From Mytilus galloprovincialis (lineage: Eukaryota; Mollusca; Bivalvia; Mytilida; Mytilidae), in the NCBI RefSeq assembly GCF_965363235.1, contig NC_134839.1:97297743-97361742 (forward strand): a stretch of DNA of 64,000 bases. The letters run 5' to 3'. Below the pieces are notes generated by a model. The model was not told the DNA's origin and ran no database searches. It worked only from the letters and a program-made list of their open reading frames with translations. How positions within the stretch are numbered: the stretch's first letter is position 1; each line of letters begins with the position of its first letter. Position numbers and translations under genes: made by a program. Positions 1 through 64,000 of this stretch are shown here, in pieces.

Positions 1-3000
1 AAAAAAACATATCGAAAGTTCTGTTCAGTAAAACACACAGTAGTTAGCATCCTTTTAGAACTACTTTATAACCTTATTATTTTGATATCATATACTCCTT
101 TACTACAGTTGATTAAAATAATTTACTTATAACAATGCATTTTTCACATCACCGTCAAATGATACAAGTTATATCATAAACTCCAAACAACACCGAATTT
201 CAGAGGTCACATTATTTAGTTTTTCTTTAATTTAGGTAAATTTAACCTTTACATTTATTTTGTGAAGTTATTACGTTAATAACCCCGTACAACAACCTCC
301 CGATAAAATTCACGAATATAACAATTATTCAACATGCGACATCTGTGAAGATTGATATGAGGTTTCAATAAAGGACCACCAAATGCTGTGCAGCTGACTT
401 TTATTAAGTGTTTCGTGACGTTTATTTTTAACTTTTCTCTTCAAAATTTAGCAGTTGCTCCTATTGTACAAATACTAAATTTGTTAAAAGGTGTCCAGGT
501 ACCTCAGAGTGTGAGTTTGCAGGATTGTGTGTTTTTAGGTGGATTGTGAAATATCATATGACAAATTTCTTGATCATGATCGCAAAGCATAATGCTTTAA
601 AAGCATAAACATTGTGAAGGATGGCTGTAAAAAGAAGTACACTGATTCCATACGATAGTTACTTTTATATCAATTTGATCGTTGTTATATCGTACTATGT
701 AACCCTTTTGCATATATTTTGTTATAATAAAAACCTTGCAGTTTAAATGACATATTAAAGATAATTTTTTCAAAGAGTCGTCTCGTTCAGAACACACCAG
801 TGATATAAATCAGTTACTTCTTTGCTGATATTTTTGAGAGAACAAATACGTATTTTGATTTATTAGTTTTCGTGCAATACAAATACATTTTATGTCGATG
901 AATTAATATTCACATAACACCTGTGACTACCTATCGTTCCTACAAAAAATTAAACCAGGTATGGCCACTTATTGCGGTAGGCAGTGGATAAATATAAACC
1001 TTTTCCCTCTTTTTTGTAGATATTGAAGACACGCTGGTTCGATTTAGAAGCATTATCGTATTTTAATGGAAGACTATTCATAATTTGTAAGAATTTGTAC
1101 AGTAATGTGTATGTTTTATTAGGTTTTTTTTAGTTTAAAGGAGAGGCTAAAGATACTAAACGGATATTCAAAACTCAAAATTAAAACAAACTGACATTGT
1201 AATGACCCACAACAATGATAAGGAACCAAAAGATAAACACAGTTAACAAAACACATCATTGAAAACGCTAATTGACATTTCTATCCTATTTGCTCTAAAC
1301 CAAACAATTACATTCGTCTTTCGGTACTTTTACGTAGACTTTTATATATGAATTTGCTTGGTTCCTTACTATAATAACGTCAAAGAAGTCGGGAAAATGT
1401 CAAACGTAAACTAAATATTTCAATCGATTGTTATAATGAACAATATAGTACATTAACAAAAAAATACAAGAAGGGAAAATCATTATTCATGTGGAAATTG
1501 CATTTAATATGACGTCATGTGCAGTCGATGACTATGCAATTTTATTTATAATTTGTTGACTTTTGAGGAGCACAATCGTCCGCTGTAACGTTAAAGTAAG
1601 AACGGGGAAAAGTTTTCAGCTTTGTTAAATAATTTGCCTTTTTGCAATATTTACTTCAAATTTTTTTTTAAGTGTTTATAAGAATATTTTAACAAAAATA
1701 TTTATATTGAGATAAAATCTTGTCTTCATGGGTTAGTGGTTATTGTAAAAATTAAAATAACATGCAGCTCAAATATACAATATTATTTTTCAAAACGTCT
1801 ACCTGTATTAAAATTCAATCTACTTCATTGTTATACGGTAACAAAGTGTGTAGTTTATTTTCCAATAAATGACATAGTTTAAATAGCTGTGTTACCTGCC
1901 AATTATAAAACGGCATGTCACAATATCTCATAGATGTTTCCGTGACAAGAACAAATATTGGATAGTGTCGGTCGGACCACGTGGGCATTCATCAAGGTGT
2001 TACAGGTAAATCAATAATTAAAAGGGATTTGTCAAAGCTTGTTCTGCTCTGGTTCATATACATGTTTACCTGAAGAAAAATTGATATATCTAATGGTTGT
2101 TGGTAGAGAAATCTTTATTTGAACTTTATTTGTTTATTAAGTACCGTACAAATCGATATAAAGATAATAATATTTCAGCAAAAGTTTAAAAATTTTCGGA
2201 ACTGTTTTTCTATTGTACTTTATATTTTTCAGTAAAATATATGGACAAAGAAATGTTAAAAAAAGTAAATTTATTATATTTAGATTAAATTATTCATCGT
2301 TAATTATTTCTTGTTGTGATCTGTCAGGAATCAAGCAATTATAATCATTGTCGGATATTCATGTTAGCACAATAAAAAAAAAACACTGCCTTAAATGTGA
2401 ACTCATTCATCGGATACGAACCGAAATGATATAACAAAAAAGACAGAATTATTTCTCTTTTGTTCAGCTTTCATATACAGGGGGTGAAACAATTAAGTTA
2501 TCTGATAGTTTACAATCCTGATATTTTTCAAATTCAGATTAGTTTTTACCAAACGTCTACTGAATTAATTGGAGTCATACAAGTCGAAATTTTTTCGGTG
2601 CTTATGGTAATATTTTGTCGCCGTATTTGATGTTTCTGGTCTTCTCTTAAAAATGTTATATAAAAATGCTTCACTACTTACCCGATTTGAGGCAAATATC
2701 CGCTTGGATGCAAAAGTATAACAAAAATGTGTAGTGATGCGCGATTTGCACATCATTTTTTCACGAAATAAAAGACCCAAGAAATTAGTATAATTATGAA
2801 ATTAAGGAGATAAGTATAATGACTTAATTATAATTAACTATCCACCAGTGTTATAATGACGTGGATGTTAGCAATTATTTTTTCATTTTATTTTTAATAC
2901 CATTTCGTCAAGAAAATTCCTTTCATATCTGGGGAATTATAGGAAGAGGTGATTGTTTACCCAAAATTTTTCTCGTTAAAAGGAGAAAATAAGAAAAAAA

Positions 3001-3655
3001 GAACGTTTTCTAAAATATTATTATTTTAATTTTTGGACAATTGTGTACATTTTGTAGTGATGGCAGAATTTTAAACATAATTTAATTTTCATTCTGTTCG
3101 TCTGTTTGTGACGAATCCTCTTTGACTTTACTTGTATATTTGTGCACGAGAAGATACTAGAAATACTATGAAAGATAGTTACAAGGCAACGCTTTAAATA
3201 TTGTCATTATTAAATTTCACCACATCTTAATACTAAGTATGATACTATATCAATGATGTGAACAGAATTTGAATAGTTTTGTTTTTTGCTACGATAAAAA
3301 TGTAAATACAGAAATATTGAAGGCTATTGTTTTTTCATTCTGATCAATATTAAAACATAAGAAATACATATTTAATTATGGAAGACATATTAAAGACAAA
3401 GTTATCTTTAACACTTTAAGTGAAAATGTAGGCGCCTGTCTCAATTTTGCACACGCATATGCTTCGTAAGTAAGTACTATTTCTGCTGCATGTTTCACTA
3501 CAAAACATACCTTCTAAGATATTTCATTTAAAAAAAAGTGAAAATGAACGTAAAAAAGATAATTTATTATGCTGAAACCCCAAGTTATACATTACAGGTT
3601 GTTAGATTGACTAGATGCAGATAAGAGGCGCAATTGACGTAGCAAAAAGAAAATC
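1..3655. other. No recognisable gene or repeat
   Basis: AT-rich sequence with only short chance frames. I see no splice-bounded exon, RNA gene or repeated segment that I could name. Confidence 0.5.
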
Positions 3656-3659
3656 ATCA

Positions 3660-3962
3660 AATATACCAGGCTCATATTTTGTACGCTAGACGCCCATTAT
3701 GGCTACACACAAGACTCATTAGTGGCACTCGTATCAAACAATTTGAAGGCCAATCAAATTCCGAAAGGTTTTGCCAAGAAGTCTAGAAGTCTAACAAATT
3801 TATGCTGTTATTGGAAAGGTTCGATATTTCACAATCATAAAATTTACAGAAATTGAACCTATCAATGATATTTCATGTCAACAGGAAAGTCATGACTACT
3901 AGACTGGTAATACCCTCGGTTTGAAACGTCTGCCAACAGTGACATCGACCCAGTAACTGTAA
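3660..3962 (-). repeat. Family F fragment, diverged
   Basis: Reverse complement of the family F monomer: GTACGCTAGACGCCCATTAT near 3680 and AATACCCTCGGTTTGAAACG near 3908 through GACATCGACCCAGTAACTG. Confidence 0.5.
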
Positions 3963-4446
3963 ACACTCATCCAAAACATCAAGCTTATGATTATAATTTG
4001 GTAATCCAGACGCGTGGTTTTTTTCAATACACTCGTCAATTGCAGTAAAAACTATCATTTGACAGACTCAATCAAATACGAAGTTAAATAACAAAAAAAC
4101 TCCCGAAAATTCTGAAAACAGTTAGTTCAATACAACTTAGGCAATCTTTGCGTTGTGGAAGAAAAGAACTTAATGTTTTGATTATTACTAATACAATCAC
4201 GTGTTATAATTGAATTCTGCAAATTTTAACAATTACTGATAAAAAAAATCCCACTTCACGTGCAGAATTGAAATCTAATCATGCCAAATTAATGTTGGTT
4301 GTCGAAAAGTTATACTATTAAAATATGGCGAATGCACCCATCGCATTGATGGACAAATACCATAAAGTATTAAAGTTAATCAATGAAAAATAAGTATACA
4401 TGCTGCAAACGGAAATTGATATTTATCCTGCAATTGGGTGTTCTAC

Positions 4447-4512
4447 TATACAGATACAGCCCTACAGATATCGCTATGCTGTATCTGTATACTATACAGA
4501 TATCGCTTAAAA
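4447..4512. repeat. Small palindrome cluster
   Basis: TATACAGATACAG and its complement CTGTATCTGTATA flank ACAGATATCGCTATG, and ACAGATATCGCTT follows. It makes open frames on both strands that I treat as chance. Confidence 0.5.
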
Positions 4513-5101
4513 GCTCCGCCCACTGCCGGACTGAGTATTGTATGAACCTGCGTGACCTCAGAATGTGTATTGCAATCGCATTCCAATGACGTATCAATTG
4601 CGAATTAACGATTCCTTTTATGCGTTCTGTATGTTTTCTTTAGAGCAATAAGAGTCACACCAATTTTCTGATAACATACACACATGAACAGCAGTCTTTT
4701 CTAAGATGACAACTATCGATTTCAAAACTTGAATGTGTATGATTGTGTAATTACAAAAACAATTATGTCAATTTCAGCATGCATGTTTAGTGAATGACAA
4801 GTCTGAAGCGTAGGACAACTCGTACACTCCTGTTTCAAATTGGACAATGTTTTGTTATTTGTTTTTACTGTTGGAATTAGTTGTTATGTTAAAATAGATA
4901 ATTATTCACTTTGAGCGAGGTAGTATTGTTGACCATTCGAGATTTTGTTTTGCGAACCCGTCTTCAGCTGAATGTGTGATTACTGAATCGCATTACTACA
5001 CGGGCCTCAAGGGATTTCAAAAATCGAAAATAAATGCAAAACATGTGGGTTTGTTTTGTCTTTTAAAACACAAATAGCATACAGAATTAATTGCAGGATA
5101 A

Positions 5102-5252
5102 AGACAATAACTGTTTAGTGTCTTTAAATATCAGCTGTATTTGTACTCGGCTCGAAACAGGTGTAATAGCTCGCTAAAAGCTCGCATACACCTTGTTTCC
5201 TAGCCTCGTACAAATACAGCTGATATTTAATGACACTAAACAGTTATTGTCT
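5102..5252. repeat. 151-bp near-perfect palindrome (MITE-like hairpin)
   Basis: AGACAATAACTGTTTAGTGT at 5102 and its complement ending at 5252 form arms of about 70 bp with a short loop near 5175-5183. Both arms carry ATATCAGCTGTATTTGTAC. Probably a small foldback MITE. Confidence 0.7.
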
Positions 5253-5439
5253 ATCTATTCGTTTACAGCAGTCACATGTTCTTCATAAAAAAAATGCCTG
5301 TATCAAGTCAGGAATATTACAGATGTTATCAATTTGTTCGATTTCTTCAAAGCTTTTAAAATATCTCAAATGATTATTGACTTTCCGTTTTTAATTTCAT
5401 CGGATTTGTTTTTAATTTTTGTCTAGTTCTTTGTTTTCA

Positions 5440-5705
5440 TATTTGTTAATTTGTACTATAGTGATTAAGATTATAACACAATGTTGGCTGATGTACCCCT
5501 ATTTTTGACATTTTTACCTATTATGTCTGTTTGTCTTGATCACACATTGTTTTGAATATAATGAAATTATATCAGGAATATGACAGTTGTTATCCATTCG
5601 TTTGATCTGTTTGTGCTTTTGATTTTACCATTTGGTTAGAGACTTTTCGTTTTGAACATTCCTCGGATTTCGCTAAATTTTGTTATTTTACTTTTTGTTG
5701 TAGGT
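5440..5705 (+). repeat. Family C interspersed repeat
   Basis: Contains AACACAATGTTGGCTGATGT, TCAGGAATATGACAGTTGTT, TTACCATTTGGTTAGAGACT and a T-rich 3' end, collinear with 9335-9640. Confidence 0.65.
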
Positions 5706-5710
5706 AACAC

Positions 5711-7184
5711 ATTTTTTTTTTACCTCAGTCTATTTAACTTTGTTTATTAAGTTTTTTTATGCAGCTAAATTAAGCAGCACATATGGAGCAAATATAAAAT
5801 TCCAAGAAGTTTCATTTGTCGAAGCCATGTGCGATATTGTACTCTTTCTTTCATTAATAATATCACCGAATGTGACTTATCTAGGCTTAATATGTGTACA
5901 CTTTCCAAAAGACTTGATAATTGGTTTAGAAGTGATTCATTTTGTCGATCTTGAGATGATAGTTTTTTTATTTTCTAGAATTTAGTTTTTCTTTTCCTTT
6001 AGTCATGGTGTAGTCGGCTTGTCAACCAAACAACTACAATACTAGTTTTGAAAAATCATTCCGATATTCACAAAACATGTAAGAGTACAAGACAATGCAT
6101 TCAAAAATAAAGAACGACGGCATATATCTAGAGAACACACTATTCTATGTTTAGCTATAAACTGGTCTGTGCAAACTGTCAAGCTCTAACTGAAGAAAAG
6201 ACACCAACTCCTTATTGATGATTAAACTAAATATTCCTTACAGAAAAAAAATGGTAGCCAAAGTATGCGAACACTATCCATAATATATATGACCCGAGGA
6301 AATGTCAACTTCTAGATAGGCCGATTCCAGGAAAGATGTGGATAAATGAACAGGGACAATAAAAGATCTGTTTTCCTTTTCAAACCCCCAGAAGAGACAA
6401 AACAAATTAACATGTGTCAAAATGCAATAAGTTGCGAGGTTATGAACAAGCGCATTGCTAATTTTGAGGGGGTGAAAATATATTTTCCCTTCCAATATGT
6501 AACTGGCAAATACTGTAAATATAAATTCACTCATCATAAAACCAGATTAACATTGTGTACGCCAAACGATATATCTATTTATTATATATATTTCTATATA
6601 TTCAAAATGAAGCTAATTATACTACAATTAAACTATTATGTCATTAACAACACTAGAAATACATTGATGAATAATTAATATATATCCAACTACATTAAGA
6701 TTATGTATCTGTACATATTAACCTGCTAATGATTGAGTATTCTTGACTTCTTTATACACACAAAGTGTACTGCATTTAGCAGCTGCGTCACAATCGAAAG
6801 TATCATTCAAAGGTAATATATAATATGCTGCTAAATATTATCTACGATGTTAACTTTAATAGTTATAATGTGCATTATTGATTCTCGTTGTGTAGATTTT
6901 ACTGCAGTTAAGACGAATATAATGTAGATTTAATGCCTGTTGATACATGCACTACTTCAAAGTCCATTAAAAAGATTGTAGACTTGTTGATTGTACACGT
7001 CTTTCGATAACCCGTCGCTGTTTATCTTTATGCAGCACAGATACAGACTATGCGTAAAAAATTAGGTTGTACTATTTAACTCACCTACTAGTGAAATTTA
7101 TAGGGCTACTAACATAAAACTAAAAAGAATTTACATGACATGGAGGAAGGAATCGAGTTGAACAAGTTTACAAAATCAGATATC
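5711..7184. other. No recognisable gene
   Basis: Overlapping short frames on both strands (for example 6274-6537 minus and 6346-6678 plus) have no recognisable domain and coincide with low-complexity AT sequence. Confidence 0.5.
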
Positions 7185-7780
7185 TTAATCACCGTGTAGA
7201 ACGCCACTTGCGGGGTGTCGGCTATGTTTGACATGGGGTGGCAATTTTGAAGCGACGAAAAAGTAACAAGGTAAGTTCAAGCATCAAAATTTCTTATTTC
7301 TAGAACTCTCAGTACCATATAATGTATTGCACGGAAGGAACCTCAACATAATCTATTTCCTGAAAGCAGAAGCAGTCGTTTTCAGTGCTCAGTTTTCTCA
7401 AACACCTCGCCCTAGTTTTCCGTGTTGCAGATTTTGAGGCTTTATATGCAAATTTCGGTATAAAAAACTACTTTACACAGCCATCCCCCGTATCATTTAT
7501 ATGGAATTGTATTCCTCTCATTGACTTATACCAAATACCAGTTTCTTAGTTAAAATTAATTGGTTTTAAAACTGTTATTCATCAAAATATAAAGTGTCGC
7601 TCGGGGTGTCAAATTTTGCGTCGCAAGGGGTAGAGGCTTGTCATAAAAAAAGAATACATTTTCTTATAAATCGATCTCTATCTGATACTTTTTAATTCAA
7701 ACACACCTACACAAATATGAACATAAATGTAACAGAAATTCAACCTAGAAAAACACATGTTACATCAAATTCTTCAAATT

Positions 7781-8209
7781 TTATTCAATTCCGGTTCGTT
7801 TACAGATATGTATATAGTCAGAGTAGACCTTCAAAGTAGATATGATATGATAGATATGTAACAGAAAACGGGTAGTTCTAGCTGGGCGATTACGCACGAA
7901 ATAGCTGTCTTGAATCATTTTTTCTTGTAAACCTGTTCCGTTGTATATTTGTGTACAAGTCGTTGTTTTCTCATTGATAATTATAGTATCATCGTCTTCA
8001 GGATTACTTGAAGTTGTGTTGTCATTCGCTGAAAAAGATGCCGGTGAGTGTTCCATTGGAGAGAGTGTTCTAATTCTTTTAGGAGTAATGGATTTTAGCG
8101 GCGTGCACGAGTGCTTTTTAGATGAACCTGGTGATGAACTATGATGTATTTTGGCTGGTGGAGGCTTCGGGCATATCTTATATTGAGGACTATTTTGTGA
8201 TGTTTTGGT
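7781..8209 (-). CDS. Hypothetical Ser/Pro-rich then acidic ORF inside the 1.8-kb inverted-repeat element
   Basis: A stop-to-stop open frame of 142 codons fills much of the element's unique core. The first Met gives 91 residues (to 8056), but the open frame extends upstream through CPKPPPAKIHH, SSSPGSSKKHS and TPKRIRTLSPM, then an acidic stretch NPEDDDTIIINE. A pyrimidine-rich tract ending CTTTTCAG (minus strand, near 8257) lies just upstream of the frame and could be a splice acceptor, so it may be an exon rather than a complete gene. No family recognised. Could be an accessory protein fragment carried by the element, or a chance frame. Confidence 0.35.
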   Translation of the reverse strand, partial: TKTSQNSPQYKICPKPPPAKIHHSSSPGSSKKHSCTPLKSITPKRIRTLSPMEHSPASFSANDNTTSSNPEDDDTIIINEKTTTCTQIYNGTGLQEKMIQDSYFVRNRPARTTRFLLHIYHIISTLKVYSDYIHICKRTGIE

Positions 8210-8316
8210 TTATTGAGCCATAGCCTTGACTTTTTTACCATGATAGTGACTGAAAAGGAAAAGAAATCGTTTACCAGCTTGAAAACTAAATATTTTAAGC
8301 CATTTTTTTTACTATG

Positions 8317-8482
8317 AATGAAATCAAAAGCACATTTTTTATAAGACCAAAAACAGGCAAAATGAAAAATCCTTATTTTGTCATGGTAAAGTAGATGTGA
8401 ATGAAATCAAAAGCATATATTTTATAAGACCAAAAACAGACAAAATGAAAAATCCTTGTTTTGTCATGGTAAAGTAGATGTG
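8317..8482 (+). repeat. 83-bp tandem duplication
   Basis: Two near-identical 83-bp units (AATGAAATCAAAAGCA... to GGTAAAGTAGATGTG), starting at 8317 and 8400, with three or four substitutions. They lie inside the core of the 1.8-kb inverted-repeat element. Confidence 0.9.
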
Positions 8483-9334
8483 TTTAAAATAAAATGTATC
8501 ATATGAAGACTAATTTACAAGCAAATATGTATTTTTTATGACAAGCCTCTACCCCTTGCGACGCAAAATCTGACACCAGGAGCGACACTTTATATTTTGA
8601 TGAATAACAGTTTTAAAACCAATTAATTTTAACTAAGAAACTGGTATTTGGTATAAGTCAATGAGAGGAATACAATTCCATATAAATGATACGGAGGATG
8701 GCTGTGTAAAGTAGTTTTTTATACCGAAATTTGCATATAAATCCTCAAAATCTGCAACACGGAAAACTAGGGCGAGGTGTTTGAGAAAACTAAGCACTGA
8801 AAACGACTGCTTCTGCTTTCAGGAAATAGATTATGTTGAGGTTCCTTCCGTGCAATACATTATATGGTACTGAGAGTTCTAGAAATAAGAAATTTTGATG
8901 CTTGAACTTACCTTGTTACTTTTTCGTCGCTTCAAAATTGCCACCCCATGTCAAACATAGCCGACACCCCGCACGTGGCGTTCTACACGGTGTTAATTCT
9001 ATCAATAGTCAAAGCAAGTGAATAGTAGATTCAAAACCCTTTTAAAATCATGATTATGAATGAATTAAGGTTTGAAACACTCATTTACTATTCTCATCGT
9101 TTTTCTAAATCTCTCATTGACCAATACTTTTAGAAATGTACTTTATGCCTTTACGGTAAATACATATGCGTGATATTTAAATTGTTTAGATGGTTTATTA
9201 TTGTATTCTTACTTACCTACACATATTGATATTTCTGTCTTGATTATAATTTAAGAAATGTAATGTGTTGTGTCTTTATGTCTTTTTGTTTATTTTTCTT
9301 TATTACCGTATTTGTTTTTATAATGTTTCGAATT

Positions 9335-9640
9335 ATAGCACAATGTTGCTTGCTGCACCTCTACTTCTGACATTTGTGTCTTTTATGTCTATTTGTTGTA
9401 TTCACACATTGTTGTTAATATGATGCAATTGTATGCAACTGTCATACAAGTGAGATGTTTGGTTAGCTATAAAATCCAATTTAATTTGCCATTTTCTGTA
9501 AAAGAAAATGCTTGTACACAGTCAGAATATAACAGTTCCTATCCATTCGTATATTGTGTTTAAACTTATGATTTTGCAATTTAATAGGGACTTTCCGTTC
9601 TGAGTTTTGATCACAGTTCGGAATTTTTAAAAACAAAATT
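9335..9640 (+). repeat. Family C interspersed repeat, longer copy
   Basis: Collinear with 5440-5705 but keeps an extra middle segment (CAACTGTCATACAAGTGAGA). No coding capacity. Confidence 0.65.
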
Positions 9641-10546
9641 GTAAGGGGAAAATCCTTATCAGTTACAATAATCTATTGTGATAAGGATTGATTCCAATTA
9701 ATGTTAAGACATCATTTAACTGGTTCAATAGATACCGCACGAAAATCACTGAGAAAATAACATAGCGATAAGGGTAATGCATTCGCGATACTTTAAAAAC
9801 CTTAAGCCACACATCATGACAATATATTTTTGCGCAAAATCATTTAGAAACTTTTTTCTTCATCAGTTTGGATATCAATTCGTAATTTATCAATTTGATT
9901 TCAGGCGCCATGAGGTTTTCTTGTGTCACCTCCGGCAATATTTTCTGTCATTGTTTCCATTTATTCAATTATGACTGGACTGAAGACAAGCTGTGAACAT
10001 TGTTGTAACTGGAAAAACACAGTTATACTTAAGATAATGTACATAGACCATGGACTCCAATATTTCTTTTCTCGTTTTCTTATAAGAAATAAAATTTAAT
10101 TCACATGTCAAGATAAAATATATTCTAATGGGTATACATAGAATAATTCAATGCCAACAAAATGAGCCATGGAAGTATAAATCCTGATAGTTGTGTTTTA
10201 AACAACGTAGGTTGTTGTCATTCTTCAGGTTCACTTAGATCTTCTCCATGCTCTATATAAATAATAAATTCTGCATGTACAAGTGAACTAATAATTGTTT
10301 CGAATATACAAATATTTTTAACACATTGTTTTCCATTTCATATATCAAGAGGTGTGTGGTGCCACTGTTTAGATATGAGTATATATTCATATATATAATT
10401 TGGTTGTGTTGCTCTCACACATTTAGCATAAAATAAAATGGTCTTATCTTAGAGTTTAATGTTTTCTAATAGATAGGCATTTGTCAAACTAAGATTTCGA
10501 ATCTTGCTCATAATTATTTGTATATTTACTATAAAAAATAAAAATA

Positions 10547-10612
10547 CGAACTCCGAGGAAAATTCAAAAAGGAAAATTCCAAAGCTCACAATCAAACGAA
10601 TGGATAACAAGT
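10547..10612 (-). repeat. Family C tail fragment
   Basis: AACTCCGAGGAAAATTCAAA to CAAACGAATGGATAACAAG is the reverse complement of the family C 3' end. Confidence 0.5.
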
Positions 10613-13352
10613 AGCATTGTTTTGATTTTTTTTCACTTTCATTTTAAAAGTAACAATGTACAACTTTGATTTATATTATTTTATGTTATCTGCTTGTTTA
10701 TCTTGATTGGTTCGTATGAAACATTTGTATTAACAGTTTAAACATGAAATATGTAAAAGTACATATATATATCCCAAGGTCAGCATTAAAGATATCTTAG
10801 ATTTAATTAACCTCAGAAAGCGATGTTTCAATGATATGTCGCATGCGAGTTCTTGGATTATTCTTACTAATGACCACCCTATATTTAGACAGCTTAATCT
10901 GCTTCTGTAAGCCAGCATCGTTGAATTCTTAATCATAATTCCCACAATTGTATTATATGATATATGTGTGTATCAGTTTTAAGTGTGGGAGATATAAATA
11001 ATAATAACTGGTGTTATATTCAACATTATAAACAACATAACAGAATTACTTTTATTACTCCATATCCATGCAACATAAATTATAGCAAATATTTCAGATT
11101 GAATATTCAAAAATCATAAGAAATCATCTCAGAAGTTTGTATGTAAGACAGTAAGTATAGTATATCATCTTGAAAATCATTATTTCCTATGTATTTTACA
11201 GAAATTAATTTGAGAACATAGTATTTTACGTATATGTTTAAAAAGCTGATCTAGTTGATTCAATCTGAAAAAAGACAAAATAACCAGATTTTCCTTTCAT
11301 GTTAGTAATGTTAGGATTTGAACTCAACTGACTAAAAATGAATACTTAGTTGTACTGGTAATTTAACTAGTCACTTTATTAGGGCTCAGTTACGAATCCA
11401 TGCTTAGATTTGTCCCTAACAATTAATTTGGACTGTCTTACAATAAATCTAAGCAGAAACTTCAATTAACAAATCAAATTAAAAGAACACTAGTAAACAG
11501 ATAATAATGGTATAAATGATGAAACTCAACCGTAAAATATAACTACGTCTTATATAAGAGATGAACTGACTAAGCATACACATGTATAACTAAGGTATAT
11601 TATCGGTACAAATAGATATCTATTGTGTAGCGAGTTCAATTAATTTGATTTGTATCGTACTTTACAAAGTTCAAAGGTAAGTCTTATGCATCATTCATAT
11701 AAACTATGTGCAGCTATTTCATTCACGTTAAAATATACGCATGAATTTGACGGAATCGTGACAAATGCCGAGCTACCTACTTTTTGAAGAAGACGAAAAA
11801 TCAGAACTGTTTATCTTAAAGTTAATAGCATAAACAAACATGAGACGTTGTTATTGGTGTCCTAAATTCGGGATACATAAAGAGTTAAGAAATATACGTA
11901 TGATAAATAACTTTATTGGACCCGTTTTATGGAATGAGTACTTTGATGTCTAAAGACCTATTTTGGGACAGATTTGAAAACACTGGTTGCGGTGCTATTC
12001 TAATATAAAACGTATATTCACCTTTATGCGATTGATTTTGGTTTATTAAGTTACAATTTTCAATTATTATTTATCAAATTCAATATTATAAATACCATAA
12101 TTATTGGTTAATTATTATTTCTAATGCATTTGTATGTTGAATTATTTTTTTACGTACATGCTTTATTCTGTTATTACTAAAAGGCGCAGTACAACATGTT
12201 TAGAGATCTAAAAGCAGATAGTCACAGGAGAAATTCAATGTGAAATGTCTTTAGATTATCCCTAATTATAACCTGACATGTCATCGCATATATTTGACCA
12301 CTCTAGCAAAAAACTATAAGCAAAGAAAAGGTATGTAATCCAACTGTAAACGTAGGTAATATATTTATAAATTGTATTACAGTCATCATACAATTCCTTT
12401 GAGGTCTTACACTATCAGAATTGAAGAATCAATGCAGTATTTTCTTGTTTCTGAAAATTAAATGAATTGGTAGTATCAACGAGAGCGATACGCACTTAAA
12501 AATGTACACGCCTTGGAGCATGTTAGGGAAAACGTTTTTACAGTTTCAGAGTAAAACTATAAAGATAATATATTATGCATTAAGCTGCAGTTATACGATC
12601 GAAAACATTCCTCCCGGCGTCTGTTATTTTATGTTTAGAAATTGATCTGTTTCGTTTATTACTATGAGACGTGCTTGGACGATGAAACACAAGATTTAAA
12701 GCAACTGAATACACGTTTTGTGTATTGATTTTCGGATCAATGCACTGAGGTTATAGCTATGTTTAATAGCAATGTTCAATTTGATTATTTCGTCTGCGTG
12801 ACGTCAAAGCTTGCAATCGTGATCACGAAAAATATGTTTAATCTGGAGGAACATTAAGGATTGTGGTACAATTTTATAGGAAGTGCAAGGTCACGTTGTA
12901 CTTAACAAGTTGTGTTAGTTGTCTGATCGTAGGTTGTCGAGGTAAATACGATTATGAATGATTGCAACATTTAATGTGTTGGTGGTTGTATAATTGTATC
13001 GAGTGAGCATGAAGGATGACCTATATACGATTGCGAAGATAATATTGACTTTTAATGGATCTGTAAATTGTTGATTTCCCTAATAAAAAGAATCAAACAA
13101 ACTTTTTTTCAACAATCATTTGCAGAATAGGTTAAACAAAATATGTACACTTCAAAAGCATAATTTGACAATGATATTTTTATTGAATTTATAAATGATA
13201 AAACATACTTAAATCCATTAAATATATTTAAAAAGGAAATGAATTTTTTAAAATTGTCAAAATGCATATTAGTAATTGTCCGGAGACCCAGTCGGAACAA
13301 TCAAATCTGTTATTTCTGTTAATATTAATTTGTAATCGTATTTGTCTGCTAT
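10613..13352. other. No recognisable gene or repeat
   Basis: AT-rich intergenic-type DNA. Short frames only; no domain recognised. Confidence 0.5.
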
Positions 13353-13385
13353 TGTATTATTATTATTATTATAATTATAATAATA

Positions 13386-13457
<72 letters not shown>

Positions 13458-13499
13458 TTAATCATTATTATTTTTATAATCATTATTATTGTTATTAAT
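13353..13499 (+). repeat. (ATT)n microsatellite
   Basis: An almost pure ATT/TTA run from about 13385 to 13456 with degenerate flanks. It gives a meaningless poly-Tyr frame. Confidence 0.97.
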
Positions 13500-13539
13500 C
13501 CTTTGCAAAGTACTTAAGGATAGTCATTGAAGATCTATT

Positions 13540-13622
13540 GGTGACATTCTGCTGTTGTCTGCTCTATGGTCGGGTTGTTGTCTCTTTGGCACATTCCCCA
13601 TTTCCATTCTCAATTTTATTAT
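13540..13622 (+). repeat. Repeat tail with TCTGCTCTATGGTCGGG
   Basis: The same ~70-bp segment occurs at 33590-33660 (GTCTGCTCTATGGTCGGGTT to CCATTTCCATTCTCAA). Probably the 3' end of an interspersed element. Confidence 0.5.
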
Positions 13623-13817
13623 CAATTATTATCAACAGAATTAGAATAAAGCCATATTATATTGATTAAACTAAAACCTTCATTCTTTTCACTAACTTAT
13701 ATATTGTTTTTTATACTATTGTTCATTTAACGTGGGTGTGATAAGAATAATGCATTGTTATAGAAAACGTATTGGTTAAAATCCATACATATGCCACTAC
13801 ACCTTAATATAGTTGTT

Positions 13818-14100
13818 GATATAAAAAAAAAGATGTGGTATGATTGCCAATTAGACAACTCTCCACAAGAGACTAAAATGACACAGAATTAACAACTATA
13901 GGTCACAGATCGGCCTTCAATAATGAGCAAATCCCATCCCGCATAGTCAGCTGTAAAAGGCCCCTAAATGGCAACGTAAAACAATTCAAACGCGAACGGT
14001 TATTTATGTACAAAAAATGAACGAAAAAAACAAATATGTAACACATAAACAAACGACAACCACTGAATTACAGGCTCCTAAATTGGGACAGGCACATACA
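13818..14100 (+). repeat. Family B interspersed repeat
   Basis: Begins AAAAAGATGTGGTATGATTG, includes CCACAAGAGACTAAAATGAC, AATGAGCAAATCCCAT and AAACGACAACCACTGAATTA, and ends near TGGGACAGGCACATACATAC. Collinear with 57553-57935. Confidence 0.7.
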
Positions 14101-15498
14101 TACATAAAGTTTATATATGCATGTATGTAATATATTTCATTTTTTTTTTTTATTGCAGCTTATCATTACTTTTACTGCAGAAAGATTAAGTATAACATCA
14201 TCTTTAAGGTTTAAATTCTATGAGACTTTTTAATGCATTGCAAAATTACACAATAACTTTATTTCCATTGGTACGTGCACTTTTATACGTAATTTCATTG
14301 ATGAAGAGTTTTTCCGATTGATTACAAGTGACCCGTATAAACGATATATCGATTGAAAAGTAAAATTATATCAAATACTTGGTCACATACAAAAACAACG
14401 ACAATAAGCTCGAATTATCATGTATGTAGTAATTAGAATTCTGGTGTGATGAATTATACGTAGTTTATAGAACATATTTTGTTTATTCATTCCAATCAAT
14501 TTTCATGACTTCCGGATTACATATCGGAACTTAAATTACAAAACAAAATATATGCAGTTTAAACAACTTTAAAACACAGGCTACATGATTAAATTACTTG
14601 TCTTTATGTCAGCGACTATGACAATTAGACATTTTACATGTGGTTCTTATGGAGTACTTGTGACAAATTTAATGAGAGATAAATAATAATATAAACTTAA
14701 TAGTTATAACCCACTATATATAAATGTAAAGACAAAGTAAGCCCTCAGCCCTCAAACAATCAAATCTCTCAGAGTAAGTATTTTACCGGTTTTGGTTTGG
14801 CATCAGTCTGTTTTTTTTTACTAAATGTATATCATTACTTACATTACTTTTTTCTCAATAATAGATTGCATATTTCGCTGGCAATGATGCAGCAATGTTT
14901 TCTTTATAACTTTCAGAACATGCATTTCTAGGGCAGCACAAGTGGTGTAAATCAAGCCAATAAAAACAAAATCTAGTTAAAATAGAACTATTGATTATGC
15001 TTATGACGTAGACAGAGAACTCTGCAAACACTTGTGATTTATTTTGTCTGTAACTGATTTCTGGCTAACAACTCAAAAACGTTTGTTACAGCGTAATGTA
15101 AATAAATCACCGGATTTTTTTCCCGATGTGCAGAAAGTGTCTAAAATAATAGTTGGGGGCGATTATTTAATAAATCACAAAAGCGTACTTCGTAAAAACT
15201 GAATATTGCACTGCAGATTTAAAGGAGGACCGTAAACAACCCGCGCTGTTCATATATGCAAAAAGCCTGACAATAAAAAGATTTTATCAAATGAAATGGT
15301 CCTTTAAAAAATCAGATTTTTTTTTTAGCTGCAATCAATATAAAGTATGATAAATACCCATACTGAGTCTACGATAATATTATTAAAGCTCTCAATTTTC
15401 TCCTTGAGAACAATTTGCCCTTTTGTGAATTTTCTCTTCACTTCTCTATAAAACATTTCGGCAATTAATTGTATCTACAGATTGTATGTATATATATA
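14101..15498. other. No recognisable gene or repeat
   Basis: Nothing identified between the family B copy and the ATCGACGTCC MITE. Confidence 0.5.
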
Positions 15499-15977
15499 TG
15501 TAAGACTCAGATCGACGTCCGGCCTCTAATCGACGTCCATTCCTCAAATCGACGTCCGTTCCTTAAATCGACGTCCAAATATGATGTCACATTCTCAAAT
15601 CGACGTCCAATATTTTTATACTCTAATCGGACATAATGTATTGCCAAAACGTCGTCCAATTGATTGTAGTCGTCTTTAATCCATGTTCAATATCAACAAA
15701 TAATAAATTACTGGACTTGATTTACACTTATACGTACGTGTTTTGTAGGGTTCTTATGACAACTAAGTTTTTAAACATTTATGCATATTTTCCATATACA
15801 TTTCTTCAACCTGAGAACATACATGCTCCTTGATGAAATGCCTAAAAATGGACGTCGATTAGACAGGCATAAAATTGGCCGTCGATTTGGAATGTTATTT
15901 CATTGTGACGTAACATTTGGACGTCGATTTGAGGAAAGGCCGTCGATTAGAGACCGGACGTTGATCTGAGTCTTACA
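15499..15977. mobile_element. 479-bp MITE with subterminal ATCGACGTCC iterations
   Basis: The termini TGTAAGACTCAGATC and its complement form long inverted repeats (about 90 bp left, 73 bp right). Inside, AATCGACGTCC-like units recur five to six times on the left and in inverted orientation on the right; the right arm lacks one unit. It sits within a TATATA tract, consistent with a TA target site. The interior is AT-rich and non-coding. The iterated subterminal motif resembles transposase-binding arrays. Confidence 0.85.
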
Positions 15978-16189
15978 TATATATATGCACCAATTACACA
16001 CCTAAAAAGCAGACCTGTCAGTTAATTGTTTTGTAACAGTTAGTTTTCGTAACCTTAATGATAATTGTTTTTTTAAATCAACTAACATTATTTGCTTATT
16101 TTATTGAAATTAAGCACAGGGAACTAACGTTAAAGAAATCTTCAGCAATATTTGTCCTTTTTGGGATTTGAATATTTCACGTTCACGCG

Positions 16190-17480
16190 CGTTTACTTGT
16201 TCTGTTTCATTCCAAATCCATCATTTCAAAAGATCTTCAGGAAGTGTTACTGAATCTGGATAGTTTAACATAATACCACTATTTCTGTTTAATCAAAACT
16301 AGTTACTTTTGTTAAAACAAGAGAATAGATAAAATATTTATAACTACTGTGTAAATCGGATGCAGTCGCCTCATATCTTTAATTATTAGAACATAGTTGA
16401 AAACAATAGTTTGTGTTAATGGTACTTGTAGTCTGTTGTACAAAGCTTCGTCCCCGAGGTAATCACCTCCCCAGAAGTCAGCACTTCGGTGTTGACATGT
16501 AAAGCAATGATAGGGTCATTTTTTATTAATTTTCTGTTTACAAAAATATGATTTTTGAAATATTTTTGAAATACTAAGGATTTTTTAATCCCAGACATAG
16601 ATTATCATAGGCGTATTTTGCACCATTTTTAGGAATTTAGGTTCTCAACTTTGTACTTGTTTGGCTTTATAAATTTTTTTATCTAAGCGGTTTATGTAGA
16701 CGTTACGCGCATCCGGCGTATACACCTTTAAGCCTGGTACTTTTGATAACTAGTAAAAAGCGTCTTCTTTGTTAATTTCAGGACCATTGGAGTACCTGAC
16801 GTTAGAATTAAATAATAGATTGATGCATCGTTATAGTTATTACTTCCTTAACGGTCAATATTTGAATTGTTTAAGTATTATATTCTTATGTTTTACCATT
16901 AACATAGAAGTGTTTTCATTTATTTTGCAAAACGATTCAGGTTTTTGGCAATTGAACCAGACACAGACAAGATAGTACAGCGTTTCATATTGTCATACAG
17001 TGATAGAGTACCAATTTGTTGACATAAAAATAGACATAATTGAAATTCCATTCCAAATCCATATCTACAATACATGTTCTGAAAATGTTACTGCATCTGG
17101 AAAATTTAAGATAATGACACTATGTTGTCCTGTTTATGATCTTTTTTTCATTAAATGCCTTGTTAACACTGTCGTAACAAGTTGAATATGTGAATGATTA
17201 TTCCATTTGTCCATCTTTAAAACCAACAAACTCCACTTCATTGGTCTGTATACACATGCACTCAAATAGACATAATGCTGTTAATACTAACCCCGTTGTG
17301 TCATTATACATATATCGGTCAATAAGTCTGAAATAACAAAGACAAATCGTCTACTTTTTCAATTACCAGACCAATTTGATGTACCAGACGTTCCAATTGA
17401 AGAAAAGATAAATACAACCTAATAGACAATATTTCATTTTTTTTAGTTTCATATTCTTATGTTTTACCATATAAAATCAA
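16190..17480 (+). repeat. Diverged local duplications
   Basis: Two segment pairs look related: 16205-16300 with 17040-17140 (CATTCCAAATCCAT..., GTTACTGAATCTGGA / GTTACTGCATCTGGA) and 16785-16905 with 17370-17475 (GACCA..., ATATTCTTATGTTTTACCAT). The family F monomer lies between the members of the first pair. Old and non-coding as far as I can see. Confidence 0.4.
16440..16760 (+). repeat. Family F monomer, diverged
   Basis: CTTCGTCCCCGAGGTAATCA, ACTAAGGATTTTTTAATCCC, AACTTTGTACTTGTTTGGCT and GTTACGCGCATCCGGCGTAT follow the family F order; ends with CTGGTACTTTTGATAACTAG. Confidence 0.6.
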
Positions 17481-18324
17481 TACTTAATTTGCTAGATTCA
17501 AGAACTTAAGCGCAAACTCAGGTTTCAAAGAGGTAAAGCCAGTTTGTCCTATATCTATTTCTCTATCAGGATCATTTCCAAGAAGTCATATATATTATAT
17601 ATAACAATAATATCTCCAGACGTGTTCTTTCAGAAGAAAAACCTTAATGTCATATTTCTAAACATTAAATCAAGTTATTTATGCAGATAAATGCCTGAAA
17701 CAGCATTTTTATTTATAAAAGATTAAAAGGATAATATAAAAAATAAACTTCATACATGTTTAACGAAAAACGATATAGTACGAACCAAACTAAATCAAAA
17801 TCTGTAATCATTTGTTCAGTAGAACTATATTATATATCGGTGAAATTTATTTATTTTGAGCTGGTGGTCCTGCAGTACATTTGTGAAGATATTTTTTTTT
17901 TATTTTTAGTTGAAATAGTTGAAATTATTTGCCTGCTATTGCGATTCCTTTATATTTCATCTTATTTTCAATTTCGAATTTGAGATTACCTCACTGACAC
18001 TATCCCTTTGATAGGTTTATATCGAGAAAATCTAATAAGCAAATAAATTCATATGATGTTTTCTTATCAAAACCAATTCATGATTTAATTTGAATTTGCT
18101 CTACACGTGTTTCTGGAAAACCTTTAACGTGTATAGTCATGACCATAAGTTTAGATAGTATTAAATATAGAACACAAAATGACATACAAAAAAAGGCATT
18201 AGAACAACAAAACTTGTGCCTTATTCAAGGGATTAAAAATTCATTTTTCAAAACCAAATGGAAGCGAAATCATCATTTTGGTGCCGTTTATTTAGCTTAC
18301 TATGTTTTTTGCTCATTGTTGAAG

Positions 18325-18425
18325 TGCCACGTTGGTCTATAGTTGCTTACCTTCTACGTCATTTTGTTACTGGTGAAGAGTTATCTCGTTGATAATCATA
18401 CCACATTCTCTATAAATTTATAAAA
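18325..18425 (-). repeat. Family B 5'-end fragment
   Basis: Reverse complement of the family B start: GGTCTATAGTTGCTTACC through TGATAATCATACCACATTCT. Confidence 0.5.
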
Positions 18426-19404
18426 GGAGATATAATGTATACTTAATTAAGATAGCAATCAAACAACGCAAAACCCAGTCTTTAACAATAGACAATGGCC
18501 AGTTATAAATCATCATTATTCAAGGAAAGCAGTGAATATATTTAACTGTCTATATCAAGCATTTGCCATTAGCTACAAATTCGCTAAATGACAAAAGACC
18601 ATAAACATAAGATATAAATGTAGACAATCACAAACGATGTTTGACGATCAGTTGAATAACACAAGGTGCCTGACAGAATGCACTAAATAATCAGTGCAAA
18701 TACAAGTCTGTTCTGTATAATGTCAGAGTAAATAAAAAGACAACAATAACAAAGCCAAGTACGAGAACAAATATATAGATATACCTATTAAAGTTTGTGT
18801 CAATACTATAGTTATACGTCTATCAAGACAGAAGATATATTCAAATGATTATTCCTTAATTTGCTTGATTAATAAACAAAGTTATCGCTGTTAAAGACGT
18901 GAAATATTATTGTCTAAAAATTGAATCCAAGCAAGATACAAACATGAATTTGCAATATATCTGTCTTCTTGAAATGGTATTTAGTAAACGTTTCTATCAA
19001 TATCTATATCTTTTTTTCATTTTTGACATCTTCCTCCAACTTAATTTATATATTGTTTCTATTCATTTGAAGATTTATTTTACTATAATTATATTGGTCC
19101 CTTCTATGTGGAATTTAAAAAAACTATAAACACTTGTTGACGATCGTATATATATATATATATCTTTTGATTTCATTATCATATCATTGGGTTGACGTCT
19201 CATTGACATTTTTCCAATATATACTTTTATTTATATTCAAATAACCCTTATCATTTTAATACGTACATGTGTGTACGCTTAGGCTTTACAAAATCTTAAA
19301 TACTCGATAATTGTATTTAAGATTTGCAGATAATTTTGTATAGGTGTATATTAATACAAATACAAAAGCAAATTTAGTCTTATCTTAATTTTCAATTATT
19401 TGAA

Positions 19405-19485
19405 GGTCATTGAAGACCGTATGATGACCTATAGTTGTTTACTTCTACGTTGTTTGATATCTGGTGAAGAATTTTATACATTGTC
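19405..19485 (-). repeat. Family B fragment
   Basis: GAAGACCGTATGATGACCTA then TAGTTGTTTACTTCTACG matches the reverse of family B; diverged. Confidence 0.45.
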
Positions 19486-19599
19486 ACTAATTTCAAATCT
19501 TATACTTATTTTTTTTATATAAAAACAATTTTAAATTTAATACTCGAAAAATACTGTTATTTGCAATTGCAATAATAGTACTGAGCGAAAATGGTGTGT

Positions 19600-20420
19600 G
19601 AATAAAGGCAACAATGGTATACTGCTAGAAAGTCATAGAACGATTGAGTGGAAACAAATATCGGGTGGTGTTCTCGACGCTATCTTTGGATTAGGACGTG
19701 TCCTAAGACCATCTTATGATATATCACAATTTTCGTCCAAAATTTATGACACCTAATTAAGTGTCTTAAGGTCATCACATCTTCATCCTAACTTTGTGCA
19801 TGCTTTTTTTCTCATTTTTATAAATGAAGATGAACATGGAATGAAATGCACCGTCGGTTATTGTGCATGGTTTATAACTTTGAACTTCGTGTTTTACGAT
19901 ACAATGACAATACGAATTCAATATTCTCATTTCAAAAAAAACTTCTAAAATTTTTGATTTGATTTTATAAGTACATTTGAATTCATGCATTTAATTAAAT
20001 ACATGTAATCATGAAATTTTGTTAAAAAAAATATTAATTGGTTTCGTCAATTATCAAACAATTACTTTGAACTATTTACGATTTCGCACATAAAATACGA
20101 TTAGGACGTCATAACATAAGATGCGAGACGCGTCTGAGATAGCTTCGAGACACAACTTAAGAGTCTCCTAAGTTCATCCTAAAATTTGTCGTATCTCTGA
20201 CTTAGGACGAATATTAGGATACTTTCGAGAACACCACCCAGGGTTACAAACTAAAACCGAGGGAAAAACAACAGAAGCACTGCAGTGCAATAAAAAAAAA
20301 AACAACGTTGCAACATACATAGAAACGAACTATTATATACCTGACTTAGTACATGACATTTAAGGAAAAAGGTGGGTTAATAGTAGCCCTGCAAAAACAA
20401 GAACCAACTTTGTCGTGCTA
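19600..20420 (-). mobile_element. Family A copy, interrupted
   Basis: 3' end (AATAAAGGCAACAATGGTAT read on plus) at 19600-19662 and more of the body at 20240-20420, separated by the 577-bp element. Only the 3' third of the family is present. Confidence 0.7.
19663..20239. mobile_element. 577-bp terminal-inverted-repeat element splitting a family A copy
   Basis: Perfect 15-bp terminal repeats GGGTGGTGTTCTCGA, followed by looser inverted similarity (blocks of TTAGGACGT/CCTAA at both ends). Minus-strand family A sequence lies directly on both sides (19600-19662 and 20240-20420), so the element landed inside an existing family A copy. No clean target duplication was found. Interior frames look like chance. 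Confidence 0.75.
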
Positions 20421-23400
20421 ATTTGATGTAACCTTTTACTTCAATAAATTTAACAAAATGATGCAGTCATAGTTAAAGATGCAATCTTTTTATTACAATG
20501 ACATATTTACTTAGTCCTAGAATCTGGTGGGCATTCATTTTGCCAATAATTCTAAACTACGTTTGCAATTAATTTAAAAGATTATTTCAATAGGATACAT
20601 ATATATCTATAGAATAACAAAAACAAAGAAAGATCATACTATTTTGTTATAATGTAAAGTCGGAATATGGAGTTTTTATCATGTTATTTCTGAAGAGAAA
20701 TTAACTTGTTAACGCTAAGAGAAGTTCACATCTCCAATGCGTGCTTCTGACTGAGAAAAATCCAATGATTACTTGAACCTTTGCCAAGTCGACTTTACCT
20801 CGTTCTGCTGTGATAGACAGCTGATGAATGGGGAATGAAATAAGACCACACATACGGGTTTCTCTTTGTTGAGGTATTCAGGGGAGATTGAAATAAAATC
20901 CACTGATATCCGTTTATTGGATAAAACACAATATGCATTGTATTGTATTGTAATCCGTGTATTAAGAGAAATATATGACACAGAGTATACAAAGTGGGAA
21001 AGAACTCGTGCTTTAATATATTTCATTCAGCATTATTTTTTTTTACATGTTCAATAGGCACACATTTGGTAAAACATTCCACTTTTAAAGAATTTATAAT
21101 TATGCATAAATCCAAGACAATGTTCAAAATGTGAATCTATAATATAATATTTAAAAAACATTCTAAAAGGTCTTAGTATATTTAGTTTGGCCATACAATA
21201 TTTTGTTTTACATAGTTTGATTTATACTAATTAAGAAATAATTTTTGATTGGCCATGTATGGTTTATTTTTTGCATTTTTGGGTTGAAAGTTTAATTTAT
21301 ATTAATTAAGGAATAATTTCCGCATAATATATTATAAGTTAGAAATAATTCCCGCATAACGTACGATAAATATCCACTAGTAGTTCATTCAAATGACGTC
21401 CAAATGTTTCTCGTCGTGGTATTGAAATATTAATTCCTTGTGGAAATGCATATTGCTTAATATGAAGGATTTTCAAGAAAATCACTAAACATATTTTCTA
21501 GTATCATTGTTTTTGAAATGAATAAAAGAAGAAGTCGTAAAAAGACAAAGACCAGAAGATGATGTAGTTGTCTTTTTTTCGGTAATACAGTGATATTATC
21601 TTACAGTTATTTTATAGCACCAGATGGTTTGGTATTTGTTTTTGTGAAAGCTGGATATGGATTGACTTCGATTGCATGCTCCTCAACATATTTAATATAT
21701 AAAACGGGTATCCCATATCCTTCACATATTGTTATTCTCAATGTCATGCAGTGCCTTATACTTATTTATTTATACCTCTTACATGTAGCACTGGATTGTC
21801 TTCAAGTGGGTATCGGATTTTTTTAAATCCAACTTTACTATTTCATATATTAAACAATGCATGTAACCGCGACTGAAGGTCAAACTATCAGTCTATGGAT
21901 ACATTTACGGTTATATCCATTTGGGGTTTGTTTTTTTTTTTTTGTGCGGATAGGGTGTATAATTCATTCCATGCCATATATTCATTTCTATCAGCTATTA
22001 GGCCGTTTTAATATATTATATTACGATGTTTCGCTAGACAAATGATTTCTCTTCCATCTTATATACACAATTTCCTACATTTGTGCATTTGTGCACACCA
22101 TTCATTTTCATTTCTTACAAGGCCAGGATATTACATTCAAAAACAAATGTTCGCCCCGTACCGTTAAAAAATGCCTATTGTCTAATGTTTTGGAGAGTTA
22201 TCTTTTCATAATTGACAAATTAAATCACCTATTTCATAGTTAAACACATCCACAAATATAATGTATATACCAGTATCACTTTTGTACGCCAGCTGTTGAT
22301 GCTGTCAAATGACGATTAGTGTAAAATATATTTATATCAAATAGTTAAATATTAATTTAGGGAAAAAAATCTAATATCTTTTGAAAAAAATATTTATGTG
22401 TTGTATGAATGACAATTTTATGAAGCATAAAATAACATTTTCGAAGGAAATACACACCTGCCCTCCTTTGTGTATTAATTGATGTAGATCATAATCCTAT
22501 TTATATACATAATTATATTTGTTTCAGGCATATTCTAAATAAAGGCATCTTTGTAAAATTCCCGAAAAGCTTCAGGATTTTAATAAAATGATTGATTTTT
22601 GCAGTGACTTGGAAATTGAATTTCATTTTTTTTTTATTATTATTATTAATTGCAGTTTTGAATACATCTTTTCTGTCAGTGAAAATAATTACGTTGTACA
22701 AGAACAGTATCGGTAATAAAAAGGTAAGGAGGCGCTTTTATTATAAATAAATGAACAAATGATTCCCATAACAGATAATGGTGCCCTTTTCTGTAAACCA
22801 TAAGAACCTAACTTAAGTTCTTGTTTTGTATTACATGATATAATTAAGATTTGTATTAGCAGTGTAATTATGAACCAGCACATTATTCCTGTTTAGGCAA
22901 TCAAGTCCAACTTATGGATATGAAAAGTCGTTTCTATTTAAAAGGGTGTTATATATTATGTACATGGTCAACAACTACAAAATCTTCAGTACTAATATTA
23001 CTATGCATACAAATGAATTCCTGTTCGATCTACATCTACTCGTACTATTTCGTCTACGTTCTGTATATATATTTTTAAATTTATCAGTTTGCTAAGTTAT
23101 TACGATGTAACACATATTTTTCAAGTTTAAATAAAACTTAATTGGGAATGTGGAACTCTGATTAAAAAACTTCCAAATAAATATATATTGCCTTAATCTT
23201 TGTATTATTGTTGTTAATTATTATTTGAAAGAATTAAAAAATTGTCAAATATACAACGCTTGTGGTAAATGCACTTAAAATCGAGGTAAAATTCTTTCAA
23301 ATATATTTTGATTATCATTTTCACAATTAATCCACAGAACCAGTTCCCCATGATTTAAAATATCAGCTTAAGTAGTCTTTCGATGATAACACACCCAAAA

Positions 23401-24267
23401 ACATAGCGTCAGCGTTGTGTGTACGTGGCGGATTTCGGAACACGTAACTAAATTTTGATAGCGGCAAAATTTGTGCTTTGGTAAAAAAAAAGAAGGAAAT
23501 GTATTATATTAACTAAATTCAATCAGTAATTATTTTACGAAATACACATTTACTTTAAGAAACTGATATTTCAGTAAAACAGTTGGATGACCGATGTTAA
23601 ACTGATGTATTGTTTAAATATTTCCTTCAAAAGCAATATGTAGTGCTTCATACATACATTTGTAAGAATATAATATAGTGTTTTATTCATTAGAAAAGAT
23701 CTTTCAAGTATATCATGTAGACTCTGATGGATTCAAATACTAGTACGTTTCGACAAATTTCAAATTGTGTCCTTCTGTGTGAAACAAATTTAAGGAAAAC
23801 AGGCCATCCGGATTTATATGCTGTTGCTGAATAAACATTAGTTTTCAAAGTTTATGATATTTACTTGGTCACTGAATAATTATTAACCATTAGTTATTTT
23901 TTTGTCGAGAACATCCTCGAACAACGCGGTTAGTTCGAATGTTTATGTTTTTTTTTTCAATTAATTTCAATCTTAATGGATTTGAACACGAAAAACTATT
24001 TCAACGAGTCTGTATTAAAACTAATATCTTTGAAATAGGTTTGTTTTCTGGTTATGTTATCTTAATGTATTGATTGATTATTGTTAGGATAAAAAACTGA
24101 AATTAGGAGGGCTAAATACATATTTTACGTTAAATCTGTTTTAAAAGTTTTGTGACATCATATTTAAAACAATTTAAGTAAAATTCGATTGTATTTGAAA
24201 TAAAACAAATCATATTTATGAATATGATCAATATTCAATTTTCAGTAACAATTTTATGCAAAATCTC
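20421..24267. other. No recognisable gene
   Basis: AT-rich. Around 21220-21345 a short phrase (TTTATA(T)TAATTAAG(A/G)AATAAT) recurs, but no element could be bounded. Frames here lack recognisable domains. Confidence 0.45.
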
Positions 24268-24922
24268 TAAATAAAAGCAACAGTAGTATACCGCTGTTCG
24301 AAACTCATAAATCGATAAAAAAAAAAATCCGCGTTACAAACTTAAACTGATGGAAACGCATTAACATAAGAGGAGAACAACGACACAACATTAAAATGTA
24401 ACGCACACAGAAACGAACTAAGTATTAGACAAAATCCGATGAGAATAACAAATACAACATCAAAACTAAATACATGAATTTGGGATATAAAAGTACCGTG
24501 ACACGTCTTATAGTAATGTGAATTCACACTCAAATATAAGAGGAAGCAAACGACACAACGAAAACACAACGTTACAATGTAACACACACAGAAACGAACT
24601 ATAATATAACAATGGCCATATTTCTGACTTGGAACAGGACATTTTTTTTAAAGAAAAAGTTGGTGGGTTGAACCTGGTTTTGTGGCTTGCCAAACCTCCC
24701 GCTTTAATGCAATGTTAAATATAACATTAAAATGACAACATAACATTACAGGACTACAATACAAATAAATAGGAGAACATATTGGACAGAAAAACACACG
24801 AATAATTGACAACACAAGGCACCAGGTTTAAAATTTAATACACCAGAAGTGCGTTTCGTCCACATAAGACTTACTTGTGACGGCCAGATACAAAAGTTCG
24901 AAAGCCAAAACAAGTACAAAAC
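24268..24922 (-). mobile_element. Family A copy, near full length
   Basis: From the 3' end (AAATAAAAGCAACAGTAGTA on plus) to the 5' head (GAAGTGCGTTTCGTCCACAT, then CAAGTACAAA). Contains the typical inner segments ACACACAGAAACGAACTA and ACACGTCTTATAGTAATGTG. Frames inside it are non-coding. Confidence 0.8.
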
Positions 24923-26949
24923 ATCCTGTTGCTTGGCTACTTGGTGGTTTTTGGCAGGTAGAAAGAGTTAATAATGAAAACATAATATATATAATTAGGT
25001 TTAACTCATTGTACTACTTTACTTTCTGTGACACAATTCCTGAAAAGTTTGTTAATTACTTAAATTAATTAAAAAATCCAGAGTCAATGCATCACTTGGT
25101 AGCGTTAATAGTACTATATATATAAACTAATAATACCAATTCAGTGCATATGTGATTTGGGATTAACTTTCATCAGTAACACTCAGAACCTGTAGAGTCA
25201 ACATTAAATATAAATTGCATCTATGTAGTAACACAACTTATAGATTGAAAATCTACAGTAAAATGTTTAAACACATTGTAAATGGTAGTTAAAATCTTGT
25301 TTCTCTGGTACTGGGTGCAATTAAATTATTTCCTCAAATAGTTTGTAGAATTCTATTGTTGTACCACAACCTACATTTCATCAAAGAAGCAACCCTAATT
25401 AAGGGTAAATAAAAACAACGCTTCTTTCAAGTCTCTTGTGACGATGATTTATCAGCTGATCAACATAATATTGCCCAATTTATTTATGATGATAGAATAA
25501 TTGTTGGCCTTTTTTCATATTAGAATCAGTTTCATAGATTTAATGGTCTATCTTGTCTCGGATTGAAATCCGAGGTATAGAAATTTGACTCTGACGTAGG
25601 AGTTTAAAACAAACGCATAGTTTTCCAGTAAACACATGGCTTATAAATTGTCATTTTGTTAATTTTCTGTTTTCTCAGGTAACGATTTGTGGTAGCTTCT
25701 TGTTTTAAGATTGGTGTGATCTTTTCAGCACTTAAAATCTAAGAGATTTTGTTATATCCGACTATTCATCGACACTCATCTAACGTTTATTTAGGTAATT
25801 TCTTTTTTTAAGTTATATATGTCAGAAAAATATTCGACTGTCAGAAAAGACAATCTCCTAATTCGTTCAGTAGTGGTGCAAGTAGTAATCGTAAAAGAAG
25901 TGCTGTCTTAAAGGATAATTTTGCAAAACTTTGAATGAACAGAAGTTATCAATTTACATTTCAATTTACCAAAATGCATATTACGAAAAGTTTAAATGTA
26001 AAATAAGTCTTTACATGTATATCAATCTTTCATGTGTTTCAATCTTACAACTTTTTGTTTCTATTTATTTAAGCCTGAAAAATCTTGTTTATTTGTTATC
26101 CTTGTGCTAAGTTAGGAAAATACGTTATGTGGTACAGAAATGGTGAATGTAAAAATTGTGCATGCAACTAGAACTTGGGAAACTAAATTTAGATGTCGAA
26201 AATGATAAATGTAACTTTAAACCTTCTACATTAAAGTAAATTATATGTTCGGATGATATTGATTCTGATACATAGAATACACGAAGATATCGGTTAAATA
26301 GCAACAATTTTGTATTTCTCAATATCAATTTATACGAATTCGTTATCCTCCATACAAAAATAAATATTAACACCGACAAAGTTTATTTTAATTAATATCA
26401 AATTTAGATATTGTTTTTAGTCTTTATTAATTTAAGAAATATAATATTCGCTATATATTCAATTAATGCAACAGTAGTTTGATCAACGTTTTTCATTAAT
26501 ACTTATTTGTAACATTTGCCTAACATTGATACCATATTTATAAGTATATTTTAATAATGTGTCCATGATAACTATTTATATATTGCACGAAAGCGTAATT
26601 AGATCAGAAAAGGAGACCTATTTCAAAGTGTTAGAGTAATCTTTATTTGGTGCTGGTCAATAGAACATGTGTATTTGTGTTCTATAACGTTAAATTTCAA
26701 TGATCAAATAGTAATATATTTTCATTTGGATCCAGAGAGTACAAAAAATTATCTTAACCAGAAAAAAATGAAAACAACATTATACATCCTTGGCTTTCAA
26801 TTATGCTGTTTTGAGTTAAGGTTAATCCACAAAAGCGCCTCGGACCGCAACTTTTGGTATTGGTTAAAAATCAGGTTGATCCCACGATGTTCTACATAAG
26901 AAAATGCCTATGTCAAGTGAGGAAGTTACGATGATCTGCATTGTAATCC
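24923..26949. other. No recognisable gene
   Basis: Nothing identified except a small family C-like phrase (ACATAAGAAAATGCCTATGT) at about 26893, just before the Penelope-like element. Confidence 0.45.
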
Positions 26950-27762
26950 GATAAATGTTGCTACGGATAAGAGTGTAACCTGTGCAGATTGGTAATCGTA
27001 ATCGTCGGTGAAATGAAAGGAAGGCTAAACAAACGCATGTGCGGTCATAGATCAGACATTAACCTCAATGTAAACGACATTCTTTACCAGCATTTTAATC
27101 AGTCTGATCATTCCATCGTTTCTATGACAGTTCGCATTATCGAAAAAATAAACCACAGTACTAACAATCCTCATCTTGTAACGCCTCTCCGTATACAAAA
27201 AGAGGACTACTGGATTGGTCAATTGGGAACTGTGACACCATATGGTTGCACCGACAAAATTGATGGTAAAGATATTCTATCTAGTCCTTCGTGTATCTCG
27301 GTGAATGTAATGAATATTTTTCACTCTACTCCTCGACGTAGACGCAGTCATGGTCATCGTCATTGTACATCACCTACTCTGCATGATGTCTCTATTAATG
27401 ACTTGCTGCCATTTATACAAAAGCCGCTAGGTATTCATCACATTCGCACGAAACTTTATTCATTACCCCTTTCAAAACTTCATTCTGTTCAATTTATGTT
27501 TGGAAACCACTGTTACAAACCCTCATTCGAACCAATACAAACTTACAGCTACTAGTATCATTTTGGATATTGCAAGTCACACTTTTCAAACCAGTTCGCA
27601 TTGGAAAAGATCAAAAAGAGAAATGGTAATTTCTTAATATTTCCATTGCCAACAAAGGTCTCGATGGCGTCAACTTAGGCAATATCCTTCATCATAAATT
27701 AGTTTAGTCGAAAATACCTCCTTATTTCAAATATCGGTCTGTACCAATCATTTCTTATACCT

Positions 27763-28439
27763 GGTCGATTTTGGCACAGCTTTTTTTAACTTTTGGTCCT
27801 CGATGCTGTTCAACTTTGTACTTGTTATGGCTTTCAAACTTTTGTATCTGGGTGTCACTAGTAAGTGTGAGGACGTAACGCACTTCTGGCGTATTTGATT
27901 TTAAAACTGGTGCCTTTTGTTAGGTATTATTCATGTGTTTCTTTGTCAAATATGTTCTCCTATTTATTTGTATTGTAGTCCTGTAATGTTGTGTTGTCAT
28001 TACAAGTTAAACATGGTTTGGCATGCCACAAAACTAGGCTCAACCCACCATTTTTTGCTTTAAAAATGTCCTGTACCAAGTCAGGAATATGGTCATCGTT
28101 ATATCATAGTTCGTTTCTGTGTGTGTTACATTTTAACGTTGTGTTTCTTTTGTGTCGTTTGTTTCCACTTATATTTGAGTGTGAATTCACATTATTATAA
28201 GACGTGTCACAGTACTTTCTATCCCAAATTCATGTATTTAGTTTTGATGTTATATTTGTTATTCTCATCGGAATTTGTCTAATGCTTAATTCGTTTCTGT
28301 GTGTGTTACATTGCAATGTTGTGTCATCATTCTCCTCTAATATTTTATGCGTTTCCCTCGGTTTTGATTTGTGACCCGGACTTTTTTTTTCTATCGATTA
28401 ATGAGTTTTGAACATCGGTATACTACTGTTGCCTTTATA
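27763..28439 (+). mobile_element. Family A interspersed repeat, complete copy nested in the Penelope-like element
   Basis: 677 bp from GGTCGATTTTGGCAC to GTTGCCTTTATA, flanked by the 7-bp direct repeat TATACCT at 27756-27762 and 28440-28446. Removing the insert restores the retroelement sequence across the junction at the DNA level, which fixes both family ends. The copy has no coding capacity. It has an internal near-duplicate around TTCGTTTCTGTGTGTGTTAC (near 28110 and 28289). Target duplication plus an AT-rich 3' end suggests a SINE-like or other non-autonomous element; class unproven. Confidence 0.8.
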
Positions 28440-29330
28440 TATACCTATACCAAACCTATTGCAACTAATTTTTTCACTTACAAACACGTTCTGCAGGATC
28501 TCAATATTGACGACTTCAAGTCTAAACCTCCTGATTGCACTTGTGCTAGTTCCTAATTCACATATTATCCGACTGGTCACGTTATTACCGGTGACCTCAA
28601 CATTTCCCTGCGAAATGTGTAATCGAAAGATTCCAAATATCGTGAGACTAAATCCATCAATTGGAAATACAACTTCAAAATGTTGATTGATTCAGCCGAG
28701 GATTATGCCAGGCACTGGGCCAAGTGCGAGAAGGAAGACGTAGACACTCTTTCCGAATGGATTAAGGCTGTGAGGTCGTTGATACAACTCAGAATTAAGA
28801 AATTGAATGGGTCTATCAATCTTTAAAGACCCAAATGTTGCAAAACACTTATCCCACCTCCATAAGAAATATGTAGTTGTCCCCGCAAACAACATTGTTT
28901 TTGTGTGTAAAACTCATTACATTAACTGCTTGATAAACGAATTAGGTATTGACAAAACACTTGGAAACTCAACATATACCCTCACGACACTTACCAAAGA
29001 GGAAATCCTGGATAAACATAGGTTCGTACTATGTTCCTTTGAAATTTCAACCAAAGATGAATAACTGGATCTTCCATCACTGTATTGGATACCTAAACTA
29101 CATAAGTGTCCTTACAAACAACGGTATATTGCTTGGTCTTCAAAGTGCTCCACGAAATATCCTTCTAACTTATTAACATCTATTTTATTAGCAACCAAAG
29201 CCGGGCTTCACTGTTATTTTGAAGCTGCCTATTTTAGAGGTGGCGTGAATCTGATGTGGATACTAAGAGTACATACAATATAACTCTCTTTTTTCTTGCA
29301 ATAGTATTAAAACATTTGATTTTCTACACT

Positions 29331-30058
29331 TTACACAAGTATTCCACATTCTAAACTTAAAGACAAATTGAAAGAGTTGGTATTGCTTTGTTTCATAAAA
29401 AAAGAATGGCCAACGTAGATACAAGTATCTTGTCTTAGGGAAGGATAAATCCTACTTTGTAAAGGATCACTCTGACTCAATCAAAACATTCTCTGAATCT
29501 GACATTATCAAGATGCTTGATTTCTTGATTGACAACATATTTGTTACGTTCGGAGGACGTATTCTTCAACAGACTTTCGGCATTCCAATGGGAACCAATT
29601 TTGCCCCTCTTGCCGATTTGTTTCTTTATTATTATTAGGCTGGCTTCATACAGGAACTTCTTAGGAAAAATGATAAGAAGTTAGCATTATCTTTTTACAC
29701 AAGTATTCCACATTCCAAACTAAAAGACAAATTGAAAGAGTTGGTATTGCTTTGGTTCATAAAAAAGAATGGCTAACGTAGATACAAGTATCTTGTCTTA
29801 GGGAGGGATAAATCCTACTTTGTAATGGATCACTCTGACTCAAACAAAACATTCTCTGAATCTGACATTATCAAGATGCTTGATTTCTTGATTGACAACA
29901 TATTTGTTACGTTCGGAGGACGTATTCTTCAACAGACTGTCGGCATTCTAATGGGAACCAATTGTGTCCCTCTTGCCAACTTGTTTCTTTATTATTATTA
30001 GGCTGGCTTCATACAGGAACTTCTTAGGAAGAATAATAAGAAGTTAGCATTATCCTTT
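29331..30058 (+). repeat. 364-bp tandem duplication inside the Penelope-like element
   Basis: The stretch from TTACACAAGTATTCCACATT at 29331 recurs at 29695 with few differences and covers the RT segment containing GIPMGTN. The high similarity between the two units compared with the decay of the rest suggests the duplication is younger than the insertion. Confidence 0.85.
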
Positions 30059-31779
30059 AACTTTACTTTGCGCTATATAGATGATGTTCTCTTACTAAAT
30101 AATTCAAAATTTGGTGACTATATTGAACCCATCTATCCAATCAAACTAGAGATAAAGGATACAACAGATACAGTTAAGTAAGCCTCAGATGTTGACTTAA
30201 ATCTGGAAATTGACAATGAGGGTCGGTTGAAAACAAAACTTTACGACAAAAAAGATGATTTCAGCTTTCTAATTGTGAACTTTCCATTTCTAAGTAGCAA
30301 CATTCAAGCAGCACCTACATACGGGGTATATATCTCCCATTGATACGATACTCCCGTGCTTGAATTTCCTATCATGATTTTCTTGATAGAGGGTTGCTGT
30401 TCACAAGGAAGCTATTAAACTGGTGAAGTTGAAATCATTCCTTCGTAAATTTTACGGACGCCATCACGAGTTGGTTGACCGTTATGGAATAACCGTTTCA
30501 CAGATGATATCGGATATGTTCCTTACGTCGTAACTACAACCCCTTTTCCTTTCATGAATGTAACCTACCGAATTAGACTATTTACCGGCTATTGTAACAC
30601 GAAGCGTGCCACATGTGGAGCAGGATCTGCTTACCCTTCCGGATCACCCCAGTTTTTGGTGGGTTTCGTGTTGTTTATTCTTGAGTTTTATATGTTGTGT
30701 CATGTGAACTATTGTTTGTCTGTTTGTCTTTTTCATTTTTAGTTATGGCGTTGTCAGTTTATTTTCGATTTATGAGTTTGACTGTCCCACTGGTATCTTT
30801 TCGTGCCTCTTTTGTTGTCCTTCGTTTGATGTGTTTTAGCTTTTGATTTGCCATTTGATTAGAGACTTTTCATATTGAATTTTCCCCTGAGTTCGGTCAT
30901 ATGTGACTTTACTTTTTTTGAAGAGCTACACACTACCAAGAATCTGTCCGCGCATTTTGGTACATGTTTACCCTGCAATATATCAGTACTGTTCGGCAAG
31001 ACTGAAGACCTGTCATGTAATACTTTCTAACCTTTCTAATCTTTGTAACTTAAAAGAACAATCCATTTAAGGTCAACTTTGCCTTAATTCCTTAGGGAAT
31101 TGAAACCCTAATTTCTAACATTGTTTAAATAAATGTAACTTGAAAAAGACATCATACATAATACTAAACGGAACCATGCTTACTGCACAAGGTCCTCATT
31201 TCAACAATTCATATCTTTTCATTCATGCCGAGGTAATAAATTTGTATATTCAAAACTAATCAAAGATATAATGAGGGGATACATTCCTCGATTCCTTATT
31301 ATCTGCATCTGATAAATATAACTCTTAAGATTAATCTTAAATATTGTTATTTTCATTCTTTTGGGTTATATAAGCTTTTTGACATGTTGATATTGTACAT
31401 CATATTGCATATATTTCATATAAGTAAGAGTTATTCAACTATTCTATTTCTGCCAAATTATTTACTCTTAGATATGAGCCAAATTTACAGCTACAGAGTT
31501 TCAGACTCTAAATGTATTCTCAATAATTCCTATAGTCCATTAGCAGTCTATTTCAACGAATATTAACTGACCTTCTACTTACATTATATATAATGTGGCT
31601 CTAACGTTAGAGCAGTATAATGCTGACTCCTGAACTGGTTAAACATTCTTGGACCAAACGTCCATTGATAGTATTGAATCAAACAAAACCTTAAATAACA
31701 AAAATATCAAATATCGAGGAAAATTCAAAACGGAAAGTCTGTAATCAAATGGCAACATCAAAAGTAAAACCAAGTGGTT

Positions 31780-32150
31780 TTAAAAACTTATCAAAGATAC
31801 CAAGCGTTTAACTTTCTACGCCAGACGCTCTTTTCATCTGACAAAGACTCATCAGATGAGCTTTTATCAATACAGTTGACAAGCCAAATAAAATACAAAG
31901 TTGAAGAGCGCTAAATACAAAATAAAATTAGAAAAGTTTTGAAAAATACGGCTTAAGGTAATGTTCGCATCAAAGCCGAAAAACCATAGTCGAATAATTC
32001 AACATTTTACAAACATAAAATTTACGAAAGAAAGATCATACCATCCAATTATATTTCATGTCGACATAAACGTGTTGATTACTTATCTGATAAATTACCC
32101 TCGTGTCATTAGTTGCAATTTCCGAGTGGTTGTAAAAACTTATCAAAGAT
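31780..32150 (-). repeat. Family F fragments, reverse and decayed
   Basis: CTTATCAAAGATACCAAGCG, TCTACGCCAGACGCTC and ATTTCATGTCGACATAAACG match the reverse of the family F monomer. The phrase AAAACTTATCAAAGATAC occurs at both ends (31785 and 32137), suggesting two joined pieces. Confidence 0.5.
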
Positions 32151-32959
32151 ACACACAAAATTAACCCTAGAAATGAAATTCAGATATAAAACCCTGTTTT
32201 TAATAACATACTATACGCATCAAACTCTAAACACTCACTTAAAAATACAAGACGTAATGGTATCAAAAGGGGATTGATGTTACCAAAACAGATAAATAAC
32301 CAATTATCAGCATTTAAATCCTTTGTTTTTTTCAAGATATATTTCAAAACACAATATCGTTAAAAGTTGCCAAATTAAGTCAGAAATGATCAATTATAAC
32401 ATACCGTTTTATTTATTTAGGTTAAAGATACACAGATGCAGAAGCAAACGTCGAGAACAATTATAAAACCACTGATAATAATAGTATATGTATATATTTA
32501 AAATAAAAAGAAGATGTGATATGATTACTGTTGATTTTTATCTGGCAACTTTTTTTAAGTTAAAATGCCGAATCACATGCGTTATTAGTAACAATAAGTT
32601 TCCCATACATAAACATATTGCGAATAACACCTTACTAGTGCTACACAAAGTTTCTTTTTTAACTATTGCGTAATATTAAGTAACATTGCTGTCAGCTATA
32701 CATGTTAAACTGTTATTAAATTAATAATGTAGTATACATTGAAAAAACAGCAGAGTGAATAAAAGTTACATAATTTTTCCAGAGAATGCGTTATTCGGTG
32801 CATAAATAAACCTTAATACAATTTGCACACCAATTACTATTTGCATAACACCGTTTTAAAAAGGGAGGTTCATAAAGGGTTTTATCTATTTAAAAGCCAG
32901 ATGAAACTAAAGATAGCTAAATGAATTGGTGATATAATCGGTATGACATAATTAGATAT

Positions 32960-33466
32960 TCGATATCAGTCACCTCGTGGGAAGGGTATAACCAGCTCAG
33001 TTGCTAGTACTGGGGTATTGGCATTAACTTAGTTTGGTATCCCAATTTGCTGTAATAAGGTTTTGAAATAATTTAAACTAAGGAATGAATATCCCTCATG
33101 CATAGCTCCGCTTCCTTATCTTAGGTCTCGTTTTAATTTTGTGTGTTTTCTGTTTTGTCTTCTCTTCAATGTTTGTATTGAGATATGGACTTTCAAATGA
33201 ATTGGCCTGAGCCCTCGATCAGCACTTAAGACAAATTAAATGTCGAAATACGCATCTGGTTCAACGAAATTGGTTTCATTAATGTCATTACTACAACTAG
33301 TTTGCTACATCTGCTGGTTGACTGTGATTTCTTGTGCTTGGATTTACTTTTGTTTAATTAGTTTTGTCTATTCTTCAATCTTTGCATTAAGTTTTGGACT
33401 TTCTAATATTTTGGTCTTCAGTTTACATACACATTTATGAAATTTTAGAAAGAAAATGCCTACCGA
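32960..33466 (+). repeat. Family F-related repeat segment
   Basis: GGGAAGGGTATAACCAGCTC, TAGTACTGGGGTATTGGCAT and CGAAATACGCATCTGGTTCA resemble the extended upstream part of mussel family F repeats as I recall them. Frames here are not genes. Confidence 0.45.
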
Positions 33467-33505
33467 TTTATGAATTTCGAACAGCGGTATACTACTGTTG
33501 CCTTT
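33467..33505 (+). repeat. Family A 3' tail fragment
   Basis: TTCGAACAGCGGTATACTAC followed by TGTTGCCTTTATTTGC, joined directly to family F-like sequence on its left. Confidence 0.6.
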
Positions 33506-33589
33506 ATTTGCAATACAATTGCGGCTATTAATGTTATAAATAACTAGATTTTTCAAAATTATCTGACATCCTAAAGTGGAGTCTGAACT

Positions 33590-33660
33590 GTACAGTGTCT
33601 GCTCTATGGTCGGGTTTTTTGTCACTTTGACACATAAACCATTTCCATTCTCAAGTTATG
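33590..33660 (+). repeat. Second copy of the TCTGCTCTATGGTCGGG repeat tail
   Basis: Pairs with 13540-13622; here it lies 85 bp downstream of a family A tail fragment. Confidence 0.5.
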
Positions 33661-34884
33661 GTATGTCTTACGGTATAAAAGTAATTTTCAGAAAAAAAGT
33701 AATGTTTATAATTTCGGGGTTTTTTTTCTATGCTTTTGTTTAAACCAATTTTTCTAACAAAAAATATTTATGCGACAAAATCATAAGGATGAATAATAAT
33801 AGCTTTCTTTTTTTTTTTTTATTTTGAATTATTGAATACTACCCAACCAAATAATGGTCGTATTTCTAATGTCATAAACTCAAATTAGTTTCTTATTCAC
33901 TGATGTTCCCATAGGAGCCTTTGGATGATAGCCTATATGTCAAGTTACTTCCGGTATAAAATAGCTGTATAATAGCATATAGAGTATTGATCGTGACATA
34001 ATGAGGATAACAATCTCCGGAGAGAACTGCAGTGGAGTCTTATCAGATAAAGTGCATTCAGTATTGACAGATAATTGTGAAGAGGCCCTACATTGGGGAT
34101 GTATGAACAATTAACGAATTGGCAGGTTATTAAAGGGGAATAGAAAAATGAAAAAAATATTTTACAAAATAATTAGATTTAGAATAATTACTAGTAAAGA
34201 AAAACCTTAATCAGTAGAAAAACTTTATATATATATTCCACCATCGAACAATAAACCGACAATTTTCAGCATTGGATTTTTCTGAAGTTGTTAGCAAAGG
34301 AAAAAGTGACAAGAAATCATTGGCCTTCTGGAAAGGTTAAAAGTTCTTTGATATTGTAATGTTAAAATCGTGTAATTCGATAATATGTCGAAAGTGGTAA
34401 AGGATCATAACAACATTCGAAAAGATTCTTTTTAGTATGCTTAAAAGGCATAACACAATTGTAAATTTGCCATCTTGGTTTTTTTTTTATAAATAAGAAA
34501 TGTTATTGAGGCAATAACCGCAAACAATGTTTAAAAATAACCATAATATCTAGAAGAACAGATTTTTTTGGTTTTATTTTGAGATTGAAAATGAGGCAAA
34601 GCTGTTAAATATGCGCTAATGATCAAAACATAAATAAACATATAGGCGTGCTCTGAAATAAATATATTATTTGTATAAATAAGGATGAAAATGTAATGAG
34701 AAAAAGTCGAAAAGTAACAAACCATTTTAAGTAAAAGTCTCTCCTCATAAACGTAACGAAAAATACAAAAGGCATTTAACCTCAAAGTCCAAAATAAACT
34801 GACATCGCCATGGCACAAAAAAAAGACAAACAACAGTATACAATATACAACATAGTAACCTAAAAACTGAGCATCACATCTTCA
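33661..34884. other. No recognisable gene or repeat
   Basis: The 100-codon minus frame at 34531-34833 is low-complexity and matches no family I know. Confidence 0.45.
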
Positions 34885-35880
34885 GAAAGTTAAGGAGATC
34901 CTGCTCCACATGTTGCACTCGTCGCGTTGCTCATGTAGATGTAAACCCAGTGATAAGTCTATTTCGGACGGTCACATTTGTAGAAAAGAGATGGGGTTGT
35001 GGTAACGATGATTACAACATCTCCGTTGTCAACTTTGATATTATATAACAGACAACCAACGCGTGTTGGATTCCGTAAAATTACAAAGAGAAGATTTCAC
35101 CTTTCGCAAATGACGGTTTGAAAGCTTGTGAGCAGCAACTCACTTTCATGGAAATCATGAAAGGGAATGCAACTTTTCTAGAAGCTGTACACTCCATGTG
35201 TAGGCACTCCTGGAATGTTGCTTCATAGAAGAAGAGGAAAATTTACAATAAGAAGGTTGAAAACATTTCATTTGTCGTAAAGCTTTGTTTCTAACTGGCC
35301 TTCATTGTCGATGTCTATGTGTTAGTTAAGACATGAGACAGTCTAAATTGTATTTATTGTAATCTTTATCCCAAGGTCGATGAATAGATTCGTGCAACAT
35401 AATCATCAAACTTGGAATTATTTTTTGAGAGGACATCATCTACTTTAGCTGAGAATGAAGTTAAACGATAATGCTAATGTATTTTCATTCTTGCTAAGAA
35501 GCTCCTGTATGAAAAAAAAATACAAAAATACTGAACTCCGGGGAAACTTCAAAACTTAAAGTCCCCTATCAATGAAGTCAGCTTCATATAAATAGGAACA
35601 AGTCGGCATGAAGATGAAAACAATTGCTTCTAATTAAAATGGCTATTGTTTGTTGAAAACCACGTCATCCAAACGGAACGAATGTCTTAATAATTCCAGT
35701 TTCCAGTTTTCTTTTTGGTTCTAATTGTTGATTTTTTACAAAGTACGATTTACCTCTCCGTATAAAAAGACCTTTGTATCTACGTCATTTTTGTGAAACA
35801 CAACAGGACCAACTCTTTTGAGTATGAACTGGAAATATCTGTGTAAAGTATAGAAAAGTCAAATGTATTAATAGTTCTTT
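34885..35880 (-). mobile_element. Penelope-like retroelement fragment, minus strand, heavily decayed
   Basis: Read on the minus strand it parallels the plus-strand copy at 29300-30640: the stretch ACTTTACACA near 35850, the leucine-rich palm region, the segment equivalent to GATTTTCTTGATAGAGGG (here near 35150), and a 3' stretch with CACATGTGGAGCAGGATC-like sequence near 34905. Only the RT half is present; the nuclease half is missing. It is a fossil with many breaks, more diverged than the plus-strand copy. It holds a 58-bp family C insertion. Confidence 0.7.
35514..35571 (-). mobile_element. 58-bp family C tail inserted into the minus-strand Penelope-like copy
   Basis: The element-like tail (on the minus strand GGGACTTTAAGTTTTGAAG... 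ending in a T-run) splits the RT region and is flanked by the direct repeat ATGAA at 35509-35513 and 35572-35576. It looks like a strongly 5'-truncated retro-insertion. Confidence 0.65.
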
Positions 35881-38800
35881 ATAACTTCAGTGATTGAACC
35901 AAAGTTTTGTGTACTGTCTTAAGGTATCGATTATTTGAATTTCAATCCTGAGTTGTTTTCCCTATTTCCTAAAAAAAAATATCCAATAAGAATTGCTAAA
36001 CATTTGTGGTTGTAGAAATATATTTGATTTTAGTAAAACGAGGTCGGAAATTAGCTTTGTTGTTTTGTGTGAGGGTTCTTTGTTTTATGTCTTTTATATT
36101 TTGATCATTTACCCTTCAGCAGAAAGTGCTTCATTGTAAAAAAAAAATAAATCAGAGTCATTTTTTGGTCTTTAATAAATAAAATAAAAATGAAGGTTTT
36201 CTTACGGTCTCTTTCGAATCAGAGATTTGATAGACGATAAAGGTAAAAAATCCCCAAAACTGAATTTTATTGTCAATCATAAGTCTAAATGATATTCCTT
36301 ATCTGTATGTTTTATACTGATGTATCCTAGCTCTGATGTTTTGTCTGATGTTTTGTGGGATTAAAGGGGTATATCAAGTTTAACTTAGCTTAGTACATTT
36401 TGAATTGTCACAAAAATTAAGACATTATATTAACTTGATAATTTCCAAATATGATGATAATATTAGCATAACAAAATTAAAAATGAATGTTCTTTTCGCT
36501 AATGCGCTTACATTTCTTTGTTGTACACAACTTTAATATAGTATTACAAATAATTACGGGTAAGAAAGTTAATTCTAATATGTCTTTAAATAATGAATAA
36601 AAGAAATAGAAAATAAAAATTAAGAATAGGCTGATGTGCTCTAACGACCATATTGTAATAATAAACAGTTTGCATGCAAGTATTACGTATTAAATTCATC
36701 ATAAGGTTTCGCATTTTTACCGCCAACTGAAAATATAGAAATGAGCGGTTAAATCATACTTTGTCCTTCGAAATCGAATACAAAAAAAATAAGTAATTAA
36801 ATCTGAGTGTATGATTGCTCGAGAATGGTAACGACATTTTTTCGTGTACATCATTATTCATGAAACAAATTTGTTTATTTAAGGGAAAACCGAAAATCTA
36901 TCGAAATCTGTTTGGTTTAGATATGCTCTCATAAGAATAACCAAAGCTTTAAACTAAGCAAGATAATTTACTGCAAATGTTTTCCCCGTAACATTTGGGT
37001 CTATTTATAAATTTGTAAATAGAAAATTGCATAACATTGTCATTTTTATTAAAAAAAAATACTCGTCTGTGTGATAGTGCATTTCATTGTCCACAACCGT
37101 GCCCGAAATATTTTATTTGCATTTATTTACCAATAAAATAAATTTAAATAATTTAAGTAAGATTTAATATTTGATAAAGAATTTTGTTTCGGTATCAATT
37201 TCAGTGTTTTTATAATTTGATTGACTGTTGGATAAATAACTAACCGAAAGTTTAATAGAACTTCACTTTATAATCATTTTGAAGTAGTTATTTTTACCAA
37301 AATAAGATATTTATTAACACTATTAGAAATATTTTCGCTCCCAATACTTTCAATTAAAACCAATAAAGTAAAATAAATGATATTTCTTTGGCAACTTTTG
37401 ATTGTAGATTGTTCTTTTGTGTTTGCAAATTTCGCTCAACTTTGTTTTTCTCCTTTGCAATGTACACATATCTGTTTGGTTAATAAAGTGGTTTCAATTC
37501 AAAAGTTACTCAAAGCGGTTGCATTTATTACCGTTAAAGGATTGGGTGTTTGTAAAAAATGTGTTTAAGGAGAGATAACTCTTGTTATTATAGAGGTAGA
37601 CTTAAATAAGTTGATTCATGTTTTGAAATCGAGAATATTTGATCATTTTCTAGCACCATTCCAGCTGCATAGATAGTTGTCAAAAGTGAAGGTTCCTGGT
37701 GATAAGACTTTCCTATGGGAATTTTCAACAATTTTTAACAAACATTTTCAATAAAAAAAAACAAAAATATTGCGGTTTTTTTTTCCTTTTAACATTATTG
37801 CAATTACAATGAATAAATGTTGTCGAGTGGTTTTCTTGACTTTAATCACAAATAAAACACTCCTCAGGTTTTGGATTCTGTGTATTATGATAACGAAAAA
37901 AGTTGTAAACAAAAGACCCTGTAATTAAATATAAAATTATAACCAATGGTTCAAGAATTATAACAAAGTGACCAATACTGACCATCAATACAATGAATAA
38001 GCATTTAAAGGGATCACATACCAGAATTTAGGTCATCACCTTAATTAGCATATAAAGATAAACAAAACAGCATGCTTTATTCTTTTATTATTGACATAAG
38101 ATTATATTCTGTAAATAAGTAAACAAATCCAATAAATACGTTCCAATGGATATTTTATTATACAGAAAACATCAAAATACAATTCTGAAAGTTAAAACTA
38201 TATACATGCAAACCATTTAAATTTCACCCTTCCACATAAACACAGTAAAATGTATGCATTTCATTTGAGTTTAAAAAAAAATGTGTCTGCTTTTTCATAT
38301 TTTTTTTTTGTTATCGATTCTATCGATGTAAACAGTAAACGCCATGGTTACGTTTTTGAATACGGAAATGCCGTCTCTTATGCTTTAAATGATTGTTGTA
38401 TCTATAAATGGGTAAACGTTTACCAATAAAGTTTACTTTTAACTTAATCACCGCATGACTCATACAAGTTAGAGCTGACAATTTTGCAAAATTAATTTAT
38501 TTTCTAAGCATGTCAACTAGGCAATATATCTGTGATTTGGAAAAAGGTACCAGTGGACATTCTTTTAACACAATACACTTACACGAATGTATGTAAATCA
38601 GGAAGAAGACAAAATACACTGAAAATGCATATTGGTATATTTTCAGGTAATTTAATTTACATCCAAAAGAACTAAGTACTAATACGCCAATTAAGAAAAC
38701 GTGATATTACCGGTATAATGACAGTGACAAAATATCATGATGATCTGTTACCGTGACAGTTACAATGAAGTTTATAGCTCTGTTGTTGTCTGATTGGTCT

Positions 38801-38925
38801 AAATTTAGGCAAGGAAATCAAAGACGGAATGCAAAACAAAAAAGTCACCACGGAAACTAACTATTGTAACATATATTTTTATTGGGAACTAACATTTTTA
38901 GATAAATATATCAAGTTCAATAGGC
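35881..38925. other. No recognisable gene or repeat
   Basis: About 3 kb of AT-rich DNA with no element or exon that I could support. Confidence 0.45.
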
Positions 38926-39245
38926 AACAGTAGTATACCACTGTTCAAAAATCGATTGAGAGAAAACAAATCCGGACTACAAACTAAAACCGAGGGAAAC
39001 AAAGAAACAACAGAACACTGAAATGAAACAAAAACCAAACGACATTGCAACATACATAGAAATGAACTATTAAATATATATTGCCATATTCATAATTTGG
39101 TACAGAACATCTTAAGAAAAATGGTGGGTTGCACCTGTTTTTTTTTTATTACCAAAAACCTCGCGCTTCTTTGAAATGTAAAATGTATTGCTAAAATGAC
39201 AAAATTACATGACGGGAATCCAGTATAAATTAAAGCAATAACACC
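38926..39245 (-). mobile_element. Family A copy, 3' half
   Basis: Starts with GGCAACAGTAGTATACCACT and runs through ACCGAGGGAAACAAAG and the GGTGGGTTGCACCTG segment. The central ~250 bp present in full copies is missing. Confidence 0.7.
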
Positions 39246-39952
39246 TAAGACAGGGAAAAAATAAATAGATAATATAATAGTTCATTTCGACATGTTAATC
39301 CCCAGAATAACAACGAAAAAAATTAAATTAGATAAGACCAGTTCACAAATAGCTAAATAGAATTGTGAACTGTATGTTTGTCACACGAATGCACCAATGT
39401 CACAAAAAATAACGTCACATGTAAATAAGATAAATAAGTTCTACTTTCATACTAGATATTTGAAAAGGAATTGTCAAAAAAAGGTGTGAAACCTATAACA
39501 ACAAACAAAAAATTCATGTCACTTAAAAACAAATCTTATCTTGGCCATGCAATACTATGGTAATAAATAAATAATAAGAAAAATGGGATATGATTGATAA
39601 AGAGACAAATATATATCCAACAAAAAGCAAATGGCGTATTTTTTATCTAATTGCTATTGATTAGTATTGCAATGTGCATTGTGTTTAAATGTAATATCAG
39701 TATTTAGTTCTATTATAATCTTAATTTAATCCTATTTCTATCTTATTTTTTAGAAATAATTTTTCAAATATGACGTCATATTTATGCTGTTTCAGAAATT
39801 CAAATTCAATGCATTATGTATTATGGTTTTGTTTTCTGTAATTAGTTAACGTCAGTTTGATCATGTAAATCTTTTATATTCATTTGATAAAATTTACTGT
39901 TTGCAATAGCATAAATTGTTCTATATAATAAGGATGTTCTTATCACAAGCAG

Positions 39953-40672
39953 AAAACCCTAGCCGTATTTGGCACAACATTTTTCAACTTTTGATCCTCA
40001 GAGCTGTACAACTTTGTCCCCCTTTTTTTGACTTTCGAACTTTTATATCTGGGCGTCACTGGTAAGTCTTGTTTGGACGAGGCGCGTTTTTGACGTAATG
40101 AATTTTAAACCTGATGCCTTTTGTTATCTATTATTCATGTGTTTCTATGGCTAATACGTTCTGCTATTTATTTGTATTGGAGTCCTGTATTATTATGTTG
40201 TCATTTTAATGTTATATTTAACAATGCCATCAAAGTGCGAGGTTTGGCATGCCACAAAACCAGGTTCAACCCACCATTTTTTTCTATAAAAATGTCCTGT
40301 ACCAAGTCAGGAAAATGGCCATTGTTATATCATAGTTCGTTTCTGTGTGTGTAACATGTTTACGTTGTGTTTCCGTTGTGTCGTTTGTTTTCTCCTATTT
40401 TTTAGTGTGAATTCACATTACTATAAGACGTGTCACGGTACTTTTCTATCCCAAATTCATGTATTTGGTTTTGATGTTATATTGGTTATTCTCATCGGAT
40501 GTTGTCTAATGCTTAGTCCGTTGCTGTGTGTGTTACATTTTAATGTTGTGTCGTTGTTTTCCTCTAATATTTAATGCGGTTCCCTCAGTTTTAGTTTGTT
40601 ACCCCGATTTTGTTTTTTGTCCATAGATTTATGAGTTTTGAACAGCGGTATACTACTGTTGCCTTTATTTAT
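39953..40672 (+). mobile_element. Family A copy, near full length
   Basis: Collinear with the complete copy at 27763-28439 from TTTGGCACAACATTTTTCAA to GTTGCCTTTATTT. Open frames here (40121-40354, 40347-40574) are repeat sequence, not genes. Confidence 0.85.
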
Positions 40673-42049
40673 CTACTGTAGGTAGTCATACGGTCTCTAA
40701 CAATGAACAAAGCCACTTCAGCAAAGAAGGTATCAACATGTTACACAATTAAAATGAGAAACCAACAGCCTGATTTGTTTTCACAAGGCGGATTTAATTG
40801 GTGTTTGCATACACAATATCTTATCCCTCAAAATGTATTTCAAATGACATCATATAACGTGTTCCTTCCATCTATAGAACTAGTATGATGGGATGTTTAA
40901 ACCGAACCGTTATCTTATAAAGGATAAGCTGTTCCCTGTAATAACTGAACAGAAAAACAAATAACGTTGTCTTATATCTTTATTGCACTTCAATCCTGTT
41001 ACTTTAGCTATCATTTCCAGGAGAAGTTTTTTTTTTTTTTGTTCCGAGGTAAGAAACAAATTAATCGGCTTCAAATAGTAGATGGAAATCCGACTTGTAG
41101 TACACAAAAAGTGGACTAAAAGGTATCAAACTGAACCTGCATACTCAGAAATTTGAGGGATTAAAAGATCCCCCAACGGATAAATATCAAGATTTTACCG
41201 AAGCAAAGAAGTTAATACGGGTTCAATCAGCTATATATAATGAAAGTCTTAGTCATATTAAGTTAATTAACTATTTGAGGAAATTTCAAACAGGCACAGA
41301 GCTCTTCGTGTGTTTCGATACTAGTACATCCAAAGCTTTCTTTTTACTTATGTTTTTGCTTTCAGGGGTCCTGATGAAGGTAAATACACAAGAGCGTTGT
41401 CATTATGATTACTTGAATAGATGAAAATCCTGTGATACTTTAAACGTTGTTTTATTTTCACAATGGTAGCTTTTAACATTTTTTAGTAATAAACTTGCAA
41501 ATATCACTTTCATGCAGGAAAGTGCCGTTTGCTGTCAATGTGACAACCTCTTGTTCGACTTAATACCATCATATTTTCGCAGTCTTAGATCTACATACAT
41601 GAATGTGCCTCTAATCTGTTAACCGACTGTGTCCTCTCTTCGATTACAATAGTTTAACTGAGTGTTTATTCGAATGGGTGGTTGTGCATCCGTGACAAAG
41701 GGGTTACCCCGTCGACGCACTCGGTCTCTATCCTCTTTGAATCCAGTTATGGTTTGTTTTCTTAATTGCTTATCTTAATCAATTAATCTAATTCGAACGT
41801 CGGTCAATAACTGTTGCGTACATTTTTATATACCTTATCCTGAAACCTGCAATATCAACGTTTGCTACCTATTTTGGCTAGTGCGATTTGTTATTATGAA
41901 AACGTCGTAATAAGACAAGCACGAGAGAAAGATTGGAAAGGAAAATACATAAAAGGACATAAACAGAATAGTCAACAGATTTAGAAATTAATTTGAACCC
42001 ATGTTTTCAATACTTTAAATTAAATTGTATTTGGATAAATAGTAACATA
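40673..42049. other. No recognisable gene or repeat
   Basis: Short chance frames only. The GC-richer patch at 41690-41755 was examined as an RNA gene and not supported. Confidence 0.45.
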
Positions 42050-42120
42050 AGTCTACATAAGAATATGCCTATATACCAATTTAGAAATATGACAGTTATA
42101 GTCCATTCGTTTGGTGTGCA
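42050..42120 (+). repeat. Family C fragment
   Basis: CTACATAAGAATATGCCTAT then ATATGACAGTTATAGTCCAT match the family C middle segment; diverged. Confidence 0.4.
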
Positions 42121-42387
42121 CATGTATCATCCTTCAAAAAGTAAAATAACAAAATTGACAGAGCTCTCGGTAAAAGTAAATATTACTGTAAGCATTTATC
42201 GCCTTCTCTAACAAAGAGCTTCGATTCTTTTGTTCTATTTCAACTGAGTTTCCGCCTGTTTTGGTACTGTTGCAGTTTTGTTATAATTGAAATTCTATTA
42301 AGTTATCCCCTTGTTTTTGGGGCCATGTGTGATGTTTGATTGGTTTTAAAATCATTAACTAATTAAAATGCTTAATAATGATCAAAA

Positions 42388-43355
42388 TGTATGGTCATTT
42401 TTATAAATTTCCTGTTTTCAAAACTTTCAATTTTACGAAAAACTAAGGATTTTCTTATCCCAGGCATAGATTACCTTTGCCGTATGTTGCACAACTTTTT
42501 GGAATTTTAGATCCTCAATGGTCTTCAACTTTGTACTTGTTTGACTTTATAAATATTTTGATATAAGAGTCAATGATGAGTCTTATGTAGACGAAACGCG
42601 CGTCTGGCGTACTAAATTATAATTCTGGTACCTTTTATAACTATTTACACCACTGGGTCGATGCCACTGCTGGTGGACGTTTCGTCCCCGAGGGTATCAT
42701 CAGCCCAGTAGTCAACTTTTAGGTGTTGACATGAAAATCAATAATATGGTCATTTTTATAAATTTCCTGTTTTCAAAACTTTGAATTTTACGAAAAACTA
42801 AGGATTTTCTTATCCCAGGCATAGATTACCTTAGCCGTTTTGGCACAACTTTTTGGAATTTTAGATCCTCAATGCACTTCAACTTTGTACTTGGTTGACT
42901 TTATAAATATTTTGATATGAGCGTCACTGATGAGTCTTATGTAGACGAAACGCGCGTCTGGCGTACTAAATTATAATCCTGGTACCTTTGATAACTATTT
43001 ACACCACTGGGTCGATGCCACTGCTGGTGGACGTTTCGTCCCCGAGGGTATCACCAGCCCAGTAGTCAACATTTTGGTGTTGACATGAATATCAATAATA
43101 TGTTCATTTTTATAAATTTCCTGTTTTCAAAACTATGAATTTTACGAAAAACTAAGATGTTCTTATCCCAGGCATAGATTACCTTAGCCGTATTTGGCAC
43201 AATTTTTTGGAATTTTAGATCCTCAAAGCTTTTCAACTTTGTACATGTTTGACTTTACAAATATTTTGATATGAGCGTCACTGATGAGTCTTATGTAGAC
43301 GAAACGCGCGTCTGGCGTACTAAATTGTAATCCTGGTACCTTTGATAACTATATA
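42388..43355 (+). repeat. Family F tandem array, ~355-bp monomer, 2.7 copies
   Basis: The monomer start (GGTCATTTTTATAAATTTCC) occurs at about 42393, 42748 and 43102, steps of 355 and 354 bp. Each full unit has ACTAAGGATTTTCTTATCCC, GAAACGCGCGTCTGGCGTAC and GGACGTTTCGTCCCCGAGGG. The last unit stops after TACCTTTGATAACTAT. High similarity between units. Confidence 0.92.
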
Positions 43356-43380
43356 AATTTAGAAAAAAATTAGAAGCAAA

Positions 43381-43835
43381 ATAATTCATATAAAATATCT
43401 GGCTTATAATTTGCACGCCAAAGTCTTATCGGTGACGCGTGAATCAAAATAGATAAAAGGCTGTTGAAAGTACGAAGCCTTGACGACCTGAAATTCCGAA
43501 AAGTTTTGCAAAATACATTAAGATTATTTATTCTAAGTGCATATAATACTTACGATTATGAACATTTCTAGGACAAGTAAACAATTAATTAAAGTTATGA
43601 CCATATCAATAAAAGCTCATGTCAACACAGAAGTATTGAACTGTTGCTATCCTGGAGGATTTTAATCATTTGCAATGTTCTTCAACTTTGTAATTCATTA
43701 TGCCTCTTGACGGGATTAATTCAATTTCCACTAGTGACTGTTATGTAGACGTACCAAATCATACACCTTGTATGGTTGACGATTTTGTACAACCACTGGG
43801 TCAATGTAATTTTTGTTGACCATTTCAAGACATAT
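43381..43835 (-). repeat. Degenerate family F pieces beside the array
   Basis: 43381-43660 reads as reverse family F (TTGCACGCCAAAGTCTTATC, AGCTCATGTCAACACAGAAG); 43680-43835 turns forward again (CTTCAACTTTGTAATTCATT, CAACCACTGGGTCAATG). Decayed. Confidence 0.45.
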
Positions 43836-43859
43836 TGAGCATTGATAATATATATATAT

Positions 43860-44615
43860 ATATATAATACTAAAATTACGAGGTCCAATTTGTCAGCCGT
43901 CATCACGTAAAAACGACGAATCAAAGAATTCAACTTTATATATAACTAATATAGTACTAAGGTGTAGATTAAAAATTAAACCACTCCAGGCCCTTTTGTT
44001 TTCCACGTAATTAATATTGCCAATAATTAAGAAGTTCCGGGTCGAGTCCGATACCGATACCAATAGTATATTCACCTGTTACCTATTACCTTATCTGTAC
44101 GTTCCGCATCTGACAGGCGCACCAACAAACGGTGTATTCAGGATTAATATGCTATATACACGGGTCATAATCACAGGGTTGACACTACTAAATTGTCGAA
44201 TTGTTACCTATTGTATGTAGTATTTTAATCAGTAAGACCTTCTAAGATAACAATACGAATACTAAAAATCTGGACTAAAAATAAGGCGTATAGGTACAGT
44301 TTTCAATTTGTTAGCGAGCATGACGTAAAACAGCTTTTATTTATAACTAATATAGGACAATGCTGTTGATTAAAAAATACTCCATTCCAGGACCTTTTGT
44401 TTTCCAAATAATTAATATTACCAATAATTGATAAGTTCCAGTTCGACGGGTTCAAACAGAAAGATTTGAAAGCAGAGAAAACTGTCTATCTTATAATCGG
44501 CATGACTTTATCAGATGACAATACTAATACTAAAATAATGCTTACGCATAGTTATATACTTTAATTCAGTCACTGACCCGCGATATCACGGGTGTGTTCT
44601 AGTATATATATATAT
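43860..44615 (+). repeat. Two diverged copies of a ~400-bp repeat (family E)
   Basis: 43870-44060 and 44265-44460 share TATAACTAATATAG, CCAGG(C/A)CCTTTTGTTTTCCA and AATTAATATT(G/A)CCAATAATT in the same order. The second copy ends with CACTGACCCGCGATATCACG and a TA run. Confidence 0.6.
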
Positions 44616-44657
44616 ATATATATACCAACCAATAACTACATTGTAACAATGATATAA

Positions 44658-45055
44658 AAAATTGAAAACAACACGTTTTATAATTTCATGCGTCCGAAGC
44701 GCTTTTCTGGATTTAGTTTCATCAGGAACGCTTAAAGCCATACATTTGAAATCCGAGGGATGTATAAGTACCGAAACATTTGAAGAGCTATATGACAAAA
44801 ATACCTAAAACAAATAGTCAAATTCATCTAAGGTCAACTTTGCCTAAGGTAGTTGAAACCTTAGTTTCTTATAATTCTAAATTTATAAACGGACAACTTT
44901 AGAAAGGTTTGTTATAAATCACGCCAGTACCGAAGTACTGACTAATGAGCTGATGATACCCTCAGGGACCGATAGTCCACCAGCAGAGGTATCGACCTAG
45001 TGATGTAAAAAATTGAAAACAACACGTTTAATAATTCCATGCGTCCGAAGATGTC
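44658..45055 (+). repeat. Direct repeat pair around AACAACACGTTT..GCGTCCGAAG
   Basis: AAAATTGAAAACAACACGTT at 44658 and 45008, each followed by ATGCGTCCGAAG. A reverse family F fragment (GATACCCTCAGGGACCGATA to TATCGACCTAG) lies at 44930-45000 between them. Confidence 0.55.
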
Positions 45056-45295
45056 GATAACTAAGTTTGTTTTCTTACCATCACATTGATGACCACAAAT
45101 TTTTGTAGCATATTCAATAATTAATACACACACATGTTTACTTTTGCATGTACAAACAAGTCCAATAAAATGTCAGAGATACATATCTTACCTTGAAAAA
45201 CATAAGATCGAAAGACCTGATTGTTCTTGCATATATATTTGTACTATATTCCAAGTAACGTAATGTTGTCATTTTAGCGGTATTTCAAAAATTGT

Positions 45296-46042
45296 AATAT
45301 GCGCGGAAGGTTTGGCATGCCATAAAACCTGATTTAACACATTATTTATTTTCTTTTATGTAGTTTTAAAATATCAAATAGTGTGTTTATAATTATGTTG
45401 GCATTTATAATTGTAACAGTTCAATGTTAATATCAAATAGTGTGTTTCTAATTATGTTGGCATTTATAATTGTAACAGTGATTCTGGTGTTCAGTTGTGT
45501 TTCCTTTGATTTTAGTTATGACTATTGTACAGAGGATCACTACTGTTTCCTTTGATTTTAGTTATGACTATTGTACAGCGGATCACTACTGTTTCCTTTG
45601 ATTTTAGTTATGACTATTGTACAGCGGATCACTACTGTTGCCTTTGATTTTAGTTATGACTATTGTACAGCGGATCACTACTGTTGCCTTTGATTTTAGT
45701 TATGACTATTGTATAGCGGATCACTACTGTTTCCTTTGATTTTAGTTATGACTATTGTACAGCGGATCACTACTGTTGCCTTTATTTAAAATTGTTAAAA
45801 AACATAAAACCAGGTTCAACCCACCATTTTTTTCACAAGATGTCCTGTACTAAATCAGGAATATGTCAATTGTTATCAAATAGTCCATTTATATCTATGT
45901 TGGCAATTGTTTTTGTTGGTGTGTTTATTTTCCTCTTATGATCGTTGCTGTGTTTCTCTCCGTTTTAGTTTGTAACCCGGATTTAATTTAGCTTAATAAA
46001 TGACCTTTGAACAGCGGTTTACTACTGTTACCTTTATTTAAA
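45296..46042 (+). mobile_element. Family A copy with an internal minisatellite
   Basis: The diverged head (GTTTGGCATGCCATAAAACC near 45311), a 59-bp duplication (45371 and 45430), then a 46-bp tandem array, then a second GTTCAACCCACC segment (near 45815) and the usual 3' end at 46009-46042. It appears to be two partial copies joined. Confidence 0.65.
45500..45784 (+). repeat. 46-bp minisatellite, about six copies
   Basis: Units start at 46-bp steps (GTTATGACTATTGTACAG at 45515, 45561 and so on). Each unit contains GTACAGCGGATCACTACTGT and TGCCTTTGATTTTAG, recognisably the 3' tail of family A. Units differ by one or two bases. Confidence 0.9.
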
Positions 46043-46789
46043 TCCACAAACATTGTTCCACAAAATTAGTAAAAGACTGGAAACGCAACATTCAGCATGT
46101 TTTTACGTCCGTTTAGGGGCATTACTCTAGGACAGCAGAAGTGACACCACCAAAATTCAAAATTCATTTGTGTTTTGTGGTAATAAGCATTTAGTTTAGA
46201 CTTTTGAAGCTTAAAACAGACAGGCATTTCCGAAATCTGCAGTTATAAAGTTGAATACAAGTATGCTTTGGCAAAATCAGTATTCACTGTTTAAAACAAT
46301 TAAAATTATGTTACTGTTCTAAACAAGAATTAATACATTTTTTTTTTTAATCTATATTCCAAATGTAGTTATCCTATTACACAAAATAGAAATAAAAATC
46401 ATGTGTTTTTTTTCAAGTTGTAATTGCATCATTAAAATGAGGTGAATTGCAACTGGCATATCCTGGACTAAGGATCTTCTTTATCTCACACATTTTGAGT
46501 TACTTGTAACTAGGAGACAAGAATATTCATAGAAAGGTCACAACATTCTTACTCTAACTTGAACATTGGTTATCATCCCAATACCGTTATCTTGAGCCTT
46601 TTTTAGCAGTTCAATGAGCATAAGAACCAGAAATCTTTTCGACAGCTCTTTCAGTATAGAAAATAGTTATGAGACATACTTATAAGTTCTTAGTCTGCAG
46701 CAAACTAAAGTTGTGATCTTCAATCTGTTGATTACAGACAAAAACGCAAAGATCTAACTATACATTGCCACCCCAAGTTTTAGAGGGGA

Positions 46790-46918
46790 TAGAAATTACA
46801 TCTAAGCTTTAGTTTATAAATTGATTGTTGGTGTTTTTAACTCACAACCTCAGCGCTGACTGGCTAATGATTACAGTTTTAACTACTTAGACCTCTCTGC
46901 CCTGTAGTTTATAAAAGA
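46790..46918 (-). mobile_element. Possible tRNA-derived SINE head
   Basis: Read on the minus strand, TCTAAGTAGTTAAAACTGTA resembles an A box and GAGGTTGTGAGTTAAAAAC a B box about 40 bp later, the spacing of tRNA-headed SINEs. Intact tRNA pairing is not evident and no target duplication was found. Confidence 0.3.
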
Positions 46919-47132
46919 ATATATGAAATTTAAAGAATGAACAACGCTAGTGACAAAAGTTTAAAATTTTATATGTTTTTATTATCATTTTTATGTAACA
47001 TGACCAATTGTAAGAACTGCAAGGGTTGGAAAAAAGGTAACCATATCATACAAAAATAATAGATAATTGCTACCATGCAAAATAATACATCAACCAGCAC
47101 AACCATTTTGTTTTATATATATGTTACATCAT

Positions 47133-47357
47133 TTTATTGAAAAAATATAAAAATTGATATTTCAGCACTAAGGAGATGTGCTGGGGAAAAAAAATAATTA
47201 ATTCTATGCACAGTAGGAAATGCAACACTGATGCAACAATTGCATATTAAATCACTTGGTAACATATTTCTTTTCTCTGGACAGGTTGTACAGCGATTCT
47301 GGTTTAAAAGCCATATAAATGAAAATCAAAGCAAAAAACACATTTTGAATATTTATT
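47133..47357 (-). terminator. Candidate polyadenylation signals for p23
   Basis: Two minus-strand AATAAA hexamers follow the stop codon, at 47352-47357 and 47133-47138, implying a 3' UTR of roughly 0.65 or 0.85 kb. In DNA this AT-rich such hexamers are common by chance, and a weaker ATTAAA also occurs nearer the stop, so the choice is unresolved without transcript ends. Confidence 0.25.
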
Positions 47358-47988
47358 CATTTCAAGAAATATACATTTAATTAATACAAATTAGTTGTTC
47401 GCAGGACTTTTACTTGTATGCTGCTAATTATTACTAGTGAACCTTTGAAGGGATTATAAAGCTCAATCTGATATTTACTCATTTCATGTATTATGTCATC
47501 ATTTGTTATCATGCATAACCCCCTCATAATTTAACTGACAAACATACAGAATTGTTGTAACAGAATGGCGATGTTGAGTCAAGATCAGAAGAACATTTGT
47601 ATTGTTAGATGAATGATTATTATGTATGAGGCTGTATAAATGTTTCTATTAGATGAATAATTGTGGTGAATAAACATTCTTACAATTTTTAACAAAACAA
47701 CATGATCCAAAAATAACATTTAAAACAAAGACTAACAAACATTCAATTTCCTTCACATGGTCCAATGAACATTTAATATAAAAACAAATGTGAGTGGTTT
47801 TACAGTAATGAGGACATAAGAAGTCCAGGCGTACGCAACATAAAACTATTTTCTGTATATGTCAATTTCAATATGTGATTATTTTGTTATTTGTGATAAT
47901 TAATCCAAAATTTTGGGGGAATTCTAAGCATAGTTTTTATATTGTTCCCCAATGCAGTCACTAGTAGCTATCAAAACTGGATTTTTGA

Positions 47989-50900
47989 TTATTCTAAATC
48001 AGGTAAATCTTCATCATCACTATCACTGGATTCCTTATCATTCTCCTGCAAAAGAAACATCAAAATCATAACAACAAGCACCCGGTATAAAGAGGATATA
48101 TCAATCAAGGGTATTACTAAAACATATTCTTTTTAAATTACCTATATAGGTAATACTTTACTTAACAAAACCAAGGTTTCTACTGGTGGCCGCTATTTTA
48201 ACATTCCTTTACCTAAGACATTAAATTCTAACACACACACACAGTAATTTGCAAAAACATACCTTTAATTTTCATGGAAAATAGTGTGAAAACAGAATTT
48301 TCTTTATTTTTCATTTTGTCCTATTCTTCAAAACTAATATGTTGTTCCTATGTGAATAATGGAATGAATATAAAGAGTTATCTCCCATACACTACAGTTA
48401 AAGGCAAAAAAAAGGATATGTATGACTATGTCGAGGCTCAAAATAATTTGGGCATAAATTTAAGTAGTATTCTGTAAAGAACAGTTTATGTGATGTAATC
48501 AATTTTGGGTAAGCTATATTATCAAAAGACAACTATAACCGATAAAAATCAAAATAAAATACGGGAAAAAAATTCAAATTGGATACAGTCTGTCAATCAT
48601 AAAAAAGCTTCCATGTAAGTCATAGAATTCAATGAGGGTGACAAAGTGATTGATGTCTAGAGAAATCTTTAACCACTGACTAAACCCTACATGTTGATGA
48701 CGCAATTGTATGATTTTCTAACTATTATCAATACTAACCATATCACCACCTGCATCCATACCTCCCATGCCGCCCATGCCACCCATGTTCTGCATCATCT
48801 GCAAAATATCACATGTCAATGTAAAATATAACTCCTATATAAAGGTGTCGACTAATGATCTATTGCCATATTATCAAACCTGTAGATTCTGTTTTGTTTA
48901 TTATTTTTGCTGTTTAAAGATTAACCTACCATATTTTTGGCCAAAAATGCTAAAATTGATAACTTCATAGTTTATAGGCAATAAGGTAGTTTTCTTGTTT
49001 TACATTTGTCATTTTAGGGCCTTTTATACATTTTGTAGGTGACTATGCAAAATGAGTTTTGCACATTGTTAAAGGCCATACAGAGACCTATATAGTTGTT
49101 AATTTCTGTCATTTGGTCTCTTGTGAAGAGTTGTCTCATTGGCTATAATACCACATTTTCTCCTTTATAATTACACAAATACTGAAACTAACCATAATTT
49201 GGCCATGTTTGCCAAATTTGTATATCTTTGTGGAGGAGACTGCCAGAGAGTAATCCTCCAAAACAATATCATCTGGATTCATTTATTTGTGTTGATACCA
49301 AAGGTCATGGAATGAAGAAAACTTATACATTTTCATGGATATATGATTTGGTGGATTTGCCAAAGCCTGTATAACAAAAATTTGAACATTCAAATTTGTG
49401 GTTCATTCATATCCCCGAAATCATGGTGTCCCACAAATGGTCATGAATTTACAGTATTCTCTGATTAACTTACAGACTCCAAATCCATATCTCCTGCACC
49501 ACCTTCTCCTCCTCCTGCTCCTTCATAATCGGAGTCATCTTCATCTTTCCATTTATTAAAATCTGTCTTTAACCAATGTACCTACAATCAAAGATAATCA
49601 CATCTATAAGCACATTATTCTTTAAAACATGTTTTACAAAACTAGTTTCTAGGAATAATTCTATCAAACTTTCAAATGTGAAAAACAGAATGTAAATCAT
49701 ATACATTTAACAAAACCATTTGTTTACATCATTTCTACCAACATCTTTCAGGAAATAAGGCCACAATTAAAAATATGTTGGTTTGCCCAAACCCTACCCA
49801 AAGGCATGTAGACAGTGGGTAGGTAGGTAGGCAATTTCTTTTTTTTTTATTTGGAAACAGTGAAATGGAAGTGTTGGATGTTATTTTTTGTCATGCAGAT
49901 CTGATGAAAAAAAAATCTTTATCTAATCAAGGCAATAAAAGATTTTGAGCAGGCAGATATTTTCTGGGTAGGTAGGGTTAGGGCAAACAAACATTCTTAC
50001 TTTATGGCCTAAAAGAACAAGACCAGATACAGATCTGGACATGCGAGAAGGTGTATAATTGATTGAAATATGAAAGTATCTGCCAACAGGAAGTAGCTAC
50101 AGGGCAGATATAAATATTGCTTAATACACACTACATCTGACCATTGTCAAACTGAAAAACCAACCATAAAATTATTCTATTTCAAAGAAGCCAAGAAAAC
50201 TTTGAAGTTTTTTGGACATGTGGACAGAACGATAGATGGAGTAGAGCAGTTTCACCATATGCAACAGGGAAAAAAAGATTTTTTTTTGTTCTATTGCTAT
50301 TTCACAATTTCAGGTATTATTTTTATATTTTTCAGAGATTATTCTTTGTCTAAAAGATATATGTATCTCACCTTTCTAATTGAACACATTTGTCAAATAA
50401 CGACAAAGTGTATCCCTTTGTAAAATAATGATACATTCTTGGTTCATTCCTTAGAATTTTAACCAAACAGAATATGTTCAACAAAGATTCAAACACTTAC
50501 TTTAGTTTTTTCTTTTAATAATCTCGGCCAAAAATGTTCTTCTGTGGCATCTTTCTTTTTTAAAATCAATGATATATGTCTAGGTAAAACTGCATACTTT
50601 GATTCCTGCAAGATATAAAAAAAAAACTTGTGAAATATGTAAAATTTCCTCATATATTCAACATCCTCCACCCAAATAAAACAAGAGGGATTACATACAA
50701 TCCTTACCAAAATTTAATCTATGAAAAATTGTAAAAATTTATCACCTAAAGGACTTACTTTGACATGGTGTTTAAATAATGGAAATTATTTGAAATCTTC
50801 TTTATCATTCTTACATGGATTATTTACCTGATATCAACAAAAGCCAATTCATAATTCAATTCCTTTTGAGGTACATGTACATTTGTACAGGCATATTTTT

Positions 50901-53165
50901 TCTACAGAGCAAAATATTTTTTAATTCTAAAGAGGACCTGTTTCGATCCTGTTAGTTTTGCTAGAACATCAGATTTAAATTTAAGATGCTATATTGATAT
51001 TTTCTTACTTTGCTATCTATTTCTTTGAAAAATTCTATTTTTGCTTCATGTAGTTTATTTTCTGTTCCTCCTTTGCCCCTGAAATAGATATATATATATG
51101 CTACTATTTATTGATAAGATAAGTATTATGTAGTGACATATCAAAAAAATTCATGCACTAAGAATAAGATGGTTGCATATTGTTATACTGTAATACAAAT
51201 GTATATTTATTCTTTATTGATTTCATAGACTAATGAAGTGGTCAAGGTACATTTGTTTAGTCTATCCTTTCGCACATTCATCTATATGTAACTAATTCAC
51301 AAACAGAATGTTTTTAATTTCTCATTTACAGACTTAAAGCAAAAGCTTTCATGTAACCCTGATTAATTACAAAATTAAAAAATTACAGTGCAAACCAAAT
51401 GGTGAATTTATAGTCAAAAATTGGGAATGGAAATTTCAAAGGGTTCCAGTGGCCCACTTATGGCCTACTATTTTTTCCCCTTATTTTTGCAATTGCTTGA
51501 TCATATAACAAATACATTGATTGCAGTGAATTTGGACTACAACTAAAAAATCTTATATATCAAATTGTGTGTTGCATGTTCAAATGGTAAAATATAGTAT
51601 ATATGATCACATCACCAGGAATTTGTTCATATCAACTGACTTATTTAGTCCTTAAGTCATAATGTAAGTTACTAAAAACTGATTTCAGGAGTAATAACAT
51701 TGTGGAAATACTTACTTGAAGTGTAAACCTGTGTCTGTTATTTCTATGTTTGGTTCTTTACAGTCTTCTAATACAATGGTCAGTAACACTCTATCTTTTC
51801 GTTGGGCCCATTCCATAGGTGTATGTAATACTTGTCTGAAAAATTAATCATGTCATTGAACTTTTTCTGCTTCTTGATTTGTGCATGAATAATAGAACAG
51901 ACCTATCTTAACAATATACATGTAACAACTTTACCTTAGAAGCCAAGGATATCCCTCGAAAATCAATATTTTACATAGAGTCTACCTTTGACAAGTTTTA
52001 AGACACAAATTAATTTTCTAACCTATCAAGTGTTTTGACAATCTGTTACTACAGCCAAGTGCTCCCTCAATTATTCAAACGGACCCTTCACTGCTCTGAG
52101 GGATATGATTGCCATTGTTTTCATTGATACATGCATTAGTTTTATTTTCAAAAATAATTCAACTGCACGTGTAAAATGCTTGTAAAATGTAATTTACGTA
52201 ATCTGAATAGTTATTCAACTTTAAAAATAGCTAATCCTCGATACATTCTGATTTTCTGTGTTGATAAAAACATGCATACAAGTCGAGGGAAATATCGAAA
52301 CATGAAGATTATGAGAAGAACATTTTAGGACAGTTGTTTAAATTCAATCCTTTTGTTTTTTATACCATTTAAAGCAAGACAATCTCAAGAATCTGAGATG
52401 TTCCTTGATGTTTAGAATAAAACGGTTGACGTGAGGGCATGGCCCTGAGTCAATGGTATAAGTCTACAGATTGCTTAAAAGCTATCGTATCCCAAAAGGG
52501 CTTCTAACATGTATAACTTCATAAGTGATGAATTGTCAACCATATGTTATTTCATATCCAGCAGCATCCCTTGTTGAAATTTTTGATATATTCAGCTTCT
52601 CAACAACAACAGGCTATAATTGTGTACAATGGTGTAATCAATAATTATTTTTTTGAACTAAAACAGCAGAAAATGAAGGAGTTGTGTCAGGTCTTTTTTG
52701 AGTTTTAAGTATACAGACTGCATAGGCTATTCTATTTACAAGTTTTACACTCCAAACGTTAGCTTGACAGGGGTCCCCCTTTTTAAATCCTGGATCTGCA
52801 ATGAAATGTGATTGAATAGGGAGAGAACTGCTGTAACAGTTAGTATATATTTTAAGTTGTTTCTCTATTTCTTCTACGAAAATACATTAAAGTACTATTG
52901 TTAACATTTGTGCAGGGATATGTGTTTTAGGTTTCTCAAACTTTCTAGAATCTTCTAGAAGCTGTCTTTAGTATCCCCTCCATTTTAAAATTACGTGGGA
53001 TTTACACCACTATTTCTTGTTCAAATGAATTATACAAGAATATATGATTAAAATATAATGATATAATTTCTTCCATTCAAACTATCATTGATAAACGTTC
53101 TTGTTTTAATATTTTCTTTCGTTTCCACATGTAACTTACTCTTGATCGGCCATTTTCAACGCCAT
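47989..53165 (-). CDS. PTGES3: p23 / PTGES3-like HSP90 co-chaperone, seven coding exons
   Basis: Coding exons, in transcript order: 53140-53165, 51716-51835, 51009-51078, 50501-50605, 49474-49581, 48739-48798, 47989-48045. All six introns are GT-AG and every junction keeps frame, giving 181 residues (human p23 has 160). Residues about 9-90 form the CS/p23 beta-sandwich (WAQRKDRV near the start). The family signature follows as FWPRLLKEKTK and then VHWLKTDFNKWKDEDD, where F115 and W118 match the HSP90-contacting tail residues of human p23. A Gly/Glu-rich insert, the tail-helix motif MMQNMGG with extra Gly-Met repeats, and an acidic end DEDLPDLE before the stop complete it. Known role of the family: binds the closed ATP state of HSP90, slows ATP hydrolysis and stabilises clients in the cytosol. 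M1 (53165) and M5 (53153) are both possible starts; M5 would give 177 residues. HACD3/B-ind1 was considered because it shares the CS domain, but the acidic PDLE tail and lack of membrane segments favour p23. Confidence 0.96.
49070..49172 (-). repeat. Family B 5'-end fragment in p23 intron 5
   Basis: TATAGTTGTTAATTTCTGTC, TTGGTCTCTTGTGAAGAGTT and TAATACCACATTTTCTCC are the reverse of family B. It lies between exons 5 and 6. Confidence 0.6.
49759..50009. mobile_element. Harbinger-like MITE (251 bp) in p23 intron 4
   Basis: Imperfect ~42-bp terminal inverted repeats starting GGCCA: the left reads GGCCACAATTAAAAATATG, and the right, reversed, GGCCATAAAGTAAGAATG; both continue into GTTTGCCC-AACCCTACC. 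The copy is flanked by the direct repeat TAA at 49756-49758 and 50010-50012. A 3-bp TWA target duplication with GG-starting termini is the hallmark of PIF/Harbinger. There is no coding capacity. It sits between exons 4 and 5 and disturbs neither splice site. Confidence 0.75.
52933..52960. promoter_or_regulatory. Heat-shock element (HSF1-site match) in p23 intron 1
   Basis: Inverted pentamers nTTCn/nGAAn in exact 5-bp register: TTC 52943, GAA 52948, TTC 52953, GAA 52958 are all perfect (core TTCTAGAATCTTCTAGAA). Extending left in the same register, position 52938 is AAA instead of GAA and 52933 is again TTC, so five of six units match. It lies about 180 bp inside intron 1 from the exon 1 donor. 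Stress induction of an HSP90 co-chaperone makes the location plausible; activity is inferred, not shown. Confidence 0.6.
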
Positions 53166-53624
53166 GTGAATTAGACTGGTACTAAAAATATAATTCATAC
53201 GAGGAGTAGAACAATAGAAACGAAATCAGGATAGTAAACCAGTTTCCTAAAGTGCTTGGACTGGTTACTCAAAGATATTTTTCACAAGGAGTAAAGAAGA
53301 AAAAAAGAGCCAGATGTTTTTTCAAAGCGAAACCACGTTTTATTGTAAAATTACACTATCGGTATCACAAAAGCTCGATGACAAATCAAAAAATATGACA
53401 GCATGAAATAGAAAATATAAGTGATTCCTTTGATGATTTTTAAAAATAAAAATAATTGACTGCAGAATTTGTTGACCTTGACACTTTGAATAACTGGATA
53501 GGTATTTCACGTAAAAAAGATCATAAAATGGAATGAAAGCGACATGGCTCTCTTTACGGAAAATTTTAGAGTAAGTAACATATTCAAAAGAAAGTATATA
53601 TGAAGGGTAAACATCAAACATATT

Positions 53625-54889
53625 GATCTCCTGTAGTTGGTGATCGCAATACTGGTATGTGTACTGGTATAAAAATGTTGTACCAGTGTTGTAACTTAAA
53701 AAAAAAAAAAAACAAACAATACTGCCTTTACTGGTACATTACTGATATACCACTGTAAGATCAAAGGGAAATTAAATGAACTCAAAAAGATTATAGAGGA
53801 TAATTGTGAAATCGATCATATTTAACTACAAGTTAAAAAAATAACAATGTATTATACTTGTACATATAAACAAAAGAATATTGTAATTAACTCATACTAT
53901 ATACATACATTTATAAAATATAAACAGTTGTTAATCATATATAATAATTGCTAAACATTTAATCATATTTCTATATCTTATTTAATTTGATTTATATAAA
54001 ATAAAATTATCTGAGATTTTAAATTTTAATGTTGAAAATAAATTTAAGCAAATTATTACACTTTCTGACTGTAAATTTATCATTTACATGTATGTCATCA
54101 TATTTTTTTTTACAGATATTTTAATACATGTATATGTCATGTATGTATACTAGTCTAAATATGTGTTTGTTGGTCTTTAGTTTCTTCATAATAACAAAAA
54201 AAGATATCAATATCCATTAAACATAAAAAGTTGCTTAATAGCGGTACCTGATTTTTATCAAATTAACTAGTTTGTCTACATGAATGTTAAGGGTAGTTAA
54301 AGAAGTTGATTCATAACCATGGGCAATACAATTCGTAGCAGATATATTTGTTCTACTGGTACCAATACTAATACTAGACAAGCACACCGACAGTAAGGAA
54401 CTGTACAGGTGCTATCTGAAAAAGCTTGTAATCTAGTATTAGCGTAAGAGAAAGTCCACTGAGACTGAATACTAAATATCAATATAGGAAGTGTGTGTGT
54501 GTTTGTGTGTATAACAGCAATGTCAATATAAAATTTACTAGAATATACAATGAGTCTTGGAAAGAGAGAGCTGAAAGAAAACATAGATAGGGTCCCCTGA
54601 AGTAAAAAACATCAGAAGATTTAAAACTTTCTTTAATGACAATCGCTGTGTACCATCAATAATGTCATCATCTGTTAAACATACAATCATTCCCTGTAAA
54701 ATTGTCATGTCATATATGTTAATTTCATTATGCATATGTATGTGACACCTTTAATAAAAGATTAATATTAATAACCTATAGGTATAGGTATTGTTTATTT
54801 AAAAAAAAAACACAATACTGGTACAATACTGTAATACAATACTGGTACAAAATTTTTACCAGTATTGCGATCACCAACTACAGGAGATC
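53625..54889. mobile_element. 1.27-kb terminal-inverted-repeat element upstream of p23
   Basis: The ends are perfect 33-bp inverted repeats: GATCTCCTGTAGTTGGTGAT at 53625, complemented by the end at 54857-54889. Inside both ends lie short runs of ACTGGTA/TACCAGT units (ACAATACTGGTAC repeated near 54820-54850). The interior is AT-rich with only chance frames, so it looks non-autonomous. The outermost GATC is its own complement, so it could be either part of the repeat or a 4-bp target duplication. It lies about 460 bp upstream of the p23 start codon. Confidence 0.7.
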
Positions 54890-55678
54890 CGATTAAGGAT
54901 ATAGACTAAAATAAATCAATTATCATGATCAACTGATTAAAAAATTTAAAAACTATAAGAAATCTGCATGATATAATGATTATACACAACCCTATTTGTA
55001 CACAGATGGATCTTTGGGAGGATACTACATGTCATTAGTCTTTTCTTCAGTTGTTTTCAAGCTTCATCAAGTTCATGGCAATGCGTTTAGACAAGACCTC
55101 TCTAACTTAGTAACTTACAAAAAAATGTATATGAGGCAGGTGTTACCTTAGCTTTGAACCGTAACTACATGTATTATGGTCCTTTTTTACTTATTTTTTT
55201 ATTTTTGCGGACCTAAGAGCTACAGTTCCGCAACTACATGTAGTGTTTCCTAAGAAAGGGGACGCAGTCTGTATCAAAATACTTTTTTTAATTTTAAAAA
55301 AGAACCGGAAATACCATAATGTCCAGATGTTGGTCCTATTTTACTCAAAGTCTCATGACAAATCAGATTGGAATAAAGAGATTTCTGAGCAAATGCCGAA
55401 AAATAAAAAAGTTAGTTTTTTTTATTGATTTTTCTACTATTTTAGGGGACTTCTTCTCTTTACTATCAGAGTTTCTGTACAACCTCTGTCCTTTTTAAGG
55501 GGATAGTTAAAAGGTCAAACACATGTAAACCAACCAAATACTTGTGACGACTGTATACAAGTTAAAAGGACATGCAGCTTGAATAGGTCTACTTTTCAAG
55601 CTGGAAAGTATGTGAATAGGTCAGGAAAACTATCAGAAATATATGATAAGGTCAATAAAGTTCTTACAACATTGTCAT

Positions 55679-56770
55679 CTTTCTTGTCATTCCGGCCTGT
55701 GTTTTATCAACCAATTTTCTCCCTTTTGGCCTTTCTTGTCATTCCAGCCTGTGTTTTATCAACCAATTTTCTCCCTTTTGGCCTTTCTTGTCATTCCAGC
55801 CTGTGTTTTATCAACCAATTTTCTCCCTTTTGGCCTTTCATGTCATTCCAGCCTGTGTTTTATCAACCAATTTTCTCCCTTTTGGCCTTTCATGTCATTC
55901 CAGCCTGTGTTTTATCAACCAATTTTCTCCCTTTTGGCCTTTCTTGTCATTCCAGCCTGTGTTTTATCAACCAATTTTCTCCCTTTTGGCCTTTCTTGTC
56001 ATTCCAGCCTGTGTTTTATCAACCAATTTTCTCCCTTTTGGCCTTTCTTGTCATTCCAGCCTGTGTTTTATCAACCAATTTTCTCCCTTTTGGCCTTTCT
56101 TGTCATTCCAGCCTGTGTTTTATCAACCAATTTTCTCCCTTTTGGCCTTTCTTGTCATTCCAGCCTGTGTTTTATCAACCAATTTTCTCCCTTTTGGCCT
56201 TTCATGTCATTCCAGCCTGTGTTTTATCAACCAATTTTCTCCCTTTTGGCCTTTCATGTCATTCCAGCCTGTGTTTTATCAACCAATTTTCTCCCTTTTG
56301 GCCTTTCTTGTCATTCCAGCCTGTGTTTTATCAACCAATTTTCTCCCTTTTGGCCTTTCTTGTCATTCCAGCCTGTGTTTTATCAACCAATTTTCTCCCT
56401 TTTGGCCTTTCTTGTCATTCCAGCCTGTGTTTTATCAACCAATTTTCTCCCTTTTGGCCTTTCTTGTCATTCCAGCCTGTGTTTTATCAACCAATTTTCT
56501 CCCTTTTGGCCTTTCATGTCATTCCAGCCTGTGTTTTATCAACCAATTTTCTCCCTTTTGGCCTTTCATGTCATTCCAGCCTGTGTTTTATCAACCAATT
56601 TTCTCCCTTTTGGCCTTTCTTGTCATTCCAGCCTGTGTTTTATCAACCAATTTTCTCCATTTTGGCCTTTCTTGTCATTCCAGCCTGTGTTTTATCAACC
56701 AATTTTCTCCCTTTTGGCCTTTCTTGTCATTCCAGCCTGTGTTTTATCAACCAATTTTCTCCCTTTTGGC
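55679..56770 (+). repeat. 52-bp minisatellite, 21 copies
   Basis: Unit of 52 bp (starts CCTTTCTTGTCATTCCAGCC, ends CTCCCTTTTGG), repeated with exact 52-bp steps (for example 55741 and 55793). Copies are almost identical. The main variant is CTTTCTTG versus CTTTCATG; the first copy has CCGGCC and one late copy has CTCCAT. Because 52 is not a multiple of 3 and the unit lacks stops in all forward frames, three overlapping forward frames of 361-417 codons run through the array. They encode only the repeat and I do not call them genes. Confidence 0.98.
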
Positions 56771-57552
56771 ACTTTGGTATTACACTGTTACATTACACAC
56801 CAATGAAACCCAAACAATATTGGAAAAGGTAACATTTTTACATACGCAATATATGAAAAAGTCTACATTTTGAAATTAAAATTGTATGAAAAGGGTGGGG
56901 TAACAGAAACCCAGCGGCACCCACTATCAATTAAGTATTGAAGTGGCCCCCGAGCTATGATGTAAGCAAATTTAGATTGTGGTATTACTCAATTTATTTC
57001 ATTTGACTGGGCGGAGTTTATCCAGTTCGCTCATAATGAACCAGTCCATCTATAGATAGGTGTTTTAGGATATCTAATAAATGCATTGTCCAGTCATTCT
57101 TTTGTAAATTCTTTTGAGGTCACTTATAGGTGATTAGAAATCAGTACTAACTATAACGGCAATCATTGTAATCACACACATTTTCAAATCGACTGTTCTC
57201 ATGCAAATTAAAACGTAAGCTCCGCCCGATCAGTTGAAATAACATTGGTAATACAGATTCAAAATTTGTAACAGCAATTGCCTTTCAAGTCTTATTTATT
57301 GCTTTTAAATGACAATTTTAATCAATTGGATAGAGTTATTGCCCTTTGTCCTTTAGCCATAATTTTTGCTAAATTAAAGTAATTTATTCACTTTTGGCAA
57401 AACAACAAAAATCATCAAGGCAAAAAAAATCTACAATTGTGTCCATATATATCCAATTGTTTTTCAGAAAGGTTATAATGCATGTAATGGTAAAACATTC
57501 TTATTACAGTTCTTGTGTTGGTTTACAATTGGGTAGGTATATATATATAGAA
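56771..57552. other. No recognisable gene or repeat
   Basis: Unique-looking sequence between the minisatellite and the family B copy. Confidence 0.45.
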
Positions 57553-57935
57553 AAAAAAGATGTGGTATGACTATCATGACTATGATCATGATGATTACCA
57601 ATAATACAACTCTTCAAAAGAGCCCAAATGGCATTGAAATTTTACAGCGTTTGGTCACTGTAAGTACTGCCTTTAACAATGAGCAAAGCCTATATCTCAT
57701 AATTCGCCATAAAAGTTTGAGAAATCACAAATATGAAACAACTCAAAGGAGAAAACTAAGGGCCTAATTATTGTAAAATAAGAAACGAAAAAAAAAATGT
57801 GTCACAGCAACAAATGACAACCACTTAATAACAGACTCCTGACTTGGGACAGGTACATACCTACAGAATGTGACAGGATTAAACATGATAGCGGGATCCC
57901 AACCTCTTGAACAGTAGCTAGTGTAACAGTACAAC
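57553..57935 (+). repeat. Family B interspersed repeat, longer and diverged
   Basis: AAAAGATGTGGTATGACTAT, AATGAGCAAAGCCTATAT, CAAATGACAACCACTTAATA and ACTTGGGACAGGTACATACC in family order, extending to TAGCGGGATCCCAACCTC. The open frame inside it is not a gene. Confidence 0.7.
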
Positions 57936-58867
57936 ACAAGACAAACTATAAAAATCAGCTGAAAAAGGCTCAACTCATCTGATGGAAAAAAATAGAATTT
58001 CATTATATAACAAAACACAGAGTGCACATGGTTGGTTTATTTGTTTTGAATTATACATATATATGTGTTAAATTTGTTGGTATGAAATGTAGTTTAGATT
58101 CACAAATTTGAATAATCAGAAAGGTCCTATGTGATGTTGTTATTTAGCAAGTAACAGATCATTATAATGTATTTTCACACAGTTCAATTATCTCAGTTCT
58201 ATAATTGCATTAAACAACTCCAAAGTTTTGACATGTCTTCAAAATGTTTAGCAACTCTTTTAATTGTTAAATATAATATATAGCACCATGTTCAGTATCA
58301 TTGCACATATTTTTTTTTAATTTCCTAGATATAATTATGTTCCTCATTTTGAGGTGCATTTTTAGGGATATTGATCCAAATAAAGTTAAACAGCTTAAAT
58401 TGCCAGTAAACTCCTTAAAACACATGTTTATTACTCTAATGGAAAACTTGTCCAATGCCAAAATTGAATTATTTTTTTACATTTGATAAAAACTTCAGAA
58501 GATAAAATAGATTTTGTTAGAGGCAAAATGATCATCAAGACAAGTTCTAGTAATTAATTTTTTCTATTTTGAAATATTACATGTATTATATTTTGGGCTA
58601 AAACTGTGGTAGTTAGAGAGGAAAGGTAAACATAATAGAGATTAAAGTTATGAATATTATGATATAAAAATCAATATTTAAACATAATTAATTCTACAAT
58701 GTTGCCATGTTGGAGAGTTGCCATTGTTGAAGATGCACAATAACACAAGTGACCCTGAACTAAATGTCAGAGTGTCAATCTTATACTTACTACATGTTAC
58801 TGCACATGCTGCAGTTTATGTACAATGCAACTATCTTTACATGTACTATCTTTCACAAATGTAGGAG

Positions 58868-59036
58868 ACAGCTTTTTGGTGGGGTTCGTGTTGTTTATTC
58901 TTTAGTTTTCTATGTTGTGTCCTGTGTACTATTGTTTGTCTGTTTGTCCTTTTCATTTTTAGCCATGGCGTTGTCATTTTTTTTTTTTGATTTATGAGTT
59001 TGATTGTCCCTCTGGTATCTTTCGTCCCTCTTTTAC
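58868..59036 (+). mobile_element. Isolated 3' end of the Penelope-like element
   Basis: Matches the non-coding 3' region of the plus-strand copy (30650-30815) over about 165 bp, from TTTTTGGTGGGGTTCGTG to TATCTTTCGTCCCTCTTTT. No RT or nuclease sequence adjoins it, so it is a 5'-truncated copy or a solo terminal repeat. Confidence 0.75.
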
Positions 59037-59170
59037 ATGTGTACCTTGATTCTTCTGCAAAATCAATGTCGTGAATGATCATTGTGATTACTCAATGTAA
59101 TTCAAATTTAAAATTCAACAGTAAAAGACAACAATGGTAGGACATTCAGTATAATAAAATAAATAAAACT

Positions 59171-59298
59171 TAGCTGAGAGGGTGATAGAGTAGATTGGTA
59201 CCCCTAAAAAAACATTGTCAACCTTGGCTTCACCTCAGTCATTTTCAGTTGACAATGTTTTCTTAGGGTAACAATCTGCTCTATCACCCTCTCAGCTA
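59171..59298. repeat. 128-bp hairpin with ~51-bp stem
   Basis: TAGCTGAGAGGGTGATAGAG at 59171 pairs with the complement ending at 59298; the loop is about 25 nt (near 59223-59247). Few mismatches. It could be a MITE or a transcribed hairpin; no clear target duplication. Confidence 0.75.
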
Positions 59299-61639
59299 TG
59301 TGTTATTTATATAATATATATGTGGCAATCAGATTTTGAAAATGAATATTCAGCTACTAGTACATGTTGAATATATATTTAAATAAGCAGTTAATTTATT
59401 CATTTTTTTTTTTTTAATTTTTATAGACTGATTTGAAGATTAAGTTATCCAGTCTTAATTATCTATCATTTAGGACTGTCAGTGTTGCCTTCAATATGTC
59501 TTTTGGTTATTAATATTGATGATGTAACTCAAATTATTTAATGAAAAAAGTCTTCCTTGTGTAATCCATAAATTTCAAAACTTTATGAAGCACAATAAGC
59601 AGCACGATATATATAGAACAGTCCCAGGGTTAACCCCTTATCTTACTGAACAGATTCAAATTTCTGTTGTACAGATCATCCAAAGAGGCAAGGTATCTAA
59701 AATATTGTTCAACTATTAAATGTTGTATTGTAAACGTGATCAAAGTACAAATGTGTTTACTTTCTCAGCGTCTAGAAATGTTCAGAAGTTGTTTTTTCCT
59801 AAGGTGCGAATAAACTGCAAGCATCATTAATATTGTTATGGATATAGTACAGGTAGAAGGCTCAGGTCTTTATCTTGAGGATAAACTATAAACAATGATG
59901 TCAGATTCACCTTTTCTTGTACAAGTATGATCAAAATGATCCTATACTCGTATGAATGGTGTTTAGTAAACAGTTCTGATCTTTTGAATTTAGCAGTGAA
60001 TCAAGAAATTTTCATAAAAGAAGGGGGGGAGGGGGGCACTGACTGCCCAAGAAAGGGTCTGTTCATGCTTTAGAAATTCAGTAATTAATCAACCAAATTT
60101 TTGCCTCAAGGAAGGGCCCTCTTTTCCCCTTCATCTGTGACTAAAATTTCCCATTTTAGTAATTGGCAATAATTTATTACGTGTATGTTTCACAAGAATC
60201 TGTTACTGTTCGTTTGATTGGCTTTCAAAGACAAAACGACAAAATTAATTATATTTTAAAGTTTTTTTTTTTTATACAGTTACGGGGAGGTAATGACGTT
60301 GCTAACGTATATTGTTTTTTTCGCAACGTCAAACTATGACTTATCGGGAAAAGATTCAGTTTTCGACTGATTTTTAGCATTCAAACTTATTTAACTTCAT
60401 GAACTTGAAAACAAGTTCATTGACCCCTCTTTTTTAAAATGCCATTTGGTTTGATTACGTGAGAAGATTATTTGTGCCAATTTTCATAAAAACGTAAATA
60501 GTGCAATTTTTTTAAATTGGATAAATGTACATAAAAAAATGATGTTTTTTCTACATTCATCAACGTTTGATAAATATGAGTTATTTCTGAATAAAAAATG
60601 TATAATTTTTAAGGATACTTATAAAATACAGAAATTACAAATTGTTTAACAAAAATCAGTTTGTGTTTATCTTTTAAAGGGAAAATTCACGATTTTTTAC
60701 TTATGGTTTAAATATGTTCATTATGACACAATATATATATTCCCAAAGTTTTGTTGCTATATGTGCAGTAATAAAGGAGAAATTCAATATTTAATGAAAA
60801 AATATTGACTACTTCCTGTAAGTCGTGACGTTTTCTCCTGGTTTTTGCATGCCGGGATTTAAAATACAATCATTAAAAGTCTTGGTTTTTAATCATATTT
60901 TAACGTAATCGTAAGCGCGCCGTTGACTAATGCTATATCTTATAACCATCGGATGATAAGAAAATAAAACGCACAGACGTGTAGTTGTACACATTCATGA
61001 GATAAATTTTCTATATTTACCGTATATATTTCGATTTATTTTTGCAGACAGCACAAGAAATTATTATTATTTTTTTTGCTTTAATATATGCTTTTTCAGA
61101 CTGATAAAGTGAATAAATTAAAGTATATAACTTAAACTGTTAAGACAATATATATAGGTTTACGCTTATTGACCTCTTACTACCTACTATGACTAGGTAT
61201 ATGTGATGTGATGTGTGTATTATTCCCCAACAATACCTGTGAAAGGCCTGTATAAAGGTGAAATGTTGTTTGCAGATCGGTAATAAGCTTGGCCTCTGGG
61301 GCACTTATACACAAATTTAAAATACATTTTCAAGGTGTTGACAAATACAAGTGAATCGCCGTGGAATTATTTAATTATATTTGGTGATTCTGTTTTATTT
61401 GAATTCAAATAAGTTTCAAAACTAAGAAATGAACCGGGTAAAGTCTGGAAATTAAATTTAGTTGTAATGTCGGAATGAAATGATATACACTTCTATCATT
61501 TATTTATGTTTTATAAAAAGGGAAAATAGAACTAGTTTGACAAAATCATTTTAATTGTCCTAAATAGGCAAAATATGTACGGGAACACTTAAATTTAGAC
61601 ATTTAAAAGCCATGACCAAACGAAAGGTGTACCTGTATT
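59299..61639. other. No recognisable gene
   Basis: AT-rich with a G-run near 60025. The stretch from about 60675 (AAAGGGAAAATTCACGATTT) resembles the edge of an interspersed repeat but could not be bounded. Confidence 0.4.
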
Positions 61640-62965
61640 TCATTTTTATATGACCGCAAAAATTGTAATTTTTTGGTCGTATATTGCTATCACGTTGGCG
61701 TCGTCGTCGTCCGAATACTTTTAGTTTTCGCACTCTAACTTTAGTAAAAGTGAATAGAAATCAATGAAATTTTAACACAAGGTTTATGACCACAAAAGGA
61801 AGCTTGGGATTGATTTTGGGAGTTTTGGTCCCAACATTTTAGGAATTAGGAGCCAAAAAGGGCCCAAATAAGCATTTTCTTGGTTTTCGCACTATAACTT
61901 TAGTTTAAGTGAATAGAAATCTATGAAATTTTGACACAAGGTTTATGACCACAAAAGGAATGTTGGGATTGATTTTGGGAGTTTTGGTTCCAACAGTTTA
62001 GGAATTAAGGGCCAAAAAAGGGCCCAAATAAGCATTATTCTTGGTTTTCGCACAATAACTTTAGTATAAGTAAATAGAAATATATGAAATTTAAACACAA
62101 GGTTTATGACCATAAAAGGAAGGTTGGGTTTGATTTTGGGAGTTTTGGTCCTAACAGTTTAGGAATAAGGGGCCCAAAGGGTCCAAAATTGAACTTTGTG
62201 TGATTTCATCAAAAATTGAATAATTGGGGTTCTTTGATATGCTGAATCTAACTATGTATGTAGATTCTTAATTTTTGGTCCCGTTTTCAAATAGGTCTAC
62301 ATTAAGGTCCAAAGGGTCCAAAATTAAACTTAGTTTGATTTTAACAAAAATTGAATCCTTGGGGTTCTTTGATAAGCTGAATTTAAAAATGTACTTAGAT
62401 TTTTAATTATTGGCCTTGTTTTTAAGTTGGTCCAAATCGGGGTCCAAAATTAAACTTTGTTTGATTTCATCAAAAATTGAATAAATGGGTTCTTTGATAT
62501 GCCAAATCTAACTGTGTATGTAGATTCTTAATTTTTGGTCCAGTTTTCAAATTGGTCTACATTAAGGTCCAAAGGGTCCAAAATTAAACTAAGTTTGATT
62601 TTAACAAAAATTAAATTCTTGGGCTTATTTGATATGCTTTATCTAAACATGTACTTTGATTTTTAATTATGAGCCCAGTTTTCATGTTGGTCCAAATCAG
62701 GATTCCATATCAAGTATTGTGCAATAGCAAGAAATTTTCAATTGCACAGTATTGCACAATAGCAAGAAATATCTAATTGCACAATATTGTGCAATAGCAA
62801 TTAATTTTCAATTGGAGTTATCTTTCTTTGTATAGAATAGTAGTTGATAATATATGTTGGAAATTTGCCAGACATGACTATGATGTCATTTTCTATTTTT
62901 ATTTGCCAATAACTTTATGTAAATAACTTCATTGGAAATTTGCCAATATAAAATGTTGCTGATGA
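61640..62965 (+). repeat. Composite tandem repeat, copy 1
   Basis: Opens with a hairpin (TATGACCGCAAAAA ... TTTTTTGGTCGTATA, 61648-61684), then TCACGTTGGCGTCGTCGTCG, three ~160-bp units starting GTTTTCGCAC (61724, 61883, 62044), four ~125-bp units around GGTCCAAAATTAAACTT (62180-62700), and a short run of ~37-bp units containing TATTGTGCAATAGCAAG (62717-62815). Non-coding. I recall this arrangement as widespread in bivalves. Confidence 0.88.
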
Positions 62966-64000
62966 AGCTTTTTATACGACCGCAAAATTTGAAAAAATTT
63001 TCGTCGTATATTGCTATCACGTTGGCGTCGTCTGCGTCGTCGTCCGAATACTTTTAGTTTTCGCACTCTAACTTTAGTAAAAGTGAATAGAAATCTATGA
63101 AATTTTAACACAAGGTTTATGACCACAAAAGGAAGGTTGGGATTGATTTTGGGAGTTTTAGTCCCAACATTTTAGGAATTAGGGGCCAAAAAGGGCCCAA
63201 ATAAGCATTTTCTTGGTTTTCGCACTATAACTTTAGTTTAAGTAAATAGAAATCTATGAAATTTTGACATAAGGTTTATGACCACAAAAGAAAGGTTGGG
63301 ATTGATTTTGGGAGTTTTGGTTCCAACAGTTTAGGAATTAGGGGCCAAAAAAGGGCCCAAATAAGCATTATTCTTGGTTTTCGCACAATAACTTTAGTTT
63401 AAGTAAATAGAAATCAATGAAATTTAAACACAATGTTTATGACCACAAAAGGAAGGTTGGTATTGATTTTGGGAGTTTAGGTCCCAACAGTTTAGGAATT
63501 AGGGGCCAAAAAGGGACCCAAATAAGCATTTTTTTTTGGTTTTCGCACCATAACTTTAGTATAAGTAAATAGAAATCTATGAAATTTAAACACAAGGTTT
63601 ATGACCATAAAAGGAAGGTTGGTATTGATTTTGGGAGTTTTGGTCCCAACAGTTTAGGAATAAAGGGCCCAAAGGGTCCAGATTTAAACTTTGTTTGATT
63701 TTATCAAAAATTGAATAATTGGGGTTCTTTGATATGCCGAATCTAACTGTGTATGTAGATTCTTAATTTTTGGTCCCGTTTTCAAATTGGTCTACATTAA
63801 GGTCCAAAGGGTCCAAAATTAAACTTAGTTTGATTTTAACAAAAATTGAATCCTTGGGGTTCTTTGATATGCTGAATCTAAAAATGTACTTAGATTTTTT
63901 ATTATTGGCCCAGTTTTCAAGTTGGTCCAAATCGGGGTCCAAAATTAAACTTTGTTTGATTTCATCAAAAATTGAATAATTGGGGTTCTTTGATATGCCA
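62966..64000 (+). repeat. Composite tandem repeat, copy 2, cut by the window end
   Basis: Same order as copy 1: hairpin head (62973-63010), GTCGTC run, four ~160-bp units (63060, 63221, 63379, 63540; one more than copy 1), then the ~125-bp units up to the window edge. The open frame at 63770-63979 is repeat sequence. Confidence 0.88.

Follow-up and report, generated by a model that had tools for sequence, protein, structure and literature searches.

Does the alternating TTC/GAA array in the first intron of a mussel p23 gene serve as a heat-shock element (HSE), through which heat-shock factor (HSF) would control this partner of HSP90, or is it a chance arrangement of letters? The question was raised by a preliminary description of a stretch of 64,000 nucleotides of Mytilus galloprovincialis DNA (referred to here as the window, with positions counted along its whole length), which reported four contiguous perfect pentamers, with a fifth in register, at 52933..52960. 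Both coordinates and letters proved correct, and the letters as given read TTCTCAAACTTTCTAGAATCTTCTAGAA. Since the p23 gene lies on the minus strand, we list the element by its sense-strand reading:

52933..52960, minus strand: predicted heat-shock element of six pentamers, 17/18, TTCTAGAAGATTCTAGAAAGTTTGAGAA on the sense strand of p23 (letters and register scoring)

Units of TTC or GAA recur here every five bases (TTC 52933-35, AAA 52938-40, TTC 52943-45, GAA 52948-50, TTC 52953-55 and GAA 52958-60), and 17 of the 18 fixed positions fit across the six units, the right-hand four of which are perfect (12/12). The odd unit reads AAA instead of GAA. As this unit keeps two of its three bases, the array is better described as six pentamers with one mismatch, and counting it renders the six-pentamer array contiguous. 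The element contains the run of at least three contiguous alternating nGAAn/nTTCn pentamers in a 5-bp register by which an HSE is recognised. When the 64-kb window was searched for four-pentamer scores of at least 11/12, it stood alone, with three overlapping matches that all fall inside it. A 501-base segment spanning exon 1 and the element matched itself alone in a genome search that skipped very common words, and a repeat origin of the element was ruled out, no second copy of this segment having been found. A single DNA strand at the element folds with a z of -2.66; hairpin function was dismissed as separate evidence, because the fold follows from the palindrome TTCTAGAA. A bacterial-type promoter scan was set aside as irrelevant to an animal gene.

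The gene model was assembled from minus-strand reading frames, which encode p23 piecewise and which, when joined at consensus splice sites, give a predicted protein of 177 residues (MADQEQVLHTPMEWAQRKDR...SDSDDEDLPDLE) in seven exons:

53140..53153, minus strand: coding part of p23 exon 1 (MADQE, phase 2), donor GTAAGT, predicted from splice phase and donor
51836..53139, minus strand: p23 intron 1, 1,304 nt, containing the element (splice-site joining)
51716..51835, minus strand: p23 exon 2 (homology and splice-site joining)
51009..51078, minus strand: p23 exon 3 (homology and splice-site joining)
50501..50605, minus strand: p23 exon 4 (homology and splice-site joining)
49474..49581, minus strand: p23 exon 5 (homology and splice-site joining)
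48739..48798, minus strand: p23 exon 6 (splice-site joining)
47989..48045, minus strand: coding part of p23 exon 7 to the stop, ending in SDSDDEDLPDLE (splice-site joining and structure match)

Exon 1 would read ATGGCCGATCAAGA followed by the donor GTAAGT, at 53153-53140, in a phase that fits exon 2 at 51835. In the structure database, the predicted protein matched Prostaglandin E synthase 3 (the PTGES3 chain) with an E value of 1.6e-23 over residues 12-177, including the acidic ..DSDDEDLPDLE end, and among solved structures it matched yeast Sba1 (E 8.7e-16). The Pfam CS domain covers residues 12-85 (36.4 bits). This domain and the acidic C-terminal tail of the predicted protein confirm the identity of the gene as p23/PTGES3/Sba1, and the earlier placement of the element in p23 intron 1 was upheld by the predicted exon-1 donor at 53140 (GTAAGT), by exon 2 running from 51835 and by the match to PTGES3. 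A whole-genome query with p23 matched four p23 exons at this locus and revealed no second p23 gene, whether retrocopy or paralogue; elsewhere it yielded one partial match of 41% (E 0.116). A genome-wide search for the CS-domain family missed the p23 locus, which indicates that split exons limit that search.

How often such an array should be met by chance was assessed by simulation and by counting in the genome. The initial estimate for four perfect pentamers, 0.004 per 64 kb (0.008 in either phase), holds under equal base use and is two to five times too low when set against simulation or genome. In 1,500 simulated windows of 64 kb (96 Mb) with the dinucleotide frequencies of the window, we counted 11 TTC-first and 17 GAA-first perfect four-pentamer sites, corresponding to 0.007 per window in the observed phase and 0.019 in both phases. 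Across the genome (1,384,861,812 bases in 331 contigs), TTC-first perfect four-pentamers numbered 453 (0.021 per 64 kb, repeats included), while the reversed pattern that served as control gave 156 (0.007 per 64 kb). For a perfect four-pentamer match, the expectation is 0.007-0.02 per 64 kb. When one mismatch was allowed in a GAA-first four-pentamer search of the window, one match was found where 0.24 were expected, and 21 of 100 shuffles had at least one, so that such a match is by itself unimpressive. For six pentamers at 17/18 or better, the 96 Mb of simulated DNA contained none in either phase, which supports the initial view that the array is unlikely to be chance at this place. Genome-wide, six-pentamer searches with at most one mismatch returned 29 TTC-first matches against 14 for the control and 50 GAA-first matches against 12, the reversed-pattern controls being counted with whatever repeats they hold; judged from these controls, the rate of six-pentamer matches at 17/18 is about 0.001 per 64 kb.

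The majority of the real six-pentamer matches come from two repeat families, and the p23 site belongs to neither. The 29 TTC-first rows comprise 15 copies of an TTCATGAATA array, six copies of one repeated element and eight rows at seven other places including p23, and the GAA-first list adds three further places outside the TTCATGAATA type (a hand count from the listings). The p23 site is one of about ten six-pentamer places outside the two families in 1.385 Gb. In 1.4 Gb, some six-pentamer arrays do form without selection, and since these roughly ten places show no excess over the reversed-pattern controls (14 and 12), the case for function rests on location, not on the array alone. The string TTCTAGAANNTTCTAGAA is no commoner genome-wide than its control (four against three). 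Two of its three other places are related copies of one repeated stretch, and at none of the three was a chaperone recognised by eye among reading frames of at least 100 codons. Near position 5001 of two fetched loci (L032 and L034), related copies of about 400 bp carry TTCTAGAANNTTCTAGAA about 14 nt from the string TATATATATA, a layout like that of an hsp70 promoter. In the flanks of the fetched loci L020-L036 (158,950 bases, not a random sample), nine four-pentamer rows scored at least 11/12, seven of them in L035 and L036, the carriers of TTCATGAATA arrays.

The first of the two families is a dispersed element whose TTCATGAATA arrays form perfect six-unit HSE-like repeats, as at L035:4924-5028 and 8799-8826 (G000:C1:45822624-45832623). 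The TTC-first search found 14 further places with such arrays, and the GAA-first search a few more; of the 14 perfect TTC-first places, 13 have a second array, GAA-first, at a distance of 1.4 to 9 kb. These arrays might be repeats to which a transposase binds, or they might supply HSF sites in mobile form. The second family consists of six copies of a mobile element of about 3.4 kb (at the centre of L020, L022, L025, L028, L029 and L030), which are 87-99% identical around the site. A 356-codon frame of this element, listed in L020 only and presumably resembling a Harbinger-type transposase, encloses the 17/18 HSE-like match, which is probably fortuitous. A reading of this six-copy family, with TTCTGGAACATTCCACAAAGTTCTAGAA, as hsp70 promoters was dropped, as it is a repeated element with the pentamer match inside a reading frame.

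The rival that survives best is that the pentamers of the p23 array came together at random and that HSF plays no part there, as the number of non-family places would allow. By coordinate comparison, all nine other places are more than 500 kb from any HSP70 or HSP90 match, and inspection by eye of the reading frames of at least 100 codons at four of them (L024, L026, L027 and L031) revealed no recognisable chaperone. What speaks against it is the company that the p23 array keeps: taking 26 control sites and assuming 200 proteostasis genes of 2 kb each, we would expect an array to fall near one of them by coincidence about 0.008 times per genome, and the p23 array is no more than 210 nt from exon 1 of a gene reported to be an HSF1 target. 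On this evidence, we regard a chance origin as unlikely.

The earlier proposal that HSF might control p23 is plausible, and fits reports from human, mouse and Candida. Human PTGES3 is listed as a gene that goes up with heat and has an HSF1 ChIP peak within 50 kb in HepG2 cells (PMC3988108), and mouse Ptges3 is named as a shared HSF1 target (PMC6888953). In Candida albicans, the SBA1 promoter is reported to be bound by Hsf1 (PMC5873724) and SBA1 to be heat-induced (PMC3675641). In the gill of M. californianus, prostaglandin E synthase 3 is given among the protein-folding genes that were higher at a high, warm outplant site than in a common garden, in mussels sampled before that day's heat, and the gene set that includes PTGES3 appears to have changed in transcript, not in protein (PMC10690110). 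The main text of an oyster HSF1 knock-down paper gave no match for p23 or prostaglandin E synthase (PMC6688261), the text of PMC4668643 that was searched gave none for ptges3, and p23 appears just as an HSP90 partner in two passages of PMC8709578. Among the papers listed from the open-licence literature, a scope outside which most subscription journals fall, we found no description of a p23 HSE in a mollusc.

The p23 element can also be compared with other chaperone genes of the same genome. An HSF DNA-binding exon was found in this genome, and reads HSNIASFIRQLNM, which we take to be the standard HSF recognition helix. We scanned 15 stretches (eight hsp70, hsp90, four further HSP70-family, one Cpn10-like and one Aha1-like), located via HSP90 and HSP70 matches and via domain searches for Aha1, Cpn10 and HSF; the eight hsp70 stretches are the 5' sides of genes with the domain in one exon, and one match has two stop codons. 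Four-unit sites of at least 11/12 were present in three of the 15, namely two divergent hsp70 genes on contig C8 and hsp90, and absent from the other 12, some of which may stop short of the promoter. One stretch (L046) has a single perfect three-unit site, and the remaining 11, several of which may likewise stop short of the promoter, have neither kind of site. The HSPE1-like and AHSA1-like stretches (L052 and L053), with no site of at least 11/12, carry little weight, as their first exon was probably not reached. The p23 element (12/12 and 17/18) outscores every site in the 15 stretches; the best six-unit scores in the two C8 hsp70 genes are 15/18 and 16/18. In each of these two genes one HSE stops 9-10 nt before an TATATAAA-type box, which is the classical layout.

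The two C8 genes stand head to head (L038 and L040, G000:C8:37793700-37799700), and both have a pair of imperfect HSEs some 0.65-1.0 kb ahead of the HSP70 domain; in each pair one HSE immediately precedes the TATATAAA-type box, a placement that suggests a 5' UTR intron. In the case of hsp90 (matches at G000:C3:98011535-98016218, 5' stretch L045), two perfect trimers lie 308-339 nt upstream of the donor of a putatively non-coding exon 1, and an 11/12 site with a perfect three-unit core lies 448 nt past this donor, in the putative first intron. For M. galloprovincialis Hsp90, the published 5' region is described as rich in HSEs and as including a non-translated exon (PMC2900285).

The preliminary description had set the element in an intron rather than in the promoter. 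The first half of this stands, and the contrast is overdrawn. From 53,600 to 52,951, the ratio of observed to expected CpG in 250-base steps is 0.72-1.04; from 53,000 to 52,351 it is 0.13-0.40; and at 52,400-52,051 it is back up to 0.97 and 0.90, each step holding 1 to 7 CpGs. This profile would fit a promoter region that ends roughly at the element. As the element lies 180 nt beyond the predicted exon-1 donor and adjoins the region around exon 1 in which CpG content is normal, "promoter-proximal element" is a better name for it.

A second rival places a promoter downstream, such that HSF at the element would give rise to a heat-specific transcript that begins within intron 1. Both human HSP90 genes are reported to have new initiation sites within the first intron (PMC4980810), and a possible TATA string lies downstream of the p23 element:

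52844..52849, minus strand: TATATA on the sense strand, closest of its kind downstream of the element, a weak internal-promoter candidate (string match only)

The gap of 84 nt between this string and the element is, however, far above the 9-10 nt spacing from HSE to TATA in the two hsp70 promoters, TATATA is common in DNA of about 30% GC, and CpG content drops downstream of the element, if on small counts. The CS domain match begins at residue 12, and the first in-frame ATG of exon 2 corresponds to Met12; a start there would drop the first 11 residues of p23 and retain the whole CS domain. All in all, a downstream promoter appears even less likely than a chance array, and we consider it very unlikely that a heat-specific internal promoter is centred on the element and yields p23 minus 11 residues, such that stress would alter isoform as well as amount. 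Least likely of all is that the element is bound by HSF in the service of an antisense or non-coding RNA or of another gene, or that a factor other than HSF binds it: HSEs function in both orientations, which would allow another transcript, but inspection by eye of the 53.2-64 kb region upstream of p23, where tandem arrays are prominent, revealed no gene-like reading frame, and the TTC-2-GAA register suits HSF, STAT sites typically having a 3-nt spacer.

Several repeats surround the gene. About 2.5 kb upstream of p23 exon 1, a 52-bp tandem repeat (55679-56775; 21 copies, 99% match) leaves each of the three forward frames open for about 400 codons. GATCTCCTGTAGTTGGTGATCGCAATACTGGT occurs upstream in inverted copies, at 53620-53760 (+) and 54800-54900 (-), which are perhaps the ends of a small mobile element. 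Satellite-like arrays with periods of about 135 and 160 bp occupy the right end of the window (61724-64000), and a 46-bp tandem array lies downstream of p23 (45498-45787).

Taken together, these data make it probable that the p23 element is a genuine HSE, acting as a promoter-proximal downstream control site in intron 1 that raises p23 under heat. Upon heat or proteotoxic stress, HSF trimers would occupy the six-pentamer array, the six units of which would suit two trimers, probably side by side. Bound HSF would then boost the output of the ordinary p23 promoter, which would lie some hundreds of bases upstream, and HSF at the array may also support basal p23 expression. In this scheme we infer HSF binding, heat induction, where the upstream start lies and that the element works on it in the manner of an enhancer. 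The interpretation first offered for the element was mainly right and is partly supported, the functional role of the element being a prediction.

If the element does act as an HSE, p23 would join the direct HSF regulon of what is probably an intertidal bivalve, via one exceptionally good site, and p23 and hsp90 of the same genome would hint that HSEs in intron 1 are a layout used by the HSP90 machinery here, as they are in human HSP90AB1. It would also provide a concrete site for allele and occupancy tests in work on mussel thermal tolerance. The general picture of HSF action is unchanged by it.

HSF sites in intron 1 are already known from Drosophila and from human HSP90AB1, and the p23 site would add one more case; with such clear precedents, the arrangement is not a new kind of control site. 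Intron 1 of human HSP90AB1 is reported to hold two typical HSEs, at +680 to +695 and +733 to +747, that are vital for the heat response (PMC4980810). In Drosophila, HSF peaks are reported in intron 1 of Hsp60 (+377), CG11267 (+267) and Tom34 (+263), and introns have the largest share of HSF sites, many of them in non-induced genes (PMC3021535). p23 resembles HSP90AB1 in being a chaperone-system gene with an HSE past its start, within the first intron, given its predicted exon 1; HSP90AB1 differs in having two short HSEs, whereas p23 has one six-pentamer array, probably closer to the start, and in having been characterised experimentally, whereas the p23 site is known from its sequence. In Hsp60, Tom34 and CG11267, which we take to be Hsp10, the HSF site is in intron 1, some hundreds of bases past the start, as the putative site of p23 would be, although these are other genes and their sites are shown by ChIP, while that of p23 is read from the letters of the DNA. 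In Candida, SBA1 is likewise a p23 orthologue under Hsf1, but its Hsf1 site is in the promoter, whereas the candidate site of M. galloprovincialis p23 lies in the intron. Finally, hsp90 of the same genome resembles p23 in having an HSE in its putative first intron, and differs in that this intronic site is weaker (11/12) and is accompanied by two perfect trimers upstream of the donor.
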